The position numbers and the translations under genes were made by a program. The notes beneath the pieces were generated by a model, which made no database searches, was not told the DNA's origin, and saw nothing but the letters and a program-made list of their open reading frames with translations. Positions 1 through 64,000 of a stretch of DNA of 64,000 bases are shown piece by piece. The stretch comes from a bacterium (lineage in GTDB: Bacteria; Armatimonadota; JACIXR01), in contig JACIXR010000008.1 in assembly GCA_014360495.1 (NCBI GenBank), positions 1 to 64,000 on the forward strand. The letters are read 5' to 3'. Positions within the stretch are counted from its first letter, which is position 1. Each line of letters begins with the position of its first letter.

Positions 1-488
1 CATCTATGAAATATTCTTGGATAGTTCTCTGGAATCGCTCCACATAGCCGTTCTCTTGCGGTCTCTTTGGATGGGTGTAGAAATGGATAATACCCTTATT
101 CCTGAGAAAATCTTCAAATTCTCCCACGAACTCGCTCCCGTTATCCGTTTGAACACACTTCACAGGGAAAGGGGATAACCAAATCTTGAGACAACATCTA
201 TACCGCTAATGAGAAACATCTTTACGCCATTGAGCAAAATCAAGATTGAGTCAATCTGGACTAAATCTCCGGGACATTTGGGGTAAAAATTGCCTCTTCT
301 TAGTTTTTCTTGGGTTTTTAGGACTTCTTGAAAATTGTGCTTATTGAAACGCCAAAAGCTTCCTTTGCTGCTTCTACTCCATACTTATCGGAAAACTCCA
401 TTACTTCTAACCTAAACTTAACTTTATCTTCTCCTTTCAAATCTCTCCTCTTATCTATATATTCCAATATCTTTTTGAAATTATTCAT
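1..488 (-). pseudogene. Degraded DDE (rve/IS481-like) transposase, left-truncated
   Basis: Read on the minus strand from an ATG at 488, the sequence gives a basic N-terminus with a helix-turn-helix-like segment ending GVSISTIFKKS. A stop codon follows, and then a DDE integrase core: the first Asp lies in QIDSI, the second in QTDNGSEF and the Glu in QENGYVERF. The reading frame changes at about position 170-180, where the frame ending GYPLS gives way to the one starting FPVKCVQTDNG. With the internal stop and this frameshift the gene cannot make a full transposase. The 3' end lies outside the window. A closely related fragment is at 10103-10261. No terminal inverted repeat could be placed. Confidence 0.8.
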
Positions 489-504
489 CCATATTAGTTC
501 TTAA

Positions 505-532
505 TTGCAAAAAATAATCCTTATGTTATGAT
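505..532 (+). promoter_or_regulatory. Promoter for the ECF sigma operon
   Basis: TTGCAA (505-510) and TATGAT (527-532) are separated by 16 bases. The start codon at 545 is only 12 bases further on, so the 5' leader would be very short, with AAAGG as a weak ribosome site. The call is inferred from consensus matching only. Confidence 0.45.
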
Positions 533-544
533 TAATTGTAAAGG

Positions 545-1132
545 ATGAAGAAGTTGGATAAAGAAGAAGAGATAAGGCTCATCCAGCGTTGTCTCTCAGG
601 AGATGAGGAAGCGTTGGAGGAATTCGTGAGACATTTCCAAAAACCGCTTTTCAATCTCGCATACCGCTTATGCGGGAACAGGGATGACGCTGAGGATATC
701 GCCCAAGAGTCGCTCGTCCGCGCCCTGGAAAATTTAAAGCTTTTCAAAGGCGAATCCTCTCTTTTCACTTGGCTCTATCGCATAACGGTTAATCTCTTTT
801 ATGATTATACGAGGAAAAAGAAAGAGTTCTCTTATGACCAAATGAGGTATGGGGATGAGGAAGATGAAGGCGGGGTAGATTTCCCCTCAGAGGAGACGGT
901 TGAGGGAGAGATGGAGAAGAGGAATATCCAGGAAATAGTGCAGGCGGAAATCGCTAAATTGCCAACATATTATAGAACTGTCATTGTCCTTTACGATATA
1001 GAGGGATTTTCCTATGACGAAATATGCGCTATGTTGCAGAAACCCTTGGGCACTGTTAAGTCTCGTCTTAACAGAGCACGCCAACTTTTGAAGCAAAGAT
1101 TGGAAAAATATCGGGAACTTTTTGAGGGATAA
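545..1132 (+). CDS. RNA polymerase sigma factor, ECF/RpoE-like
   Basis: A 195-residue sigma-70 family factor that would direct RNA polymerase to a dedicated set of promoters. Region 2 covers roughly residues 12-80, with the DAEDIAQE and FTWLYRITVN signatures. Region 4 covers about 125-190, with a helix-turn-helix around FSYDEICAMLQKPLGTVKSR. Region 3 is absent, as in ECF factors, and the length is normal for the group. The stop is followed after 2 bases by the zinc-finger anti-sigma gene, the classic sigma/anti-sigma pair, so activity is probably controlled by that membrane partner. The regulon cannot be read from the window. A transposase remnant lies directly upstream. Confidence 0.93.
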   Translation: MKKLDKEEEIRLIQRCLSGDEEALEEFVRHFQKPLFNLAYRLCGNRDDAEDIAQESLVRALENLKLFKGESSLFTWLYRITVNLFYDYTRKKKEFSYDQMRYGDEEDEGGVDFPSEETVEGEMEKRNIQEIVQAEIAKLPTYYRTVIVLYDIEGFSYDEICAMLQKPLGTVKSRLNRARQLLKQRLEKYRELFEG

Positions 1133-1134
1133 AT

Positions 1135-2127
1135 ATGTCTAAAGAAATGGAAATGAAATGCGAGAGAATTAGAGAGCTGTTATCGGATTACATCAACGGC
1201 GACCTTACCCAAGCGGTAAGGTCGCTTGTTGAAATCCACTTGGAGAGCTGTGCCTCTTGTCGTGCTGAGCTCGCCAAGCTGGAGAGAATGCGTTTAATAC
1301 TGCGTTCTTTCCAGCCAGTGGAGCCACCCTATGGCTTCACTCAAAAGGTATTAGCGAGCTATAGGGCGAGAAGGGAAAGGGAGGTATCTCCTTTACGGCG
1401 CTTCTTACTAGGCGAATTACAGCCGAGAAGAGCTTTAGCTTATGCTATCATTTCCCTTCTCCTCGTTTTTTCTCTTTCCCTCCTCGTTCTTCTGCCACAT
1501 TGGCCTAAGGCAAAACAAGCCCTATCTTTCCCTCCCTCTCCCACCCTTAAAAGAGCTCCGTCCATCATCTCAGCAAAAGGAGTTGGTAAAGTCCTCATAT
1601 TGCCTCAAACACCCTACCCGAATCAACAGGGGATTTTGCGATTGGAGATTATGATTTATCCTCCCTATCGGAAGGAGAGAGTTTGGCTTAACCTTCTCCT
1701 ATCGCCTGGGCTCTCCTTAGCGAACGGGAATCCTTTCCTGCCCGGTGAGAGGGAAATCTATCTGGGCACGATAGATAATCCGGTGGTGTTTGTGACGGAT
1801 GTGAAGGTGATATCGGGTGGAGTGCAATGGGTGCGTGTTTCCTGTGTTAGCGATCACATTAAATGGGCTGAGGGATTTCTTTTCCTTCCACCCCCTGGTC
1901 CTCCCGTTCATTATCTCGCAATCTCCCAAAACGATGTGGATGCCCTTCAGCTCCTCGCCAATCTTGTGGAAAGATGTAAGAGACCAGTTGCATTACCAGT
2001 TGCGATTTCCGCTAGGCTGAATTTCTCCTATCAGGGAGATGCTGAGGGAGCCATCCATTATTACGCTTCCCTTCTCGGGCTAACTTCGTTAAAATATAAT
2101 AGCGGTTATATCTTGGAATCGCCTTGA
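1135..2127 (+). CDS. Zinc-finger anti-sigma factor with STN-like C-terminus
   Basis: Membrane-bound anti-sigma factor that probably sequesters the ECF sigma factor encoded 2 bases upstream. The cytoplasmic N-terminus has the ZAS-type zinc motif: H35, C39 and C42 form HxxxCxxC, and C9 is a likely fourth ligand. One hydrophobic membrane segment spans about residues 101-123. The outer part (about 200 residues) is mostly unrecognised. Its last 60 residues (DALQLLANL ... LTSLKYNSGYIL) have the look of an STN/secretin-N fold, as found in TonB-dependent transducers; this is inference from pattern only. An 11-base perfect inverted repeat lies inside the coding sequence at 1199-1225. Confidence 0.85.
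   Translation: MSKEMEMKCERIRELLSDYINGDLTQAVRSLVEIHLESCASCRAELAKLERMRLILRSFQPVEPPYGFTQKVLASYRARREREVSPLRRFLLGELQPRRALAYAIISLLLVFSLSLLVLLPHWPKAKQALSFPPSPTLKRAPSIISAKGVGKVLILPQTPYPNQQGILRLEIMIYPPYRKERVWLNLLLSPGLSLANGNPFLPGEREIYLGTIDNPVVFVTDVKVISGGVQWVRVSCVSDHIKWAEGFLFLPPPGPPVHYLAISQNDVDALQLLANLVERCKRPVALPVAISARLNFSYQGDAEGAIHYYASLLGLTSLKYNSGYILESP
1199..1225 (+). repeat. Perfect inverted repeat inside the anti-sigma gene
   Basis: Arms GCGACCTTACC (1199-1209) and GGTAAGGTCGC (1215-1225) are perfect complements around a 5-base loop, about 65 bases after the start codon. No T-run follows. Its role is unknown. Confidence 0.6.
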
Positions 2128-2143
2128 GAAGGGAGGCAGAAAA

Positions 2144-3127
2144 ATGAGGAAAGCTTTTCTTTTAATCCTTTTGAGCGGGTTGCTTTTCGCTCAAATTTCC
2201 ATAAAACAGATAAACTATAAAGGATGGGCGGATTCCATCTTATTGGAGAGAGGAGACACAAGATTGGTTATAGTGCCGAGCATCGGCGGAAGGATAATGG
2301 AATTCTCCCTGGAAGGTAAGAACCCCATCTGGCAGAATCCCGATGAATTTGGCAAAGTTTATCCCTTAACCAATGTTTGGCACAATTATGGTGGCTATAA
2401 GATATGGAATGCTCCCCAATCTGTTTGGGGATGGCCACCCGACCCCTTCTTGGATTACGGAATGGCGAGCGTTGAGTTGATAGATGGTGGGGTGAGGGTT
2501 TATGGGGCGCCTTCCTTAATGGCAGGAATTATGTTTATTAAGGAGATAACGATTGTTGAGAGGGGAAGGGCAAGGATAGTTGAGAGGATGAGAAACATCT
2601 CGGGAAGAGAGGTAAGATGGGGAATCTGGGAGGTTACACAGGTTGAAACCCCTTGTTTAGTTGTCTTCCCCGCTGAGAAGAATTCAAAATTTCCTGAAGG
2701 GCTTTATTTCTTTGACGAGCAATCAAGGAAAAGCAAGCAATGGAAGATAAAAGGTGGATTGGTGATTGTGAACTATTTGGGCGAGGTTGGGAAAATCGGG
2801 TTGGATTCCAAAGCGGGTTGGATGCTCTATTTAAAGGATAATCTCGCTTATGTGAAGCGCTTTCCTGTGGTTGAGGGGCAGGAGTATCCTGATGAAGGAT
2901 GTAGCGTGGAGGTTTATACTAATTCAAAGGATTTGCCTTACCTGGAAATGGAGGTTTTGAGCCCCCTCGTTACTTTAAAGCCGGGCGAGGAATATTCCAC
3001 CTGGGAAGAATGGTATATCAAGATTTTATCCAATCCAGTGAGGACGGAAGCTGATATCCCTTCAGCGATAAGAGAGCTCGTCCTTGCAGGAATGCTTCCC
3101 TGGGATGCCTTGAAATTCGTCCCCTAA
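2144..3127 (+). CDS. Secreted DUF4380-like protein
   Basis: A 327-residue protein with a short signal peptide (about residues 1-16, MRKAFLLILLSGLLFA). The body begins with the GGRIMEF segment seen in DUF4380 and aldose-epimerase-like beta-sandwich proteins, which suggests a carbohydrate-binding galactose-mutarotase fold. Conserved-looking aromatic patches such as VWHNYGGYKIW support this. No catalytic set can be assigned. It lies 16 bases after the anti-sigma gene behind a GGGAGG ribosome site, so it may be cotranscribed with the sigma/anti-sigma pair. It ends 3 bases before the convergent phosphoesterase gene, with no hairpin between. The function is unknown; the family assignment is by motif memory. 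Confidence 0.65.
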   Translation: MRKAFLLILLSGLLFAQISIKQINYKGWADSILLERGDTRLVIVPSIGGRIMEFSLEGKNPIWQNPDEFGKVYPLTNVWHNYGGYKIWNAPQSVWGWPPDPFLDYGMASVELIDGGVRVYGAPSLMAGIMFIKEITIVERGRARIVERMRNISGREVRWGIWEVTQVETPCLVVFPAEKNSKFPEGLYFFDEQSRKSKQWKIKGGLVIVNYLGEVGKIGLDSKAGWMLYLKDNLAYVKRFPVVEGQEYPDEGCSVEVYTNSKDLPYLEMEVLSPLVTLKPGEEYSTWEEWYIKILSNPVRTEADIPSAIRELVLAGMLPWDALKFVP

Positions 3128-3130
3128 AAA

Positions 3131-4924
3131 TTAAGCTGGAACGAGCCCTCCCAAAGGGATAAAATAGAGATTTCCCATCATATCTCCGATGAGCATGCTC
3201 TCTTCCACTATTATGGGTGTAGAAATACAGCAGCTATCTTTTGCCAGAGCTTTTTTGTTGAGGATTTTCCCGCTATTCTTATCAACGCAGAAGAGAACAT
3301 TGTTAAAAGAGACTATATAGATAATTTCTCCCTTTATAACTGGACGGGAGTTAAAGCAAGGATTTGCTAAATTGGTTTTCCAAAGAACCTTTCCCTCGGG
3401 AGAGACGCAATAAAGATTCCCTTCCATTGAGGCGATAAAAAGCCTATCCCCATCAATAACTGGAGTTGAATAGCCGAAATTCCCATCTATTTGCCAAATC
3501 AATTCCCCCTTATCGTCTAGGGCAAGGAGTCCTCCTTTCCTGGTTGAATTATCATAGGGTTGGGTAAGCAGGAGTTTATTGTTCCAGAGAAGGGGTGAAC
3601 TGGTAGCGGGTGAATAATAGCGAGAGCGAGCTTGTTCCTTCTGCCAAATAATCTCGCCATTTTCAACATTTAGAAAATATAAATTCTTATCCCAAGCTCC
3701 TATTAAAAGATTCTTTCCCATTATTAAGGGGCGGGATTCAAGGTTTCCGCCTAATTTCCTTTGCCAGATTATCTCCCCCTTCTCGTTCAGGGCGAATAAA
3801 TACTGGCTCGCAGGGACGAAGAGCTTGCCATCAGCAAAAGTTAAGTGACCTGATATCGGTTGAGGCAATTTTGTTTCCCAAAGCATTTTCCCGTTATTAG
3901 CATCAACGCAGCGAACGAAACCGTTGAGAAAGGGAACGAAAAGTTTCCCACCATTTAATATCGGAGAGGTTAAAATTGGTGAATCAAATCTCTTTCGCCA
4001 AGCCTCTTCCCTAACCTTTGATTTGATGGCAACGACTTCTCCAGCCCAATTGCAGGCAATGACGAGGTCATTATAGGAGAGCAAATCCGCTTGGATCGCT
4101 CCCGAGAGCCTTTTGAGGAGAAAATTATCGTTAGATTTTGTGGGAAAGGGGGTAGGCTGAGTTCTCTTTAGGGGGAAAGTGAATTTTTGATTTTGTATTT
4201 CATTGCCGCTTAAATCAAAAGTGGAAATTCCTATTGTATCGTTTTTAATTTTTATGAGCCTGAAGCAGGCATTAGCGTCCATCAAGCCCTTAGTCATAAT
4301 GAAGTTAATTCCATCCACCTGCCAGGTCTGATTTGAATGCCCGTGTCCGGTTAAAATGAGGACTACATTATATGGTCGCAAAACCTCCAATAAGGCGTCC
4401 TTTCCGATGAGGAAGTTCCTTGACGGCATAATTGGATGGTGAAAGAAGATTATAATCGGCTGTTCAGAAGGGATTTTCGCGAGGGTGTTCTTCAACCAGG
4501 CGAGTTGAGATGGGTCCATTAAGCCGTATTGACTGAAGGGAAAGGAGGAATCAAGGGCAATGAAGGTGATTCCTTCGTTTGTGAAAGTATAATTGCGCTT
4601 GTAGTTTGGAAGGTATTTCTCTCCAATAAGCCAACCTGCTCCATTCCATCTGACATCGTGGTTACCCAATGTGTGATAGAAAGGGACATTTAGCGATTTA
4701 ATAGCTTGGGAATAAGCTTTGAATTCTTCCTCACTGCCGAACTCGGTTACATCTCCCGTATGGATGACGAAGTCAGGTTTCTCGGGAAAGTTTTGCACCA
4801 ATTGGATGAAGGAATTCAGATTTTTAAGCCCATTAGCCGTCCCTATGTGGGTATCAGTTATGTGGATGAACTGGAGGGCAAAGGCTCTGCAAATGAGAAA
4901 TAAAAGAAGCAGGAGTTGCTTCAT
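3131..4924 (-). CDS. Secreted calcineurin-like phosphoesterase fused to PQQ-type beta-propeller
   Basis: The N-terminal half is a metallophosphoesterase with the full metal set: ITDTHIG, HTGDVTEFGS, LGNHD, FFHHPI and TGHGHSN. The C-terminal half (about residues 270-595) has at least six repeats of the GEIIWQ / GKLFVP type, the blades of a PQQ/WD40-like beta-propeller. A signal peptide (MKQLLLLLFLICRAFA) places it outside the cytoplasm. The ATG at 4924 is chosen because GAGGTG lies upstream; an earlier ATG at 4942 lacks this. The gene overlaps the end of the GH38-like gene, so the two are coupled. The substrate is unknown; a phosphodiester or phosphosugar is plausible. Confidence 0.85.
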   Translation of the reverse strand: MKQLLLLLFLICRAFALQFIHITDTHIGTANGLKNLNSFIQLVQNFPEKPDFVIHTGDVTEFGSEEEFKAYSQAIKSLNVPFYHTLGNHDVRWNGAGWLIGEKYLPNYKRNYTFTNEGITFIALDSSFPFSQYGLMDPSQLAWLKNTLAKIPSEQPIIIFFHHPIMPSRNFLIGKDALLEVLRPYNVVLILTGHGHSNQTWQVDGINFIMTKGLMDANACFRLIKIKNDTIGISTFDLSGNEIQNQKFTFPLKRTQPTPFPTKSNDNFLLKRLSGAIQADLLSYNDLVIACNWAGEVVAIKSKVREEAWRKRFDSPILTSPILNGGKLFVPFLNGFVRCVDANNGKMLWETKLPQPISGHLTFADGKLFVPASQYLFALNEKGEIIWQRKLGGNLESRPLIMGKNLLIGAWDKNLYFLNVENGEIIWQKEQARSRYYSPATSSPLLWNNKLLLTQPYDNSTRKGGLLALDDKGELIWQIDGNFGYSTPVIDGDRLFIASMEGNLYCVSPEGKVLWKTNLANPCFNSRPVIKGEIIYIVSFNNVLFCVDKNSGKILNKKALAKDSCCISTPIIVEESMLIGDMMGNLYFIPLGGLVPA

Positions 4925-4931
4925 CAAAGGT

Positions 4932-7900
4932 TCACCTCGCAATTAGAAGCGATTTTATGGCGGAGGGTGGAATGGGAAGCTTCAAGCTTTCTCCCATAGG
5001 CAACAATTCCTCGCCTCTGCTTTCGTCTAAATTGGAGATATAGATTTTTCTGACGGGGAGGTTCAATTTTATTTCCCCTTCTCCATTTTCCCTTTCAGGC
5101 AGCCAGAAACGAATAATCCAACCATCGCCATAATCTCTCTTCTTCAAAGTTGTTAGTAGCGCTCCCTTTATCTCAACGAAGGAATGATTATTCTGTTTGA
5201 GAACTCCCTCTTGCTTTTGAAGGGAAAGGCAGAGAAAGGGATGGGAGAAGCTCCAAGCCAACTTGCTCGCCTCAAGATTTGATATTTCACCCCTCACGGG
5301 AAAGATTGCGTAGCGAAAGAGGAAATCGCCTCCTTGCGATGCCTTATAATTCGTATCCCAATGATTGTGCATTAGGTAGGAAAAAAGAGTGGCTTTATTG
5401 AGCTTAAGTTCATTTAACCAGAATTCATGTATCGGTTTCCCTAAAGAGATGAGAGGTGCATCCTCACTGCACCAGATGATTGCCCAAGTTTTGCTATAGA
5501 ATCCAACCCATTTGTGTATAGTGAACCAATTTTTACACGCTTGAGGAAATTGCTCCTTCTCTGGCTCAATCACGCAGGTGGGATATTCAAGTTTAATCTT
5601 CGGGTTTTCAAGGGAAAATGGGAAGGACAAGAGAACCGATTCTTTATCAAGCGTTTCCTCCTTGTTTATCTCCACAAATAAATCCATTCTCTTTATATCC
5701 TTGTAAAGCCTGAGACGAAGGGAGAAGAGGGGGGTTTTATAGGCTGAAGAGGAGAAGCGGATATCGGCGAAAATCGGTCCCATATTCTCCACCCATATTT
5801 TTCCGTGTTCCAGAGAATGGAACGTTTGCTTCCCCTCTGGACCCGATAAGTAAAGATAATCGGCGAGCCTTTTCCCTTTCTCCAACAATTCAAAATTCAA
5901 CGCCTTGTCTTTTATTGAATATATCCCTTTTTCATCAAATTTAATCAAAAAGAAGGGGGTTTCCAAAATTCCCTCCGAGCTTTTGAAGGTAATGGGAGTG
6001 GAAGAGGGTTTTGTTTTAACAATCTTGATTTTCTTATATCCCAGAGGTGGGACATCCTTAACGAAGAAAAGGACATCCTTTCCTTCTCTTTGCCAGGGGA
6101 TTTCCTTCTCGCCATCGTAAAGAGCGAACTCCTTATAAGGAATCTCCACTCTGGCTATATCGGAACGAGAGAAGGAGAGGGGATTGAATACGAGGATTGA
6201 TTCCTCATCGCTATCTACGAGCGTTGAGAAGTTCCTAATCGCTTCGTCCCTTAATTCCTTCGCCTCCTCTAAAGCTTTATGGGCGAAGGAAGCTTTTATT
6301 TCCCATTGTCGGAGCGTTGTCTCGGCATTGGGGTCGGAAACGCTACACCAGGCTCCCCAGGTATGCTCATCAAAGAGGAGGATATTTCGCCAGAGTTCCT
6401 TGAATTTCTGCTTTGGATACTCAATGGAAGGGTTGAGGAGAGAGGCGAGAGAATAAATCGTCTCCGCTTCCACCGCCCAATCCTTCGCTTTTCTGTTCAT
6501 AGCTAATTCCTTAGCCGTTGAGACAGCACCATCCTCCCAATAAGCTCCCGCATCAAGTTTGTATGTGGGGATTTGGGCTTTATATTTTGCCTCAATGTAC
6601 TTGAAGAAATCGCTATAAGTTGAAACGATGATTTTGGGATAGGCATATTTTGCGTTCCATTCATCTACAAGCTTCATAAAGCGCGGTTCTATTAGCTCAT
6701 TATCATAAAAGGCACCATAGAGAAGGTAGGCGTCGTAGGGATAATTGCTTTGTTCCAATCCCTCAACGAGAGAGACAATCCTATTTCTGAGCACATCAAG
6801 GGATTCCAAAAGCCCTATTCCTCTTGCCAAACCGTAGCCTGGAGAAGCGAAGAAGAGGACCTTTCCTCCATCAGGACCTTCCCAGTAAAAGGGATGGGAT
6901 GGATAGGGAAAACGTGCCCTATAAGTGTTTATTGCCTCAGCAAAATATTTGATTCCATATGCGTTGAGAATGCTGGGTATGGGGAAGATCGCGGAAGGGA
7001 CATCTGAGAGAACGGCGGAGTCAAGTGGTAAATTTTGTAGCCGAGAAATTTGTTTGCTGAAAAGGCAAACGCGAACAAGGGATTCCGGGCTACATATACC
7101 TGTGAGCATGTTGGCATAGAGGGCTTGAAGGGAAAGCTGTCCTTTCCTCAAAAGATTTAACAACTCTTTGCCGAGTTCCGGCTCGTCTTGGAGGAAATTT
7201 TCCAATTGCCAAGCGACTTCAAGATTCCATTTGAAGTTGGGATTTCTCTTCGCTTCCTCTATCGCTATCTTCAAATTCTCGTCGTGGCGTAGGATTACAT
7301 TTGTCTGGACATCCGTATAGCCTATATCTGTATGAACGCTTGGGGCAAGGAAAAGTAGCCATTTTCTCTTGGGTCTTATGTCGAGGGTAAGCAATTTGTC
7401 CTCCGCTTTTATCTTCACATCGCCTGCTAGCCCCTCCGGCAGAGGCACTTCAAAACGATTATCTCCCTCAGCTATTCTGAGGGGGATCTCTTCCCTTCTT
7501 TCCCCTTTTTCAATTGAGAGGATAATATCTCCTTCTTTACCCACATTAGATAGCCAAACTTCTAAGATTTGTCTCATTTCCTCTTTTTCCTTTACGAAAA
7601 AGGGAGTGGCTTTCGCTTTCATAGCCTTTATTTCCGGTTTATCCAATTTCAACCCCTCCTCTAAAAGGATGGCATCGTAAAGAAGCCAGCTCCCTCTTGC
7701 ATTTTCTATTCGTATCTCGTTTTCCCCAATACGAAAATCCTGCGGATTTAGGGGGAAAGAAGCGACCCAATTTTCTCCTTTTTGGGGGTCTGTAAGGGAG
7801 GTATCTCCTCCACCGGGTGGAAGCTGGCTTTGAGAGATTTTCTTATCGTTAAGATAAACTGCGATGAGCGGTGGACCGGAGTAATGGGTATTGACTAGAT

Positions 7901-8204
7901 AGAGATTCAGACGGATGATGGGTTGGGGTATGTGGTCAAGGGTGAAAATAATTCGGAATGTATGTGGCTTGGCTCCAGCCCAAAAATCGGCTGGACCAGG
8001 ATGAATGTAGGGGAAATCCTTATTTTCTACACTGGAACCTATTTTGAAGACTGGGTCGTTCGGGAATAAGGTTGGGTAGAGGGAATAATTCCCTGCTATG
8101 GCGAATTCATCATAAGAGGAATTAGGCTTCCCGATTTGGAAAACGACAGAAGGGAAAGCGCTGGCAAAGGCAAGGAGAGCAATGAGAAAGCGAGCCCAAT
8201 TCAT
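4932..8204 (-). CDS. Secreted GH38-like alpha-mannosidase family protein
   Basis: A 1090-residue protein with a signal peptide (about residues 1-17). Residues about 20-180 look like a rhamnogalacturonan-lyase-type beta-sandwich (FRIIFTLDH ... NEIRIENARGSWLLYDAI). The catalytic part starts near residue 290 with SVHTDIGYTD, matching the GH38 zinc-site segment, and continues with a likely nucleophile region AVLSDVPS. The remainder resembles the GH38 middle and C-terminal beta domains. Expected role is removal of alpha-linked mannose or related sugars from imported or cell-surface glycans. It precedes the phosphoesterase-propeller gene in the same transcript. No convincing Shine-Dalgarno sequence is seen before the ATG. 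Exact specificity cannot be read. Confidence 0.8.
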   Translation of the reverse strand: MNWARFLIALLAFASAFPSVVFQIGKPNSSYDEFAIAGNYSLYPTLFPNDPVFKIGSSVENKDFPYIHPGPADFWAGAKPHTFRIIFTLDHIPQPIIRLNLYLVNTHYSGPPLIAVYLNDKKISQSQLPPGGGDTSLTDPQKGENWVASFPLNPQDFRIGENEIRIENARGSWLLYDAILLEEGLKLDKPEIKAMKAKATPFFVKEKEEMRQILEVWLSNVGKEGDIILSIEKGERREEIPLRIAEGDNRFEVPLPEGLAGDVKIKAEDKLLTLDIRPKRKWLLFLAPSVHTDIGYTDVQTNVILRHDENLKIAIEEAKRNPNFKWNLEVAWQLENFLQDEPELGKELLNLLRKGQLSLQALYANMLTGICSPESLVRVCLFSKQISRLQNLPLDSAVLSDVPSAIFPIPSILNAYGIKYFAEAINTYRARFPYPSHPFYWEGPDGGKVLFFASPGYGLARGIGLLESLDVLRNRIVSLVEGLEQSNYPYDAYLLYGAFYDNELIEPRFMKLVDEWNAKYAYPKIIVSTYSDFFKYIEAKYKAQIPTYKLDAGAYWEDGAVSTAKELAMNRKAKDWAVEAETIYSLASLLNPSIEYPKQKFKELWRNILLFDEHTWGAWCSVSDPNAETTLRQWEIKASFAHKALEEAKELRDEAIRNFSTLVDSDEESILVFNPLSFSRSDIARVEIPYKEFALYDGEKEIPWQREGKDVLFFVKDVPPLGYKKIKIVKTKPSSTPITFKSSEGILETPFFLIKFDEKGIYSIKDKALNFELLEKGKRLADYLYLSGPEGKQTFHSLEHGKIWVENMGPIFADIRFSSSAYKTPLFSLRLRLYKDIKRMDLFVEINKEETLDKESVLLSFPFSLENPKIKLEYPTCVIEPEKEQFPQACKNWFTIHKWVGFYSKTWAIIWCSEDAPLISLGKPIHEFWLNELKLNKATLFSYLMHNHWDTNYKASQGGDFLFRYAIFPVRGEISNLEASKLAWSFSHPFLCLSLQKQEGVLKQNNHSFVEIKGALLTTLKKRDYGDGWIIRFWLPERENGEGEIKLNLPVRKIYISNLDESRGEELLPMGESLKLPIPPSAIKSLLIAR

Positions 8205-8330
8205 ATCAATATGATGATAGAGGCAAAGATATGTTAAAGCAAGAAAATTTCAAATAAAATTGGTCACACCTTGTAGGGTTTAAAGGTTTTCAGAGTAATA
8301 CGGAAGACAAGGAGATGAAATTAATTAGAA

Positions 8331-8402
8331 GAATTAGGAGCAGTTAACGCTTAAAAATATACCAATAGACGAGAGAGCTCTCGTAAGGAACCAGCGCAAT
8401 CT
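8331..8402. repeat. Dispersed repeat, copy D (degenerate)
   Basis: Matches the copy at 53183-53254 in order and spacing: ATTAGG.GCA.TTAAC, then CTTAAAA, then ATAGACGAG, ending GCAATCTT. It probably belongs to the GCAATCTC-ended REP/MITE-like family that is also present at 37475-37709. Confidence 0.5.
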
Positions 8403-8418
8403 TGCTTAAAATAAAAAA

Positions 8419-8447
8419 GAGATTGCAGAGCTATCGCTCGCAACGAC
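8419..8447. repeat. Repeat fragment GAGATTGC ... GCAACGACA
   Basis: A short imperfect inverted repeat with GAGATTGC and GCAACGACA ends, the typical termini of the REP-like family seen elsewhere in the window. Confidence 0.4.
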
Positions 8448-8462
8448 AAGGAGCTGGAGTTA

Positions 8463-8494
8463 TTGTGATGCTTTCCGTAGGAAAAGCATCACAA
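8463..8494. repeat. Hairpin, 14-base arms
   Basis: TTGTGATGCTTTCC and GGAAAAGCATCACAA pair around GTA with a single bulged A. It follows the repeat fragments and may be part of them or a terminator-like element. No T-run follows. Confidence 0.55.
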
Positions 8495-8611
8495 TCTCGT
8501 TTTCAGAATCAGAGGATTTAAATCTGCTAATATTTACTTGATTAAAGGGGATTTGGCTTTGTAGAATTATTTCAGTGAGTCGTGAGAATAAAAGGGAAGG
8601 AGAGGAAGCAA

Positions 8612-10075
8612 ATGAACAAGACGTTTTTCACTTTCCTTTTTTTCCTTATCTCTTCCTTTGCTATTATGAATGTAAACGGTGGAGAGAAAGCGCCTAAAAT
8701 CCACGCCTTGGTTGACATCGCACACGAATTCACCTTCTATTTCGATGGCAGATTTGGAAATGCCTATCTTAAACCGATTGGCGGGATAGATGCCCGATGC
8801 TGGTCGGTTCTAAGCGCCGCTGACCTAAGCAACATCAATCTTCTCGTCATTCCCCAGGGGAATACCCCCTGCCCTTACACTGCGGATGACCTCAAAGCTG
8901 TCCTCAGATTCGTTAGGGAAGAGGGCGGGGGACTTTTGATGATTGGAAATTACGGAATCTTTAAAGGGGAGAATGAGTTCAAATTGAACCAATTGGCTAA
9001 GAGATTTGGCATAGAGTTCGTTAGGGATAAGCCCAAGGGAAAGCTCAGGATTTTGGCGAACGAGATAATAAAAAAGGAGGTAAGCGAGGTGCAGGGGCAG
9101 GCGAGCGGTGTCTTGCACTGGAGGGAGGGCTTGCCTTGGAGGAAGTTGGTGGTAGATGAGGAGGGAAGGGCAGTGGTGGCGGTAAGGGAGTTTGGCAAGG
9201 GAAGGGTTTGTGCCATACACGGAAGCGGTTTGATGGGCGATAAGCCCAAGGACGGGGAGGCGATGAATTCAAAATGGCTGTGTCCTCTCATTCAATGGTT
9301 GTCGGCTAATAAAACAATTGACCCCGCGAAGCCTCCAAAAGGAACCTCTCCCGAGAAGGAAAAGATAGTGGAAGGTGGCTTAAAGGTTCAATATTCCGCC
9401 TATCTGGAATCCTACGCGGATGAAATAGTGAAGCTTTATTTTCAGGTAGCTGAGCAATTGAGGGAGATAATGGGTGTTCCCCTTGCGGAAGGGATGAACA
9501 CGACCCTAATTTTGCTTCCCACGGGTGGTGGAGGTTTTTCCAGTGGGGTTGCACTGGGGATAGGGGTTTGGTGGGGAGGCTTCCCGGAGAATCCCTACTA
9601 TATGATTGAACTGATTGGTCATGAGGCGACGCATTCCTGGGTTCTTCCCTTTCCAGAGCCTATGTGGAATGAAGGGATAGCCACATACATGGGTATTGAG
9701 GTGGGCAAAAGGTTGGGATATGTAAAGGAGGCGGAGGAGAGCAGGAGGGGTTGGGCGTCCGCTTGCGAGAAAATAGACCCAAATTACGATAAGATAGACA
9801 TCTCCCAGCCCGAACAGCCTGGTTTTCACGAAGTTTATATGGCTAAACCCATGTGGATTTGGGATAGATTGAGGGAGAAGTATGGAGATGAAATCATTGC
9901 CCGCTACTTCCAGACGAAGAGGAAATTGATAAAGGAGGGAAAGCTGAAAAGCTATACGGCAGATGATTGCGTGGCTGTTTTGAGCATAGCTGCGGGCGAG
10001 GATTTGTTTGATTGGTTCAACAGTTTGGGTATAAAGGTCTCTCGGGAAAAGGCTTCCATCAAATTCGAAAAATGA
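8612..10075 (+). CDS. Secreted HEXXH metallopeptidase-like protein with ThuA/GATase-like N-terminal domain
   Basis: The start is set at ATG 8612 because GGAGAGG lies just upstream; the longer reading from 8582 has no ribosome site. A signal peptide (MNKTFFTFLFFLISSFA) comes first. Residues about 25-230 resemble a glutamine-amidotransferase-like/ThuA fold (INLLVIPQG, VREEGGGLLMIGNYG). Residues about 255-470 form a gluzincin-like zinc peptidase: HEATH at 337-341 gives HExxH, and NEGIATY at 353 supplies a likely third ligand. The two-domain layout suggests a cell-surface enzyme acting on peptides or glycopeptides, but neither the substrate nor activity is shown. It appears monocistronic; a transposase fragment follows. 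Confidence 0.75.
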   Translation: MNKTFFTFLFFLISSFAIMNVNGGEKAPKIHALVDIAHEFTFYFDGRFGNAYLKPIGGIDARCWSVLSAADLSNINLLVIPQGNTPCPYTADDLKAVLRFVREEGGGLLMIGNYGIFKGENEFKLNQLAKRFGIEFVRDKPKGKLRILANEIIKKEVSEVQGQASGVLHWREGLPWRKLVVDEEGRAVVAVREFGKGRVCAIHGSGLMGDKPKDGEAMNSKWLCPLIQWLSANKTIDPAKPPKGTSPEKEKIVEGGLKVQYSAYLESYADEIVKLYFQVAEQLREIMGVPLAEGMNTTLILLPTGGGGFSSGVALGIGVWWGGFPENPYYMIELIGHEATHSWVLPFPEPMWNEGIATYMGIEVGKRLGYVKEAEESRRGWASACEKIDPNYDKIDISQPEQPGFHEVYMAKPMWIWDRLREKYGDEIIARYFQTKRKLIKEGKLKSYTADDCVAVLSIAAGEDLFDWFNSLGIKVSREKASIKFEK

Positions 10076-10440
10076 TTAAAAAGCATGTAGAATTTCTTCA
10101 ATTTCTACACTCATCCGAAGAGACCGCAAGAGAACGGCTATATGGAAATATTCCAGAGAACTATCCAAGAATATTTCATAGATGTATACCCGCTGGGCTC
10201 AACGGATATTGATGAATTTAATAACCAAAAGAGTCTCAAATGGTCTGGGATTATACAATGAAGTTGACTGGGGTGTTTCTTTGTTATAAAATAAGGAAGA
10301 TATATCCACGATAAAAAGGTATCTATAAATTAGTAAATGCCATAAAATGTTTGTGGATATTTTTAATAATTGGAGAGGAGCAATCCTTTTAAAAGGGGAT
10401 AGAACTCTCTCTGATATCTTTGCTCTTTCTTCAAAGGTTT
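10076..10440. other. Gene-free region with a transposase remnant
   Basis: Apart from the transposase fragment at 10103-10261, this AT-rich stretch shows nothing that can be named. It probably contains the promoter for the long leader of the prepilin gene. Confidence 0.5.
10103..10261 (+). pseudogene. Transposase C-terminal fragment, IS481-like
   Basis: Reading FYTHPKRPQENGYMEIF onward to a stop at 10259-10261, this matches the end of the transposase remnant at the left edge of the window almost base for base over about 85 bases. It lacks everything upstream of this point, including the first two catalytic Asp residues, and the conserved VERF has become MEIF. It is a dead IS fragment on the opposite strand to the first copy. 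Confidence 0.8.
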
Positions 10441-10444
10441 TAAG

Positions 10445-10477
10445 GGAGCTCCAAGAGTCAAAAATGCTTGGAGCTCC
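10445..10477 (+). terminator. Terminator-like hairpin upstream of a prepilin gene
   Basis: GGAGCTCCAAG (10445-10455) pairs perfectly with CTTGGAGCTCC (10467-10477), followed by TTCTTTTAT. It does not follow any intact gene but lies 148 bases before the prepilin start, so it could act as an attenuator in the leader or terminate an unseen RNA. Confidence 0.55.
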
Positions 10478-10481
10478 TTCT

Positions 10482-10624
10482 TTTATGAGAGTGGATGAGA
10501 AGAGGTGGTGCCAAGCAAGTGTTTAGAAAGGAGGGAGGGGCTTTTGCCCCCGCTTCTCCCTCGCCGGAAAGACCGGAGGAAGCAATGGGGGTAAAACAAC
10601 AACTAAAAGGAGGTGTTGAGAAGG
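10482..10624 (+). promoter_or_regulatory. Structured 5' leader of the prepilin gene
   Basis: A GC-rich stretch with small hairpins: GGGGC-TTTT-GCCCC near 10536-10550 and CCGG-AAAGA-CCGG near 10563-10576. It ends in AAGGAGGT, the ribosome site for ATG 10625. It was compared by eye with the c-di-GMP class I consensus and does not match. The function is unassigned. Confidence 0.4.
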
Positions 10625-11353
10625 ATGTGGAGAATAAGGAAAGGGTTTACATTGATTGAATTGTTGGTGGTCATAGCTATCATCGCCATTCTCGCCGCCA
10701 TTCTCTTTCCTGTATTTTCCAGAGCTAGGGAAAATGCAAGGAAGGCGCAATGTATGTCCAATATGAGGCAGATATCTATGGGCTATATGATGTATCTTCA
10801 GGATTGGGATGAGCGATTTATCTCGGAGTGGTTATGTGGTTGCTTTGATACGAGACGAGGCAACGCCAAGGCTTGTGCGAACTACGACCCTGACAGCCCC
10901 ACAGGAGTTTCCTGTATCTGGGGTTGGGACCGCAAGATTGAACCCTATATAAAGAACAAGAAGCTTTTCGTTTGCCCAAGTGATGTGCTTATGGCCAGCG
11001 GACAAACTGCTTGTACAAATTGCAGGTTCAATAGCCAGCAGGACACGAGCTATGGTCTCAACGAGCATGTAGTTTGTCCACCTGGAGCGAAATGCCATGG
11101 AGGAACGACTTTAGCAGCTATTCGCAATCCCGCTGATGTGATAATTATCGGGGAAACGAAAGGTTGGCATAGGGTGGACCAGCCCTGGAACGGAGGCGAC
11201 CCAAATTTGGTGGATGTGATTCAAGACATAACTGGGATGTGCGATGTTGAGAGGCATCAAGGAGGAGCTAATTATGTCTTTGCTGATGGGCATGTGAAGT
11301 GGCTGATGCCGAACGCTACCCTGACGCCAAAGAACCTCTGGAATAATCAATAA
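10625..11353 (+). CDS. DUF1559-type prepilin-like protein (H-X9-DG domain)
   Basis: Type II pseudopilin-like secreted protein. The N-terminus has the prepilin peptidase site KG-FTLIE followed by the hydrophobic helix typical of type IV pilins. The body is the DUF1559 domain seen in large numbers in Planctomycetes, Armatimonadota and related groups, with the closing FADGHVKW motif. Several cysteines (CLCGC-like pairs) may form disulfides. The ATG at 10625 is chosen because AAGGAGGT lies 9 bases upstream; GTG 10613 overlaps that ribosome site. The gene has its own long structured leader and a strong terminator after it, so it is a single-gene unit. Which surface structure it joins is unknown. 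Confidence 0.85.
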
Positions 11354-11361
11354 AAGTGTAA

Positions 11362-11393
11362 GGGGGTGGAGCTCCTCATGGAGCTCCACCCCC
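11362..11393 (+). terminator. Strong hairpin terminator after the prepilin gene
   Basis: A perfect 14-base stem, GGGGGTGGAGCTCC with GGAGCTCCACCCCC, and a TCAT loop, 9 bases after the stop codon. The U-tract is weak (GATAAGTTTAT). Confidence 0.8.
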
Positions 11394-11457
11394 GATAAGT
11401 TTATAGCTATAAATTCTTTGATGAAAGTCAATAGTGAGGATGAGAAATCGAAAATAA

Positions 11458-11486
11458 TTGCAAATGTTAAGAGTAACTAGTATAAT
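11458..11486 (+). promoter_or_regulatory. Promoter of the sugar-uptake operon
   Basis: TTGCAA (11458-11463) and TATAAT (11481-11486) are separated by 17 bases, placing a start site about 25 bases before the AGGAGGG ribosome site of the first gene. Confidence 0.65.
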
Positions 11487-11515
11487 AAGCAAAATCAGAA
11501 AAAGGAGGGAGCAAG

Positions 11516-12730
11516 ATGAGGAATATACCTGTGATGTTTCTTATGATGGTTGCCTGTGCCTTTTTGCTGGCGGATAACTGGAAGAGCGTTCTCGTGGCTA
11601 TCACGCCGGAGGAACGCAAGGCTGAGGTGGCTGAGAAGGAAGCGAGAGTGCAGAAGTTCCTCGCTGAGCACAACCTTTCTGCCCTCTTAATTCAAGCGAA
11701 AAACAACTTCGCTTGGATAACGGGTGGTTGCGATAGCGAGATAGTTATAACCGATAGCGGTGGATGCGCAGCCCTTTTGATTAGAAAGGATGGGCAGAAA
11801 TATCTCATCGCCAACAACATAGAGGGGCAGAGGTTCATGTTCGAGCAGGGACTTGCGGATTTGGGCTATAAGTGGGTTAGGTTTGAGTGGCCTAAGGAAA
11901 GGATTGACCCCTCTACATTGAGCAAGATTGTTAAGAGGATGTCCTTGGGCGGAACCGTTGGCTCCGACCTCCCTCTTGAGGGAACGGTAAATGTGGCGGA
12001 GGAGCTGAAGAAGATAAGAGTTCCTCTCACGCAAGCGGAGATAAAGAAATACCGCTGGCTCGGCAAGCAATGCGGAAGAATAATCGGTGATATCTGCCGT
12101 GATATCAAGCCCGGTATGACGGAGATGGACATCGCTGCCCTTGCCGACTGGTATTTCAGGAGGGAAGGGATTAAGGTTACGGTGCTTCTCATTGGCACTG
12201 ATGAGAGGATGTGGCAATATAGACATCTTCCTCCAACGGAGAAGAAGCTGAATAAGTACGCCCTTATTAACATCTGTGCGGAGAAGTGGGGATTGATAAT
12301 CGCCGTCTCCCGCTTGGTTCACTTCGGTCCACTAACCGATGAGTTGAAAAAGAAGATAAGAGCCTGTGCCTATGTTGATGCGACTTTGATAGATGCGAGC
12401 CGTCCCGGCGCAACACTGGGCGAAATTTTCCAGAAAGGGATGCAGGCTTATGCTGAGATGGGATTCCCCGGAGAATGGAGGAATCATCACCAGGGCGGAA
12501 CGATTGGCTATGATGGAAGAGACCAATTTGCCTTTCCTCATTCTCCCGTGAAATTGATGGTTGGCAGCGCCTGTGCTTGGAATCCCACGATAAGGGGAGT
12601 GAAGGTTGAGGATACCATATTGATAACGGAGAATGGACCGGAAATCATAACTCCCACTCCCAACTGGCCAATGATTGAAGTTACGGTTAACGGCAGGAAA
12701 TATCTGAGACCGGATATATTGGTGAGGTGA
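11516..12730 (+). CDS. Secreted M24-family (creatinase/prolidase-fold) protein, metal site not conserved
   Basis: A 404-residue protein with a signal peptide (about residues 1-19). An N-terminal creatinase-like domain (about 45-180, FLAEHNLSALLIQ) is followed by a pita-bread M24 domain (about 180-390). In active M24 peptidases two Asp, one His and two Glu bind metal. Here the first Asp position reads NICAEKW, the second falls in IAVSRLVHF, the His is kept in HHQGGTIG, the next Glu reads as AWNPT, and only the last Glu (KVEDTI) remains. It is therefore unlikely to be a two-metal peptidase; a creatinase-like or binding role is possible. It is the first gene of the operon with RbsB/RbsC-like transport genes. 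Confidence 0.7.
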   Translation: MRNIPVMFLMMVACAFLLADNWKSVLVAITPEERKAEVAEKEARVQKFLAEHNLSALLIQAKNNFAWITGGCDSEIVITDSGGCAALLIRKDGQKYLIANNIEGQRFMFEQGLADLGYKWVRFEWPKERIDPSTLSKIVKRMSLGGTVGSDLPLEGTVNVAEELKKIRVPLTQAEIKKYRWLGKQCGRIIGDICRDIKPGMTEMDIAALADWYFRREGIKVTVLLIGTDERMWQYRHLPPTEKKLNKYALINICAEKWGLIIAVSRLVHFGPLTDELKKKIRACAYVDATLIDASRPGATLGEIFQKGMQAYAEMGFPGEWRNHHQGGTIGYDGRDQFAFPHSPVKLMVGSACAWNPTIRGVKVEDTILITENGPEIITPTPNWPMIEVTVNGRKYLRPDILVR

Positions 12731-12737
12731 TGAAGAC

Positions 12738-13709
12738 ATGAGGAGGTTTCTTCTGCTCTTCACTGCTTTTGTCATCGCTTTAACGCTGACGGGGTGCGGA
12801 AAAAAGAAAAAGGAGGAGACAACCGCTCCCACTAGGGTAAAGGGCGAGAAGACTTATGTCTTTGCCCTTGTCCCCAAATCGGTTGGCAGCCCTTACTGGT
12901 CCGCTTGCGAGGAAGGGATGAAGGAAGCTTGCAAGGAGTTGGGCGTTGAAGGGTATTTCGTTGGACCTGAGACGACGGATGTGGAGAAGCAGATAAGGAT
13001 AATAGAGGATTTCGTTTCCAAGAAGGTGGATGGAATAGCCATCTCACCTAACGACCCCACCGCCATCACTCCCGTCATAGATAAGATTCTATCCCAGGGG
13101 ATTCCCGTGATAACCTTTGATTCCGACGCGCCGAAGAGCAAACGACTTTGCTACATTGGAACCGATAACTACAAGGCTGGTTATGCTGCTGGGGAGGAGA
13201 TGATAAAAGTTTTGGGCGGGAAAGGGGAGATAGCTATAATGACGGGGAGCCTTGGTGCCTACAATTTGAATGAGAGGATTAGGGGTTTCAGGGATGCGAT
13301 AAAGAAGGCGCCAGGGATAAAGGAAGTAACTCTTCAAGCTAACAATGACGATGAGGAGCTATGTTTCTCTCAGGCGGAGAATGTTTTGCAGGCTCATCCC
13401 AACCTCGCTGGTTTCTTCGGAGTTAGCGGAACGGGAGGTCCCGGCTCAGCAAGAGCTGTTAAAGCAGCGGGCAAAGTAGGGAAAGTAAAAATAGTTTGCT
13501 TTGATACAGTTCCCATGACCGTTCAATTCATAAAGGAAGGTGTTATCCAAGCTACAATCGCCCAGAAGCCAAAGCAGATGGGATATCTTGCGGTCAAGAC
13601 CTTGTATCAGTTGGCGAAGTCGGGTAAGCTGGAAAAGCTCCCGGATATTGATACTGGCATAACGGTCGTAACCAAGGAAAATGTGAGCGAATTTGAAACT
13701 CCCCAGTGA
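12738..13709 (+). CDS. Sugar ABC transporter substrate-binding lipoprotein, RbsB-like
   Basis: A 323-residue periplasmic-binding-protein type I (Peripla_BP_4) protein. The N-terminus is a lipoprotein signal ending in the lipobox LTGC, so it is membrane anchored. The two-lobed body shows the family marks SPYW near residue 53, DGIAISPND near 95 and VITFDSD near 120. It would capture a ribose-, xylose- or inositol-like sugar and hand it to the permease encoded 9 bases downstream. The neighbouring glycoside hydrolase genes suggest the ligand is a plant- or glycan-derived sugar. The precise sugar is not readable. Confidence 0.88.
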   Translation: MRRFLLLFTAFVIALTLTGCGKKKKEETTAPTRVKGEKTYVFALVPKSVGSPYWSACEEGMKEACKELGVEGYFVGPETTDVEKQIRIIEDFVSKKVDGIAISPNDPTAITPVIDKILSQGIPVITFDSDAPKSKRLCYIGTDNYKAGYAAGEEMIKVLGGKGEIAIMTGSLGAYNLNERIRGFRDAIKKAPGIKEVTLQANNDDEELCFSQAENVLQAHPNLAGFFGVSGTGGPGSARAVKAAGKVGKVKIVCFDTVPMTVQFIKEGVIQATIAQKPKQMGYLAVKTLYQLAKSGKLEKLPDIDTGITVVTKENVSEFETPQ

Positions 13710-13718
13710 GTTGATTGT

Positions 13719-14672
13719 ATGAAAGGGGTTATCGGTTTTCTTTTAAGAAGGCGGGAAACAGCTGCCTTCTTAGCTCTTGTTCTTTTATTCGTTGTCCTCT
13801 CAGCCGTCCGCCCCAAATCTTTTCCCACTGCGGAGAATCTCGGCATAGTTGCCCGCCAGTTCTCTATGATAGCGACTATGGGGGTGGGTATGACGATGGC
13901 TATCGTCCTCGCGGGAATAGACCTCTCCGTGGGAAGCGTCTTAGCTCTCTCGGGATGCGTGACAGCACTTTCAATGACGAAAGGGATAAACATTCCCCTT
14001 GCTGTTTTATTTGGGCTTCTTTGTGGAGCTTTTTGCGGTTTCATAAACGGAATAGCTATCGTCGGAGTGAGAATGCCTCCTTTTATAGCCACGCTTGGAA
14101 TGATGAGCATAGCGCGGGGGTTGACATATGTCATAACAGGTGGGTGGCCGATAACAGGGCTTCCCGAGAAGTTCTTCTTCCTCGGTCAGGGAATGATAGG
14201 GGCGGTTCCTATGCCAGTTGTTATTATGTTCTTTTGTCTTATTATCGGGCATATCATAATGAGCAACACTGTTCTGGGGAGGGCAATCTATGCTATCGGT
14301 GGGAATGAACAAGCTGCTTTTCTCTCGGGAATAAATGTGAACAGGGTAAAGATAATAGTTTACACTCTTGCGGGTTTACTTTCCGGTTTAGCTGGGGTGG
14401 TTATGACCTCTCGCCTTTCTTCCGCTCAGCCTAACTCGGGATTGGGAATAGAGTTGGATGTGATAGCGGCTGTGATAATAGGAGGGGCGAGCTTCGCAGG
14501 GGGTGAGGGAACGATAATTGGGACATTCATTGGAGCAGCGTTTATGGGGATTTTGCGAAATGGGTTGGTTCTCCTCAATGTATCCGCTTATTGGCAGCAG
14601 GTCGTCATCGGCGCCGTTATAATGGGCGCAATTGCTATAGACTTCCTGCGCACCAGTAGAATGCAAAGATGA
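13719..14672 (+). CDS. Sugar ABC transporter permease, RbsC-like
   Basis: A 317-residue membrane protein of the branched-chain/ribose permease family (BPD_transp_2) with about 8-10 hydrophobic segments. It has the family signature GIDLSVGSVLALSG near residue 68 and GGxxxxGGEG near 258. It pairs with the RbsB-like protein just upstream. The usual third component, an RbsA-type double ATPase, is absent from this operon and from the window, so the ATPase must be encoded elsewhere or be shared. Confidence 0.88.
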   Translation: MKGVIGFLLRRRETAAFLALVLLFVVLSAVRPKSFPTAENLGIVARQFSMIATMGVGMTMAIVLAGIDLSVGSVLALSGCVTALSMTKGINIPLAVLFGLLCGAFCGFINGIAIVGVRMPPFIATLGMMSIARGLTYVITGGWPITGLPEKFFFLGQGMIGAVPMPVVIMFFCLIIGHIIMSNTVLGRAIYAIGGNEQAAFLSGINVNRVKIIVYTLAGLLSGLAGVVMTSRLSSAQPNSGLGIELDVIAAVIIGGASFAGGEGTIIGTFIGAAFMGILRNGLVLLNVSAYWQQVVIGAVIMGAIAIDFLRTSRMQR

Positions 14673-14682
14673 AGATATAAGA

Positions 14683-17379
14683 ATGAAGCTCTTTTTATTA
14701 ATGATTAGTTTTTATTTGGTTTCTCAATTTTTGGTAAATGCTGGCGCCGTATCATATAAGAACGGGGAGGAAAGGAGCGGTATCCCTCTCGGAGGGTTGG
14801 GCACGGGCTATATTGAGCTATTCTCCTCCGGTAGTTTTGGAAAATCCACAGTTCAGAATAATTTTCTTTCCCCTTCTCCCTTGCCTTCCAATTCCTATCT
14901 CTTCCTGGATATAGATGGACTCCACATTCCCCTCCGAACAGGTGAGATTAAAGAGATAACCCTTCACGGACATTTTCCCATTGCCGACCTCTCCTATTCC
15001 GACCCAAAACTTCTCTTCCCTCTTTCCCTCAAAGCCTTTTCTCCATTCATAAAGGGAAACGCAGACGATTCCTCCCTTCCCGTTATCCTCTTTCGCTTTT
15101 CAAGAGAAAAAAGACCGAAAACTAAAAAACTGAAAATCGGACTATCTTGGGCGGTGGAGGAGGGAGAGGAGAAAGCGGGCAATTTGGCGGGCGTTTTATC
15201 TTGGAAAAAGGATGCTCTCCCTCCGGGCGAGGAATTGGTATGTGTTTCAGCCATTTGGGTGGGTGAAAAGGAGGGAAAGCCGGGCTCGCCTCCCATATTT
15301 GAGGCGAATTGGAACCGCAAAGGGGAAAGGATAAGGGATGAGGAGACCGAGTTCGAGATTGGTGAATACGGCGCCTTCAATTGGGAGAAAAGGAGGCAAT
15401 TCACCCTGCCGATTTCTGGAGTGGGTAATCTATCCGCAATCTTCTATAACATCCGCTGGGATGGTGGCTCCTGCGGGACTTACTTTTCTCCCGGGGGAAT
15501 TCTCAAAGAGAACCTGGAAATAGTGGATGAGGACAGGATATCGGAGGATGGCAAGGGCGTTAGAAGGAAAATGAGGAGCCAGGATGCTATGGTGGAAATT
15601 GTGATGACCGATATGTTGAAAGAGGGTATCCTTTGGAGAGAAACGAGGTTGAAAAATATATCAAACAATGTCCTGAACAATGTTTCCCTTTCGCTTTTCG
15701 TCAACCTTGATATCGGCGAATTGGCTGGCGCTGAGAACAACATAGGATGGGTTAAAGAAGAAGGCTCTATTATTGTCATCTCGGATAGGGAGCGGAGGCT
15801 CAAAGGATTTATCTATGGAATTGGGAATTCCTGTTATTTCTTGGGGCATTGGCAGGATGCTCATAGAAGAGCGAGAGAAAATCGGCTCATTCCGGTTGGG
15901 CAGATGACCCAATGGAGAATTGAAAAGCGGGAGAATGGATTGGTCTTTCGTTCAGCAGAGGGAGAATATGCCATTTTATTTCATTCTGGACAGGGTAAAG
16001 TTGGCAAGAAGGTGGAAAAGGGAAGGGGAATGGCTTGGTGCGAGTGGGATACATCAAGAGGAAAGGATATATGGATGGCTCTCTCATGGTTTTTCCCCGA
16101 CTACATTAGCACGAAGGGGCAAAATTTGGGGCATTATTACGCCAATAGGTTCTCCTCTGCGGAGGAGGTGGCGAGTTTCGCTTTGGAGAATGGGGAAAGA
16201 TGGCTCCGGGAGATAGAAAAATGGCAAAGCGAGATTTATTCCTCGGATTTTCCCGACTGGCTTAAGGATGCCTTGATAAACGGGCTCTATCCTATTGTCA
16301 AGAATTCTTTGTTCATTAAGGATGGGAGATTCTCCTTGAGCGAATCCTTCACTGGTTGTCCGATTAACGAAACACTTGTCTGTCGTTTCAATGGTTCGCT
16401 TCCCCTTCTGTTTTTCTTTCCAGAATTGGAGAAGAAGGTTATGAGGGAATTCGCAAGGTTTCAGAAGGAGGATGGAGAAATACCTTTCTGTTTCGGTATG
16501 CAGGACAATTACGACTCACCAGTTTATCATCTTCAGCATCCAATTGTCTCAACTGAGTTCGTGTTGATGGTTTGGCGGGATTATTTCTTCACAAAGGACG
16601 AAGAATTCCTCAAGGAGATGTTCCCCTACATAAAGAAAGCGATTAAGTTCGTTCGCACACTGGATAAAAATGGTGATTATTTGATAGAAGAGGACCCTCA
16701 ACCTGGTGGGCTTGCCAACCAGTATTACGATGTCTGGGAATGGCAGGGAGTTTCCTCATATGTGAACACCATCCTATTGGCAAGTTTGAGGGCTACGAGC
16801 AGAATGGCGGAGATTATGGGGGATGACGAGACGAAGGAGTTCGCTGATGAATGGTTTGATAGGGCGCAGGAAGAGTTTCAGAAGAGGCTTTGGAACGGCA
16901 GATGGTTCAATCTCTATGCGGGAGAGAAGATATCGGAAACCTGTCTTGCGAACCAGCTGGTTGGGCAGTGGTATGCTTACTTAACTGGTCTGGGTGAGAT
17001 ATTGCCTAAGGAGAGGATAATCTCGGCGATTAGATGGATTGGAAGGCTCAATTGCCAAGCTAGTCCCTATGGAGTGGTCAACGGGGTTTTGCCGGATGGA
17101 AGACCAGATGAATCTGGGAAGAACCATCAATCCGATGGCATATCGCCTGGCGAGGGCTTCGCCTTCGCAGCAACGGCGATATTCGCTGGGGAAAAGGAAC
17201 TCGGTCTTAGGGCTGGAGAGAAGATATATCATAACATAGCCCATCTTCGCAAGAGCCCCTGGAACATCTATTTCAACTATCTTTCCTCAACGGGGGAGGA
17301 ATGCTGGGGCTCTGATTATTACAGTAATATGTCCATTTGGAGTATAGTGGTAGCCTTGAAAGGAGGTATGATGAAATGA
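14683..17379 (+). CDS. Secreted GH116-like glycosidase (glucosylceramidase/DUF608 family)
   Basis: An 898-residue protein with a signal peptide (about residues 1-22). The N-terminal beta-sandwich begins with RSGIPLGGLGTGYIE, the GH116/GBA2 N-terminal signature. The C-terminal (alpha/alpha)6 barrel contains YDVWEWQG near residue 683, which carries the acid/base Asp in this family. Expected activity is retaining beta-glucosidase or beta-xylosidase acting on oligosaccharides outside the cytoplasm. It lies 10 bases after the sugar permease and overlaps the next gene by ATGA, so it is part of the uptake operon. The exact substrate is unknown. Confidence 0.82.
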   Translation: MKLFLLMISFYLVSQFLVNAGAVSYKNGEERSGIPLGGLGTGYIELFSSGSFGKSTVQNNFLSPSPLPSNSYLFLDIDGLHIPLRTGEIKEITLHGHFPIADLSYSDPKLLFPLSLKAFSPFIKGNADDSSLPVILFRFSREKRPKTKKLKIGLSWAVEEGEEKAGNLAGVLSWKKDALPPGEELVCVSAIWVGEKEGKPGSPPIFEANWNRKGERIRDEETEFEIGEYGAFNWEKRRQFTLPISGVGNLSAIFYNIRWDGGSCGTYFSPGGILKENLEIVDEDRISEDGKGVRRKMRSQDAMVEIVMTDMLKEGILWRETRLKNISNNVLNNVSLSLFVNLDIGELAGAENNIGWVKEEGSIIVISDRERRLKGFIYGIGNSCYFLGHWQDAHRRARENRLIPVGQMTQWRIEKRENGLVFRSAEGEYAILFHSGQGKVGKKVEKGRGMAWCEWDTSRGKDIWMALSWFFPDYISTKGQNLGHYYANRFSSAEEVASFALENGERWLREIEKWQSEIYSSDFPDWLKDALINGLYPIVKNSLFIKDGRFSLSESFTGCPINETLVCRFNGSLPLLFFFPELEKKVMREFARFQKEDGEIPFCFGMQDNYDSPVYHLQHPIVSTEFVLMVWRDYFFTKDEEFLKEMFPYIKKAIKFVRTLDKNGDYLIEEDPQPGGLANQYYDVWEWQGVSSYVNTILLASLRATSRMAEIMGDDETKEFADEWFDRAQEEFQKRLWNGRWFNLYAGEKISETCLANQLVGQWYAYLTGLGEILPKERIISAIRWIGRLNCQASPYGVVNGVLPDGRPDESGKNHQSDGISPGEGFAFAATAIFAGEKELGLRAGEKIYHNIAHLRKSPWNIYFNYLSSTGEECWGSDYYSNMSIWSIVVALKGGMMK

Positions 17380-19358
17380 AAATCATACTTCCTCTAATCC
17401 TCTCTGCTGCTCTTCTGAGCGCCTCGCCAGCTATCCCCTTAATCGTTAAGGACCCCTATTTGAATGTCTGGCAGATGTCCGATAACTTGTGTGAGGATTG
17501 GACGAGACATTGGACGGGAGGGATAAAAGCAATAGCGGGGATGATTAGGGTTGATGGGAAGCCCTATAAATTTATGGGGTTAGCTGGGCAGTATCCCGAT
17601 GTTGAGGTTCTTCCCTTGAAATCCGTGGCTATCTTTTCCACGAAAACCGAGTTCGTCTTAGGAAACGACGAAATCAACTTGGAGCTCACGTTTCTCACCC
17701 CATCTTTGCCCGATGATTTGAAGCTCTTGTCTCTTCCAATCACTTATATATCCGCGAGCGTGAAATCGCTTGATGGGAAAATGCACGAGGTTCAGCTTTA
17801 CTTTGATATCTCTGGGGAATGGGCGAGCGGGGCTTCGGATAAAGAAATAGTTTGGAATTTTGAGAGATTGTATAATGGGTCATTGCTTTGTTTCAAAGTT
17901 GAACAGGTTTCCTCCAACATATTGAAGGAGGTAAACGATTATGCCGATTGGGGATTTCCCATTTGGGTAACCGCTGAGGCGACGAGTTGGGAGGCGGGTG
18001 CGGATTCAGTCGTTCGTCCGAAGTTCATAAAGGGGGAGGTTCTCTCTAAAGATATTGATTGGAATCAGCCACGAAAGATAAACGATAGGTGGCCGGTTTT
18101 CGCTTTTCAATTTGATTTGGGCAAGGTAGGGGCAAATCCTTCCACCAAGAAGATAATCATTGGGCACATAAGGGAGATAGTAGCCTCTTGTGCCGGTCGC
18201 ATTATTCTCCCTCTTTGGAAAAGCTATTTCGAAAATTGGGAGGAGATGCTGAGTTTTGCTTGGGATAATTACAGGGCGATAGCGTCCGCTTGCGATTCCT
18301 TTGATAAGAGGCTGGTAGATAGGGCGAGGAAAGTCGGTGGAGATGATTACGCTTATCTTCTATCTCTGACTCATCGTCAAGTACTGGGCGCTTGCGATTT
18401 AGGCTTTTCCGGTAAGGACAAATTTATGTTCATGAAAGAAATAAGCAGTGGGAGTTTCATCCAAACTGTTGATGTTATATTTCCCGCCTCTCCTCTTTTC
18501 CTTGCAACCAATCCCGAGCTACTGAAGATGCAATTGGAGCCGATTCTCTTGGTAAGCAATAGCGAAAGTTGGAAGGAGCCATTCGCCCCCCACGATTTGG
18601 GGCGCTATCCCGTAGCGGGAGGGCAATCCTATGGAGCGCCCATGCCTGTTGAGGAAAGTGGGAATATGCTCTTAATGGTTTCAGCCTACACAAAATATAG
18701 CAAAGACGATAGTTTAGCTAAGGCTAATTTTGAAATCCTTCAGCGTTGGGCTGATTATCTCGTTGAGAAGGGTTTGGAGCCAGAGGAGCAGTTATGCACG
18801 GACGATTTCACTGGACCATCTGCCTTAAATGTGAACCTTGCCGCTAAAGCAATAGCGGGAGTTTCAGCTTTTTCCAAGCTCTGCGAGATTTTAGGGAAGA
18901 AGGATTTAAGCGAGGGGTATATGGCTAAGGCGAAGGAGATGTTGGATTATTGGCTGAAGAAGGCTGATGCGGGAACCCATTTAAGTAGGATTTACGGGAA
19001 AAACGAAACTTGGTCTTTGAAATATAATATTCTTTACGCTAAGCTCGTTGGATTGAACATCTTCCCTCAGGATGTTATTGAGCGCGAGGTGGAATTCTAT
19101 ATCTCAAAGCTGAACAAATATGGAGTTCCACTTGATGAGCGATTTACCTATACAAAGGCGGATTGGCTTTCATGGGTTGCGTTTATGAGCGAGGATGGAG
19201 GCAAGAGGGAAAAGATTCTCCAGACCCTTATGGCTTTCGTTAGGGAAACGCCGGATAAAGTCCCCCTTACTGACTGGTATGATACGCAAACGGGGAAAGT
19301 GGTTGGTTTTCGCGCCCGCCCTGTTTTAGGGGCTCTCTACGCTCTTCTTTTATTGTGA
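17376..19358 (+). CDS. Secreted DUF5127/DUF4965/DUF1793 family protein (glutaminase A-like)
   Basis: The start is ATG 17376, 8 bases after AGGAGGT and overlapping the stop of the GH116-like gene (ATGA). The protein has a signal peptide (MKIILPLILSAALLSA). The N-terminus IPLIVKDPYLNVWQMSDNL is the DUF5127/DUF4965 entry motif. The rest is an (alpha/alpha) barrel with family words such as TGPSALNVNLAAKAIAG, APHDLGRYP and LTDWYDT. Fungal relatives are called glutaminase GtaA, but in bacteria of this type members sit among glycosidases and may act on sugars. It ends in a 9-base convergent overlap with the next gene. Confidence 0.8.
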   Translation: MKIILPLILSAALLSASPAIPLIVKDPYLNVWQMSDNLCEDWTRHWTGGIKAIAGMIRVDGKPYKFMGLAGQYPDVEVLPLKSVAIFSTKTEFVLGNDEINLELTFLTPSLPDDLKLLSLPITYISASVKSLDGKMHEVQLYFDISGEWASGASDKEIVWNFERLYNGSLLCFKVEQVSSNILKEVNDYADWGFPIWVTAEATSWEAGADSVVRPKFIKGEVLSKDIDWNQPRKINDRWPVFAFQFDLGKVGANPSTKKIIIGHIREIVASCAGRIILPLWKSYFENWEEMLSFAWDNYRAIASACDSFDKRLVDRARKVGGDDYAYLLSLTHRQVLGACDLGFSGKDKFMFMKEISSGSFIQTVDVIFPASPLFLATNPELLKMQLEPILLVSNSESWKEPFAPHDLGRYPVAGGQSYGAPMPVEESGNMLLMVSAYTKYSKDDSLAKANFEILQRWADYLVEKGLEPEEQLCTDDFTGPSALNVNLAAKAIAGVSAFSKLCEILGKKDLSEGYMAKAKEMLDYWLKKADAGTHLSRIYGKNETWSLKYNILYAKLVGLNIFPQDVIEREVEFYISKLNKYGVPLDERFTYTKADWLSWVAFMSEDGGKREKILQTLMAFVRETPDKVPLTDWYDTQTGKVVGFRARPVLGALYALLLL

Positions 19359-19868
19359 GGGCGACTTTTCATCCTCGGGGAGGAAAATCTCTTCCTCATC
19401 TTGGTCATAACCTATCAACTCCGCATAGCGTCCCCAGCCTATGGCGGTATGCAAAAGCCTTTCCGCCTCTTCCTCCGATAAATCCTCCTGGAAAGCCTCC
19501 AAAACATCCTCTTTTGATATGGGTTCTCCCTCGTTTTCCTTGAGCATATCCAAAATCTTTTTCATCCAGGGCACCTCCATTGCCGCCCGGGCGAAAATCT
19601 CCTTCCTTTCCTGCACATTTCCCCGCAGGAACTGATAGCCCCAGTCTGTAATCTCTATATCACCACCCTCCGCTACGACGAAGCCTAAGAGCTCCGCCGC
19701 TCTAATAACGGGGAGGAGGTCATCCAGCTCAAACTGCAAACTTCTCGCCAGCTTAGGAATGTCCTCCTTCCCTCCTAAATCATCAAGTATCTCAAGCAAA
19801 CCTATTATTTGTTCTACCTCCGCACTCGGCAGAGGTTCACCGTCCATAACAGATTCCTCCTTTCTCAT
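19350..19868 (-). CDS. AAA-associated winged-helix protein of an anion ABC transporter (COG4754-like)
   Basis: A 172-residue acidic protein resembling the 'AAA-associated C-terminal' domain (PF09821) that follows nitrate/sulfonate-type ABC ATPases, either fused or as a separate gene. Recognisable parts are the helical bundle VEQIIGLLEIL and the winged-helix segment AELLGFVVAEGGDIEITDWGYQFL. It starts exactly where the ATPase gene stops (19868), so it is translationally coupled and probably regulates that ATPase. The start has AAAGGAGG upstream. Confidence 0.8.
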   Translation of the reverse strand: MRKEESVMDGEPLPSAEVEQIIGLLEILDDLGGKEDIPKLARSLQFELDDLLPVIRAAELLGFVVAEGGDIEITDWGYQFLRGNVQERKEIFARAAMEVPWMKKILDMLKENEGEPISKEDVLEAFQEDLSEEEAERLLHTAIGWGRYAELIGYDQDEEEIFLPEDEKSPSQ

Positions 19869-20650
19869 TATACAATCAATGTGTAGACCTCGTCAACGAT
19901 TTTCTGGAATTCCTCATCACGCATATTTCGGGGACGAGGAAGTTCCACTCTTAAATCTCTAATTATCTTACCAGGGTGAGTGGACATAATCAACACCCTA
20001 TCGCTCATAAATATCGCCTCTTCAATGCTGTGGGTAACCATAAGGATTGACACCGTAGGCAGTTCCTTATCGCCCCATAATCTCAATAGTTCTTCGCGTA
20101 GGTTTTGGCTTGTAAGCGGGTCTAAGCTGGAGAAAGGTTCATCCATACATAAGAGTTCCGGCTCAAGGGCGAGGGCTCTTGCGAAGCCAACCCTCTGCTT
20201 CATTCCACCCGATAATTCCCTTGGATACGCGTTCTCGTGTCCGTCCAAACCGACCTTCTCCAGCCAATATCTTATCCTTTTCTCCCTTTCCTTTTTATCT
20301 ATCCCTCTCGCCTCTAACCCCAGTTCCACATTCTGCCAAACGGTTAGCCAGGGAATGAGAGCGAAGTTCTGAAACACTAAGGCAGTTTTAGGATTGACCC
20401 CCTCTACTTTTTTCCCTCTATAAAGAACTTCTCCTCTCGTCGGTCTATCCAAGCCAACGATAATCCTCAATAGCGTGCTCTTTCCACATCCTGAGGGACC
20501 AACTAAGGAGACGAACTCGTCTTCATAAATGTCAAACGAAACATTCTCCAGCACCACGATATTTGTGTCCTCGTGGTGATATGTGCGAAAAACATTCTTA
20601 ACTTCCAATACTTTAGGCTTCAAAATTGTATTTTCTTGCTGCGAGCTCAT
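19868..20650 (-). CDS. ABC transporter ATP-binding protein, nitrate/sulfonate/taurine type
   Basis: A 260-residue ABC ATPase. Walker A is GPSGCGKST (near residue 54), the signature LSGGMKQRV (near 146) and Walker B LLCMDEPFSSLD (near 165). Closest in style to NrtD/SsuB/TauB. It overlaps the 3' end of the duplicated permease gene and is followed by the AAA-associated protein. Together these three match the anion transport set COG1116-COG4986-COG4754. No substrate-binding protein is nearby. Confidence 0.9.
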   Translation of the reverse strand: MSSQQENTILKPKVLEVKNVFRTYHHEDTNIVVLENVSFDIYEDEFVSLVGPSGCGKSTLLRIIVGLDRPTRGEVLYRGKKVEGVNPKTALVFQNFALIPWLTVWQNVELGLEARGIDKKEREKRIRYWLEKVGLDGHENAYPRELSGGMKQRVGFARALALEPELLCMDEPFSSLDPLTSQNLREELLRLWGDKELPTVSILMVTHSIEEAIFMSDRVLIMSTHPGKIIRDLRVELPRPRNMRDEEFQKIVDEVYTLIV

Positions 20651-22307
20651 ACATCCTTCTCCAGAAGTATTTATTTATAAGTATAATGGTTAGGCTCATA
20701 GAGGCTAAACAAAGCAGTATAAGGGCAACATTTCCCAATTCATAGGTAGCATAATCCAAAAGATAACCGATGCCGTAAGCGGTGTAAAGTTTTTTCTTGT
20801 AAGTGATCCATTCGGCGACTATAAGGGCGTTCCAAGCCCCACCCCATGCGGTTATGCTTCCCGTTATGAGCGAAGGGAAGACAGCTGGCAGAAGAATCTT
20901 TCGCCAATACCTCCAACCCCTAATTCCCAAAACAGCGGAGGCTTGTTTTATATCGGCTGGGATTGCCTTTACGCCTCCAATTAGATTGAAGAGTAAATAC
21001 CATTGCGAACCAGTCAAAATGAGCAGAATCGCTGCTAAGTTAACATTGCCCGTAACTCCTACGATGTAGCGAACCATAAAAGGGAAGAAGGCGATGGCGG
21101 GAATGGAAGCGCAAGCTTGAATTATTGGGAGAAAGAAGCTTTCCCTTTTCTCGCTTGATGCTATGAAGACCGCTGTGGGCAGTGTCCAGAGGAGAGAGAT
21201 TAAGTAAGCGGCGGCTATTCTTCCCGCAGATGCTAAAACGGCGAGAGGGATTTTCAAAACGAAGGAAAAATGTATCTGAAGGAGGGAAGAGTAAAGTGAA
21301 AGGAAGCCGATTACCGTGCCGAAGGCAGCGAGGAAGAGGAGTATTGTAACGAGGGATAATTGAATGAGGGAGAGGGTAGGGGGTGAAAGGGAAACTTTGG
21401 GCTTTATGCGGATGGTGAGTAAGGGTTGAATGAGGCGATGGAAGAAAGAGGAGATAAGGGAGAAGAATTTTGTTCTGGCGATTCTTAGCCATAGATAGTA
21501 AGTTAGGGGTGGTTCCGAGGTAGACGAGACCATTTCGTAGCGGAACTTCTCCGCCCAGTAGGAGAGAGGCTGCCAGATGAGGAAATACATGATAAAAATA
21601 ACCGATATAAGGGCGACTATGGAGGCGAGGGCGAGGTCTATTCTTCCTTTATCAACTGCCTCTTGCATCAAGCTTCCCAAACCCGGCAAGTGGAAATTCA
21701 TAGGACCTATGGCGATTATCTCGCAAGCAATGAGGAAATACCATCCTCCCGCCCAGGAAAGCATTGAGTTGTAAACCACTCTGGGAATAGAAGAAGGGAC
21801 TATCAAACTGAAGAATTTCCTCAAACCAGATAATCCCACCAAATCAATCGCTTCTCTGATTTCCTCGGGGATGGTCTTTATGGATTCATAAACGGCGAAG
21901 GTGATATTCCATGCCTGGGAAGTGAATATCAGGATTATTGAGGCTATTTCTACTCCAATTCGTGCTCCTTTGAATAGATTGACGAAGAGAAGGACAACGG
22001 CAGGAAAGAAGCCTAGGACGGGAACGGATTGGAGGATGTCCAAAATGGCGAGCATTATTCCCTCTCTGCGGGGATGGGTGGCTGCGAGATAGGCATAAGT
22101 ATAGGAGAAGAGCAGGGAAAGGATGTAAGCGGCGGTCATTCGCATTAGGGACCATAGGGTGTAGAGGGGGATTTTTTTATATTCAGTAGGTATATGGGGA
22201 GCTACTGGTGGGAAATGGAGGCGCTCTTTGTAGAGAAAATAGGCGAGCGCCATAACCAAAAAGAAAACGATTATTCTCGTAGCTGTTTCCCAGAGGTTTC
22301 TTCTCAT
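20613..22307 (-). CDS. Duplicated ABC permease (two BPD_transp_1 modules), anion type
   Basis: A 564-residue membrane protein with two homologous permease halves (about residues 1-270 and 310-560). Each carries an EAA-like loop: EEIREAIDLVGLSGLRKFF in the first and ADIKQASAVLGIRGWRYWR in the second. This is the duplicated permease of COG4986 transporters, so one chain would form the whole transmembrane channel. The 3' end overlaps the ATPase gene by 38 bases. The ion or sulfonate transported is not known. Confidence 0.85.
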   Translation of the reverse strand: MRRNLWETATRIIVFFLVMALAYFLYKERLHFPPVAPHIPTEYKKIPLYTLWSLMRMTAAYILSLLFSYTYAYLAATHPRREGIMLAILDILQSVPVLGFFPAVVLLFVNLFKGARIGVEIASIILIFTSQAWNITFAVYESIKTIPEEIREAIDLVGLSGLRKFFSLIVPSSIPRVVYNSMLSWAGGWYFLIACEIIAIGPMNFHLPGLGSLMQEAVDKGRIDLALASIVALISVIFIMYFLIWQPLSYWAEKFRYEMVSSTSEPPLTYYLWLRIARTKFFSLISSFFHRLIQPLLTIRIKPKVSLSPPTLSLIQLSLVTILLFLAAFGTVIGFLSLYSSLLQIHFSFVLKIPLAVLASAGRIAAAYLISLLWTLPTAVFIASSEKRESFFLPIIQACASIPAIAFFPFMVRYIVGVTGNVNLAAILLILTGSQWYLLFNLIGGVKAIPADIKQASAVLGIRGWRYWRKILLPAVFPSLITGSITAWGGAWNALIVAEWITYKKKLYTAYGIGYLLDYATYELGNVALILLCLASMSLTIILINKYFWRRMYELAARKYNFEA

Positions 22308-22319
22308 CCTGGAAAATTC

Positions 22320-22808
22320 TTATATCCTTAAGATTTCGCCCTTTATCTGGTTTTGGGTTATATGTAATATCCCCACGGAATTGTAGGGGGCGAAAATCCT
22401 GTCGGTTGGGCTTCCTGGGTTGAAAAGAAGTATGCCCTGAACCTCTTCATTGAAAGGCTGATGGGAGTGCCCAAAGACAATGCATTGCACATTCTCTCCC
22501 GAGAAGGCCTCAAACACCCTCTTGGGCAATCCTTTTGGGTCACCCCATCCATGGATGAGCCCTATGTTCACTCCGCCTGCTTTCACTATTCTCTTAGTGG
22601 GGAAGTTTTCTTGGAGCTCATAAGGGTCCATATTTCCGATGACAGCCTTCACGGGGGCGATTTCCTCAAGCTCGAAAATCACGCCGATATCCTCAATATC
22701 GCCAGCGTGGAGGATTAAATCCACTCCTTTGAAAAGCTGAAATACGTCCTCGGGAAGGCGGTCAGCCCTCGTTGGGATATGGGTATCGGAAAGGACTCCT
22801 ATCTTCAC
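22320..22808 (-). CDS. YfcE/MJ0936-type phosphodiesterase
   Basis: A calcineurin-fold protein of the small bacterial/archaeal phosphodiesterase family, with VKIGVLSDTHI, LILHAGDIED, VIGNMDP, GLIHGWGDP and VFGHSHQP giving the complete two-metal site. The GTG at 22808 is preferred because it puts the family start (M-KIGVLSDTH) at residue 1; a TTG at 22844 would add 12 residues. No clear ribosome site is seen for either. It would hydrolyse phosphodiesters in the cytoplasm; the natural substrate is unknown. It lies 12 bases upstream of the anion permease gene. Confidence 0.88.
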   Translation of the reverse strand: MKIGVLSDTHIPTRADRLPEDVFQLFKGVDLILHAGDIEDIGVIFELEEIAPVKAVIGNMDPYELQENFPTKRIVKAGGVNIGLIHGWGDPKGLPKRVFEAFSGENVQCIVFGHSHQPFNEEVQGILLFNPGSPTDRIFAPYNSVGILHITQNQIKGEILRI

Positions 22809-22947
22809 AAAAGAAATTATGTTTTTAAGGAAATATTTTGGCAAGTTAAATGTAAAGTAATTTTATTTTCGCTAACCGCCCGAAATCACAAAGAGATTAC
22901 TTCGGAGAAAAACAACAGACACTTTTTCACAAAGCCACAATTTTTTC

Positions 22948-22976
22948 TTAATTGTTTTTTAGACTTTTGTTATAAT
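22948..22976 (+). promoter_or_regulatory. Promoter of the pectate-lyase-fold gene
   Basis: TATAAT at 22971-22976 with a weak TTAATT at 22948-22953, spacing 17, 26 bases before the start; AAAGGAGGG is the ribosome site. Confidence 0.5.
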
Positions 22977-23001
22977 TTCTACCCGAAAGGAGGGATTATC
23001 T

Positions 23002-24678
23002 ATGAAAGAATTAATTTTTATCTTCTCCATTCTTTTCGCCCTGAGCGTTTTTCCTCAGGGTCAAGGGGTTTACAATGTAAAGGATTTCGGCGCCAAAGGA
23101 GACGGAGTGACGGACGATACCGCCGCTTTCCAATCAGCCCTTGATGCTTGTGGAAAAGCAGGAGGAGGAATCGTCTTTGTCCCTACGGGCAATTATCTTA
23201 TAAAGGGACACCTTGAAATCCCCTCTTATGTGACCCTTGAGGGAGTCTGGACTGCGCCGAGCACTTGGTCCCAATATAAGGGAACTACTCTCCTCGCAGT
23301 TGAAGGCGAAGGAAATGAAAATGGCACACCTTTCATCACTCTTCATACCTCCTCAACGATAAAAGGAATAACGATTTTCTATCCCAACCAAAAGGCGGAT
23401 AACATAAAGCCCTATCCCTGGACGATTAGGGGGAGGGGAGACAACTGCTCAATTATAGATGTCTTGATAGTGAATCCCTATCAAGCGGTTGATTTCGGCA
23501 CTTACCCTTGTGGTAGGCATTACATAAGGGGTCTGTACGCTCAGCCTTTAAGGAAGGGGCTTTTCATTGACCAGTGTTATGATATAGGGAGGGTTGAGAA
23601 TGTCCATTTCTGGCCGTTTTGGACTTGGGATGAGAAGAGCGGAATTCGGGATTATCTCTGGAAAAATGGGGAGGCTTTCATAATCGGAAGAACGGATTGG
23701 GAATATGTCTTCAATACTTTCTCCTTTGGTTATAAGATTGGCTATAGATTTATAAGGACGAAACACGGTGTAGCGAATGGGAATTTTCTCGGCATAGGAG
23801 CCGATGCGACGGAGATAGCCCTCTTAGTTGAGGACTGCGCCACTTATGGATTGCTGATAACGAATGGCGAGTTCGTTAGCTTCGCCGGTGAGAATCCGAT
23901 AGAGGTTGTTGTAGCTCCCACAAATACGGGTATGGTGCTTCTTCAAAACTGCGCCTTCTGGGGACCGTCAAATCAGATTGCAAGAATTGAGGGGAAGGGA
24001 ACGGTTTCCTTTCAGAATTGCAACTTTGATTTCTGGGATAAAGATAAGAAAAGATTGCCCGCTATAGAGGTGCTAAGCGGAGATGTGATAGTTAATGGAT
24101 GCCTTTTCAATCGTGATGCTCCCCAGGTTTATCTTGGGGAAAATGTGCGCTACGCGGTGATAACGAGCAATCGGTTCATTGGATTTTCCCGCATAATCAA
24201 TAAGGCGAAGGGGAACGTCCAGATAGGCTTAAATGCCTCTTTTGAGATAAAAGAGGAGGCAGGAAGCATCGTGATAGACGATAGCTTTCCCGCTCCCTAT
24301 TTCAAACTTGAAGGGCGATGGCATTTAGCGAGGGCGGGAGGAGATTATGGTGGGAGCAGTCATTGGACTGAGAAGGGGAATGGTGAGGCGAAGGCTATTT
24401 GGTCGCCCAAGATTGAAAAGGCGGGCTATTACGATGTTTATATATGGTACGGTGAGGACCCAAATAAGGACCACGCTTCTCAAGCTGTAGTTGAGATATT
24501 TTCGGCGAAGGGAAAAAGCAAGAAGATGGTAGATTTCACCAAGAATTTCTCTAAATGGAATCTTTTGGGAAGGTTTTATTTTAAGCCTGGTGGACCAGCG
24601 CAGATAGTTCTCACGAACGAAGCGAATGGGAATGTTGTAGCTGATGCGATTAAACTTGTTTTCGTGGGGAAAAAGTGA
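23002..24678 (+). CDS. Secreted pectate-lyase-superfamily beta-helix protein with golvesin-like C-terminus
   Basis: A 558-residue protein with a signal peptide (about residues 1-19). VKDFGAKGDGVTDDTAAFQSAL near residue 25 is the classic entry of the Pectate_lyase_3/GH28-type right-handed beta-helix, which occupies about residues 25-430. The last 125 residues (WHLARAGGDYGGSSHW, YYDVYIWYGEDP, IVLTNEANGNVVADAI) match the golvesin/Xly carbohydrate-binding C-terminal domain. It probably binds or cleaves polysaccharide at the cell surface. It is a single-gene unit between a promoter and a strong bidirectional hairpin. The activity is not determined. Confidence 0.85.
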   Translation: MKELIFIFSILFALSVFPQGQGVYNVKDFGAKGDGVTDDTAAFQSALDACGKAGGGIVFVPTGNYLIKGHLEIPSYVTLEGVWTAPSTWSQYKGTTLLAVEGEGNENGTPFITLHTSSTIKGITIFYPNQKADNIKPYPWTIRGRGDNCSIIDVLIVNPYQAVDFGTYPCGRHYIRGLYAQPLRKGLFIDQCYDIGRVENVHFWPFWTWDEKSGIRDYLWKNGEAFIIGRTDWEYVFNTFSFGYKIGYRFIRTKHGVANGNFLGIGADATEIALLVEDCATYGLLITNGEFVSFAGENPIEVVVAPTNTGMVLLQNCAFWGPSNQIARIEGKGTVSFQNCNFDFWDKDKKRLPAIEVLSGDVIVNGCLFNRDAPQVYLGENVRYAVITSNRFIGFSRIINKAKGNVQIGLNASFEIKEEAGSIVIDDSFPAPYFKLEGRWHLARAGGDYGGSSHWTEKGNGEAKAIWSPKIEKAGYYDVYIWYGEDPNKDHASQAVVEIFSAKGKSKKMVDFTKNFSKWNLLGRFYFKPGGPAQIVLTNEANGNVVADAIKLVFVGKK

Positions 24679-24685
24679 TGTAAGG

Positions 24686-24712
24686 CGAGGAGGGAGGATT
24701 CCTCCCTCCTCG
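24686..24712. terminator. Bidirectional terminator between convergent genes
   Basis: A perfect 12-base stem, CGAGGAGGGAGG with CCTCCCTCCTCG, loop ATT, between the beta-helix gene (stop 24678) and the prepilin gene (stop 24727). Confidence 0.8.
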
Positions 24713-24726
24713 TCCTATTGAGCTCC

Positions 24727-25530
24727 TCAGTATCCTCCGTCGCTTGTGAGGGATGGGTCGCAGAAGCGCAAGCTGCCACCGAATCTTTTATCTCTGATTT
24801 GGTCCGCCTTATACCACTTAGCGTGTCCGTCGCCAAAGATGAGGATATTACCTCCATTGTGGCGAGCGAGGTTAGCGATGGCGTAATTCCAGTCAACGAC
24901 TGTGAGAGGGCAGCCACATTGGATAGCTGATTCCCCATTCCAGTTGGGGAAGGCAATCCTTATCCCTACGCCCTTCGTTCTTTCCGTAGCATAAGGATAA
25001 AAGCAGCTGTCAGTGGAGTCTGCTAGGATAACAGTTTCGGCAGGAGCGATTAAGCGGGCAAGCCTATGACAACCATAAGAGCAACCCCAATACATATATC
25101 CACCGTTAAGCATCGTTTCATTGTAGCCATAGCTTGACCTTGGGAGGCTATTATCATATCTCCCGTGGCAGCAGGCCCAGCAGGTTTCTCTCCAGCCACT
25201 TGTATGATTGTCGCTTGGGCACTTGAAAACATCTTTGTTCTTGACGTAAGGTAGTAGCTGCTCCGTCCAGAAAAGTGAGTTCCAGGAAGCGGACAAGCCT
25301 TCAGCGCAGTTGCCATCGGCGCACCAAGCAATCCAGAAGGGGAATGACTCATCCCAATCTTGAGCATACATCATCAAAGCTGTACCAATCTGCTTTGCGT
25401 TTGACAGACAGGCAGTCTGCCGAGCTTGTTCCCTGGCCCTGGAGAAAACAGGGAAGAGAATAGCGGCGAGAGTCGCTATGATAGCTATGACGACGAGGAG
25501 CTCTATGAGCGTAAAGCCTTTCTTTCTCAT
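24727..25530 (-). CDS. DUF1559-type prepilin-like protein (H-X9-DG domain)
   Basis: A 267-residue relative of the protein at 10625-11353: prepilin site KKG-FTLIE, a long hydrophobic helix, [19 protein letters not shown], and the closing FGDGHAKW motif. It would be processed by prepilin peptidase and exported by a type II/IV pilus-like machine. It has its own strong promoter about 175 bases upstream and AAAGGAGGTG as ribosome site. The start region is nearly identical at DNA level to a fossil fragment found upstream of pyrR (50557-50580). Confidence 0.87.
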
Positions 25531-25703
25531 TCTTTTTCACCTCCTTTCTTTTTAGGATTTCTCATCAAGTGAGTTGTAAAACATCAATATCTCGGCTCGC
25601 TAAATCCCAAAATAAAAGACGCAGAAAGAGAAGCTTTCTCCTTTTTCAAGAGCAACGCCATTGACCTCCCGTTTAGAATGTCCAGCACCATAAAGGGAAC
25701 TTT
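25531..25703 (-). promoter_or_regulatory. Long 5' leader of the second prepilin gene
   Basis: About 170 bases between the promoter and the ribosome site. It contains possible stems (GAGAA/TTCTC near 25627-25640). No known riboswitch was recognised. The other prepilin gene also has a long leader. Confidence 0.4.
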
Positions 25704-25732
25704 TTTATATCTAAGGTGTATATCTTTGTCAA
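25704..25732 (-). promoter_or_regulatory. Promoter of the second prepilin gene
   Basis: On the minus strand, TTGACA (25727-25732) and TATAAA (25704-25709) are spaced by 17 bases, close to the consensus. A second TTGACA lies at 25738-25743. Confidence 0.7.
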
Positions 25733-25794
25733 TACTATGTCAATTCAATCCATTGAGTTGAAGAAGGGGTTAGTTTTCTTTAAAATAAAAATTG

Positions 25795-26850
25795 ATGGCG
25801 AGAGATTATTATGAGATTTTAGGAGTTGCTCCCACGGCTTCGGAGGAGGAGATAAAGAAGAGGTTTAGGGAGCTTGTCCGTCGCTACCATCCCGATGTCC
25901 ACCCAGATAAGCTCTTTAGCCACGAGATATTCCGCCAAATCCTTGAAGCATACAAAGTTTTAAGCGACCCTGAGAAAAGAAAATTATATGATTCAGCAAG
26001 AAAGGGAAAGGTAAGCTACGCACCCGTTGAGGTTAAAATCCCTCCTCGCCCTCCCGTTGATATAGAGGGTCTCCTTTTGAGAGCGGAGATAGCTTTAATC
26101 AGGGGCAATTTCAGGGACGCTATTGACATGTGCAACGAGGTTCTTAAAAAGGACCCGAAAAACGCCTTCGCTTACAATCTACTGGGCGATATCTTCCGAG
26201 CTCAGGGAAGAAGAAAGGAAGCGATAGAAATGTATTCCTACGCCGTGCAGTTCGACCCGTATAAGCCAATCTATGTTGAGAAGCTGAATCGCTTGCTGAA
26301 AGGGGAGGGGATGGAAGTTGAGAAGGGAGAGGTTAAACCAAGAAGATTTTCCTTGCCTCTTTTCTCCCTCGGCTTTCTATCCCTCATCCCTTTGGTATGG
26401 TGGCTTAGGCTTCACCCCGGGGTAATTCTAAAGAATTTCCCGTTTTCCAATTTCACATTAAACCTGATTTTAATCCTCGCTTCAGCGGGATTTGTTCTCG
26501 GCTTTTTCTCTGGCTGTTCCCGCTTCCTTCGTCCCCACGATGAGGAGTTGATTTTCGCTTTGAGCTGGATTGGCAAAGGCTATATGCCATTGGGATTGAT
26601 TCTCTGTCTCTTTTCACTTGGCTCTTTCTGGGGTTCCCTCGTTTTATACGCCATTTTATCCCTTATTCAGGAACACACTTCCCCATCAGCTTGGAAAGCC
26701 TACGCTCTTTCCTTTCTGGCTACAATCGTCATCTCCCTTTCTTTTCCCATATCCTGGAAAAGCCCACTCTTATGGGGTGGGAATTTCGTTTTTCCCTTTT
26801 TCCTTCTCGGCTGGCTAATCGGAGATATCTTCCGCCCAGTGGGAAGTTAG
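25795..26850 (+). CDS. DnaJ-domain and TPR membrane protein
   Basis: Residues about 1-65 form a J domain with the HPD motif in RYHPDVHPDK, which stimulates DnaK ATPase. Residues about 98-170 hold TPR-like helices (GNFRDAIDMCNEVLKKDPKNAFAY). The C-terminal half has about five hydrophobic segments. The ATG at 25795 is chosen; no good Shine-Dalgarno sequence is seen. It may recruit DnaK to membrane-associated clients. Its 3' end overlaps the convergent tauE-like gene by 4 bases. Not a classical DnaJ, since the Gly/Phe and zinc regions are missing. Confidence 0.85.
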   Translation: MARDYYEILGVAPTASEEEIKKRFRELVRRYHPDVHPDKLFSHEIFRQILEAYKVLSDPEKRKLYDSARKGKVSYAPVEVKIPPRPPVDIEGLLLRAEIALIRGNFRDAIDMCNEVLKKDPKNAFAYNLLGDIFRAQGRRKEAIEMYSYAVQFDPYKPIYVEKLNRLLKGEGMEVEKGEVKPRRFSLPLFSLGFLSLIPLVWWLRLHPGVILKNFPFSNFTLNLILILASAGFVLGFFSGCSRFLRPHDEELIFALSWIGKGYMPLGLILCLFSLGSFWGSLVLYAILSLIQEHTSPSAWKAYALSFLATIVISLSFPISWKSPLLWGGNFVFPFFLLGWLIGDIFRPVGS

Positions 26851-27224
26851 GATTTAGAAATGAGCATTCTTAGTGCGAGGAGAATAATCACAATTGCAAG
26901 AAGTTTTTTGATGAGCCCAGCGGGAAGATAGGAAACGAGGGTTGCTCCCAGAAAGGCGCCCAAAAGTGAGCCTATCCAGATGATGGCGGCTGTTTGCAAA
27001 TCAGTATGTCCGTAATGAGCATGGCGAATCGCTCCCATTAAAGCGGTTGGAACCATAACCGCGAGGCTTGTTCCCAATGCTGTATGTGTTGGCATTTTGA
27101 ATATCTCCGTCAGGATTGGTATGACTATCACGCCTCCGCCGAGCCCGAAGAATCCGCTGAAAGTTCCAATGAATATACCAAATAAAACTAAACTCACTAC
27201 TCCGAGCCAGGTAAAAGTTGCCAT
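26847..27224 (-). CDS. TauE/SafE-family sulfite/anion exporter, single-repeat form
   Basis: A 125-residue membrane protein with four hydrophobic segments, about half the length of usual two-repeat TauE/SafE proteins. The family signature is clear: GFFGLGGGVIVIPIL near residue 25 and HTALGTSLAVMVPTALMG near 47. It would work as a dimer and is expected to export sulfite, sulfonate or a related sulfur compound. GGGAGG precedes the ATG and the gene overlaps the 3' end of mvhD by 28 bases, so it is the last gene of the hdr operon. This placement supports a sulfur role for that operon. Confidence 0.85.
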   Translation of the reverse strand: MATFTWLGVVSLVLFGIFIGTFSGFFGLGGGVIVIPILTEIFKMPTHTALGTSLAVMVPTALMGAIRHAHYGHTDLQTAAIIWIGSLLGAFLGATLVSYLPAGLIKKLLAIVIILLALRMLISKS

Positions 27225-27676
27225 ATTTCCTCCCTTTCCAACAAAGCCTTCATCATAGGTTCACTGATTTTTAAGGGACCGACCTTTCTAACCTCCTCGG
27301 TCATCTCGGTCACCACTTGGGCAAACTTCTTTCCCTCCGCTGCGGAAACATATCTTATCTGCAGGCGTTCAGGTTCAATTCCTGCGAACTGCATAAGCTC
27401 CTTGAGAAGCACGAAGCGACGGCGAGCGTAGTAGTTTCCTTTTGAGTAATGGCAATCACCGGGATGACAAAATGCAACGAGAACCCCATCAAATCCCTCT
27501 CTAAAGCCCTTAATTATGAAATAAGGGTCCATACGAGCGGAGCAGGGAAAGCGGATGACCCGTATGCTGGGAGGGTAGGGTATGCGGGATATCCCGGCTA
27601 AATCCGCGCCCGCATAGGCGCACCAGCGACAGAGAAGGGCAAGGATTTTAGGTGTCCATTCCTTATTCTCTTTCAA
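27197..27676 (-). CDS. mvhD: MvhD/FlpD-like [2Fe-2S] electron-transfer subunit
   Basis: Small iron-sulfur protein that links HdrA to an electron-donating enzyme (hydrogenase, formate dehydrogenase or NADH module). The cysteine set is intact: LLCRWCAYAG, RFPCSARMD and AFCHPGDCHY. A TTG at 27676 is chosen because GGAGG lies about 11 bases upstream; a TTG at 27703 would add nine residues but has no site. It overlaps the end of hdrA by 14 bases and leads into tauE. No partner hydrogenase is in the window. Confidence 0.87.
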   Translation of the reverse strand: MKENKEWTPKILALLCRWCAYAGADLAGISRIPYPPSIRVIRFPCSARMDPYFIIKGFREGFDGVLVAFCHPGDCHYSKGNYYARRRFVLLKELMQFAGIEPERLQIRYVSAAEGKKFAQVVTEMTEEVRKVGPLKISEPMMKALLEREEIWQLLPGSE

Positions 27677-29651
27677 CTCTTGATAATCCCTCCAGTTGGG
27701 CAATTAATTGTTCAGAGGTGAAGCCGAGGAGGTCAATCGCTTGAGACCTGCAGGCTGAGGCACAATTCCCACATCCTTGGCAAAGCCCCTCATTCACCTT
27801 TGCCACCCTTCTTTCCAATCCCGATGTCTGCTCTATGAGCACTTCCTCCTCAATGGCGGAGTAGGGACATACCTCCTTGCAGTAGAAGCAACCGACGCAT
27901 TTATTCTTATCAACCCTTGCCACAATCGGTTCGGAGAGCAAGTTCTCCTGCTGAAGCACCTCTATGGCTTTAGCGGCTGCAGCAGATGCCTGCGCTACGC
28001 TGTCGGGTATATCCTTGGGGAATTGACAGGTTCCAGCGAGGAATATCCCCTTCGTAAGGGTTTCAACAGGGCGAAGAAGCTTCGGGTGAGCCTCCATTAG
28101 CCAGCCATATTCATCAACTGAGATATTCAGCTTGCGTGCGAGCTCCTTGACATCCTTTTGTGGTTCAAGCGCTGCGGCAAGGACAACCAAATCCGCCTCA
28201 ATCTTAACCTGTTGACCGAGGAGGGTATCTGTCCCCTGCACAATTAGTTTCCCATTCTCAGGGTATATCCTTCCAACTCTTCCCCTTATATATATGGCGC
28301 CGAATTCATCCTGCACCCTCCTCACAAATTCCTCATAACCTTTTCCGAAGGCGCGAATGTCTATGTAGAAGATATATGTCCTAACATCTGGCAGATGCTC
28401 CTTTAATAAAAGGGCGTGCTTCGCTGTATACATACAGCAAACCCTTGAGCAATAGGGATAGCCTTTTTGCTCATCCCTTGAGCCAACGCATTGGATGAAA
28501 ACGACACTCTTTGGATGCTTGCCATCCGATGGCCTCACTATTTCCCCTTTTGTTGGTCCAGCGGAGTTTATCATTCGTTCCAGCTGGGCTGAAGTGATGA
28601 CATCGGGATATTGTCCATATCCATATTCGCCATATACTGAGGGGTCAAAGACATTTGCCCCAGTAGCGACTATAATAGCGCCAAATTTTTCCTTTATGTA
28701 TGTATCCTGCTGAGAATAATCTATTGCCTTCGCAGGACAAACCTTTTGACAGAGCCCGCATCTCCCCTTCGTGAAATAGAGGCAGGCTTCTCTGTCTATA
28801 ACGGGGACGAGGGGGACGGCTTGAGGGAAGGGGATGTAAATAGCTTTTCTCTCTCCCAACCCTTCATCAAACTCGCTTGTTGCCTTACCCGGGCATCTCT
28901 CTATGCATAATCCACAGCCTGTGCAGATATTCTCGTCAACTGAGCGAGCTTTTTTCTTTATGGTTACTTCAAAGTTCCCAACAAATCCCTTTACCTCCTC
29001 AACTTCGCTATAAGATAAGAGGGTTATGTTGGGATGGCGATAGCAGTCAACCATTTTGGGGGAGAGGATGCACATAGCGCAGTCAAGGGTAGGGAAGGTT
29101 TTATCAAACTGCGCCATCCTTCCACCTATGCTCGGCGACTTCTCAACCAGATAGACCTTGAAACCGGCGTCCGCAATGTCTAGCGCCGCCTGTATTCCCG
29201 CTATCCCACCGCCAATCACGAGCGCCTTCTTCTCAACTCCGAACTGCAAAGGTTCAAGCGGTTGGGCTCTTTTAACCCTCTCCACGGCGGCTGCCACGAG
29301 CTCAAAAGCCTTTTCCGTTGCGCTCTCCCTGTCATCGTGCACCCAGGAGTCCTGTTCTCGGATGTTCGCCATTTCCATAAAGTAAGGATTGAGTCCTGCT
29401 TCCTCAACCGCTCTCTGGAAAGTTCTCTCGTGCATAGCAGGAGAGCAGGCGGCGACAACGACCCTATTGAGGTCATACTTCTTTATCGCATCCTTGATTA
29501 GCTCCTGTCCCGGGTCTGAACACATATAGCGATAGGAAGTGGAGTAGACCACGCCGGGAAGGGTTGAGGCTTGTTGCGCTACTTTCTCAACATCTACCGT
29601 TCTCGCGATATTAACTCCACACCAGCAGATGAATACTCCTACCCTCTGCAT
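27663..29651 (-). CDS. hdrA: Heterodisulfide reductase subunit A-like flavoprotein
   Basis: A 662-residue protein. An N-terminal segment with C9 and C11 (ICWCGVN) comes first, then the FAD site VIGGGIAGIQAALD near residue 147 and the HdrA-specific stretch FPTLDCAMCILSPKMVD. Four [4Fe-4S] motifs follow: CTGCGLCIERCP near 243, CGLCQKVCP near 299, CVGCFYCKEVCP near 590 and CQGCGNCASACR near 627. HdrA is the flavin-based electron-bifurcating core of soluble heterodisulfide reductases. AAGGAGGT precedes the ATG. It stands between hdrB and mvhD, translationally coupled. Confidence 0.95.
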   Translation of the reverse strand: MQRVGVFICWCGVNIARTVDVEKVAQQASTLPGVVYSTSYRYMCSDPGQELIKDAIKKYDLNRVVVAACSPAMHERTFQRAVEEAGLNPYFMEMANIREQDSWVHDDRESATEKAFELVAAAVERVKRAQPLEPLQFGVEKKALVIGGGIAGIQAALDIADAGFKVYLVEKSPSIGGRMAQFDKTFPTLDCAMCILSPKMVDCYRHPNITLLSYSEVEEVKGFVGNFEVTIKKKARSVDENICTGCGLCIERCPGKATSEFDEGLGERKAIYIPFPQAVPLVPVIDREACLYFTKGRCGLCQKVCPAKAIDYSQQDTYIKEKFGAIIVATGANVFDPSVYGEYGYGQYPDVITSAQLERMINSAGPTKGEIVRPSDGKHPKSVVFIQCVGSRDEQKGYPYCSRVCCMYTAKHALLLKEHLPDVRTYIFYIDIRAFGKGYEEFVRRVQDEFGAIYIRGRVGRIYPENGKLIVQGTDTLLGQQVKIEADLVVLAAALEPQKDVKELARKLNISVDEYGWLMEAHPKLLRPVETLTKGIFLAGTCQFPKDIPDSVAQASAAAAKAIEVLQQENLLSEPIVARVDKNKCVGCFYCKEVCPYSAIEEEVLIEQTSGLERRVAKVNEGLCQGCGNCASACRSQAIDLLGFTSEQLIAQLEGLSRVERE

Positions 29652-29653
29652 CT

Positions 29654-30514
29654 CTACCTCCTTCTAAGGGCGGGTATGAGGAATGGGCTGACGAGATGGC
29701 GGCTCAACCCCAACTTCTTCGCTGGAATCCCTAAAGCCAATCCGACAGCCTGTGTGAAATAAAGGATGGGGATATTGAAGATTTCTCCTTTTACTCTATG
29801 TATATCCGCTTGGCGCGCGTCAAGGTTAAGATGGCAGAAGGGGCAAGCTGTGACTATCGCATCTGCTCCCGCTGATTTTGCCGATTTCAATATCCTGTAG
29901 GTAAGTTCAACGACGAGGTCCGAGCGAGGAATCGTCAAGTTGGCGCCACAGCATTCAGTCTTAAAAGCCCAATCCACGACCTGCGCTCCACAGACTCTCA
30001 GCAATTCGTCCATAGTTTGGGGATTTTCTGGGTTATCAAATTGGCAGATATGAGGAGGACGAAGGAGGAGACAGCCATAATAGGAGGCGAGCTTTAGGTC
30101 GGAAAGGGGATTTTTGACTTTTGATTTAATCTCCTCAATCATCTCGCTGAAGAGGTCAAGGAGATTACGCACTCTCAATCTATTCTCCCAAGGGATTGGA
30201 AGGAGTTCCCTTACTTTTTTGAATGTCTCCGCGTTCTGGCAAACAACGGCGGAATGTTTTAGGCGATTGAAACAGGCGGCGCAAGGAGCGACTACATCCT
30301 CAACATCCATCCTTTCCGCAAGGGCGAGGGAATAAGCTGGGAGGGCAAGGGAGAGGAGATGATTGGTTGCGTGGGCAGAGGTTGCTCCACAGCAAACCCA
30401 TCCCTCTATCTCCTGGAGTTCAATTCCCAATGCCTTACAAACTTCCCGCACGGAAATGTCAAACTCTATGCCCGTTGAATGGAGCGAACAACCAGGGAAA
30501 TAAGCGACCTTCAT
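29654..30514 (-). CDS. hdrB: Heterodisulfide reductase subunit B-like protein
   Basis: A 286-residue protein with two CCG domains. The first has CSLHSTG, WVCCGATSAH and CAACFNRLK; the second has CLLLRPPHIC, ECCGANL and CPFCHLNLD. In HdrB these bind the noncubane [4Fe-4S] clusters at which a disulfide is reduced. All key cysteines appear present, so disulfide or persulfide chemistry is plausible. In bacteria without coenzyme M the substrate is unknown. Start and stop overlap hdrC and abut hdrA. Confidence 0.94.
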   Translation of the reverse strand: MKVAYFPGCSLHSTGIEFDISVREVCKALGIELQEIEGWVCCGATSAHATNHLLSLALPAYSLALAERMDVEDVVAPCAACFNRLKHSAVVCQNAETFKKVRELLPIPWENRLRVRNLLDLFSEMIEEIKSKVKNPLSDLKLASYYGCLLLRPPHICQFDNPENPQTMDELLRVCGAQVVDWAFKTECCGANLTIPRSDLVVELTYRILKSAKSAGADAIVTACPFCHLNLDARQADIHRVKGEIFNIPILYFTQAVGLALGIPAKKLGLSRHLVSPFLIPALRRR

Positions 30515-31050
30515 CTTTGGCTTGCCTTTTCAATGAGCTTTCTCACTTCCTCGCTGTTGGGGGAGGAAGTGGGAATGGGGTTTAGCTTCCCATTAATGAA
30601 CATCTTTATTCCCATTAATATATCGTTGAACCACTGCCTGCTTCTCAGCTTATATTCCATTATGAAGCCTAATTCGTAAAGCTTGCCAAGCCAGCCTATC
30701 CATCGGAAGAAAACCCTGTGGAATAGGGGGATATTTGGCTCCTTCGGAGGGATGTTTTCCTTTAGAGCGATTTCCCTCAGGGCATCCATAACGAAGGAGA
30801 TTCGGATTTCAAGGGGGCAGCGGGCAGTGCAGGAGGCGCAGGAGGCGCATATCCAGATTGTTGAAGATTGAAGAACCTCTTTTAAGCCCAGCTGAGCCAT
30901 TCGCATAACCTGATTTGGCTTTACATCCATAGCGAAGGAGAGAGGACAACTGGCTGTGCACTTCCCGCATTGGTAACATTTCTTGACATTTTCTCCGCAG
31001 ATTTCCTTTATTTGATTTGATAAAGAATCATCCGCTACGAGGTCAATCAT
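30511..31050 (-). CDS. hdrC: Heterodisulfide reductase subunit C-like ferredoxin
   Basis: A 179-residue protein with two [4Fe-4S] motifs: CYQCGKCTASCPLSF near residue 20 and CASCASCTARCP near 68. It carries electrons between HdrA and HdrB. It is the first gene of the operon, preceded by AAAGGTG and a near-consensus promoter. The ATGA overlap with hdrB indicates coupling. Confidence 0.93.
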   Translation of the reverse strand: MIDLVADDSLSNQIKEICGENVKKCYQCGKCTASCPLSFAMDVKPNQVMRMAQLGLKEVLQSSTIWICASCASCTARCPLEIRISFVMDALREIALKENIPPKEPNIPLFHRVFFRWIGWLGKLYELGFIMEYKLRSRQWFNDILMGIKMFINGKLNPIPTSSPNSEEVRKLIEKASQR

Positions 31051-31070
31051 AAAAAAATCACCTTTAAATT

Positions 31071-31098
31071 ATTATACAGTTGGAACCCCATAAGTCAA
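31071..31098 (-). promoter_or_regulatory. Promoter of the hdrCBA-mvhD-tauE operon
   Basis: On the minus strand, TTGACT (31093-31098) and TATAAT (31071-31076) are spaced by 16 bases, about 20 bases before the hdrC start codon. Confidence 0.7.
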
Positions 31099-31106
31099 AG
31101 AAATTT

Positions 31107-31240
31107 AAGAATTAAGAGCAACTATAATTATTATTCTTTATGTAGAAAAGCCCATAGGAAATAAAATTCCAGTATTGTCACGGTCTCTCTATGGGGAGTC
31201 CTTGCAATGATAGAAAGATTAAGCTTTGGCAAACTCTTTC
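31107..31240. repeat. Possible fossil of the dispersed repeat
   Basis: AGAATTAAGAGCAACTATAA near 31108 resembles the edge of the copy at 8331, and TATTGTCACGG ... CCTTGCAATGATA (31175-31237) has the REP-like inner layout. The match is weak. The rest of 31051-31341 holds the two divergent promoters and nothing else recognisable. Confidence 0.25.
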
Positions 31241-31281
31241 CTTTAACACCATAACTATTCCTCGGTTTTTGCTTTTTTCTA

Positions 31282-31309
31282 TTGACTACTCTTCAAAATG
31301 TTTTATTCT
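31282..31309 (+). promoter_or_regulatory. Promoter of the epimerase/oxidoreductase operon
   Basis: TTGACT (31282-31287) and TATTCT (31304-31309), spacing 16. The element TTCTATTGACT occurs again 28 bases downstream (31306-31316). Confidence 0.5.
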
Positions 31310-31341
31310 ATTGACTAAAAAATAAACTGGAGGTGATTCAA

Positions 31342-32127
31342 GTGAAAATAGCCTGTCAGGAGAGCCTTCTTCCCGGAAGAGACCTTCTGGAGAGGGCAGA
31401 AAATGCTAAGAAGTTTGGGTTTGAGGGAATTGAGCTCTGGGGAAGCGGTTTGAAGGAGAGGGTATGTGAGATCAAAAAGGTTATGGATAAGGTGGGGATT
31501 CCTGTATCCACTATTTGCGCTGGCTTCAGGGGAACGCCTCTGGATGCCGACCGCTCCCAGCGGGAGCTGGCGATTTCGGATTCCAAGGAAATCCTTTCCG
31601 TAGCCGCCGATTTGGGAGCCGTGGGAATGATTTTCGTCCCCATTTTTGGTGGTCCCCGTGTGCCTGACCTAAGCCCCCTTTACAATCCCTATGAGCTAGA
31701 GAGAGAGTTATTGTTGAAGCTATTGGATGACCTGGGCGCCCATGCTGAGAAGGTAGGAACCTACCTCCTCTTAGAGCCTTTAAATCGCTACGAGACACAC
31801 TTCATCAACAGGTTGGAGCAAGCTGTATGGTTCTGCGAGAAGGTTGGGAGAGAGGGCGTCAAGATAATGGCTGACTTTTTCCATATGTCCATTGAGGAAA
31901 GCGATATAGCTCAGGCGATAAAAGCCGCCGGACCTTACATCAAACATGTGCATCTCGCGGATTCCAATCGCCTCCTTCCGGGCTGGGGACATACGGATTT
32001 CAAGGCTCCCTTTGCCGCCTTGAAGGAGATAGGATATGAGAACTTTATGGCTATGGAATGCGGCGTGCCGGGGAATCCCGAGGAGAGCTTGCCCAAGAGC
32101 GTCAACTATCTCAGACAATTTATTTAA
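31342..32127 (+). CDS. Sugar phosphate isomerase/epimerase (xylose-isomerase-like TIM barrel)
   Basis: A 261-residue AP_endonuc_2-family protein. Typical parts are a start strand VKIACQESLLPG, FGFEGIELWGSG near residue 30, YLLLEPLNRYETHFI near 136, VKIMADFFHMSIEE near 175, HVHLADSNR near 205 and the last strand FMAMECGV. Glu and His residues suit metal-dependent keto-aldose interconversion. The GTG at 31342 is chosen because TGGAGGTGATT ends 6 bases before it. It lies 15 bases upstream of a Gfo/Idh/MocA oxidoreductase, a common pairing in inositol or uncommon-sugar breakdown. The exact substrate is unknown. Confidence 0.87.
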   Translation: MKIACQESLLPGRDLLERAENAKKFGFEGIELWGSGLKERVCEIKKVMDKVGIPVSTICAGFRGTPLDADRSQRELAISDSKEILSVAADLGAVGMIFVPIFGGPRVPDLSPLYNPYELERELLLKLLDDLGAHAEKVGTYLLLEPLNRYETHFINRLEQAVWFCEKVGREGVKIMADFFHMSIEESDIAQAIKAAGPYIKHVHLADSNRLLPGWGHTDFKAPFAALKEIGYENFMAMECGVPGNPEESLPKSVNYLRQFI

Positions 32128-32142
32128 AAGGAGGACGAGAAG

Positions 32143-33108
32143 ATGAAAGTTAGGGTAGGATTTTTAGGCTGTGGAGGAATCGCCCACGCTCATATGGAGC
32201 GTTTGGCGAGGATGGAAGATGTGGAGATGGTCGCCTTCTGCGATGTGGTGAAAGAGAGAGCGGAGGGTTCTGCTCAGAAATACGGAGGAAGAGCTTATAC
32301 AGACCATCACGAGATGTTGGAGAAGGAGAAAATGGATGCGCTCTTTGTCGCCCTCCCTCCCGTTGCCCATACTGATGGCGAGATAATTGCAGCTGAGAAG
32401 GGAATCCACATCTTCGTTGAGAAACCGATTGCCCTGACGCTTGAGAAAGCCAAGGAGATAAATGAAGCGATAAAGAAGGCGGGAGTGATATCCTCCGTTG
32501 GCTACCATTTCCGCTACATGGACACAGTTGAGGAGGCGAAGAAGCTGGTGGAGGGAAAGACGATTGGGATGATTTTGGGCTATTGGATAGGTGGATTTCC
32601 TGGCGTTTATTGGTGGAGAAGGATGGATATGTCCGGAGGACAGATAGTTGAGCAGACGACCCACATCTTTGATTTAGCTCGCTACTTCTGCGGTGATGTT
32701 GAAGAAGTCTACGCCGCCTATGGAAGGAAGATTCTCTCGGATATCCCTGAGTCAGATGTTCCCGATGTGGGAACGGTAACAATGAAATTTAAAGATGGCA
32801 CGGTTGGAACGATTTCCAACTCCTGTATGATATCTCAGGGCTACAGAGTGGGAGTTGAGCTGTTCTTAAGAGACCTAGTTTTGGAAGTCGGCTGGCGTTT
32901 GAAGATAATAGAGCCTAACAGAACGATAGAGAGGAACTGCACGGTTGATGCATATTGGGAGGAAGATAGGATATTCATAGACGCGATAAAGACGGGAGAT
33001 GCCAGCAAGATTAAATCCCCCTATGAGGATGGCTTGAAGAGCTTGGCGATAAGCGTGGCGGCTAATAAATCTTGGAAGGAGGGGAAGGCGGTTAAGGTAG
33101 AAATTTAA
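32143..33108 (+). CDS. Gfo/Idh/MocA-family oxidoreductase
   Basis: A 321-residue NAD(P)-dependent dehydrogenase. The Rossmann start is VGFLGCGGIAHAHME, the catalytic-lysine motif is FVEKPIAL near residue 93, and a C-terminal alpha/beta domain with HIFDLARYFCGDVEEV follows. It is expected to oxidise or reduce a sugar or cyclitol hydroxyl. Paired with the TIM-barrel epimerase upstream. The ribosome site is AGGAGGA. Confidence 0.92.
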   Translation: MKVRVGFLGCGGIAHAHMERLARMEDVEMVAFCDVVKERAEGSAQKYGGRAYTDHHEMLEKEKMDALFVALPPVAHTDGEIIAAEKGIHIFVEKPIALTLEKAKEINEAIKKAGVISSVGYHFRYMDTVEEAKKLVEGKTIGMILGYWIGGFPGVYWWRRMDMSGGQIVEQTTHIFDLARYFCGDVEEVYAAYGRKILSDIPESDVPDVGTVTMKFKDGTVGTISNSCMISQGYRVGVELFLRDLVLEVGWRLKIIEPNRTIERNCTVDAYWEEDRIFIDAIKTGDASKIKSPYEDGLKSLAISVAANKSWKEGKAVKVEI

Positions 33109-33113
33109 TCTGG

Positions 33114-34895
33114 ATGCATATCGTTGATTTACTATTTGTTTCCTATATCGTAGCGCTGGCTTTTGGAGTTGGGGGGCGGATTCTTCAAAGAATCCGCCCC
33201 CTCAATTTGAAAGATGGCGAGAATATCGTCTTTGCTATCGGTTTTGGGCTTGGAATAATCTCTCTCCTCGTCTTCTTTATCGGAATATTAGGGCTTTTCT
33301 ACAATTGGACTTTTATAATCCTTCTCTTCTTTCTAACTCTCTTCGCTCTTTGGGGAGTAAAAATTAGAGGCAAGCCAAAGCTGGGGGCTTTTCCCTATGA
33401 ATTATTGGTTTTTCTTCCATGGTTTATCTTAGTTATCCTTGGAGCTTTATCACCTCCCGTTGATTGGGATGGCCTCGCCTATCACCTCGCCGTTCCCAAG
33501 CTTTACCTCCAAGCGCATAAAATCTACTGGGTTAAATTCATCCATCACTCCAATTTCCCATTTCTTATGGAGATGCTCTACACCATTCCCCTTTCCTTCG
33601 GTTTGACAGATGCTTGCAAGCTTTTCCACCTCACTTTTGCTCTCCTCATAATTTTCCTCCTATATTTTGAGCTGAGAAAATATGGAAAGATAGCGGGGTT
33701 AATTGGGGCTCTCCTTCCGCTTCAAACCGTCATTTTCTCCTGGGAAAGCACCATAGCCTACAACGATTTGACCTTCGCCTTCTATGTCCTCCTCGCCCTT
33801 TCCTCCTTTCTTAAGGAAGAGTTTCTTTTAGCGGGAATAGCGATGGGTTTTTCCTTGGCAACGAAGCATCTTGCATTATCCTATCTCCTTGCTTTATCTA
33901 TCCTTTTGCCATTTTATAAAGAAGGAAAGCTTATCATCAAACCAAGATGGAGCGAGTTTCCAAGGAAATTGGTTATTCTCCTTCTTCCCGCCCTTCTCCT
34001 CGCTCTCCCCTGGTATTTGAAGAGCTACATCTATACGGGAAATCCCGTTTATCCCTTCTTCTACAGCATATTTGATGGCAAGCTTTGGAACGCAGAAGCG
34101 GCTGAGGCATATAGGAAAGCCCAGCTATCTATGGGGATGGGAAGGGGAGTAACGCATTTCGTCCTTCTTCCCTGGAATCTGACGTTTCATCCGGGGAAAT
34201 TTTTTGACCCAGGAGCCAATCCTTATTTTGTCCTAATAGGTCCTCTTTATCTCGCTTTTCTTCCCCTCATATTATATGAGCCTTTCTTTCTCGCTTTCCT
34301 TTTCCTCTCCACAATCCAATGGTTTATTCTAAGCCAAAACATCCGTTATTTCCTTCCCATCCTTGCCATTCTTCCCATTCCTTTGGCTAAGAATTTACTT
34401 AGATTTTGGAAAAGACCTTTCAAGATGATTTTCGCTTCCCTTTTAGGCATCTCCTATCTGTTTCATCTCTTCTTCTTTTCCTGGATGTCCTATCCGTGCT
34501 GGGCAGTTGCGCTGGGTTTGGAAAGCAGGGAGGATTTTATAAGGAGGGTCTTTCAACCTTATCCCGTTTACGAATATGTGAACGAGAATTTGCCGAGAGA
34601 CAGCAAAATAGCCCTTTTGGGTGAGCCTAGGGGATTTTATTTGGATAGGGAATACATCTGGGCTGACCCTGGTCATCATACGTTGATTCCCTATGAAAAA
34701 TTCCGAAGCGTTCAGGAGCTGATTGAGGGTTATAAAAAGCTCGGAATCACCCACATAATAATAAACAGACTTTTCGCTCCAGGAAATCCCGAGAGCGAAA
34801 AAGCAATTGATAAATTTCTTTCTAATCCCTTATCTTCTCCTAATATAGAGCTACTCTTTGCGGAGAGGGAAGTGTATTTGTTTAGAATAAAATGA
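33114..34895 (+). CDS. GT39/PMT-like membrane glycosyltransferase
   Basis: A 593-residue integral membrane protein with about 11-13 hydrophobic segments. The first large loop has PPVDWDGLAYHLAVPKLY near residue 117, matching the acidic motif of the dolichyl-phosphate-mannose/ArnT-type (GT-C) transferases. It probably moves a sugar from a polyprenyl carrier to a lipid, glycan or protein on the outer face of the membrane. The start follows the oxidoreductase by 5 bases with a weak ribosome site, and the stop overlaps the next start (ATGA). A 14-base perfect inverted repeat lies inside the first 90 bases of the gene. Confidence 0.8.
   Translation: MHIVDLLFVSYIVALAFGVGGRILQRIRPLNLKDGENIVFAIGFGLGIISLLVFFIGILGLFYNWTFIILLFFLTLFALWGVKIRGKPKLGAFPYELLVFLPWFILVILGALSPPVDWDGLAYHLAVPKLYLQAHKIYWVKFIHHSNFPFLMEMLYTIPLSFGLTDACKLFHLTFALLIIFLLYFELRKYGKIAGLIGALLPLQTVIFSWESTIAYNDLTFAFYVLLALSSFLKEEFLLAGIAMGFSLATKHLALSYLLALSILLPFYKEGKLIIKPRWSEFPRKLVILLLPALLLALPWYLKSYIYTGNPVYPFFYSIFDGKLWNAEAAEAYRKAQLSMGMGRGVTHFVLLPWNLTFHPGKFFDPGANPYFVLIGPLYLAFLPLILYEPFFLAFLFLSTIQWFILSQNIRYFLPILAILPIPLAKNLLRFWKRPFKMIFASLLGISYLFHLFFFSWMSYPCWAVALGLESREDFIRRVFQPYPVYEYVNENLPRDSKIALLGEPRGFYLDREYIWADPGHHTLIPYEKFRSVQELIEGYKKLGITHIIINRLFAPGNPESEKAIDKFLSNPLSSPNIELLFAEREVYLFRIK
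33172..33201 (+). repeat. Perfect 14-base inverted repeat inside the GT39-like gene
   Basis: GGGGGCGGATTCTT and AAGAATCCGCCCCC separated by CA, about 60 bases after the start codon. It looks like a terminator stem but has no T-run. It may limit read-through or translation, or be a captured repeat. Confidence 0.65.
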
Positions 34896-35977
34896 GGAAG
34901 AGTTTATTATGTGTTATTTTAATGCTTTTATTTGCCTCATTTGAATTCTGTCAAAGTAGTCCAGTGGGAATTGTTGTTGTGAAGGAAGCTAAGAAAATAC
35001 AAGAAGAATTGGATAGATTGGGAAGGGAGGGTGGAGGGATTCTTTTTCTCCCTGCGGGAACATATAGGATTGAGAAAACGCTGAAGATTCCCTCCAATGT
35101 CATATTGAGAGGGGCGGGAGCGGGAACGATTTTGAAGCCCACGATAGCTATTGGGGAAAGGCAATATCCTGATAATAGGGTGATTTCAAATGCTGATGTT
35201 GAGGGCGGCAACAAAGGGATTATCATTGAGGACTTAGTCGTTGATGGGGAGCTTTTGGGCGAATATCATAAGACGGGAATTTATGGGATAAGCCTAAACA
35301 ATTGCGATAATTGCATAATAAGGAATGTTGTAGTGAGAAGATGCAGTGGGGAGGGAATTCTCGTGGCTTATGGGAAAGGGAATACAATTGTGGAGAATTG
35401 CATCGTGGAGGAGAACAATCACGGGATAAACATCCATCATATTAAGGGGGCGGTTCTATTAAGAAACAATATCTGTAAAAGGAACGGCGTTCATAAGCCG
35501 CAGTATGGAGGGATAGGGATATTCGTTGAAGGGGTGGAGAATATAAGCATAATCGGGAATATCTGTCAGGATAATGCCTGGGCGGGGATAGTTTGGATGG
35601 GAGGAGCGGATGAGGCGAGGGGGATAAAATATCCCTCAAAGGATTGTCTCATAGCGAATAACATTTGTGTTGGTAATGGTTCGCAGGGAGGTATTTTCCT
35701 CAATGGGACATATTCGGATACGAAGCGTTTTTTGGTGAGCGGGAACCTTTGCAAGGAAAACAAGGGAAACGGCATCTGGGGATTCAAAGTTAAGGAAGGA
35801 GTTATAAGCAATAACCTGAGCTTAAATAACAATGGTTGGGGCATCTCATTATTGGGAAGCGAGGGTGTAACCATTTCAAATAATTTAGCGTTGGAGAACG
35901 ATAAAGGAGGAATTGAGGCGAACAGTGAGAAAAATAAAATCCTGAACAACATTGACTTGATGGGAAATAACGGATAA
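34892..35977 (+). CDS. Secreted right-handed beta-helix protein
   Basis: A 361-residue protein with a signal peptide (about residues 1-20). It opens with a pectate-lyase-3-like segment (IQEELDRLGREGGGILFLPAGTYRI). From about residue 120 on it is a run of short parallel-helix rungs such as NCIIRNVVVRRCSGEGI and GNICQDNAWAGIVW, the NosD/CASH style. Such proteins bind or cleave polysaccharides outside the cell. Translationally coupled to the GT39-like gene. No catalytic residues can be assigned. Confidence 0.82.
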   Translation: MRKSLLCVILMLLFASFEFCQSSPVGIVVVKEAKKIQEELDRLGREGGGILFLPAGTYRIEKTLKIPSNVILRGAGAGTILKPTIAIGERQYPDNRVISNADVEGGNKGIIIEDLVVDGELLGEYHKTGIYGISLNNCDNCIIRNVVVRRCSGEGILVAYGKGNTIVENCIVEENNHGINIHHIKGAVLLRNNICKRNGVHKPQYGGIGIFVEGVENISIIGNICQDNAWAGIVWMGGADEARGIKYPSKDCLIANNICVGNGSQGGIFLNGTYSDTKRFLVSGNLCKENKGNGIWGFKVKEGVISNNLSLNNNGWGISLLGSEGVTISNNLALENDKGGIEANSEKNKILNNIDLMGNNG

Positions 35978-36005
35978 AAATAATGAAAAAGAGGTTGAAT
36001 AAACG

Positions 36006-36908
36006 ATGAGAATTGGAATCTGCTGGTTATATGCGATAAGCAAGTATGGGTATCCTCCCTCACTCGCTGATACTTTCAAGGTCATCAGAGAGATGGCGGG
36101 TTTGGGATTTAAATATATTGAGCTGGAAGGGGTAGGGGAGGAGAATTTGCGGGAGATTTATGAGAATAGAAGGGATTTGAAGAGCCTTTGCGACGATTTG
36201 GGGCTCGTTGTGCATAACTTCTGCCCTGTCCTTCCCGATATCGTGAGCTTGGAGAAGGGGAAAAGAGAGCGCGCGAGGGATTCGTTCAAATTGGGGATTG
36301 AATTGGCTAAATTCTTCGGCTGCGAAACAATCCAAACGGATAGCTTCACACCTCCTTTGAAGTTCATCGGCGATAGACCATATAAGGAAATGGTTGATTT
36401 CGGTCTTCAATTTAAGGTGGAGATAGACCCTTCCTTCAGCTGGGATGAACAATGGAAGGTTTTGGTTGAAACATTTAAGTTCTGCGCCCAGGAGGCGAGG
36501 AAAGCGAATCTGCGCTTCTGCTTGGAGCCGAGGGTAGGGGAGATGATATGCACTACCGATGGTATTCTGCGTCTTATGGATTGGGTGGATGATGATAATT
36601 TTGGAGCTGTCCTTGATACCGGACATTTGAATGCTCAGAAGGAGATACTCGCCCTTTCGGTTGAGAAATTGGGGAAGAGGATATTTTATGTCCATCTATC
36701 CGATAACGATGGGAAGGTGAACGAACATCTTGGGTTGGGAAAGGGAAATATAGATTTTGAGGAGATAATCAAGGGCTTGTTGAAGCATAATTTCAAGGGC
36801 GTTATAGGGTTGGATATAGGGAGGATACCCAATTTAGATGAAGAGGTAAAGGCTTCAAAGGAATATCTTCTAAATATCTTTGAGAGATTGGGAGTTGAGG
36901 CGGAATGA
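36006..36908 (+). CDS. Sugar phosphate isomerase/epimerase (TIM barrel)
   Basis: A 300-residue AP_endonuc_2-type barrel with GFKYIELEGVGEENL near residue 36, CLEPRVGEM near 177, AVLDTGHLN near 200, YVHLSDNDG near 227 and VIGLDIGR near 262. The Glu/Asp/His metal set is in place. It follows the beta-helix gene after 28 bases, and its stop overlaps the TtuA-like gene by ATGA. The substrate is unknown. Confidence 0.85.
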   Translation: MRIGICWLYAISKYGYPPSLADTFKVIREMAGLGFKYIELEGVGEENLREIYENRRDLKSLCDDLGLVVHNFCPVLPDIVSLEKGKRERARDSFKLGIELAKFFGCETIQTDSFTPPLKFIGDRPYKEMVDFGLQFKVEIDPSFSWDEQWKVLVETFKFCAQEARKANLRFCLEPRVGEMICTTDGILRLMDWVDDDNFGAVLDTGHLNAQKEILALSVEKLGKRIFYVHLSDNDGKVNEHLGLGKGNIDFEEIIKGLLKHNFKGVIGLDIGRIPNLDEEVKASKEYLLNIFERLGVEAE

Positions 36909-37468
36909 AGTGCAGGATTTGCGGGAAAGAGGCGGAATTTAAGATAAAAAGCTATAACCTCGCGATTTGTTCGGATTGTTTCTTGAATAGGCTTCATAAA
37001 AGGGTGGAGGAGACGATTAAAAGGTATCGGTTGTTTGATAAAGGGGAGGAAATCTTCGTAGTGGCAGGAGGAAAAAATAGCGATGTTTTGGCTAATTTGC
37101 TTTCTGAGATGGGTTATAGGGTTGAGTTTGCGAGCTCTGAGGAGGAGGTGGCGGAAGGGAAGATAATAGCGATGGGGGATGTTTTGGAGGATGAGGTGGC
37201 GAATGCCATCTGGAAGATTTTGAATTGGGAGTTGAGAGAGGATGCTCTCCCATCTTACTATGAGAGAGGGAGGAAGATAGTCAAGCCTCTATGTCTATTG
37301 ATTGAGGAGGAAGTTTTTATATATAGGAATTTGAAACGGATTGAGGAAGTTAGGGAAAAGGAAGAGGGGATAAAGGAAAAGATGAGTGAATTAGGGATTT
37401 TGTCTGCGGGTTTCATGCTTTCCTTTTATAAGTCTTTAGTCAAAGAGATAGGCTTATTGCGGGATTGA
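36905..37468 (+). CDS. Shortened, degenerate TtuA/TtcA-like protein
   Basis: A 187-residue protein. C3, C6, C22 and C25 form an N-terminal zinc ribbon followed by a helical segment, as in the tRNA 2-thiolation enzyme TtuA. The PP-loop that should read SGGKDS is AGGKNS (residues 54-59), followed by the expected strand-helix (GYRVEFA). Next comes GDVLEDEVANAIWKIL, matching the TtuA GHNxDDEA region, and VKPLCLLIEEEVFIYRNL, matching its late VKPLxxLxExE motif. The central part with the catalytic cysteines is missing and the length is about 60% of normal. Thiolation activity is therefore doubtful; a regulatory or nucleotide-binding role is possible. The assignment is from motif comparison by eye. 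Confidence 0.6.
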   Translation: MKCRICGKEAEFKIKSYNLAICSDCFLNRLHKRVEETIKRYRLFDKGEEIFVVAGGKNSDVLANLLSEMGYRVEFASSEEEVAEGKIIAMGDVLEDEVANAIWKILNWELREDALPSYYERGRKIVKPLCLLIEEEVFIYRNLKRIEEVREKEEGIKEKMSELGILSAGFMLSFYKSLVKEIGLLRD

Positions 37469-37474
37469 AAAGGA

Positions 37475-37538
37475 GGGATTGCCAGACCTTCCTTCGTCGG
37501 ACTCGCATCTATAGGTATAGGTTTTAAATGACAATTCC
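37475..37538. repeat. Dispersed repeat, copy A
   Basis: GATTGCCA, a variable centre, then CGCATCTATAGGTATAGGTTTTA and GACAATTCC; a direct repeat of copy B at 37641. Confidence 0.75.
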
Positions 37539-37574
37539 TCGCCATAGCAAGCTCAGAACCTCTCTGTCATTGCG

Positions 37575-37600
37575 AGCCTGACTGCGTACGCAGTCAGGCT
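37575..37600. repeat. Perfect 26-base palindrome
   Basis: Arms AGCCTGACTGCGT and ACGCAGTCAGGCT meet with no loop. It is flanked by CATTGCG and GGCAATC, the usual ends of REP-like units whose core varies. Confidence 0.8.
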
Positions 37601-37640
37601 TGGCAATCTTGTATTTAAATGCAAATACATTCTTTAAGAA

Positions 37641-37709
37641 GAGATTGCCACGGGCTCCCCGTAGGGAGCCCGCGCATCTATGGGTATAGGTTTTAGCGAC
37701 AATTCCCTC
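37641..37709. repeat. Dispersed repeat, copy B
   Basis: GAGATTGCCA, hairpin CGGGCTCCC-CGTA-GGGAGCCCG (37651-37672), then CGCATCTATGGGTATAGGTTTTAG and GACAATTCC. The inverted copy C at 53183 shares both flanks. Confidence 0.75.
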
Positions 37710-37748
37710 CGTAGCGGTGTGGATGAAAAGAGCAAATGCAATGTAAAT

Positions 37749-37776
37749 TTGACTATTTGAAAAATGTTGTTATTAT
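37749..37776 (+). promoter_or_regulatory. Promoter of the thioredoxin-PDO operon
   Basis: TTGACT (37749-37754) and TATTAT (37771-37776), spacing 16. The predicted start site lies in the palindrome at 37782-37798. Confidence 0.6.
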
Positions 37777-37781
37777 TATAA

Positions 37782-37798
37782 ATACCCCCTAGGGGTAT
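37782..37798 (+). promoter_or_regulatory. Putative CsoR/CstR-family operator
   Basis: ATACCCC-CTA-GGGGTAT is a perfect 7-base inverted repeat directly after the -10 box. The ATACCCC...GGGGTAT form is that of operators bound by CsoR (copper) and CstR (persulfide) repressors. Binding here would block transcription initiation of the thioredoxin-PDO pair. No csoR/cstR gene is in the window. Confidence 0.6.
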
Positions 37799-37819
37799 TT
37801 TGAAAGGAGGTTTTATACT

Positions 37820-38332
37820 ATGAGGTCTAAGCTTGTTTTATTAGTTCTGTTTTTGGTTGTAGTTATAGGGCTCGTTGTCCTAATGAGTGGAAGAAAGGAG
37901 AAAAGTTCTACTACTGTTCCGCCTGTGATTTCAAATACTCCCGCCGTGAATGTTCCCACTGCGGGAGGGGGAGCGAAAAAGGAAGAAGCAAAGACGCAGG
38001 AGGGGGATGTTATCAGTTTGGATGAGGGCAATTTTAACGAGTTCATAAATTCTGATTTGCCAGTTATCGTTGATTTCTGGCAGACGGGCTGTGGAGCGTG
38101 TATGATGCTTGAGCCGATTTTCAAGGAAGTGGCAGGAGAGATGAAAGGGAAGATGAAATTCGCAATGTGTCAAATAGATTATAATGGCAATGAGAAATTC
38201 GCCTATAAATATCACATTGAAGCCACGCCCACTATGATAGTTTTCAAGAAAGGGAAGGAAATCGGGCGAATAATCGGGTATAGAGAGAAGGATTCTCTTA
38301 TGGACGCCTTGAAAGATTTCCTTAGAAAGTGA
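37820..38332 (+). CDS. Membrane-anchored thioredoxin-like protein
   Basis: A 170-residue protein. Residues 1-24 form an uncleaved membrane anchor or signal, followed by a low-complexity linker (about 25-62). A thioredoxin domain has the active site C91-G-A-C94 in DFWQTGCGACMM and the cis-proline in EATPTMIVF. It would act on thiols outside the cytoplasmic membrane. AAAGGAGG is the ribosome site. It lies 31 bases upstream of the PDO gene behind a putative thiol- or copper-responsive operator. Confidence 0.9.
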   Translation: MRSKLVLLVLFLVVVIGLVVLMSGRKEKSSTTVPPVISNTPAVNVPTAGGGAKKEEAKTQEGDVISLDEGNFNEFINSDLPVIVDFWQTGCGACMMLEPIFKEVAGEMKGKMKFAMCQIDYNGNEKFAYKYHIEATPTMIVFKKGKEIGRIIGYREKDSLMDALKDFLRK

Positions 38333-38363
38333 TTTAATAAAAATAAAAAGGAGGTTATAGGAT

Positions 38364-39044
38364 ATGGCGATTATCTCGGATAAGGACAAGGAGTATATCA
38401 AGAAATTGTTTTCCGAGAAGTTGGACAAGGAAGTAAGGATTTTGATGTTCACACAGAAGGAGAGTCCATTGGTGGTGCCAGGTGTTGAGGAATGCACATA
38501 CTGCAAGGAGACGAGGCAGATTTTGGAGGAGCTATGCGAGCTCTCGCCCAAGCTGAAATTGGAGGTTCATGACTTCTATGGGGAAAAGGAACTTGCCGCG
38601 AAGCACGGGGTTGATAAAATACCCGCCACATTGCTCATTCCCGAGGGAGAGGAAACGGCGAGGGTGAGATTCTACGGCATACCGAGTGGATACGAGTTCG
38701 GCTCCCTTATAGAGGATATAATAGATATGTCAAGGGGCGAGACCTCGCTTTCCCCGGAAAGCAAACAGAAGCTTGCATCTCTAACGAGCGATATCCATAT
38801 CCAGGTCTTTGTGACGCCGACCTGTCCCTATTGCCCATCCGCTGTAAGGACGGCGCATCAGATGGCAATGGAGTCAAAGCATATAAAGGCGGACATGATA
38901 GAGGCAATAGAATTTCCCCATTTGGCGAACCGCTATAGGGTGAGAGGAGTGCCGAAGACGATAGCCAATGATATTGTGGAGATAGAGGGGGCTCTTCCTG
39001 AGCAGATGTTTGTGGAGAGGGTTTTATCGGCTGTTAAGAAATAA
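38364..39044 (+). CDS. Protein disulfide oxidoreductase (double glutaredoxin fold, PDO)
   Basis: A 226-residue cytoplasmic protein made of two thioredoxin-fold units, each with a CxxC site: C44-T-Y-C47 and C154-P-Y-C157. This architecture is characteristic of PDO from thermophilic bacteria and archaea, where it forms or rearranges disulfides in intracellular proteins. IPATLLIPEG and VRGVPKTI give the cis-proline loops. It is the second gene of the thioredoxin operon and is followed by a strong hairpin. It supports a thermophilic host. Confidence 0.92.
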   Translation: MAIISDKDKEYIKKLFSEKLDKEVRILMFTQKESPLVVPGVEECTYCKETRQILEELCELSPKLKLEVHDFYGEKELAAKHGVDKIPATLLIPEGEETARVRFYGIPSGYEFGSLIEDIIDMSRGETSLSPESKQKLASLTSDIHIQVFVTPTCPYCPSAVRTAHQMAMESKHIKADMIEAIEFPHLANRYRVRGVPKTIANDIVEIEGALPEQMFVERVLSAVKK

Positions 39045-39047
39045 CAA

Positions 39048-39089
39048 TTTTATGGCGAGGCTTCCCGCAAGGGAAGCCTCGCCATAAAA
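39048..39089. terminator. Bidirectional terminator with GCAA loop
   Basis: A perfect 19-base stem (39048-39066 with 39071-39089) closed by the GNRA-type loop GCAA, rich in GC inside and A/T at the ends. It serves both the PDO gene and the convergent hypE gene. Confidence 0.85.
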
Positions 39090-39102
39090 ATACTTTATAG
39101 CT

Positions 39103-40113
39103 CTAGCAGATGCGAGGTAGCTCCTCGCCGATTGGCATTTCTACTATGCGTGAACCTCCTATCTTCGTCCGAAGGACGACCTTCCCCTTGGGTTGCCTTT
39201 CAATCCTCCCTATTATTTTTGAATCTTTCCCTTCCTCCCTTTCCCTCATAACTTTTAAGACCTCCTCTCCCGCATCTTGGGAGACAATCGCTATGAACTT
39301 TCCCTCATTAGCGACATACAAAGGGTCTAATCCGAGAATTTCACAGGCGGATAGGACCTCGGGTTTGATTGGAACCGCTTCCTCTTCAATGTGAATAGCC
39401 AAGCCCGTCGCCGAGGCGATTTCGCAGAGAACCGCCCCCAATCCTCCCCTCGTCAAATCTCGCATCGCTTTAATCCCTTCTATTTTTACCATCTCTTCAA
39501 CTATGTGATTCAGTGGTTGGGAATCGCTTTTTATATCCCCCTCCAAAGTTATTCCCTCTCTCGTCATAAGTATTGCTATTCCGTGCTCCCCGATGGGACC
39601 ATTTATGATCACAAAATCGCCTTCTCTAATGTTTTTGAAAGAGAACGATATATTGACCGGAATTATCCCTATTCCCGCCGTGGTTATGTATATTTTATCC
39701 GCCATTCCCTTTCCAACCACTTTCGTGTCGCCTGTGACTATATAAACTCCCGCCCTTGAACAAGCTTCTTTCATTGAGCGAGTAATCCTTTCCAATTGTT
39801 CCATAGGAAATCCTTCCTCGATTATCAGGGAAGCGGAGATGTAGAGGGGAGTTGCTCCCATCATTGCCAGGTCGTTTACAGTTCCGTAAATTGACAAACT
39901 TCCTATATCGCCCCCGGGAAAGAAGATTGGGTCAACGGTATAGGAATCAGTAGTGAAGGCGAGCTTGAGATTTTCAAATTCTAAAACGGCGCTATCCCCC
40001 AGCTCGGAGAGGATAGAATTCTTGAAAAAGGGGAGAAAGAGCCTCTCTATCAGCTCTCTTGTTAGCTTTCCACCTCCTCCGTGAGCAAGAAGTATCCTAT
40101 CCTCTCTCTTCAT
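39103..40113 (-). CDS. hypE: Hydrogenase maturation factor HypE
   Basis: A 336-residue AIR-synthase/PurM-fold ATPase. In [NiFe]-hydrogenase maturation HypE dehydrates the carbamoyl group on its C-terminal cysteine to thiocyanate, the source of the CN ligands. The key features are intact: LAHGGGGKLTRELI at the start, TTDSYTVDPIFFPGGDIG near residue 54, TGDTKVVGKG near 147 and the C-terminal PRIC. No other hyp or hydrogenase gene is nearby; the neighbours are a radical-SAM pair, with which it overlaps by ATGA. It may serve a hydrogenase elsewhere, possibly one coupled to the Hdr/MvhD complex. Confidence 0.92.
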   Translation of the reverse strand: MKREDRILLAHGGGGKLTRELIERLFLPFFKNSILSELGDSAVLEFENLKLAFTTDSYTVDPIFFPGGDIGSLSIYGTVNDLAMMGATPLYISASLIIEEGFPMEQLERITRSMKEACSRAGVYIVTGDTKVVGKGMADKIYITTAGIGIIPVNISFSFKNIREGDFVIINGPIGEHGIAILMTREGITLEGDIKSDSQPLNHIVEEMVKIEGIKAMRDLTRGGLGAVLCEIASATGLAIHIEEEAVPIKPEVLSACEILGLDPLYVANEGKFIAIVSQDAGEEVLKVMREREEGKDSKIIGRIERQPKGKVVLRTKIGGSRIVEMPIGEELPRIC

Positions 40114-40760
40114 TTCTCTTTTACGAATAGATTCGCCCTATGGACCTGAACGAGCTTCATTTGGGGTAGAAAGGATTGCAAAGCTTCAACTACCTCTCTC
40201 GGTTTAGCCGAGCCATAAGGGGTGAGGGAGACGAGCAGTTCCAGGCTAGCTTTTGAAGGTTGAAAATCCCTCAATTTCAAATCTCTAACGAAATCCTTTA
40301 GATTTATCTCCTTAGTTTTTCCTTTCTGTTCTCTTTTCATTGGGAAACTGGGTGCTTCAAGGAATTTTTTAATCGCTTCTTCCAAAGCTTCCCTTTTAAC
40401 CTCGGTGGGGAGAATTATGGTCAAGATGAAAAGGGTGCTATCGGCTATTATTCCCTTTTTGTTCAACTGGGAGACATCTTCTATTCTTATTCCATTAGGG
40501 AGGAAGCGATTGAGACGCTCCTTGATTTGGTGAGAGGGAAGGGGTTCTTTAAGGGTGATAATAGCCTTCTCGCAATCGCTCGTTGCGCCGAGCTCTAAAG
40601 CGGTGAGGAAGGATATTTTGGGATGGGGATTGTAGCCCTCGGTGAAGGATATGGGTAGAAATGAGCGTCTCAATGCCCTTTCAAGCGCTCTATAGAGGTC
40701 AAGATGGGATATGAATTTAGCTTTCCCTTTTTTGGATATAGTTAAGCAGTAATCTCTCAT
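40110..40760 (-). CDS. TIGR03936/DUF2344 radical-SAM-linked protein
   Basis: A 216-residue protein starting YCLTISKKGKAKFISHLDLYRALERALRRS, the DUF2344 entry, with EGYNPHPKISF near residue 40. This family is always adjacent or fused to the radical-SAM protein encoded immediately upstream (ATGA overlap here). The function is unknown; an association with RNA or ribosome-related modification has been suggested only by context. Confidence 0.88.
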   Translation of the reverse strand: MRDYCLTISKKGKAKFISHLDLYRALERALRRSFLPISFTEGYNPHPKISFLTALELGATSDCEKAIITLKEPLPSHQIKERLNRFLPNGIRIEDVSQLNKKGIIADSTLFILTIILPTEVKREALEEAIKKFLEAPSFPMKREQKGKTKEINLKDFVRDLKLRDFQPSKASLELLVSLTPYGSAKPREVVEALQSFLPQMKLVQVHRANLFVKEK

Positions 40761-42577
40761 TTGGGAGAGGCTATTTCGTTTTTGATTTTAAAGTTTAGGC
40801 AGATGCCGCAATTGGAGCAGGAAGAGAATCGGCAATCAGGGGTGGTTTCTCCCCTTTTAGCTCGTTCGTTTTCCTCTATTAAGAATTCCTTGGATATTCC
40901 CACATCTATTACATCCCAGGGGAGAGGTTCGTCATAGGGGATTTCCCTTTCAACATAGCGATGAGGGTCAATATTCGCTTCGGCGAAGGCTTCAAGCCAA
41001 CGGGAGAAGTCAAATTTCCCTTCCCAGCTATCCATCCTACATCCTTTCTCCCAGGCTTTGAGAATCACCTGGCTAACCCTTCTATCTCCTCTGGCAAGCG
41101 CTGTTTCAACGAAGCTCATATAGGGTGAATGGAAATCCATATCCACCCTTTTATCGCTTACTGACTTCCTCAACATTTGCATCCTTTTCTGGAGTAGTTC
41201 TATTGGAAGCTGTGGACGCCATTGAAAAGGTGTATGGGGCTTGGGCATAAAGGGGGAAACGCTCAAGTGGAGGCGATTGAGTTGTCCCTTGCCCAATTTA
41301 AGGATTTGTTTGAGCAGATTACCCAGCTCTTCTATATCTTCTTCAGTTTCCTCTGGAAGCCCAATCATAAGATAGAGCTTCAATGTTCTCCAGCCGAGGG
41401 AGAAAGCGGTTTCAATTGTATTGAATATCTCCTCATCGGATATGTTTTTGTTTATTACCTTCCTCAGGCGTTGATTTGTTTCAGGGGCGAAGGTCAGGGT
41501 TGTCTTTCTAACCCTCTGGATTTCCTCGGCTAATTTCAGGGAGAAGGTATCCAAACGGAGGGAGGAAAGGCTTATTCCCACTCGTAAGGGGAAAAGCAAG
41601 CGGGATAAGCGAGCGGTTATCTCCTCTATTTGGGAATGGTCGGCTGGATTTAGGGCAATCAAACCCACTTCCTCTCCACCGCTGAAGGAGGATAGGGAAG
41701 AAGCAAGGGAGATAACCCTTTCCGCCGAGCGCTCCCTCACAGGGCGATTCACCATTCCCGCTTGGCAGAACCTACATCCCCTAGTGCACCCTCGCATAAT
41801 TTCCACCGAGGGGCGGTCGTGGACAATCTGTATATAGGGTATAATCCAACATTCAGGATAGAATGCTTCCTCCAATGACTGAACGACTCTCTTCCTCACT
41901 CTCTTCTGGGCGGGTGGATAGACCTTGAAGGAAAGAAACTTTCCCTCTCCATCAAATATAGGTTCATAGAATTTTGGAACATAAACTCCCTCTATCAGGG
42001 CGAGCCTCTCCAGTAAATCCTCGCGTCTTTTACTTTTCCGAACCTCATCTATTATCTCTCTTATCACTTCCTCGCCTTCGCCGATGACGAAGGCGTCAAC
42101 GAAGGGAGCGAGAGGCTCGGGATTAAAGCAGGCGGGACCGCCAGCTATTATAAGTGGGTGGCTATCGTCTCTTTGAGAGGAGAGGAAGGGAATTTTTGAG
42201 AGATGGAGGACTTGAAGGAAATTGGTGTAATTTAGCTCGTGCTGTAAAGAAAAGCCAAGGATTGTAAACTGGGAGAGAGGTCTTCCAGTTTGAAGGGCGA
42301 AGAGGGGTATATTTTTTGAATTTAAAATGCTCTCCATGTCTTCCCAGGGGGAAAAGGCTCTGTCGCAGAGAACTCCTTCCATTTCGTTGAGAAGATAGTA
42401 AAGGATGTGGATAGCGGAATTGGACATCCCGATTTCGTAGATATCGGGATAAATCAGACAGAAGCGGATAGGGTTTTCCTCCCATCCTTTCTCTACAGAG
42501 CCCCATTCGCCATTGATATAGCGAGCAGGTTTCTGGACAGAGAGGAGGAACTCCTCCTCAATGGGAGGGAAGGACAT
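40757..42577 (-). CDS. TIGR03960-type B12-binding/radical SAM protein
   Basis: A 606-residue protein. The N-terminal cobalamin-binding-like domain covers about residues 25-190 (CLIYPDIYEIGMSNSAI, FSLQHELNYTNFL). The radical SAM cluster motif is CTRGCRFC, with C-x3-C-x2-C near residue 265, followed by the TIM barrel. Cysteines near the end (CRFSSCSNCGIC) may hold an extra Fe-S cluster. It pairs with the DUF2344 protein. The reaction is unknown. Confidence 0.9.
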   Translation of the reverse strand: MSFPPIEEEFLLSVQKPARYINGEWGSVEKGWEENPIRFCLIYPDIYEIGMSNSAIHILYYLLNEMEGVLCDRAFSPWEDMESILNSKNIPLFALQTGRPLSQFTILGFSLQHELNYTNFLQVLHLSKIPFLSSQRDDSHPLIIAGGPACFNPEPLAPFVDAFVIGEGEEVIREIIDEVRKSKRREDLLERLALIEGVYVPKFYEPIFDGEGKFLSFKVYPPAQKRVRKRVVQSLEEAFYPECWIIPYIQIVHDRPSVEIMRGCTRGCRFCQAGMVNRPVRERSAERVISLASSLSSFSGGEEVGLIALNPADHSQIEEITARLSRLLFPLRVGISLSSLRLDTFSLKLAEEIQRVRKTTLTFAPETNQRLRKVINKNISDEEIFNTIETAFSLGWRTLKLYLMIGLPEETEEDIEELGNLLKQILKLGKGQLNRLHLSVSPFMPKPHTPFQWRPQLPIELLQKRMQMLRKSVSDKRVDMDFHSPYMSFVETALARGDRRVSQVILKAWEKGCRMDSWEGKFDFSRWLEAFAEANIDPHRYVEREIPYDEPLPWDVIDVGISKEFLIEENERAKRGETTPDCRFSSCSNCGICLNFKIKNEIASPK

Positions 42578-42596
42578 TTTGGAGAATTTTTTAGAT

Positions 42597-43340
42597 TTAA
42601 CCGCCTTCTTCTCCCTCTATCTCTCCTACTTTCAGCTCTAATTTCTCTCTTTCTTCTATTCTTTCTATTTTTCCGTCTCTAATCCAGACTACTCTATCGG
42701 AAACATCTATCATTTTCAGGTCGTGGGTAGCGGAGATGATGGTAACACCCTTTTCCTGATTTAGTTTCTTAAGGAGGTTGATTATTTCCTTTCCTGTGCG
42801 GAGGTCAAGGTTTCCCGTGGGCTCGTCGGCTAGGACGATTCCCGGGTCATTGGCGAGAGCTCTTGCGATTGCCACTCTCTGTTGCTGACCGCCGGAGAGT
42901 TCGTTTGGCTTATGATGGAGCCTATCTCCCAAACCGACGAGCTTCAGTAGTTCTACACCCTTTTCAATCGCCTCGTCAGTGGTCAAACCAGCGAAAATCA
43001 TGGGGAGGGTCACATTCTCAAGGGCGGTCATAACGGGGATTAGGTTGAAGGTTTGGAAAATATAGCCGATACGTCTGCATCTCAGCCAGGCAAGCTCATA
43101 GGCATCCAGCTGGGCGATATCCACCTCATCTATGAAGACGGAACCCGAGGTAGGTCTATCCAAGCCACCTATCATATTGAAGAGGGTGGTCTTACCGGAG
43201 CCTGAGGGTCCCATAATGGAGATATATTCTCCTCGGCGGATATCAAGGGAAACACCATCCAAAGCCCTGAGGACGGTATCTCCCATAACATACTCCTTGA
43301 CTAGGTCTTTCGTTCGCACAATATATTCGGCAACAGCCAT
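42597..43340 (-). CDS. ABC exporter ATP-binding protein, LolD/MacB-like
   Basis: A 247-residue ABC ATPase with Walker A GPSGSGKTT (near residue 44), the Q-loop YIFQTFNLIP, signature LSGGQQQRVAIARAL (near 147) and Walker B IVLADEPTGNLD. It belongs with the FtsX-type permease encoded 57 bases upstream. The last gene of a four-gene cluster with an unknown protein and a PqqD-like protein. Confidence 0.93.
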   Translation of the reverse strand: MAVAEYIVRTKDLVKEYVMGDTVLRALDGVSLDIRRGEYISIMGPSGSGKTTLFNMIGGLDRPTSGSVFIDEVDIAQLDAYELAWLRCRRIGYIFQTFNLIPVMTALENVTLPMIFAGLTTDEAIEKGVELLKLVGLGDRLHHKPNELSGGQQQRVAIARALANDPGIVLADEPTGNLDLRTGKEIINLLKKLNQEKGVTIISATHDLKMIDVSDRVVWIRDGKIERIEEREKLELKVGEIEGEEGG

Positions 43341-43397
43341 AAATCTTCGCCTCCTTAATAGATATTATTTACAATTTGTAATTTTCGTCAAATCTTT

Positions 43398-44036
43398 TTA
43401 AACCTCAACTCGTAGAGCAGCGGCGGCGGGGAGCCGTGAGGCTCTGTAAGCTGGCCAGATGGTGGCGATAACGGTGAGGACTACACCGATTGCGAGAACC
43501 AAGAGGAAATCGTGAAGAGTTCCACCAATAGGTAGGGCGTGGATGAACTTCCTCCATCCGTATTTACCCCAATAGGCGAGGAAGGAGAAAATGAAGCCAA
43601 GTATTGCGCCTCCCACGGAGGCAGCAACACCCAAAAGCAATGCTTCAAGGAGGAAAAGCCTGACGATAAGGGAATCCAGAGCGCCGAGGCATTTCATCGT
43701 CCCTATCTCCCTGAACCTTTCTGAAACAGCGATGAGCATTGAATTTGTAATTCCAATCGTACATACAACCAAAGCAACCGCAGCTATCCAAACCGCTCTC
43801 GCTTGGATATCAGGAGGGAGGTTCTTTTCAACGGCGTGTAGGACGCGATTCTGCATAAAGGTGGACATCAGAAAGGCGGTTCCAAGGAAGGTTCCTCCCG
43901 CTGCCAGTATCTCCCTCCCAAAGCGAATGCGAATGTTCTGAAGGGTGAACTTCAGCGCTACTCGTAGAGGTAGCTGGCTTATCCTTCCGATTTTGCCTTC
44001 CTTAACGGCTTCGGGTATTCTCCTTTTTTTCCTCAT
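43398..44036 (-). CDS. FtsX-type ABC permease, short form
   Basis: A 212-residue membrane protein with four hydrophobic segments and the FtsX family end WPAYRASRLPAAAALRVEV. Relatives of MacB or LolC have a large periplasmic domain between the first two segments; here that loop is only about 20 residues. ERFREIGTMKCLGAL is the usual cytoplasmic coupling region. AAGGAGGAG precedes the ATG, which lies inside the 3' end of the PqqD-like gene (35-base overlap). It probably exports or extracts a lipid or peptide together with the ATPase. Confidence 0.85.
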   Translation of the reverse strand: MRKKRRIPEAVKEGKIGRISQLPLRVALKFTLQNIRIRFGREILAAGGTFLGTAFLMSTFMQNRVLHAVEKNLPPDIQARAVWIAAVALVVCTIGITNSMLIAVSERFREIGTMKCLGALDSLIVRLFLLEALLLGVAASVGGAILGFIFSFLAYWGKYGWRKFIHALPIGGTLHDFLLVLAIGVVLTVIATIWPAYRASRLPAAAALRVEV

Positions 44037-44421
44037 TTTTCTCCTCCTTTCTAACTGCTAAAACTATTAGTTTCCTTTTTCCTAATTCTCTAAGGAACGC
44101 TGCTACACCTACCTCAGCTTCTCGTCTCGTTAACTTGAACTCCTTCTTTATCATCCTCACTATTTCCTCAAAAGTATGTTTGCCATCCGCTAAATCCCAA
44201 ACCATCGTCCCTATCTTGTCAAGCACAAGTTGTTTCTTCTCAGGAGGATTAAAAACAAAGGAGAGCACCCTCCCTACCCAATCCTTCCTCCTCGGTATCT
44301 GAATCACAACTTCACCTTCCTCGTTTTTGCTCCACTCCAAATACGGATTGCGAATGGGAAGCGTCCAAAGTGCCTCCTTTTTGCTTAACGCCGGCCTTTT
44401 CTTCTTCAGGAAGAATGGCAT
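44002..44421 (-). CDS. PqqD-like protein
   Basis: A 139-residue protein whose C-terminal 90 residues match the PqqD fold: LVLDKIGTMVWDLADGKHTFEEIVRMIKKEF and EAEVGVAAFLRELGKRKLI. PqqD-type domains bind precursor peptides in RiPP biosynthesis, but stand-alone versions also sit in ABC exporter operons without a known peptide. No precursor peptide or maturase was found near. It overlaps the genes on both sides. Confidence 0.8.
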   Translation of the reverse strand: MPFFLKKKRPALSKKEALWTLPIRNPYLEWSKNEEGEVVIQIPRRKDWVGRVLSFVFNPPEKKQLVLDKIGTMVWDLADGKHTFEEIVRMIKKEFKLTRREAEVGVAAFLRELGKRKLIVLAVRKEEKNEEKKENTRSR

Positions 44422-45308
44422 CTTATGCTCTCTTTGACCTCCTCAAATATCATTATATCTTTTTTCGCCTTCATTTCCAAGAGGAAAATTTTATCTTCCT
44501 GCTCGCAGTACCAAGAAAAAAGCTTTATTATCTCTCCAACGAGGGGAAGTTCTCCAAACAATCTTCTCTTCCCTTTCGCACCTAAAGCCGAATGTCCTCT
44601 AAAGGACTCTTCGTAGAGGGAAAGAGAGAAACCCTTGCTCCTCTTTAGGAATTCTCTTTTAGCCCAATCGCTGAACTCGTAGCCAGCGAGAAATCTCTCC
44701 GCTATGCTATATCTCTCCACTTTCATCTTCGTCTTATGGGGTCCGTTAAAGGATAATTGAATGAAGCCGGCAAGGAGTTTCTGGTCGCTGAGTTTGAATT
44801 CCTCGGGGAGCTCCACTTGCAAGCCGTAGAGAGCCCAAAGGTTTCTCCCCATTTGGGAATGGTCCTCAATCGTTGAGAGTATATGACTCGCTCCGGGAGG
44901 GATATTCGTTCCAGCTACCTGTGCCATTACAATTTTACCACAGGTTTTGCAATGCCACACCCTGCCAATTCCCCTTTTATCACTGCGCCAGGAGAAAACC
45001 AATGTTTCCCTATCGCTCCTTTCCAAATAGGGCGGAGCTTTCTTCTTTCGCAAGTTGAGGTTGATTTTCTTTTTCCTTGCTTCCTTCTCTATGCGAGCGA
45101 GGAAGTTCTCCAAAGCGTCCTCTAAGATGAGGGTTGGCTTTGGACGAACCCACCATTTTATCTCCACATAGGAGGAGCCATAGGGGTCGTCTATGCGAAT
45201 ATATTCGGGATGGTCCTCGCCTCCAACGCTTGCAACAGACCAATCCTCGGGCACTTCCACTACTATCCCACGCCAACCTATTTTCGTTAACTTCTTCAGT
45301 TGTGCCAT
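44406..45308 (-). CDS. Unrecognised protein, first gene of the PqqD/ABC cluster
   Basis: A 300-residue soluble protein, not recognised. It opens with TKIGWRGIVVEVPEDWSVASV, which resembles a beta-sandwich opening seen in stress-linked proteins, and contains one CKTCGK pair near residue 121 that may bind metal. A 35-residue Lys/Arg-rich stretch lies around residues 70-105. It shares its 3' end with the PqqD-like gene (16-base overlap) and is probably the defining partner of this exporter. Confidence 0.7.
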   Translation of the reverse strand: MAQLKKLTKIGWRGIVVEVPEDWSVASVGGEDHPEYIRIDDPYGSSYVEIKWWVRPKPTLILEDALENFLARIEKEARKKKINLNLRKKKAPPYLERSDRETLVFSWRSDKRGIGRVWHCKTCGKIVMAQVAGTNIPPGASHILSTIEDHSQMGRNLWALYGLQVELPEEFKLSDQKLLAGFIQLSFNGPHKTKMKVERYSIAERFLAGYEFSDWAKREFLKRSKGFSLSLYEESFRGHSALGAKGKRRLFGELPLVGEIIKLFSWYCEQEDKIFLLEMKAKKDIMIFEEVKESIRCHSS

Positions 45309-45356
45309 CTTAAATTAATTATAGATTTTCCCTCCCTCTAATGCAATTCATCGTTT

Positions 45357-47798
45357 CTATTTCTTCTCTATAAAAATCATATCCCAGAAGAGGCGAGGAT
45401 TCTTTTCCCTCCCAAGTCCACCTCCCCATTCCATCCAGCTTTTTCTTCCTTGTCCGTCGCTATCGTTCACGATGATGTCCAAGCCTATCCAGGCGCCGGA
45501 GGAGATTGGGAAGTTGAGGGAGCGATAGGGGATAGCCGCTTCATAAATTATTTCGTTTCCTTGTCTACCGACGGCGAAGTTGACTTCCTGAATCTCTCCT
45601 TCATATGGAATTCCCGGCGCATGGTAAACCCATAAGAGCTTCCCTCTTTGGGTCAGTGCTACACCGCCTTCCGCATAATATACCCCCGCAATGTCCTCAA
45701 GAGGTGATAAGCCGAGACCAATCTGGATGCTATCACCCTTCCAGATTTCTCCTCCCAAGTATGGCTGATGGAAGACATCGTCAACGACCCTCATAGCGAA
45801 GTAAGCTTGTTCATCATCCCAGAGGAAATAGGCAGTTGCGGATAGGTCATCAGGACCTTTCCAATCACCTTCCTTCTTGGCGAACATATCCAATCTAATG
45901 GGGATGGCATCGCTCCACTCACCGGGGGAGAATTGCCCGTCTATCACAGGCGCCTTGGTCGTCTTCAAGCAAGGATAGAAAGTCAACATCCGCTCAAGAG
46001 AGAAGGAGATTCCCTCCACTTGGAGAGCGGCTTTTATGCTATAGGGCTCATCATATTCTATCTTGCTTTGGATGGGAACCGATACGCTGTTATCACCAGG
46101 CTTGAGGGATATATCTCTCTCCTCGCCGATAGCGAGCTGAGAGGAAGAAATGGAGAGCTTGCCCTGAAGGTTTTGGGAGGTTCTGTTTCTTATAATAAGC
46201 TCTAAACTTGGGGAAAGGGTAGGAGAGAGGACGGGCTTGAAGGCTAAGGATATAGGCTGGGTAATTTGTATTTTGGCAGTGGCATATGCCTTTATTCCAT
46301 CCTGTGTTTGAAGCGAGGCTTTCAGGGGGTATTCTCCCCGTGCATTCATAGGCGGTGTTATCTTGAAGCTCAGATATTGATAGTCGCCGGCGGGAAGCTT
46401 ATATTCCTTCACTTTGGGGTCAACCTTCCAGCCCTCCGGTATCACAAGGGAAACCTTTCCCTGCGCTGGCTTATTGAAGAGGTTTTCCACGAGGAGTGAG
46501 ATTTCATTCTCCGTTCCCGCTGTTGCTCTAAATCGGGAGGTGAGGAATTGAACTGGTGGGCTTCCCACATCTATCTTGTCCAAGTCCACTACATAAATTG
46601 GCTGAGTGGAGAGATTTAAGAGGAGTTTACCCTCCCTTGGCGTTATTTCCTTCATCTTCCCATACATATCGTAAACCTTCACCTTCTTCGCCTTTGTCTG
46701 TAGATTGACGGTTCCCTCTTCCTTTTCCGCCCATAGTACGAGGGTGTAAGCCTTACCCTTTAAGAAAGAGAAGCCCCAGAGATTGTCATCCCATAGGTCA
46801 ACCTTACCCTGGGGAGTTTTTCCTTCAATGAGGTTCGTCATCGTTTTATAGGCTTGATAAGCCTTCTTCGGGGTAAAGTCTCGCTTGATGATTCCGAAAT
46901 TCGCCTCAGGGTCGGATGTATCCGTTCCATCATCCCGAAAATCGTACCAGAAGACTTTCTCCACCAACTTGCTACCTATAGCGATGATATATGAGCGAAC
47001 AAGCATCTTCGCCTGCTCTTCCTCCGATACACCTTTATCGTGAGTTGGCCAGCCAATCTCCGTTATCCAAATCGGAATATCAAGACCGTATCTTTGGAGT
47101 AGCGATTTGAGGTTCCTGAGCTCGGAGAGGAAGCCGGTTTCCTCTGGGGAGCGAGGCCATCTATAAGGGTGGACGGAGATGATATCCATGTATTTTCCTC
47201 CACCCTCTGCCAAAACCTTCTCTATGAAATCCAAATCAGTGCCAGCGGTGCAGATTCCTATGACCTTAGCTGACGGGTCCACCTTCTTGATTGTAGTATA
47301 AGAAGCTTGTAGGAGGGAGAAATAATCACGGGGGTTGGGTTGGGGTTGCCAGAAAACATGGATATTGGGCTCGTTCCATATTTCCCAATGTTTTATCTTG
47401 TCCTTATAGCGATTAACAGTTGTGTGGACATAGTTCTTCCAAGCTTCAAGGCGGGGAAGCCAAAACCAGGCTTTTTCCGCTCCCTCCGGAGCGGTGCTTG
47501 CCCAAGGGGCACAATAGTCAAGAAGCCCAAACAGGGAGATGCCGTTAGCATAAGCGGTTGCCACCGCTGAATCATATCGGCTATAATCCCATTTCCCTTC
47601 CTCTGGCTGGATAACACCCCAGGAGAATTCCTCCCTTGACCATTTCACGCCTATATCCTTTGCCATCTTAGCAGCCTTTTGCATCTCATCGCCCGAGTAG
47701 CGGTTGCCGAAATAGATTCCCATACCGAAGGGCGATGTGGGTGAGAGAGCGGAAAAAGCAAGAGGCAATGAGGCAATAAGAGCATAGAGAAACTTCAT
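45357..47798 (-). CDS. Secreted GH39/clan-A glycoside hydrolase with CBM9-like domain
   Basis: An 813-residue protein with a signal peptide (about residues 1-17). The (beta/alpha)8 domain (about 25-350) has acid/base E143 in EIWNEPN and nucleophile E247 in ITEIGWP, the GH39/GH5 clan-A arrangement. Residues about 410-600 are two Ig-like linker domains. The last 190 residues (APVIDGQFSPGEWSDA ... WKGDSIQIGLG) match a family-9 carbohydrate-binding/DOMON-like domain. It should cleave a beta-linked plant polysaccharide. Unexpectedly its start overlaps the pyrC stop (ATGA), so it is coupled to the pyrimidine operon. Confidence 0.87.
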   Translation of the reverse strand: MKFLYALIASLPLAFSALSPTSPFGMGIYFGNRYSGDEMQKAAKMAKDIGVKWSREEFSWGVIQPEEGKWDYSRYDSAVATAYANGISLFGLLDYCAPWASTAPEGAEKAWFWLPRLEAWKNYVHTTVNRYKDKIKHWEIWNEPNIHVFWQPQPNPRDYFSLLQASYTTIKKVDPSAKVIGICTAGTDLDFIEKVLAEGGGKYMDIISVHPYRWPRSPEETGFLSELRNLKSLLQRYGLDIPIWITEIGWPTHDKGVSEEEQAKMLVRSYIIAIGSKLVEKVFWYDFRDDGTDTSDPEANFGIIKRDFTPKKAYQAYKTMTNLIEGKTPQGKVDLWDDNLWGFSFLKGKAYTLVLWAEKEEGTVNLQTKAKKVKVYDMYGKMKEITPREGKLLLNLSTQPIYVVDLDKIDVGSPPVQFLTSRFRATAGTENEISLLVENLFNKPAQGKVSLVIPEGWKVDPKVKEYKLPAGDYQYLSFKITPPMNARGEYPLKASLQTQDGIKAYATAKIQITQPISLAFKPVLSPTLSPSLELIIRNRTSQNLQGKLSISSSQLAIGEERDISLKPGDNSVSVPIQSKIEYDEPYSIKAALQVEGISFSLERMLTFYPCLKTTKAPVIDGQFSPGEWSDAIPIRLDMFAKKEGDWKGPDDLSATAYFLWDDEQAYFAMRVVDDVFHQPYLGGEIWKGDSIQIGLGLSPLEDIAGVYYAEGGVALTQRGKLLWVYHAPGIPYEGEIQEVNFAVGRQGNEIIYEAAIPYRSLNFPISSGAWIGLDIIVNDSDGQGRKSWMEWGGGLGREKNPRLFWDMIFIEKK

Positions 47799-49071
47799 AA
47801 TACATTCCTCCTTTCGTAAGTTATTTTACCTTTACAGATAGTTAGTAAAGGAAATCCTTTCAATGTCCATCCATCAAAGGGGTTGTTCTTTCCTTTTGAG
47901 TAGAAGCTTTTTACATCAACTTTCAAAGGTTCTGTCCCGATAATTGTGAGGTTGGCTTCCTCTCCTATTTTCAGAGAGCCGAGGTTCAATTCCATAATCC
48001 TTGCGGGAGCGGATGTCAGCTTCTCTACGAGTAACTCCAAAGGAAAACCTCCTTCCTCTACTAATTTAGTATAAAGAAGAGGAAAGGCTGTTTCCAAGCC
48101 GGAAATTCCGAAGGGAGCGAGGTCGAATTCGACATCCCACTCCTCTTGTGAATGAGGAGCGTGGTCCGTAGCTATGCAATCTATCGTTCCGTCCAGAAGC
48201 CCCTCAATCAACGCTTTTCTGTCTTCCTCCGTTCTGAGGGGAGGATTACATTTAGCTCTTGTATCATAGCCCTCAACCGCTTCCTCGGTGAGGACGAGGT
48301 GATGAGGGGTTACCTCACAGGTTATGGGCGCTCCCATTTTCTTTCCCCATCTAATCAATGCAAGGGAATTCTTTGTGGAGATATGGCAGATATGGACTCT
48401 ACAGCCGGTTTCCAGAGAAAGGATAATCGCCCTCGCAACTCCGATTTCCTCAGCTGATTTCGGTATTCCCCTCAGTCCAAGTCTTGTTGCGGTGAAGCCC
48501 TCGTTGGCAACTCCTCCCTCCGAGAGGGATTTATCCTCGCAATGAAGCATCACTGTTAGACTGAACATCTTTGCATAAAGCAGGGCATTCCGTAGAAGAC
48601 CGCTATCTTGAATGGGCATTCCGTCATCGGAGAGGGCTTTAACTCCCGCCTCGGCTAATTCTCCGATTGGGGTGAGTGCTTCGCCTTTCATATCAACCGT
48701 GAGCGCTCCTATTGGGAATACATGGAGGGGGAGGTTTTCTGCTTTCCTAAGGATATAGGCTATTTGGGACTTGCTGTGAAGGGGAGGGGAGGTATTAGGC
48801 ATAGTGAAGAGGGCGCAGAAGCCTCCCGCTACGCCGGCGAGAGCTCCTGTTGTGAGGTCTTCCTTATATTCCTGCCCCGGCTCTCGTAGATGGGAATGAA
48901 GGTCTATGAAAGCGGGAAGGACAAGCTTCCCTGATGCGTCATAAGAGGGAACATTCGCTTCAATTCCCTTTTCAATTGCTTGGATTTTTCCCTCTTTAAT
49001 CAGGATATCAGCGGTTTCCAGGAATTCATTAGAAGGGTCTATAACTTTTCCGCCCTTTATCAAGATGTCCA

Positions 49072-49072
<1 letters not shown>
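47795..49072 (-). CDS. pyrC: Dihydroorotase
   Basis: A 425-residue amidohydrolase that cyclises carbamoyl-aspartate to dihydroorotate, the third step of pyrimidine synthesis. IDLHSHLREPGQEYKEDL near residue 56 gives the first metal ligands, HCED, HICHIS and ATDHAPHS the rest. The start shares bases with the pyrB stop (TAATG). The motifs are those of a normal active class I enzyme. Confidence 0.95.
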
Positions 49073-50616
<1,544 letters not shown>

Positions 50617-50619
50617 AGG

Positions 50620-50670
50620 CGAGGCGCCCGCGGGTAAAATAAAAAAAGTCCCAGTCCTGGCCCGCGGGTT
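50620..50670 (-). promoter_or_regulatory. Leader with duplicated CCCGCGGG element
   Basis: CCCGCGGG occurs at about 50627-50634 and 50661-50668. The two copies can pair with each other around an ACTTTTTTTATTTT run. This may end the upstream oxidoreductase transcript or act as an attenuator for pyrR. Function uncertain. Confidence 0.4.
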
Positions 50671-50676
50671 TGTTTT

Positions 50677-51690
50677 TTATGTGATATCCACCTCCTTTCC
50701 CATATTCAGGGAATTCTCAATCGCTTCAATCACTTTGGTAACCATTACGCCTTCCTCAGGCGTTATCTTTGGCTTCTCCCCTTTAGCTACGCAATTAAGG
50801 AAATACCAGATGGGAATATAAACGAACCCCCATATCTCACCATAGAGCTCTCTCTTATCATTGACGAATGGATAAGCGAACTTCTCGCTCGCTATCTCAA
50901 TCCCCTGCCTTGTCCCTTCCATTTCCATTTTCCCATTTTTCCCTATAACTTGAAACTTGAAATCAACTATTGAGGGAGCGGAATCGGGAAGTATCCAGGA
51001 TGATTCCAGAGTGGCAAATCCCTCATCAAAGGAGATTATCGCCTGAATGCAATCATAGGTATCAATGCCCTGGGAGGAGAGAATTCCTTTATGTCCCCTG
51101 GCATATACGCTCTTCGGCTTCCGATTGAAATACCAGAGGGTCAAGTCAACTATATGGGGCATAAGGAACCAATGTGGACCGCTCTTTCCGCTCCAGGAGA
51201 GCATCTTTAATGGGACATATAGGGAATTGGAGAGGCGGGCGTAAGCCATCAGAGGTTTACCGATTCTTCCATCCTCAATAGCCTTCTTGGCTTCGTTGAA
51301 GGGAGGGTTGAAACGATTATGGAAATCAACCATCAAGAAGATGCCTTTTCTTTCCGCTTCCTTAGCCATTTCCTCCGCTTCCCTCGTGGAGGTAGCCATA
51401 GGTTTCTCCACCAAAACATTTTTCCCTTTAGAGAGCATCAACATAGCAGGCTCGTAGTGGGCAAAATCCGGGGTGGCAACGCTGACTACCTTAACATTCA
51501 CATCGTCCGCGATATCCTCCGGCTTCGTTGTCCATTTACAGGAAAACTTTTCTCCTAAAGCCTTAGCCTTCTTTTCATCTATATCGCAGACCCAAAGCAA
51601 CTCGCTAACAGGATGTTGGCTGTAAGCCTCAGCATGAATGGAGCCGAAGATGCCACAGCCTATTACAGCTGTTCCAACTTTTCCCTTCAT
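50677..51690 (-). CDS. Gfo/Idh/MocA-family oxidoreductase
   Basis: A 337-residue NAD(P)-dependent dehydrogenase. The Rossmann motif is VIGCGIFGSIHAEAY, the lysine motif VLVEKPMAT near residue 96, and a second domain with PHWFLMPHIVDLTLWYF near 171 follows. It probably acts on a sugar or cyclitol. It overlaps the end of the lipoprotein gene upstream by 4 bases. Confidence 0.92.
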   Translation of the reverse strand: MKGKVGTAVIGCGIFGSIHAEAYSQHPVSELLWVCDIDEKKAKALGEKFSCKWTTKPEDIADDVNVKVVSVATPDFAHYEPAMLMLSKGKNVLVEKPMATSTREAEEMAKEAERKGIFLMVDFHNRFNPPFNEAKKAIEDGRIGKPLMAYARLSNSLYVPLKMLSWSGKSGPHWFLMPHIVDLTLWYFNRKPKSVYARGHKGILSSQGIDTYDCIQAIISFDEGFATLESSWILPDSAPSIVDFKFQVIGKNGKMEMEGTRQGIEIASEKFAYPFVNDKRELYGEIWGFVYIPIWYFLNCVAKGEKPKITPEEGVMVTKVIEAIENSLNMGKEVDIT

Positions 51691-52037
51691 TCTTTATCAC
51701 CTGCCATTAATTTTCTCTTGAGTCTCTCTCTTTCTTCTTTAGGAGGACTGGGGGTAAATGTGGCTTCGCTTATTTTTCTCCAGTAATGTCTTGCCTCACA
51801 ACTAAGTCCACTCATTGAGACATAGGACTCCTCCTTAAATGTAAACTGTTTTCCCTTCGTCCAATACCAAACATAAAGATATGTTTCATCGGAACTCGTA
51901 TAGATGATTTGTGATTCCTCTGGCTGACCATATTGCGCTACGACCTCTCCAAGGTCGTTTTTATGGTCCCCGCCACATCCTGTAGGAAGGATGGCGAGGA
52001 TTGATAGGAAAAGGGAGAGAAATATCGCTTTCTTCAA
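51687..52037 (-). CDS. Small lipoprotein of unknown function
   Basis: A TTG start at 52037 is chosen because GGAGGTG lies 6 bases upstream; the longer form from 52085 has no site. The protein (116 residues) begins with a lipoprotein signal ending LPTGC. The mature part (GEVVAQYGQPEESQIIY, YLYVWYWTKGKQFTF) resembles SmpA/OmlA-style small outer-surface proteins in being a compact beta-rich domain. No function is assigned. Confidence 0.7.
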   Translation of the reverse strand: MKKAIFLSLFLSILAILPTGCGGDHKNDLGEVVAQYGQPEESQIIYTSSDETYLYVWYWTKGKQFTFKEESYVSMSGLSCEARHYWRKISEATFTPSPPKEERERLKRKLMAGDKE

Positions 52038-52057
52038 GTGACGCACCTCCATTTCAA

Positions 52058-53074
52058 TTAACCTCGTCTTAACCCTCTTTCCCAAGGGTAGTCATTTATC
52101 AAATTGAAACATTCAACCGCCTGCCCAGCTGCTCCCTTCATGAGATTGTCAATCGCAGAGATGCAAACAACCCAGTTGCCATCCGATCTAAGGGAAATAT
52201 CGCAGTAGTTGGTGTTTTTAACGAGCTTTGTTGATGGGAGGGAACTGGAAATCCTCACGAAAGGAGCTTCTTTATAAAAGTCATTGTAAAGCTGGTATAG
52301 TGAATCTTCCTTCAAGGTTTCTCTTAGCTTCACATACACAGTGGAGAGTATACCCCTTTCAATTGGGGCGAGATGCGGGACGAAGAGGACGGAGATTTCT
52401 CTTCCTGAGAGGAGGGAAAGCTCTTGTTCCATCTCGGGGGTGTGGCGATGTTTCAAGACATTGTAGGGGCGGAGGTCATCATAGCAATCTATGAAGAGAT
52501 TTCCCACGGAGGGATTGTAATTTCTTCCCGCTCCCGATATCCCCGAATAACAATTAGCGATTACTTCACCCTCTATCAAGCCAGCTTTCGCCAGGGGAGC
52601 AACTGCGAGGGTGACACCGGTTGGATAGCAGCCGGGGACGGCTACGAGTTTTGCCTTTCTTATCTCTTCCCTATGGAGCTCGGGAAGACCGTAGACGCTA
52701 TGGGGGAGGATATGAGGGGCTGTATGGGGTTTACCGTACCAGTGAGAGAAAAGCTCCGCATTTTTAAGGCGAAAATCCGCCCCTGAATCTATGACTTTTA
52801 TACCTAGGGGGATGATTTCCTTGACCAAATCCATAGAGGCTCCGTGAGGTTTACAGATGAATACGACCTCGCAGTTTTTCTTTATCAAATCCAAATCGGT
52901 GGGGTGTAGGGACAAATCAATGTCCCTGAAGCGGGGAAGCACCTCGCATAGCTTTTTGCCAGCTGAATGGTCCGAGGCGAGATAGGAAATTTCAGCCTCG
53001 GGATGATTCCAGAGGAGAGATAGTAGCGTCTCTCCTACTAAACCGGTAACGCCAACTATTCCAATTCTTGTCAT
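52058..53074 (-). CDS. argC: N-acetyl-gamma-glutamyl-phosphate reductase
   Basis: A 338-residue enzyme of arginine synthesis that reduces acetylglutamyl phosphate to the semialdehyde. The NADP loop is IGIVGVTGLVGETLL and the catalytic cysteine is in AVPGCYPTGVTLA near residue 145. The ATG at 53074 is set by AGGAGAT and by the Rossmann motif; a longer reading to 53152 is not supported. No other arg gene is nearby. Confidence 0.94.
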   Translation of the reverse strand: MTRIGIVGVTGLVGETLLSLLWNHPEAEISYLASDHSAGKKLCEVLPRFRDIDLSLHPTDLDLIKKNCEVVFICKPHGASMDLVKEIIPLGIKVIDSGADFRLKNAELFSHWYGKPHTAPHILPHSVYGLPELHREEIRKAKLVAVPGCYPTGVTLAVAPLAKAGLIEGEVIANCYSGISGAGRNYNPSVGNLFIDCYDDLRPYNVLKHRHTPEMEQELSLLSGREISVLFVPHLAPIERGILSTVYVKLRETLKEDSLYQLYNDFYKEAPFVRISSSLPSTKLVKNTNYCDISLRSDGNWVVCISAIDNLMKGAAGQAVECFNLINDYPWERGLRRG

Positions 53075-53182
53075 ATTTTCTATCTCCTGGGAGGGTTTAT
53101 TAAATTTTACCATATAATTTTGAGCGGTCAAGATTTTAGGGATATATGCCAAAGGTTTAACGCTTTTTCAGGAATTCATAAA

Positions 53183-53254
53183 GATTAGGGGCAATTAACT
53201 CCTAAAACTTACACCCATAGATGCGAGCCCGCAAAAGGAGGGCGTGGCAATCTC
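53183..53254. repeat. Dispersed repeat, copy C (inverted)
   Basis: Reads on the complement as GAGATTGCCACGCCCTCC, GCGGGCTCGCATCTATGGGTG, AAGTTTTAGG, the same design as copies A and B at 37475-37709. It lies between argC and the HEPN gene. Confidence 0.7.
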
Positions 53255-53313
53255 ATCTTCTTTGGAAGGGATTCCCAACAAATTCAAAATCTTTGGAAAA
53301 TTGCAAAGTATTT

Positions 53314-53721
53314 TTAAGAAGCAATTTTTCTCTCCACGAACCTCAAAATCCTCTCGGCTAATTCTAACGCCTTTTTGAAATCTTCCTCAGTGAAAAGCTC
53401 GTATGGGAGAGCGGGTGGAGCGACGGCATCAGGATACCTTGTTGTGAGATAAAATCTGTCAAGATATTTACCCGCATCCAAAAGCTCCCTGAACTCGGAA
53501 TCGTATTCAGCGCATTGCTGTGTGAGATTGAAAATGGAATGTTCCCAGATATATCTTTTACCCATAAAGTAAAGAAAAGATTTCAAAGCCTTCTGTCCCG
53601 CTTGTTCCAAGTGAAAGCAGGCATAAGCGTATTCACCCATCTTCCCCAAGTTCTTCCCAATCTCCAAATCCTTCTTAGCTTGCCGAAGCCAGCGCCTTGC
53701 CTCCTCTTTACTTCTTCTCAT
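53314..53721 (-). CDS. HEPN-domain protein (HepT-like toxin candidate)
   Basis: A 135-residue all-helical HEPN protein. The RNase motif RxxxxH is present as R56-YIWE-H61, and YACFHLEQAGQKALKSFL is the family core. HEPN proteins paired with a minimal nucleotidyltransferase form type VII toxin-antitoxin systems in which the partner adenylates the HEPN protein. It overlaps the nucleotidyltransferase gene by 14 bases and has GAAGGAGGG as ribosome site. Confidence 0.88.
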   Translation of the reverse strand: MRRSKEEARRWLRQAKKDLEIGKNLGKMGEYAYACFHLEQAGQKALKSFLYFMGKRYIWEHSIFNLTQQCAEYDSEFRELLDAGKYLDRFYLTTRYPDAVAPPALPYELFTEEDFKKALELAERILRFVERKIAS

Positions 53722-54013
53722 AAACTATCTTTCCCTCCTTCAAAACTCTTTCAATAAAGGGATTGCCCGATTCAATCATTCTATTAAACTCCTCAGGAGT
53801 ATAAACGAAGACATCAATTTTGCCGAGCTCATTTCCCAATAACCCAGCGACCTCCAAGAGCCTTTCTATGAACCTCTTCTCCGTGTTTTTAATAACAACG
53901 AAATCAATATCGCTCTCGCTATCAAAATCGTTTCTTGCATAGGAGCCGAATAGGATTATCTTCTCAGGGTCATATCTTTTCAGACACTCAATCGCCTTCT
54001 TTAGCCTATCCAT
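53708..54013 (-). CDS. Minimal nucleotidyltransferase (MntA-like antitoxin candidate)
   Basis: A 101-residue protein with the nucleotidyltransferase signature G23-S-x-A-R-x-D29 and D35-x-D37 (FGSYARNDFDSESDID). In MntA/HepT pairs it transfers AMP to the HEPN partner and silences its RNase activity. It is the upstream gene of the pair. It lies next to the phage-tail-like module on the opposite strand. Confidence 0.9.
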   Translation of the reverse strand: MDRLKKAIECLKRYDPEKIILFGSYARNDFDSESDIDFVVIKNTEKRFIERLLEVAGLLGNELGKIDVFVYTPEEFNRMIESGNPFIERVLKEGKIVYEKK

Positions 54014-54086
54014 TTGGGGAAAAGTATAAGGGAAATCTCCCTAAAAGTCAAAAATTTTATTTGCCTTTTTGTTGTTTATTTGCTAA

Positions 54087-54092
54087 TATAAT
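54087..54092 (+). promoter_or_regulatory. -10 element of the tail-like module with flanking inverted repeat
   Basis: TATAAT at 54087-54092; no good -35 at normal spacing. TTTGTTG (54068-54074) and CAACAAA (54100-54106) flank it as a 7-base inverted repeat, suggesting an operator. Confidence 0.45.
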
Positions 54093-54118
54093 AAAAAAGC
54101 AACAAAGGAGGCATGAGA

Positions 54119-54493
54119 ATGAAGCGATATGTTAGTGAGAGCTGGCTAAGGAAGAAGGAGAAGAGGGAGTTAGGTGTAGCGAGGAGGTATGCGGTGGTAT
54201 ATTTAGAGAGCGTGAGGGAGAAGGAGGCGGCGGAGCGGGAGAGGGAGAAGGCGAGGAGATTAGTGCAAAAGATATTATCTCTTACAGAATTGAGCGAGGT
54301 GCAGAGGGAAGTGATAGATTACTTTTTAGAGGGGTTATCATTGAGAGAGATAGCGAGAAAAAGGGGGGTGCATTTCCGAGCTGTTCAGAAAGCTTTCAGA
54401 GGGGCATTGAAGAGGATGAAAGAGGCGATAAAGAAACACAACATAGACCCCGACGAAGAAGACATAGATTTTTTCACGGAATATGATTATTGA
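54119..54493 (+). CDS. ArpU/RinA-like phage regulator (sigma-70 region 4-like)
   Basis: A 124-residue, very charged protein. Its C-terminal half has a sigma region 4-type helix-turn-helix: LSEVQREVIDYFLEGLSLREIARKRG and AVQKAFRGALKRMKEAI. The size and layout fit ArpU/RinA-type late-gene regulators of phages, usually encoded just before the packaging and structural genes. The ATG at 54119 is chosen, 8 bases after AAAGGAGG; ATG 54113 is too close. It heads the tail-like module and probably controls it through the promoter at 54087. Confidence 0.65.
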   Translation: MKRYVSESWLRKKEKRELGVARRYAVVYLESVREKEAAEREREKARRLVQKILSLTELSEVQREVIDYFLEGLSLREIARKRGVHFRAVQKAFRGALKRMKEAIKKHNIDPDEEDIDFFTEYDY

Positions 54494-54553
54494 TTTGGTT
54501 GGGAAGATGGGTAAGCAAAAGAGGGGAAATTCTTCTCTATTTTATAGAAAGAG

Positions 54554-54964
54554 ATGAGTTCTGTATTTGACGATGTATATGATTTGTTGAGGCAAAAGCT
54601 CAATTCCTTCCTTGAAGCGAGAGGGCTTGAGCCGATTAGAAGATTCTCGCTTGTGCCTGTTCCAAACGATATCCTCCCGTCCCTTGCCCTAATCTTCAGA
54701 GAGCTTGGAGTGGCAAAGGAATTCTCTTCTCCCAAAAGGAATGTCTTGAAAAGCGTTTTCAATCTCTTCTTCTTTCTACGGGAACAAAAGCAAATGGAGA
54801 GCTCGTTAATGGGAGATTATATCCAGGCGATTTGCGATTTCCTTGAGGAAAATAAGCCAGGAAGAGTTTTTTGGGGGAAATGCGAGAAAATCTCCCATCT
54901 TTCCCTTAAGCACCCTTCTCTGAAAGGCGTGAACATTGAATATGAGGTCTTCTATATAGATTAG
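54554..54964 (+). CDS. Putative tail-terminator/neck-type protein
   Basis: A 136-residue protein without a firm family match. Its length, its place just before a tail-tube-like gene, and its beta-rich end (VNIEYEVFYID) fit a tail terminator or head-tail completion protein of siphophages. The start lacks a strong ribosome site. The function is inferred from gene order only. Confidence 0.4.
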   Translation: MSSVFDDVYDLLRQKLNSFLEARGLEPIRRFSLVPVPNDILPSLALIFRELGVAKEFSSPKRNVLKSVFNLFFFLREQKQMESSLMGDYIQAICDFLEENKPGRVFWGKCEKISHLSLKHPSLKGVNIEYEVFYID

Positions 54965-54977
54965 GAGGTGTTTTTAT

Positions 54978-55376
54978 ATGCCCTTAAGACTATTGGGAAA
55001 GGATGTGACAATTCTCCAGGCGGGAACGAACAACATCGTGGCGCTCTATGAGAAGGCTGTCATTGAGCTGGAAAGCGAGCTCATAAATGTTTCCGCTGTA
55101 AAGGACGAATGGTCGCTCTTCGCTGTCAATAGAAAGGGATGGAGAATAAGGCTCCTTAAGCTCCTTGATTCTGCTCCCATTTTCCCGACCCTTCTAAGCG
55201 GGGCAAATGAGGTTAACCCCCTTGAGGTGCAATGCCAAATAACAATACCGGGCGAGGTTCCAGGAAGCTGGAGCTTCTCAGGAAACGCCATCCCGGCTGG
55301 TGCCTCCCTTGATATGCAGAAGATATTGAGGGAGGAGTTGGTTCTTCAGGGATTGGGAACTCCCACGATTTCATAA
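54978..55376 (+). CDS. Putative phage major tail-tube protein
   Basis: A 132-residue protein that starts GKDVTILQAGTNNIVALYEKAVIELE and continues with INVSAVKDEWSLFAVNRKGWRIRLLKLL. This follows the pattern of siphophage tail-tube proteins (a 'GKDv' start, a K/D pair in the second strand, then 'W...G.R.'). It would polymerise into the tail tube. TTAGGAGGTG is the ribosome site. Its position directly before the gpG/gpGT-like gene is the normal order. The call is by pattern and order. Confidence 0.6.
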   Translation: MPLRLLGKDVTILQAGTNNIVALYEKAVIELESELINVSAVKDEWSLFAVNRKGWRIRLLKLLDSAPIFPTLLSGANEVNPLEVQCQITIPGEVPGSWSFSGNAIPAGASLDMQKILREELVLQGLGTPTIS

Positions 55377-55389
55377 GGAGGTGAAAAAG

Positions 55390-55773
55390 ATGAGAAAGTT
55401 TGAGAGAAGAGAGACGAAGGAAACAGAGGTAATTTATGAGGGGGAAAGGTTCAGGTTAAGGGAAATAAGGAGCGCGGTTGATATAGCGAGATTGTTTCAG
55501 AAAACTCGTCTGTATTCTGCGGGTTTGAGGAACTACAAGCTCTCTAATGGTGATGTAATTGAGCTTCCTTCAGACCTCGCCATAGCCTGTCTCTGGGTTG
55601 AGGCTTCCCTTGTTGAGCCGAAATTATCCTTTCAAGAGCTCGTGGAAATGTCCCTGCAAACTGGCGCTCTCATTTTCGTCCTTTTGGAGAAGACTCTTGA
55701 GCTCTGCGGTATGTTGGAGGGTGAGGAGGATTTTTTTCTTCCGAGTGGGGAAAGTTTTGGCGAGAGATTGTGA
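55390..55773 (+). CDS. Tail assembly chaperone, unshifted product (gpG-like)
   Basis: A 127-residue protein ending SFGERL. Its helical C-terminus (SDLAIACLWVEASLVEPKLSFQ ... LEKTLELCGML) is typical of tail assembly chaperones that keep the tape measure soluble. The ATG at 55390 is chosen, with AAGGAGGTG 7 bases upstream. Just before the stop it contains the slip site at 55731-55737. Confidence 0.65.
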   Translation: MRKFERRETKETEVIYEGERFRLREIRSAVDIARLFQKTRLYSAGLRNYKLSNGDVIELPSDLAIACLWVEASLVEPKLSFQELVEMSLQTGALIFVLLEKTLELCGMLEGEEDFFLPSGESFGERL

Positions 55774-55889
55774 CGAGTTGTCTTCTTATGACGGGCAGAC
55801 ATCCCGAAGAACTGGATATATCTTTAACGAGCCTTTGGGAAATCCTTTCAATAGCAAGGGCGATGATATATGGGGAATTTCTTAAATAA
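55390..55889 (+). CDS. Tail assembly chaperone, -1 frameshift product (gpGT-like)
   Basis: Slipping one base back at seven T (55731-55737) lets translation run on in the -1 frame for about 50 residues to TAA 55887-55889. The added part reads SSEWGKFWREIVTS, then CLLMTGRHPEELDISLTSLW and EILSIARAMIYGEFLK. The TGRHPEEL-x-LTSLWE pattern is that of chaperone extensions (gpT) in siphophages. The extension overlaps the start of the next gene, as T overlaps H in lambda. No other explanation for 55774-55869 is apparent. Confidence 0.75.
55731..55737 (+). other. Programmed -1 ribosomal frameshift site T TTT TTT
   Basis: In the zero frame the codons are GAT TTT TTT CTT, so the heptamer has the exact X XXY YYZ phase for tandem slippage. 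It lies 36 bases before the zero-frame stop. An upstream GAGGGTGAGGAGGA may act as an internal stimulatory Shine-Dalgarno sequence. Confidence 0.75.
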
Positions 55890-56385
55890 GATAATCAAAA
55901 TGAGCCTGATAAGTAAATTGGTATTGAGGAAAGCTGATGGGAAATCGGCGTTTAATGTTTTGGGGGGAAAGAGATTGCGGAAGATGGAGGATGGTGGATG
56001 GAGAGAGATTGGCACGGTAAAGAAAACAATGAGTAGGTTTTCGTTTAAAGAATTTCAATCATTAAGGATTGCTCCCTCCAAGTTTTCCGCAGTTGATAAA
56101 ATTTATAATTTCTCATTCTCCTATCTTTTCTCCTTTCCGCAAAGGGAGAAAGGGGAATGGATTGGGGCTATGAGTAATTTGAGGAAACCTTTGTTCCGTT
56201 TTGTATTAGGAAATCCCAATATAATAAGAAACCTTGTTCCTCAAATGAGGGAAATTTCCATTTCATCAATCAAGCCCCAAAAGGAGTTCTCTATCACGGT
56301 TCCTTCCCTCTTTAGCTCCCAGTATATTGAAGAGGATGTCTTTTCCTCATTGCTGAAATCTTTAAGAAAGCAGTTGGGGTTCTAA
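55870..56385 (+). CDS. Protein in the tape-measure position, only 171 residues
   Basis: A 171-residue basic protein starting inside the chaperone extension, where siphophages encode the tape measure. The N-terminus is basic, the middle has aromatic beta-like parts, and the C-terminal part (KEFSITVPSLF ... IEEDVFSSLLKSLRKQL) resembles the short ITI/INV-plus-helix tail that ends many tape-measure proteins. Normal tape measures are 500-2000 residues. This may be an eroded or miniature one. Its stop overlaps the next ATG (TAATG). Confidence 0.45.
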   Translation: MGNFLNKIIKMSLISKLVLRKADGKSAFNVLGGKRLRKMEDGGWREIGTVKKTMSRFSFKEFQSLRIAPSKFSAVDKIYNFSFSYLFSFPQREKGEWIGAMSNLRKPLFRFVLGNPNIIRNLVPQMREISISSIKPQKEFSITVPSLFSSQYIEEDVFSSLLKSLRKQLGF

Positions 56386-57950
56386 TGGCTTTGGGAATTT
56401 CCGTTGATAAATCAAACCCGGCATTAAACGAGACTTATACTATCACGATTTCCCCTCCCCAAGGCGGGGCTTTCCATCATCATGTGACCCTCTATGAAAG
56501 CACTGATGGAGGCAATACTTGGACTGCTCTCCAAACATGGCAAACGCTCGGCTCATCTACCCCTCTCAATTATTCCACTTCCAAATCCACAGCTGGCACA
56601 TATACCTATCAAGCGATAGACTATTACATTGATAACTCCATAGCCGACCAATCTGGGACGATAGATGTAAACGTTGGCGGGGCTTCCCCAACGACCCTTA
56701 CTTTATCCGTTGACCCTAATCCCGTTGTCCACGACCCTGCGGGCGAGGGTGTTGCCACTCTCACAGCAACCCTCACAGCCGACGGGACTCCCCTCTCGGG
56801 TAAGACGATAACTTTCCGTGTCACTCAGGTGGGGATACGAACCCCTGACCTCTATACCACTACCTCAGAAACGGGCACGGATGGAACCGCGAGCGTCCAA
56901 ATCTCGCCATCCCTGTGGTGGGCTTCCTATCCCGATGTCCTTGATGTTGAGGTTGGGGCGGAATTTGGTGGCGAGTATCCCAACTACGGACCTTCCTATA
57001 GCGATTGGATAGAGGTCAAATGGTATAGGGCTGATACAACGCTCACGCTTACCGCCCCCTCGTCCGTTTCGGCTGGCGTCCAATTCCAAATCTTGGTCAA
57101 ATTAGAACCGCAGACCTATTCAAATGAATATCAAGACAAGACAATTGAGCTCTGGCGAGACGGCTCAAAAGTTGCGACCGCTCAAACGGACACAAATGGC
57201 GTCGCCTATTTCTATCAGACGCTCCAACCCGGCACTTACTCCTATCAGGCAAAATTCAATGGCGAGATAGGGCACCTCGCCCCCGCCACATCCTCAACTG
57301 TGGAAATCACGGCTACAGGAGCGGGCTCCCTTACCCTCTCTGCCACCCCGGGCTCGGGTCAAATCCTTTACGAATGGTCTAAATATGAGGGGGCAAACTT
57401 TGACCACTACCGTTTGAGAGTGGGCACCTCATCAGGCGGAAGCGATGTGGCGAACCTTACATTTTCAGATGTCAATAAGACCTCCCATATTTTGACGGGA
57501 TTGGTTAACGGAACGACCTATTATGCGAGGATATACGCCGAGGACAGCTCAAACTCCGTTCTCGCTCAATCGGAAGAGATTCAAGCGACGCCTCAAGCGA
57601 CCACTTATACGGAAGTATCGGGCACTGCCACATCCCAGAAGATTTCACTCACGAGGGCTGTTTCAGGTCAAATCATCTCTGCCTCCACTTGGAACCAAGA
57701 TGAGCAGACGATTGAGAACTTCACGGGCAAGATATATATCGGCTCCGTGGATATACCCACCAATGTCAAGGATGTCAAAGTCAACCTTCCTTCGGGGCTA
57801 CCAGCGAGCATAAAAGTGATTGGGATATTAGAGAGCCCTGTTCCCGTTGCGGTTTCAATTGAAGAGGTCACCTCTTCCTATTTCAAGCTTCACCTTTCCT
57901 CAGCGATAAATTACACGACAAAATTCCACTATCTCATCTGGGGAGTGTGA
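56385..57950 (+). CDS. Tail fibre or decoration protein with Ig-like and fibronectin-like domains
   Basis: A 521-residue, Thr/Ser-rich protein without a signal peptide. It has four to five beta-sandwich units: residues about 1-95, 100-210 (a BIG/invasin-type unit, TLTATLTADGTPLSGKTITF), 215-305, and a fibronectin-III-like unit 310-400 (YRLRVGTSSGG, YARIYAEDSS). The C-terminal unit is unrecognised. Phage tail proteins of this style bind surface glycans. Its position after the tape-measure slot and before the amidase fits a receptor-binding or baseplate-proximal role. Confidence 0.6.
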   Translation: MALGISVDKSNPALNETYTITISPPQGGAFHHHVTLYESTDGGNTWTALQTWQTLGSSTPLNYSTSKSTAGTYTYQAIDYYIDNSIADQSGTIDVNVGGASPTTLTLSVDPNPVVHDPAGEGVATLTATLTADGTPLSGKTITFRVTQVGIRTPDLYTTTSETGTDGTASVQISPSLWWASYPDVLDVEVGAEFGGEYPNYGPSYSDWIEVKWYRADTTLTLTAPSSVSAGVQFQILVKLEPQTYSNEYQDKTIELWRDGSKVATAQTDTNGVAYFYQTLQPGTYSYQAKFNGEIGHLAPATSSTVEITATGAGSLTLSATPGSGQILYEWSKYEGANFDHYRLRVGTSSGGSDVANLTFSDVNKTSHILTGLVNGTTYYARIYAEDSSNSVLAQSEEIQATPQATTYTEVSGTATSQKISLTRAVSGQIISASTWNQDEQTIENFTGKIYIGSVDIPTNVKDVKVNLPSGLPASIKVIGILESPVPVAVSIEEVTSSYFKLHLSSAINYTTKFHYLIWGV

Positions 57951-57957
57951 GACGAAG

Positions 57958-58509
57958 ATGTCTAAATGCATAGTTATTGACCCGGGTCATGGAGGAACCG
58001 ACCCCGGCGCGGTTGGGTTCGGCGTGAGGGAAAAAGACCTTGCTTGGAAGTATTCTCTCTCGCTCAAATGGTTTCTCCAGAAGCTGGGTTATGATGTTAT
58101 CCTTACGCGCTGGAGCGATGTTTATGTTCCGCTCGGCATCCGTCCCCAGATAGCGAGAGGAAAGGATGCCTTCGTATCAATCCATTTCAACGCTGGGAGC
58201 GAGCAGGCAAGGGGATTGGAGGTCTGGTATCACGATAACGATAGGAAAGGAAAGAAATTCGCTGAAACAGTGGAGGGGGTTATGCGTAAAGTGACGACCT
58301 CAAGGGGCGTGAAAAGGGATACATCAAGATATAAAAGAGGCTTCTGCGTCCTCCGGCTATGCTCTGCTTGGGGCATACCAGCGATATTGGTGGAGGTTGG
58401 TTTTATCACCAATTATGAGGAGAACAAAGCCCTTATGAGGGATAACGAACGGCTGAGGCTAATGCAATCCCTCGCCTTAGCCATTGATAAGTTTATGAAA
58501 GGAGGTTGA
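57958..58509 (+). CDS. N-acetylmuramoyl-L-alanine amidase (endolysin-like)
   Basis: A 183-residue Amidase_3 enzyme that cuts the bond between muramic acid and the peptide stem. Zinc ligands are H11 (DPGHGGTDPGA), E25 and H76 (VSIHFNA); the catalytic Glu is in LVEVGFITN near residue 147. There is no signal peptide, so release would depend on a holin, and two holin-like genes follow. The length is that of a catalytic domain alone. Confidence 0.9.
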   Translation: MSKCIVIDPGHGGTDPGAVGFGVREKDLAWKYSLSLKWFLQKLGYDVILTRWSDVYVPLGIRPQIARGKDAFVSIHFNAGSEQARGLEVWYHDNDRKGKKFAETVEGVMRKVTTSRGVKRDTSRYKRGFCVLRLCSAWGIPAILVEVGFITNYEENKALMRDNERLRLMQSLALAIDKFMKGG

Positions 58510-58513
58510 TAAA

Positions 58514-58900
58514 ATGCTAGACTTAATAAAAGATAGCGGTAGGTTTGTTGTGGATGTGGCGCAGGCATCGGAGTATTACTACTGGGAGGGAACGCTACTG
58601 GCGGGTCAAACATTTTACTCCCCAGTGTTGGATATACAGGGGAAGGCGCGGGTTGCTTATCTGTGGGTAAATCGATCCACATCAGTTGGAAACATGACAT
58701 CTATGGGGCTTCATGTCTCCTACGCACAGGATTTCCATGTTTCGTTTGTCAGGGCAAGCAGTTCCAATGTAGCACCCGGTGGAACTGGAGCAGGCGATAT
58801 CGTTTCTCCTGCTCGTTTTATTCGCTTCTATGTGATCGCCGATGGCACCAATGGAGACCATAATTTCGTAATTTTGGCGGCTATCCACCCAGTTTCCTAA
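58514..58900 (+). CDS. Unrecognised beta-rich protein of the tail module
   Basis: A 128-residue protein with alternating hydrophobic strands (YYYWEGTLLAGQTFYSPVLDI, ARFIRFYVIADG). No family was recognised. AAAGGAGG precedes it, and its coupling to the amidase and zinc-ribbon genes suggests a structural or accessory virion protein. Confidence 0.55.
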   Translation: MLDLIKDSGRFVVDVAQASEYYYWEGTLLAGQTFYSPVLDIQGKARVAYLWVNRSTSVGNMTSMGLHVSYAQDFHVSFVRASSSNVAPGGTGAGDIVSPARFIRFYVIADGTNGDHNFVILAAIHPVS

Positions 58901-58914
58901 AAGGAGGTGAAAAA

Positions 58915-59130
58915 ATGATTTGTGAAATTTGCGGGAAAGAGATTAACCCTGAGCAACCTTGCATAGCTGAGGGATTGGACGAGAACGGAAATCCGACCGA
59001 GGCGACGAAGTTCTACCACGCTTGGTGTCTCGCCATCCAAAACAAGGCGAGCTTCACTTGGGAAAAAGACGGGGAGATAATCGCCCAAGTAAAGGAAGGC
59101 GAACCCATCAAACTGCCGGAGGAGGGCTGA
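58915..59130 (+). CDS. Small zinc-ribbon-like protein
   Basis: A 71-residue protein. CEICGKEI at the start and FYHAWC in the middle provide a possible C-C-H-C metal site. AAAGGAGGTG precedes the ATG. Small zinc-ribbon proteins are common in phage lysis and packaging regions, but the function is unknown. Confidence 0.6.
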   Translation: MICEICGKEINPEQPCIAEGLDENGNPTEATKFYHAWCLAIQNKASFTWEKDGEIIAQVKEGEPIKLPEEG

Positions 59131-59131
59131 A

Positions 59132-59395
59132 ATGGACGAGGGCTTGAAGACCTTATTTGACTATGGCGCCTTAGGGGCTATCGTTGCGGTCTTCCTCTAC
59201 TACGGCATAAGAACGCTCAACGCCACGATACCCCAGCTCTTCCATGAGCTCAAGACCCTCAATAAGACGATGAAACTTATCCTGAAGGCGCTGGTGGAGC
59301 CCCTGCCCAGAGGCGCAAAGCAAAGGCTTTTAGAGGAATATCTCCAAGAGTTCGCTGAGGAAAAGGAAAACGAGAAAGGAGGTGATAGGGAATGA
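59132..59395 (+). CDS. Holin-like small membrane protein
   Basis: An 87-residue protein with one membrane segment (about residues 11-28, GALGAIVAVFLYYGI) followed by a charged amphipathic tail. Its position after the amidase fits a holin or BhlA-like protein. The end overlaps the next start (ATGA). Confidence 0.5.
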   Translation: MDEGLKTLFDYGALGAIVAVFLYYGIRTLNATIPQLFHELKTLNKTMKLILKALVEPLPRGAKQRLLEEYLQEFAEEKENEKGGDRE

Positions 59396-59751
59396 TAGAA
59401 GCAATTGCCACCGGCATCGCTGGTTTCGCCCTCGCTGGCTTAGCTTACCTTATGAGAAAGGTGGTGAAAAACATGGAAATGCGAGAGATTTTTGAGTTCA
59501 CGCTTGAGCAAATCCTTTACGAGAAGGCAATCCACGCCGCCGAAGTCTGGGGCGAGAGAATGAAAAAGGCGCTCAAAAAGAAAGTGGCAGGCTCAGAGAA
59601 AATGCAGAAGGCGATCAAAGAGGTCAAGGACTCTGTCTCTCGCCTCAAATCAATGGGAATAGAGATAGTCATAGACCTTGATGAAAAAGCTCTAAAAGCC
59701 AAACTCCAAGAGGTCTTTGACAGAATGAAAGATAAATTGCACAAGGTTTAG
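59392..59751 (+). CDS. Holin-like protein, LLH family candidate
   Basis: A 119-residue protein with an N-terminal membrane segment (about residues 4-20, AIATGIAGFALAGLAYL) and a long helical charged domain. EKAIHAAEVWGERMKKALKKK, a Lys-rich patch and GIEIVIDLDEKALKAKLQEVF give the layout of the LLH-type phage holins. It is coupled to the gene before it and lies 8 bases before the probable true terminase start. Confidence 0.6.
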   Translation: MIEAIATGIAGFALAGLAYLMRKVVKNMEMREIFEFTLEQILYEKAIHAAEVWGERMKKALKKKVAGSEKMQKAIKEVKDSVSRLKSMGIEIVIDLDEKALKAKLQEVFDRMKDKLHKV

Positions 59752-59759
59752 CGAGGCTT

Positions 59760-59890
59760 GTGCCGAGTTTGAGAAATCTTTCTTTTACAGAAAGTCAGGC
59801 AAGTGTGAATTTTGATTTTCTAAGAAGAGGGTATATTGGTAATTGTCGGTATTTGACTCCAATACTTTCCGTTTTTAATTGGCAATCTAT
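59760..59890 (+). pseudogene. Probable N-terminal part of the terminase gene in another frame
   Basis: A GTG at 59760, 8 bases after the holin stop, opens a frame reading FDFLRRGYIGNC and FNWQSIP, the style of a terminase N-terminus. A -1 shift near 59882-59896 would join it to PYQFVFLSEKSRF of the main terminase frame. An indel is more likely than recoding because no slippery heptamer is seen. Confidence 0.45.
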
Positions 59891-61156
59891 CCCTATCAGT
59901 TCGTTTTTCTTTCAGAGAAAAGCAGATTCACCATCACTGTGAAGGCTCGGCAGGTTGGGTTCTCTTACGCCTTTGCCCTGCGCGGGCTCAAGCGGGCTTT
60001 GTCCGAGCCCGGCTATTCCGCCTTATATCTTTCCCTTAACCAGCGGGATGCGGAGGAGAAAATCCGTTATGCCCGCCTGATTTATCAAGCCCAACCAAAG
60101 GAGATAAAGAGGAAAATCAAGCTGGTGCGGGATAGCCTTCAGGAAATCGCCTTCTCCAATGGCTCACGCCTGCTTTCCCTTCCCTGCTCCTCTGGGTTAA
60201 GGGGAAAGTCCGGACACCTTTTCCTTGATGAGTTTGCTCATTTCCGTGATGATGAGGAGATTTTCGTAGCCGCCCTCCCCCTCGCATCAAGGGGATACGA
60301 AGTCCATATAGCCTCAACGCCTCTGGGGGCAAGGGGATTATTCTATGAGATTTATAACAATAAGGAAAAATATCCCCAATACAAGCGATTTAGAATTCCT
60401 TGGTGGCATTGCCCCGTTTTCACCACCGACCTCGTGAGGGCAATGAAAGAGGCGGAAAACATGACCACGGAGGAGCGAGTGGAGAAGTTCGGCACGCCAG
60501 CCTTAAAGGAAATATTTGCTTCCTTTCCAACGATTGAGGGCTTCCAGCAGGAATATGAGTGTTCCTTCCTTTCCGATGTGGGGGCATTCTTTACTTACGA
60601 CGACCTCATCAATGTTATCTCGGACGAGTTGCCACCCGTTGTTGCGGGAACTAAAGAGGGCTATTTCCATATCGGCGTGGATATAGGGCGGACGAGAGAC
60701 GCAACAGCGATAGCGATAGTCTTCCAGCCTTTTCAGGGCTATTCCTATCTCCATAAATTGGATATCCTATTCAAAATACCATTCAACGAGACATTTAAGC
60801 GGGTTGAGGATTACATCAAGGTTTACAAGCCGATAAAGGTCTATGTGGACGCCACTGGGATGGGGATGCCTTTGGCGGAGGAGCTAAAAAATCGCTGGGG
60901 AAATTTAATTGAGGGCGTGAACTTCACGAGGGCGGTTAAGGAAAGCTTGATGACCAACTTGAAAAGCTTATTTGAGAAAGGGGAACTCAAGATACCAAGG
61001 CATCAGGAATTGATTTTACAGCTCCACTCAATAGAGAGGGAAAGCTATTCGGCGAAGGGGCATGACGACGCCGCTTGGGCGTTGGCTTTGGCTTGCGCGG
61101 GCTTGAGGATGGGCGGTAAATGGGAGGTGGCTGGTGGAAGGAGTATATTCCTCTAA
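59879..61156 (+). CDS. Phage terminase large subunit
   Basis: A 425-residue packaging motor. The ATPase half has PYQ (adenine-binding Q motif), KARQVGFSY as the Walker A-like loop and HLFLDEFAHF as Walker B with the catalytic Glu. The nuclease half has GVDIGRTRDATAI, VYVDATGMG and GHDDAAWALALA, the three acidic sites of an RNase H-like nuclease. The only in-frame start is TTG 59879, which follows a stop and has no ribosome site; a frameshifted N-terminus at 59760 is probable. The 3' end overlaps the convergent DUF6785-like gene by 4 bases. No small terminase or portal gene is found. Confidence 0.85.
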   Translation: MAIYPYQFVFLSEKSRFTITVKARQVGFSYAFALRGLKRALSEPGYSALYLSLNQRDAEEKIRYARLIYQAQPKEIKRKIKLVRDSLQEIAFSNGSRLLSLPCSSGLRGKSGHLFLDEFAHFRDDEEIFVAALPLASRGYEVHIASTPLGARGLFYEIYNNKEKYPQYKRFRIPWWHCPVFTTDLVRAMKEAENMTTEERVEKFGTPALKEIFASFPTIEGFQQEYECSFLSDVGAFFTYDDLINVISDELPPVVAGTKEGYFHIGVDIGRTRDATAIAIVFQPFQGYSYLHKLDILFKIPFNETFKRVEDYIKVYKPIKVYVDATGMGMPLAEELKNRWGNLIEGVNFTRAVKESLMTNLKSLFEKGELKIPRHQELILQLHSIERESYSAKGHDDAAWALALACAGLRMGGKWEVAGGRSIFL

Positions 61157-63069
61157 GTCCAAGGGAAGAAGGGAACAGGATTGTTTGTGAAACAAGAATA
61201 GAGTGCAAAAGTGACAGCCATAGTAAATTCACCGAAAATCATTCCCAAAAAGAACATCCTTGCCCTGCGATAGAGACGCATACCTCCTGCCCCTAAGATA
61301 ACCGTTTTCAGAATCCAAGCTACGAGGATGGGGAACCAGAAGACGATTATTCCCCAGGAGGTTGACATAGCGTATCCAAGGGGATGGAAGGGCCACCACC
61401 AAAATCTCATTCTCATTATGGTAAGGAAAATGGTGAAAACCGCTCCGATTATGAAGAAGGTGAGGAAGTGGAGATTGAGGGGAGCCGTTCCCTCGGCGAA
61501 GGGTTTATTCTCCCGGAAGAATTGGATATTGTTGCCCTGGAAGGGGAAGGTGTAGAGGGTAATAGCTCCTTTTCTGTAAGCGATCATCAGGTGGAGGACG
61601 CCAGCGATAACCATTGAGGAAAGGATAGCGATTAGGAATACCCAGGGCAGGCTTCGTCTTCGGAGCCTTACCCCGTCGGCTATCTTGAAGCCATCAAGGA
61701 AACCCGTAAGGAGTATTCCTCTTAAATCTCGTGTGAATAGGGCGTCAAAGAAGGCAAGGACGGTGAGGTTCTTTGCGCCAAGCGTGCTTGCTGGGCTGAA
61801 GAGGGAGTAGACATCCAAGGGTGTGAAGCAACCCTCGGTCATTATTAGACCGCCCTCGGCGGTAGAGCGAGCCATAACTATCGCCTCAACGAATATGTAG
61901 ATTATGAACTCAAAGAAAGCCAGCCAAAGCGCCATTCCCGCCATATTGCTCCAGAGTCCTATCAAGATGATGGAGATGAGGAGTCCCCAGAAGGCGACTC
62001 TATAGGGCATAACTTCATCTGGCTCATCTTTCTCCTTCCCAATAGCTGCTCTGAAGACCCTTTTCAGGTGAGGGAGGGCGGTATAGAAGAAGTATCCTGC
62101 TACGACGAAGAAGGCGCCAGTCGTTTGGTAGGCGACGAATTGCTGAGCGGCAGCGTGAGGTGCATTGACTATCTCTATTCCGAAGCTCGTCGCGATAACT
62201 TCCTCAATCTTGAAAAGGAGATAGAAGAACCAGAAGCTGAAGAGCAATTGAGATGGAAGGAGGTAGAAGAAGCCTATGCCGGCGAAAGAGACATAGGCGT
62301 GGAAGAAGGTCACGCCCGTCCAGGGGTGGGTTGTCATGTATTGGTTTAGATTTATATCAACTTTTATTTCCGGCAGGGAAGGGAAGACCTTCTGAAGACC
62401 GTTGAGACCGAAGACGATAGCTGGGATGGCGAATCCGAACCACATAAGCCTATTGGTGAGGAAGGCGTCTCCCTCGTTAATCATCTCAAGTGGGAGTTGG
62501 ACGAGTGGGAAGGGGAGTTTTTCTCCTTCCACCCATTGTTTTCTCATAATCACTGCGAGGCAGAAGAAGGAGAAGAAGACGAGCAAAATTAGAATAGACC
62601 AAATCAAGGTTGGACCGAGCCATTTTCCCCAGGGGATAGGTTCTCCGTAGAAGTATCCTTCATAATATGCTCTCACAATCTCCTGTTTAGGGGGTCCAGC
62701 TGGGTCCCAGGGGACAAGCCATTTCTTTATATGAGGGAAGAACAACTCCTCCCATTTATTCACGGGGTCTGCAAAGTAATTGACGCCCACCATAGTGGGC
62801 ATAAGGTCCTCCATCAATCCTCTGGAGGTAATCATAGAGCTCACGAGCATCATCATAAAGATGACGGCGAGCTCTTGGGGTGTAAGGGGTTTGGTGATGC
62901 GTTTGAGTAGTTTGTTAATTAGGATGAGGGCGAACAGCAAAGCCACTACCACCGCAGGTAGCTGGAGGAAGCCTATCATTATTTCCTTTGTTACGAGCTC
63001 CGCCCAGGAGACGATGAAGGAGGTAAGGGCAACGAAGAAAAGGCCGATAAAGACTGAGCGGAAGGTCAT
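61153..63069 (-). CDS. DUF6785-like multi-spanning membrane protein
   Basis: A 638-residue protein with about 14 hydrophobic segments, resembling the DUF6784/DUF6785 membrane proteins common in Armatimonadota and Planctomycetes and distantly like oligopeptide transporters. LTPQELAVIFMMMLVSSMITSRG near residue 62 and VEGEKLPFPLVQLPLEMI near 180 are typical. Its start lies 3 bases from the stop of a D-aminopeptidase gene, so uptake of a peptide used by that enzyme is plausible. Confidence 0.75.
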   Translation of the reverse strand: MTFRSVFIGLFFVALTSFIVSWAELVTKEIMIGFLQLPAVVVALLFALILINKLLKRITKPLTPQELAVIFMMMLVSSMITSRGLMEDLMPTMVGVNYFADPVNKWEELFFPHIKKWLVPWDPAGPPKQEIVRAYYEGYFYGEPIPWGKWLGPTLIWSILILLVFFSFFCLAVIMRKQWVEGEKLPFPLVQLPLEMINEGDAFLTNRLMWFGFAIPAIVFGLNGLQKVFPSLPEIKVDINLNQYMTTHPWTGVTFFHAYVSFAGIGFFYLLPSQLLFSFWFFYLLFKIEEVIATSFGIEIVNAPHAAAQQFVAYQTTGAFFVVAGYFFYTALPHLKRVFRAAIGKEKDEPDEVMPYRVAFWGLLISIILIGLWSNMAGMALWLAFFEFIIYIFVEAIVMARSTAEGGLIMTEGCFTPLDVYSLFSPASTLGAKNLTVLAFFDALFTRDLRGILLTGFLDGFKIADGVRLRRRSLPWVFLIAILSSMVIAGVLHLMIAYRKGAITLYTFPFQGNNIQFFRENKPFAEGTAPLNLHFLTFFIIGAVFTIFLTIMRMRFWWWPFHPLGYAMSTSWGIIVFWFPILVAWILKTVILGAGGMRLYRRARMFFLGMIFGEFTMAVTFALYSCFTNNPVPFFPWT

Positions 63070-63072
63070 AGC

Positions 63073-63876
63073 TTAGAGATTCCCTAGGAAATGGTCAATG
63101 GCTTCCACGATATTAGCTCCCTCTACCTCCACCGTTCTCTCTTCGATCTTTATTCCGCTCCTGCCCTTGAATCCTTGCACCATATCCGTTCTAAGGAACT
63201 CAACTCTCAGAAGGACAGGTTCTTCAAATTTCAATGGTTTGAGTTTTTCCAGTTTCGTCAAAGAGCGTTTAGCGGAATCCTTTATCAATTTGCGAACTTT
63301 CTTGGGATTTAAACATTTGGCACTTGTGCGGGAAAGGGCTTCTTTCACGGCGACCAATTCAACATCATCACCCAGGAGTTCGCTTGCCTCTTTGCATAGA
63401 ATATCGTCGCCTGTCACCAATGCTACGGGGATACCGTAATGACCGGCATAGCCAGCAACCCAAGCCAATTCCCCTGCCTTCTTCCCATTTATATAGCAAT
63501 TTACCCAACTTGCGGAGGACATGGTATGCTCCAAGACGCCGGGCGAGCCCGCCATAGAGTGAAATCCTATGCAGAAGACCGCGTCCCAGCCCTCATCTAT
63601 ATAGGGGAGATAGCGTCCCCAGGGAGAGCCCATGACGACCTCCGCTTCCTCGTTCAGCTCGTCAAGGATGAGATTATAGGCGTTGTTTGCTCCGTGTCCG
63701 TCAATTACGAGCACCCTTTTCGCTCCCGCCTCAAAAGCGCCCTCAATCGCTGAGTTTACCTCCTGCGTGAGATAATGTCTTGCCTGCTCATACATTGGGT
63801 CGCCGGGCTGGAGAACCTGCCGGGGCAGAACTACTCCTCCTACACCTTCAAGGTCCGTCATAATATAAACTTTCAT
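63073..63876 (-). CDS. M55-family D-aminopeptidase (DppA-like)
   Basis: A 267-residue zinc peptidase of the DppA family, which releases D-amino acids such as D-Ala from peptides. MTDLEGVGG at the start, VIDGHGANN near residue 60, FHSMAGSPGVLEHTM near 104 and VTGDD near 155 give the family metal set (DxE, H, H, E). GAGGAGGG precedes the ATG, and the aspS stop is 2 bases upstream. Together with the DUF6785-like protein it may recycle cell-wall peptides. Confidence 0.9.
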   Translation of the reverse strand: MKVYIMTDLEGVGGVVLPRQVLQPGDPMYEQARHYLTQEVNSAIEGAFEAGAKRVLVIDGHGANNAYNLILDELNEEAEVVMGSPWGRYLPYIDEGWDAVFCIGFHSMAGSPGVLEHTMSSASWVNCYINGKKAGELAWVAGYAGHYGIPVALVTGDDILCKEASELLGDDVELVAVKEALSRTSAKCLNPKKVRKLIKDSAKRSLTKLEKLKPLKFEEPVLLRVEFLRTDMVQGFKGRSGIKIEERTVEVEGANIVEAIDHFLGNL

Positions 63877-63878
63877 AT

Positions 63879-64000
63879 TCAGCCCTCCTCTATTTCGTCC
63901 TCCTCAATAACTTTTATGTGCAGTTCCTTGAGCTGGTTTTCATCCACGGGGGAGGGGGCTTCCGTTAGCGGGCAGGAGCCAGTTTGTGTCTTGGGGAAAG
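63879..64000 (-). CDS. aspS: Aspartyl-tRNA synthetase, C-terminal end (partial)
   Basis: The last 40 codons of a gene that continues beyond the right edge. [20 protein letters not shown] and the following QLKELHIKV match the end of bacterial-type aspartyl-tRNA synthetases, and a Glu-rich tail closes the protein. The stop is at 63879-63881. It is too short to be found by length-based ORF calling. Confidence 0.9.

Follow-up and report, generated by a model that had tools for sequence, protein, structure and literature searches.

A CsoR-type operator at the promoters of a thioredoxin-PDO operon and of bpsA suggests a copper switch rewired to thiol and polyamine genes in an uncultured bacterial genus

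We found a CsoR-type operator across the predicted transcription start of an operon for a membrane-anchored thioredoxin and a protein disulfide oxidoreductase (PDO, which here does not stand for persulfide dioxygenase), and a second exact copy at the promoter of bpsA, the gene for branched-chain polyamine synthase. The reading that we prefer, with a rough probability of 0.55, is that both sites are type 2 CsoR-family operators, that the genome's single CsoR-family protein would repress both genes, and that its signal would be a thiol modification. The operator type is ordinary, but the two-gene regulon is unusual, and its composition suggests that an old copper switch has been rewired to thiol and polyamine genes in this uncultured genus.

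The 17-mer ATACCCCCTAGGGGTAT (ATACCCC-CTA-GGGGTAT) occupies positions 37782-37798 of the window, i.e. the whole 64,000-nucleotide stretch that was analysed, and is its sole match at up to three mismatches (chance mean 0.11). The arms are perfect over 7 bp and can be extended to 9 bp (AAATACCCC-CTA-GGGGTATTT, 37780-37800). Since TTGACT-16-TATTAT stands just 5' of the palindrome, the latter spans the predicted transcription start, 5 nt 3' of the -10 box and 21 nt 5' of the thioredoxin ATG. A preliminary description had placed it there, and its sequence, its coordinates and the promoter geometry were all confirmed. The features of the region are:

37749..37754, + strand: -35 hexamer TTGACT (promoter scan, 10/12 consensus matches, spacer 16)
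37771..37776, + strand: -10 hexamer TATTAT (promoter scan; TATTAA-5-ATACCCC in the sister species G002)
37780..37800, no strand: CsoR-type (type 2) operator, core 37782-37798, kept in G002 with the centre GAT
37803..37810, + strand: ribosome binding site AAAGGAGG, read from sequence
37820..38332, + strand: membrane-anchored thioredoxin, 170 aa, active site CGAC (PF00085, E 6e-23)
38364..39044, + strand: PDO, 226 aa, CTYC and CPYC (TIGR02187, 281.6 bits, cut-off 185)

Type 2 operators of the CsoR/RcnR family consist of two short G/C tracts with 2-4 bases between them, flanked by an AT-rich inverted repeat with TAC-X9-GTA (PMC3902906), and the palindrome has the G/C tracts, the outer AT-rich repeat and the TAC-X9-GTA spacing. 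It is also placed as such operators are, over the promoter or start of the regulated gene, with identical geometry in G002, including the 5-nt gap to the -10 box. The 15-base core, TACCCCCTAGGGGTA, is letter for letter contained in the copZA1 and copZA2 operators of Streptomyces lividans, which are bound by CsoR (PMC3902906); this identity supports the CsoR-type assignment made in the preliminary description. The likeness to these operators thus comprises the core, the TAC-N9-GTA inverted repeat and the two G/C tracts, whereas the genes differ: the S. lividans operators control copper export, and here a thioredoxin-PDO operon and bpsA lie downstream. A chance palindrome was ruled out by the genome count given below, the promoter placement and the conservation in G002. 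An intrinsic terminator of the upstream gene was likewise rejected, as that gene ends 310 nt earlier, no terminator was called and the location is that of a promoter.

The family matches bear out the earlier identification of a thioredoxin and a PDO downstream of the palindrome. The translated thioredoxin shows a hydrophobic anchor at its N terminus, and its active site is CSAC in both sister species versus CGAC here, while all four cysteines of the PDO are invariant in an alignment of six relatives. The gene 5' of the thioredoxin gene (36905-37468) encodes a TtuA-type N-terminal zinc (LIM) domain, with no match to a sulfurtransferase domain, and the order TtuA-LIM-like gene, thioredoxin, PDO recurs in the sister species G001, where the genes abut. 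The intergenic region between the TtuA-LIM-like and thioredoxin genes (37469-37700) is repeat-like, and 53202-53259 matches it at 75-80%; G002 has only a short counterpart of this region and G001 has none.

The genome (G000; 2.55 Mb, 97% complete) was covered by pattern searches, which underlie all genome-wide statistics. These returned two exact copies of ATACCCC-N3-GGGGTAT, against 0.008 expected for independent bases, and no copy of the reversed control pattern. The second copy is an exact match as well:

G000:C5:179475-179491 (locus L002): second operator, 26 bp 5' of bpsA

The bpsA product matches PF01861 with 304 bits, and its operator, which extends to TAGGGATACCCC-TCT-GGGGTATCCCTA, is preceded by TTGACA-16-TATTAT, read in the sequence. 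Both exact sites of the genome therefore stand at promoters, and the many promoter-unrelated copies that would have spoken against an operator were not encountered. The idea that the palindrome might precede rhodanese, TauE or copper-export genes did not hold up, as the genome scan gave bpsA as the second copy. Relaxed patterns yielded nothing beyond control numbers in G000. A wider regulon was also considered and rejected: one-mismatch sites and sites with other spacings occurred at or below control levels, and those fetched belonged to coding frames or a terminator. Likewise, the other TACCC-N(3-9)-GGGTA sites fetched in the genus all fell within open reading frames, except for one, an exact TACCCC-N3-GGGGTA of G001 (L195), which was discarded as an operator, its sequence being a terminator stem.

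Our simplest guess at why bpsA would belong to this regulon is a combined response to heat and redox conditions, bpsA and PDO being genes that thermophiles typically carry. The branched polyamines made by BpsA are tied to heat tolerance (2026 review). We found no transcriptional regulator of bpsA in the literature searched, and the 2026 review mentions neither a promoter nor a repressor. Control of bpsA by the repressor described below would, if true, be the first transcriptional control proposed for this gene.

Could the palindrome act in the mRNA rather than on DNA, as a 5' hairpin serving as stabiliser, thermometer or attenuator? The predicted hairpins of the bpsA leaders (-26.8 and -29.5 kcal/mol, z -5.0 and -4.1) would agree with such a role, but those of the trx-PDO leaders are no stabler than shuffled sequences (z -0.02 and -0.75), and RNA starting inside the trx palindrome, as predicted, would barely contain the whole hairpin. 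Moreover, the two genes and the sites elsewhere in the phylum share not just pairing but the arm sequence itself, which is that of a known protein-binding site, and we regard the RNA explanation as highly improbable. A perfect 13-bp hairpin is possible in the RNA of the bpsA leader (L002:1474-1525, L014:1495-1555); it is far stabler than shuffled sequences and may serve some function besides that of the operator.

Comparison with two congeners, G002 (record JACIXQ01) and G001 (CALITO01), revealed a conserved pair of sites. G002 carries both, with the same genes downstream and with the centres GAT (trx-PDO) and TAT (bpsA). G001 retains the bpsA site as GGGATACCCCTATAGGGTATCCC, with one arm change, and has no palindrome at trx-PDO, where the thioredoxin gene directly follows the upstream gene. 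As G001 groups with G000 in a repressor tree based on a 60-column alignment, a loss of the site in G001 is likelier than two gains.

The existence of a CsoR-family gene, on which the preliminary description depended, was established by a single locus:

G000:C2:195921-196142 (L001): sole CsoR-family gene of the genome (PF02583), between holB-like and MtaA/CmuA-like methyltransferase genes

Membership of the 80-aa protein in the CsoR/RcnR (DUF156) family is indicated by PF02583 scores of 80-81 bits (cut-off 22.8). Each of the three genomes of the genus has one such gene, in the common order holB-csoR-mtaA-like; no palindrome precedes these csoR genes, and they are unlinked to their supposed targets. 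At the X-Y-Z positions, where Cys-His-Cys binds Cu(I) in Mycobacterium tuberculosis CsoR, the proteins of G000 and G002 have Cys29-Ala54-Cys58 and that of G001 has Tyr29-Ala54-Cys58. Cys-His-Cys, the copper-sensing pattern, is present in most other phylum members sampled and in none of the three genus members. Two cross-linkable cysteines combined with a missing His ligand, the pattern of CstR, are found in G000 and G002 and are lost in G001, where the Tyr in place of Cys29 goes along with the missing trx-PDO site. FrmR- or RcnR-type sensing was dismissed because the residue pattern does not fit. The best PDB matches of the G000 protein are 7mq3 and 7mq1, which were deposited as csoR, have Ala/Asn and not His at the Y position, and which we take to be the persulfide sensor CstR of Streptococcus pneumoniae; in the 60-column tree, the genus forms a well-supported clade that does not join 7mq1. 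CsoR-family proteins without any sensor cysteines also occur in the phylum (L056, L057 and L053, of G032, G005 and G048, respectively).

The main doubt about this repressor assignment is an altered alpha-1 motif. In S. lividans CsoR, R57A abolishes and R54A severely weakens DNA binding; in the genus, the RLXR motif is changed to S8-L9-R10-I11, with Ser8 and Ile11 as equivalents of Arg54 and Arg57, while alpha-2 Gln35 (Q81 of S. lividans CsoR) is kept. With both DNA-binding arginines lost, the pairing of protein and operator is one that we infer, although the change need not be fatal, since the Arg57 equivalent is also missing from M. tuberculosis CsoR.

The lost arginines could also mean that some regulator outside the CsoR family binds the palindrome in this genus, and the distribution of the palindrome across the phylum bears on this. 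It occurs in exact form in 21 of 291 phylum genomes, and a CsoR-family gene is present in 18 of these 21 versus 113 of the 270 others (Fisher p 9e-5, kinship ignored). Outside the genus, it lies 16-47 bp 5' of csoR in eight genomes and, in two phylum genomes, 9 bp 5' of an HMA/CopA-like open reading frame, which marks it as a copper-type CsoR operator in the phylum as a whole. Three genomes have the palindrome and no CsoR match, which would fit a different regulator, but these show no evident redox, copper or csoR target and may thus be chance copies. Given the strong link of the palindrome to csoR genes and its 15-base identity with CsoR operators, we consider a regulator from another family unlikely.

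This phylum-wide pattern raises the question of whether the sites in the genus are ordinary copper operators and the repressor a protein that still senses Cu(I). In favour are the core, identical to copper CsoR sites, and other genomes of the phylum, where Cys-His-Cys csoR genes and HMA/CopA-like frames have the palindrome in front of them. However, the Y-position His is replaced by Ala in all three genus members, the X-position Cys is missing in G001, and the exact sites of G000 stand only at trx-PDO and bpsA, which are not copper-export genes, while no palindrome precedes its CopA-like gene (L174). The missing His ligand and the CopA-like gene without a site make copper control of the G000 operators, and with it the link to copper stress drawn in the preliminary description, unlikely; an unchanged copper regulator appears very unlikely indeed.

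With two cysteines kept and the copper-ligand His gone, thiol chemistry is the likely signal, and a thiol or sulfur switch, which fits both the repressor residues and the trx-PDO target, is more likely than a copper switch. A CsoR-family repressor positioned across the transcription start would block the trx-PDO promoter, and its release would allow the operon to be transcribed. Most likely this would be the genome's only CsoR-family protein, which would hold bpsA as well through the second operator. As in CstR, the signal would be a persulfide, polysulfide or disulfide linkage of Cys29 to Cys58' of the neighbouring subunit; once oxidised or persulfidated, these cysteines would cause release, and the membrane thioredoxin and PDO then made could reduce such bonds. 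Such a signal explains neither the presence of bpsA in the regulon nor the regulation of bpsA in G001, whose repressor has Tyr29.

Several known systems resemble the proposed one in part. CstR of Staphylococcus aureus responds through a C31-C60' cross-link (PMC5480029), and the persulfide-sensing repressors CstR (S. aureus, Enterococcus faecalis, S. pneumoniae) and YrkD (Bacillus licheniformis), both of the CsoR family, share with the genus protein the two cysteines and the lack of a Y-position His; the YrkD cluster comprises thiol/sulfur genes, including a hypothetical thioredoxin. However, known CstR genes adjoin sulfur-oxidation or persulfide genes, whereas the gene is unlinked here, the targets are trx-PDO and bpsA and not the CstR targets sqr, cstA/B, TauE or CoAPR, and the 60-column tree gives no support for grouping the genus repressor with CstR. 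TTHA1953 of Thermus thermophilus, a CstR-like, thiol-modulated regulator of the CsoR family, is likewise unlinked and binds DNA less well once it is disulfide-linked, but it recognises TACNNTACNNNNGTANNGTA, which lacks G-tracts, and controls Sox genes. SurR of the Thermococcales follows the same logic, its thiol-based redox switch keeping Pdo repressed until sulfur oxidises the protein (PMC12162507); as an unrelated archaeal winged-helix protein with a CxxC motif, it is an analogue and not a relative. Should our reading be correct, a repressor family that is small and well studied would have passed from copper to the control of two thermophile-typical genes, and thiol/sulfur stress, disulfide handling and branched polyamines would be linked in a concrete way that experiments can test. 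The G001 variant, which lost the operator and the Cys, and the altered alpha-1 motif could serve as natural tests of signal and DNA specificity in the family.

In other phyla, CsoR-type elements also appear, to judge from their sequences, at a PDO-csoR pair and at two PDO operons. We examined 486 kb of sequence surrounding PDO genes at 80 loci of other genomes: exact TACCCC-N(2-4)-GGGGTA occurred three times, whereas 29 permuted half-sites gave 0.07 occurrences on average and never more than 1. One of the three sites is that of G002; the others, palindromes of the GTACCCC-N-GGGGTAT type in an Anaerolineae MAG (L114, 2087-2103) and a Bacillota MAG (L141, 195-210), lie 7-8 nt 3' of a -10 box. 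The apparent operons are CoA_binding_2...PDO-OsmC in the former and CoA_binding_2-TrxB-like-glutaredoxin-like-GroES...PDO in the latter. Together with the cysteine pattern of the genus repressor, these operons make control by reactive sulfur plausible. CsoR-type repressors might even control PDO operons recurrently, as thiol or reactive-sulfur switches in several unrelated phyla, the genus being a case of a rewired copper regulon in which a Cys-Ala-Cys repressor co-regulates PDO/thioredoxin and bpsA; we propose this broader view tentatively and at somewhat less than even odds, the cases in other phyla being few and picked out after the fact. The PDO-csoR pair belongs to a Limnochordaceae MAG (L118:3001-4059), in which a csoR gene lies 60 bp 3' of PDO and CCCTACC-C-GGTAGGG about 40 bp 5' of it; its CsoR is of the Cys-His-Cys type and gives no pointer to persulfide.
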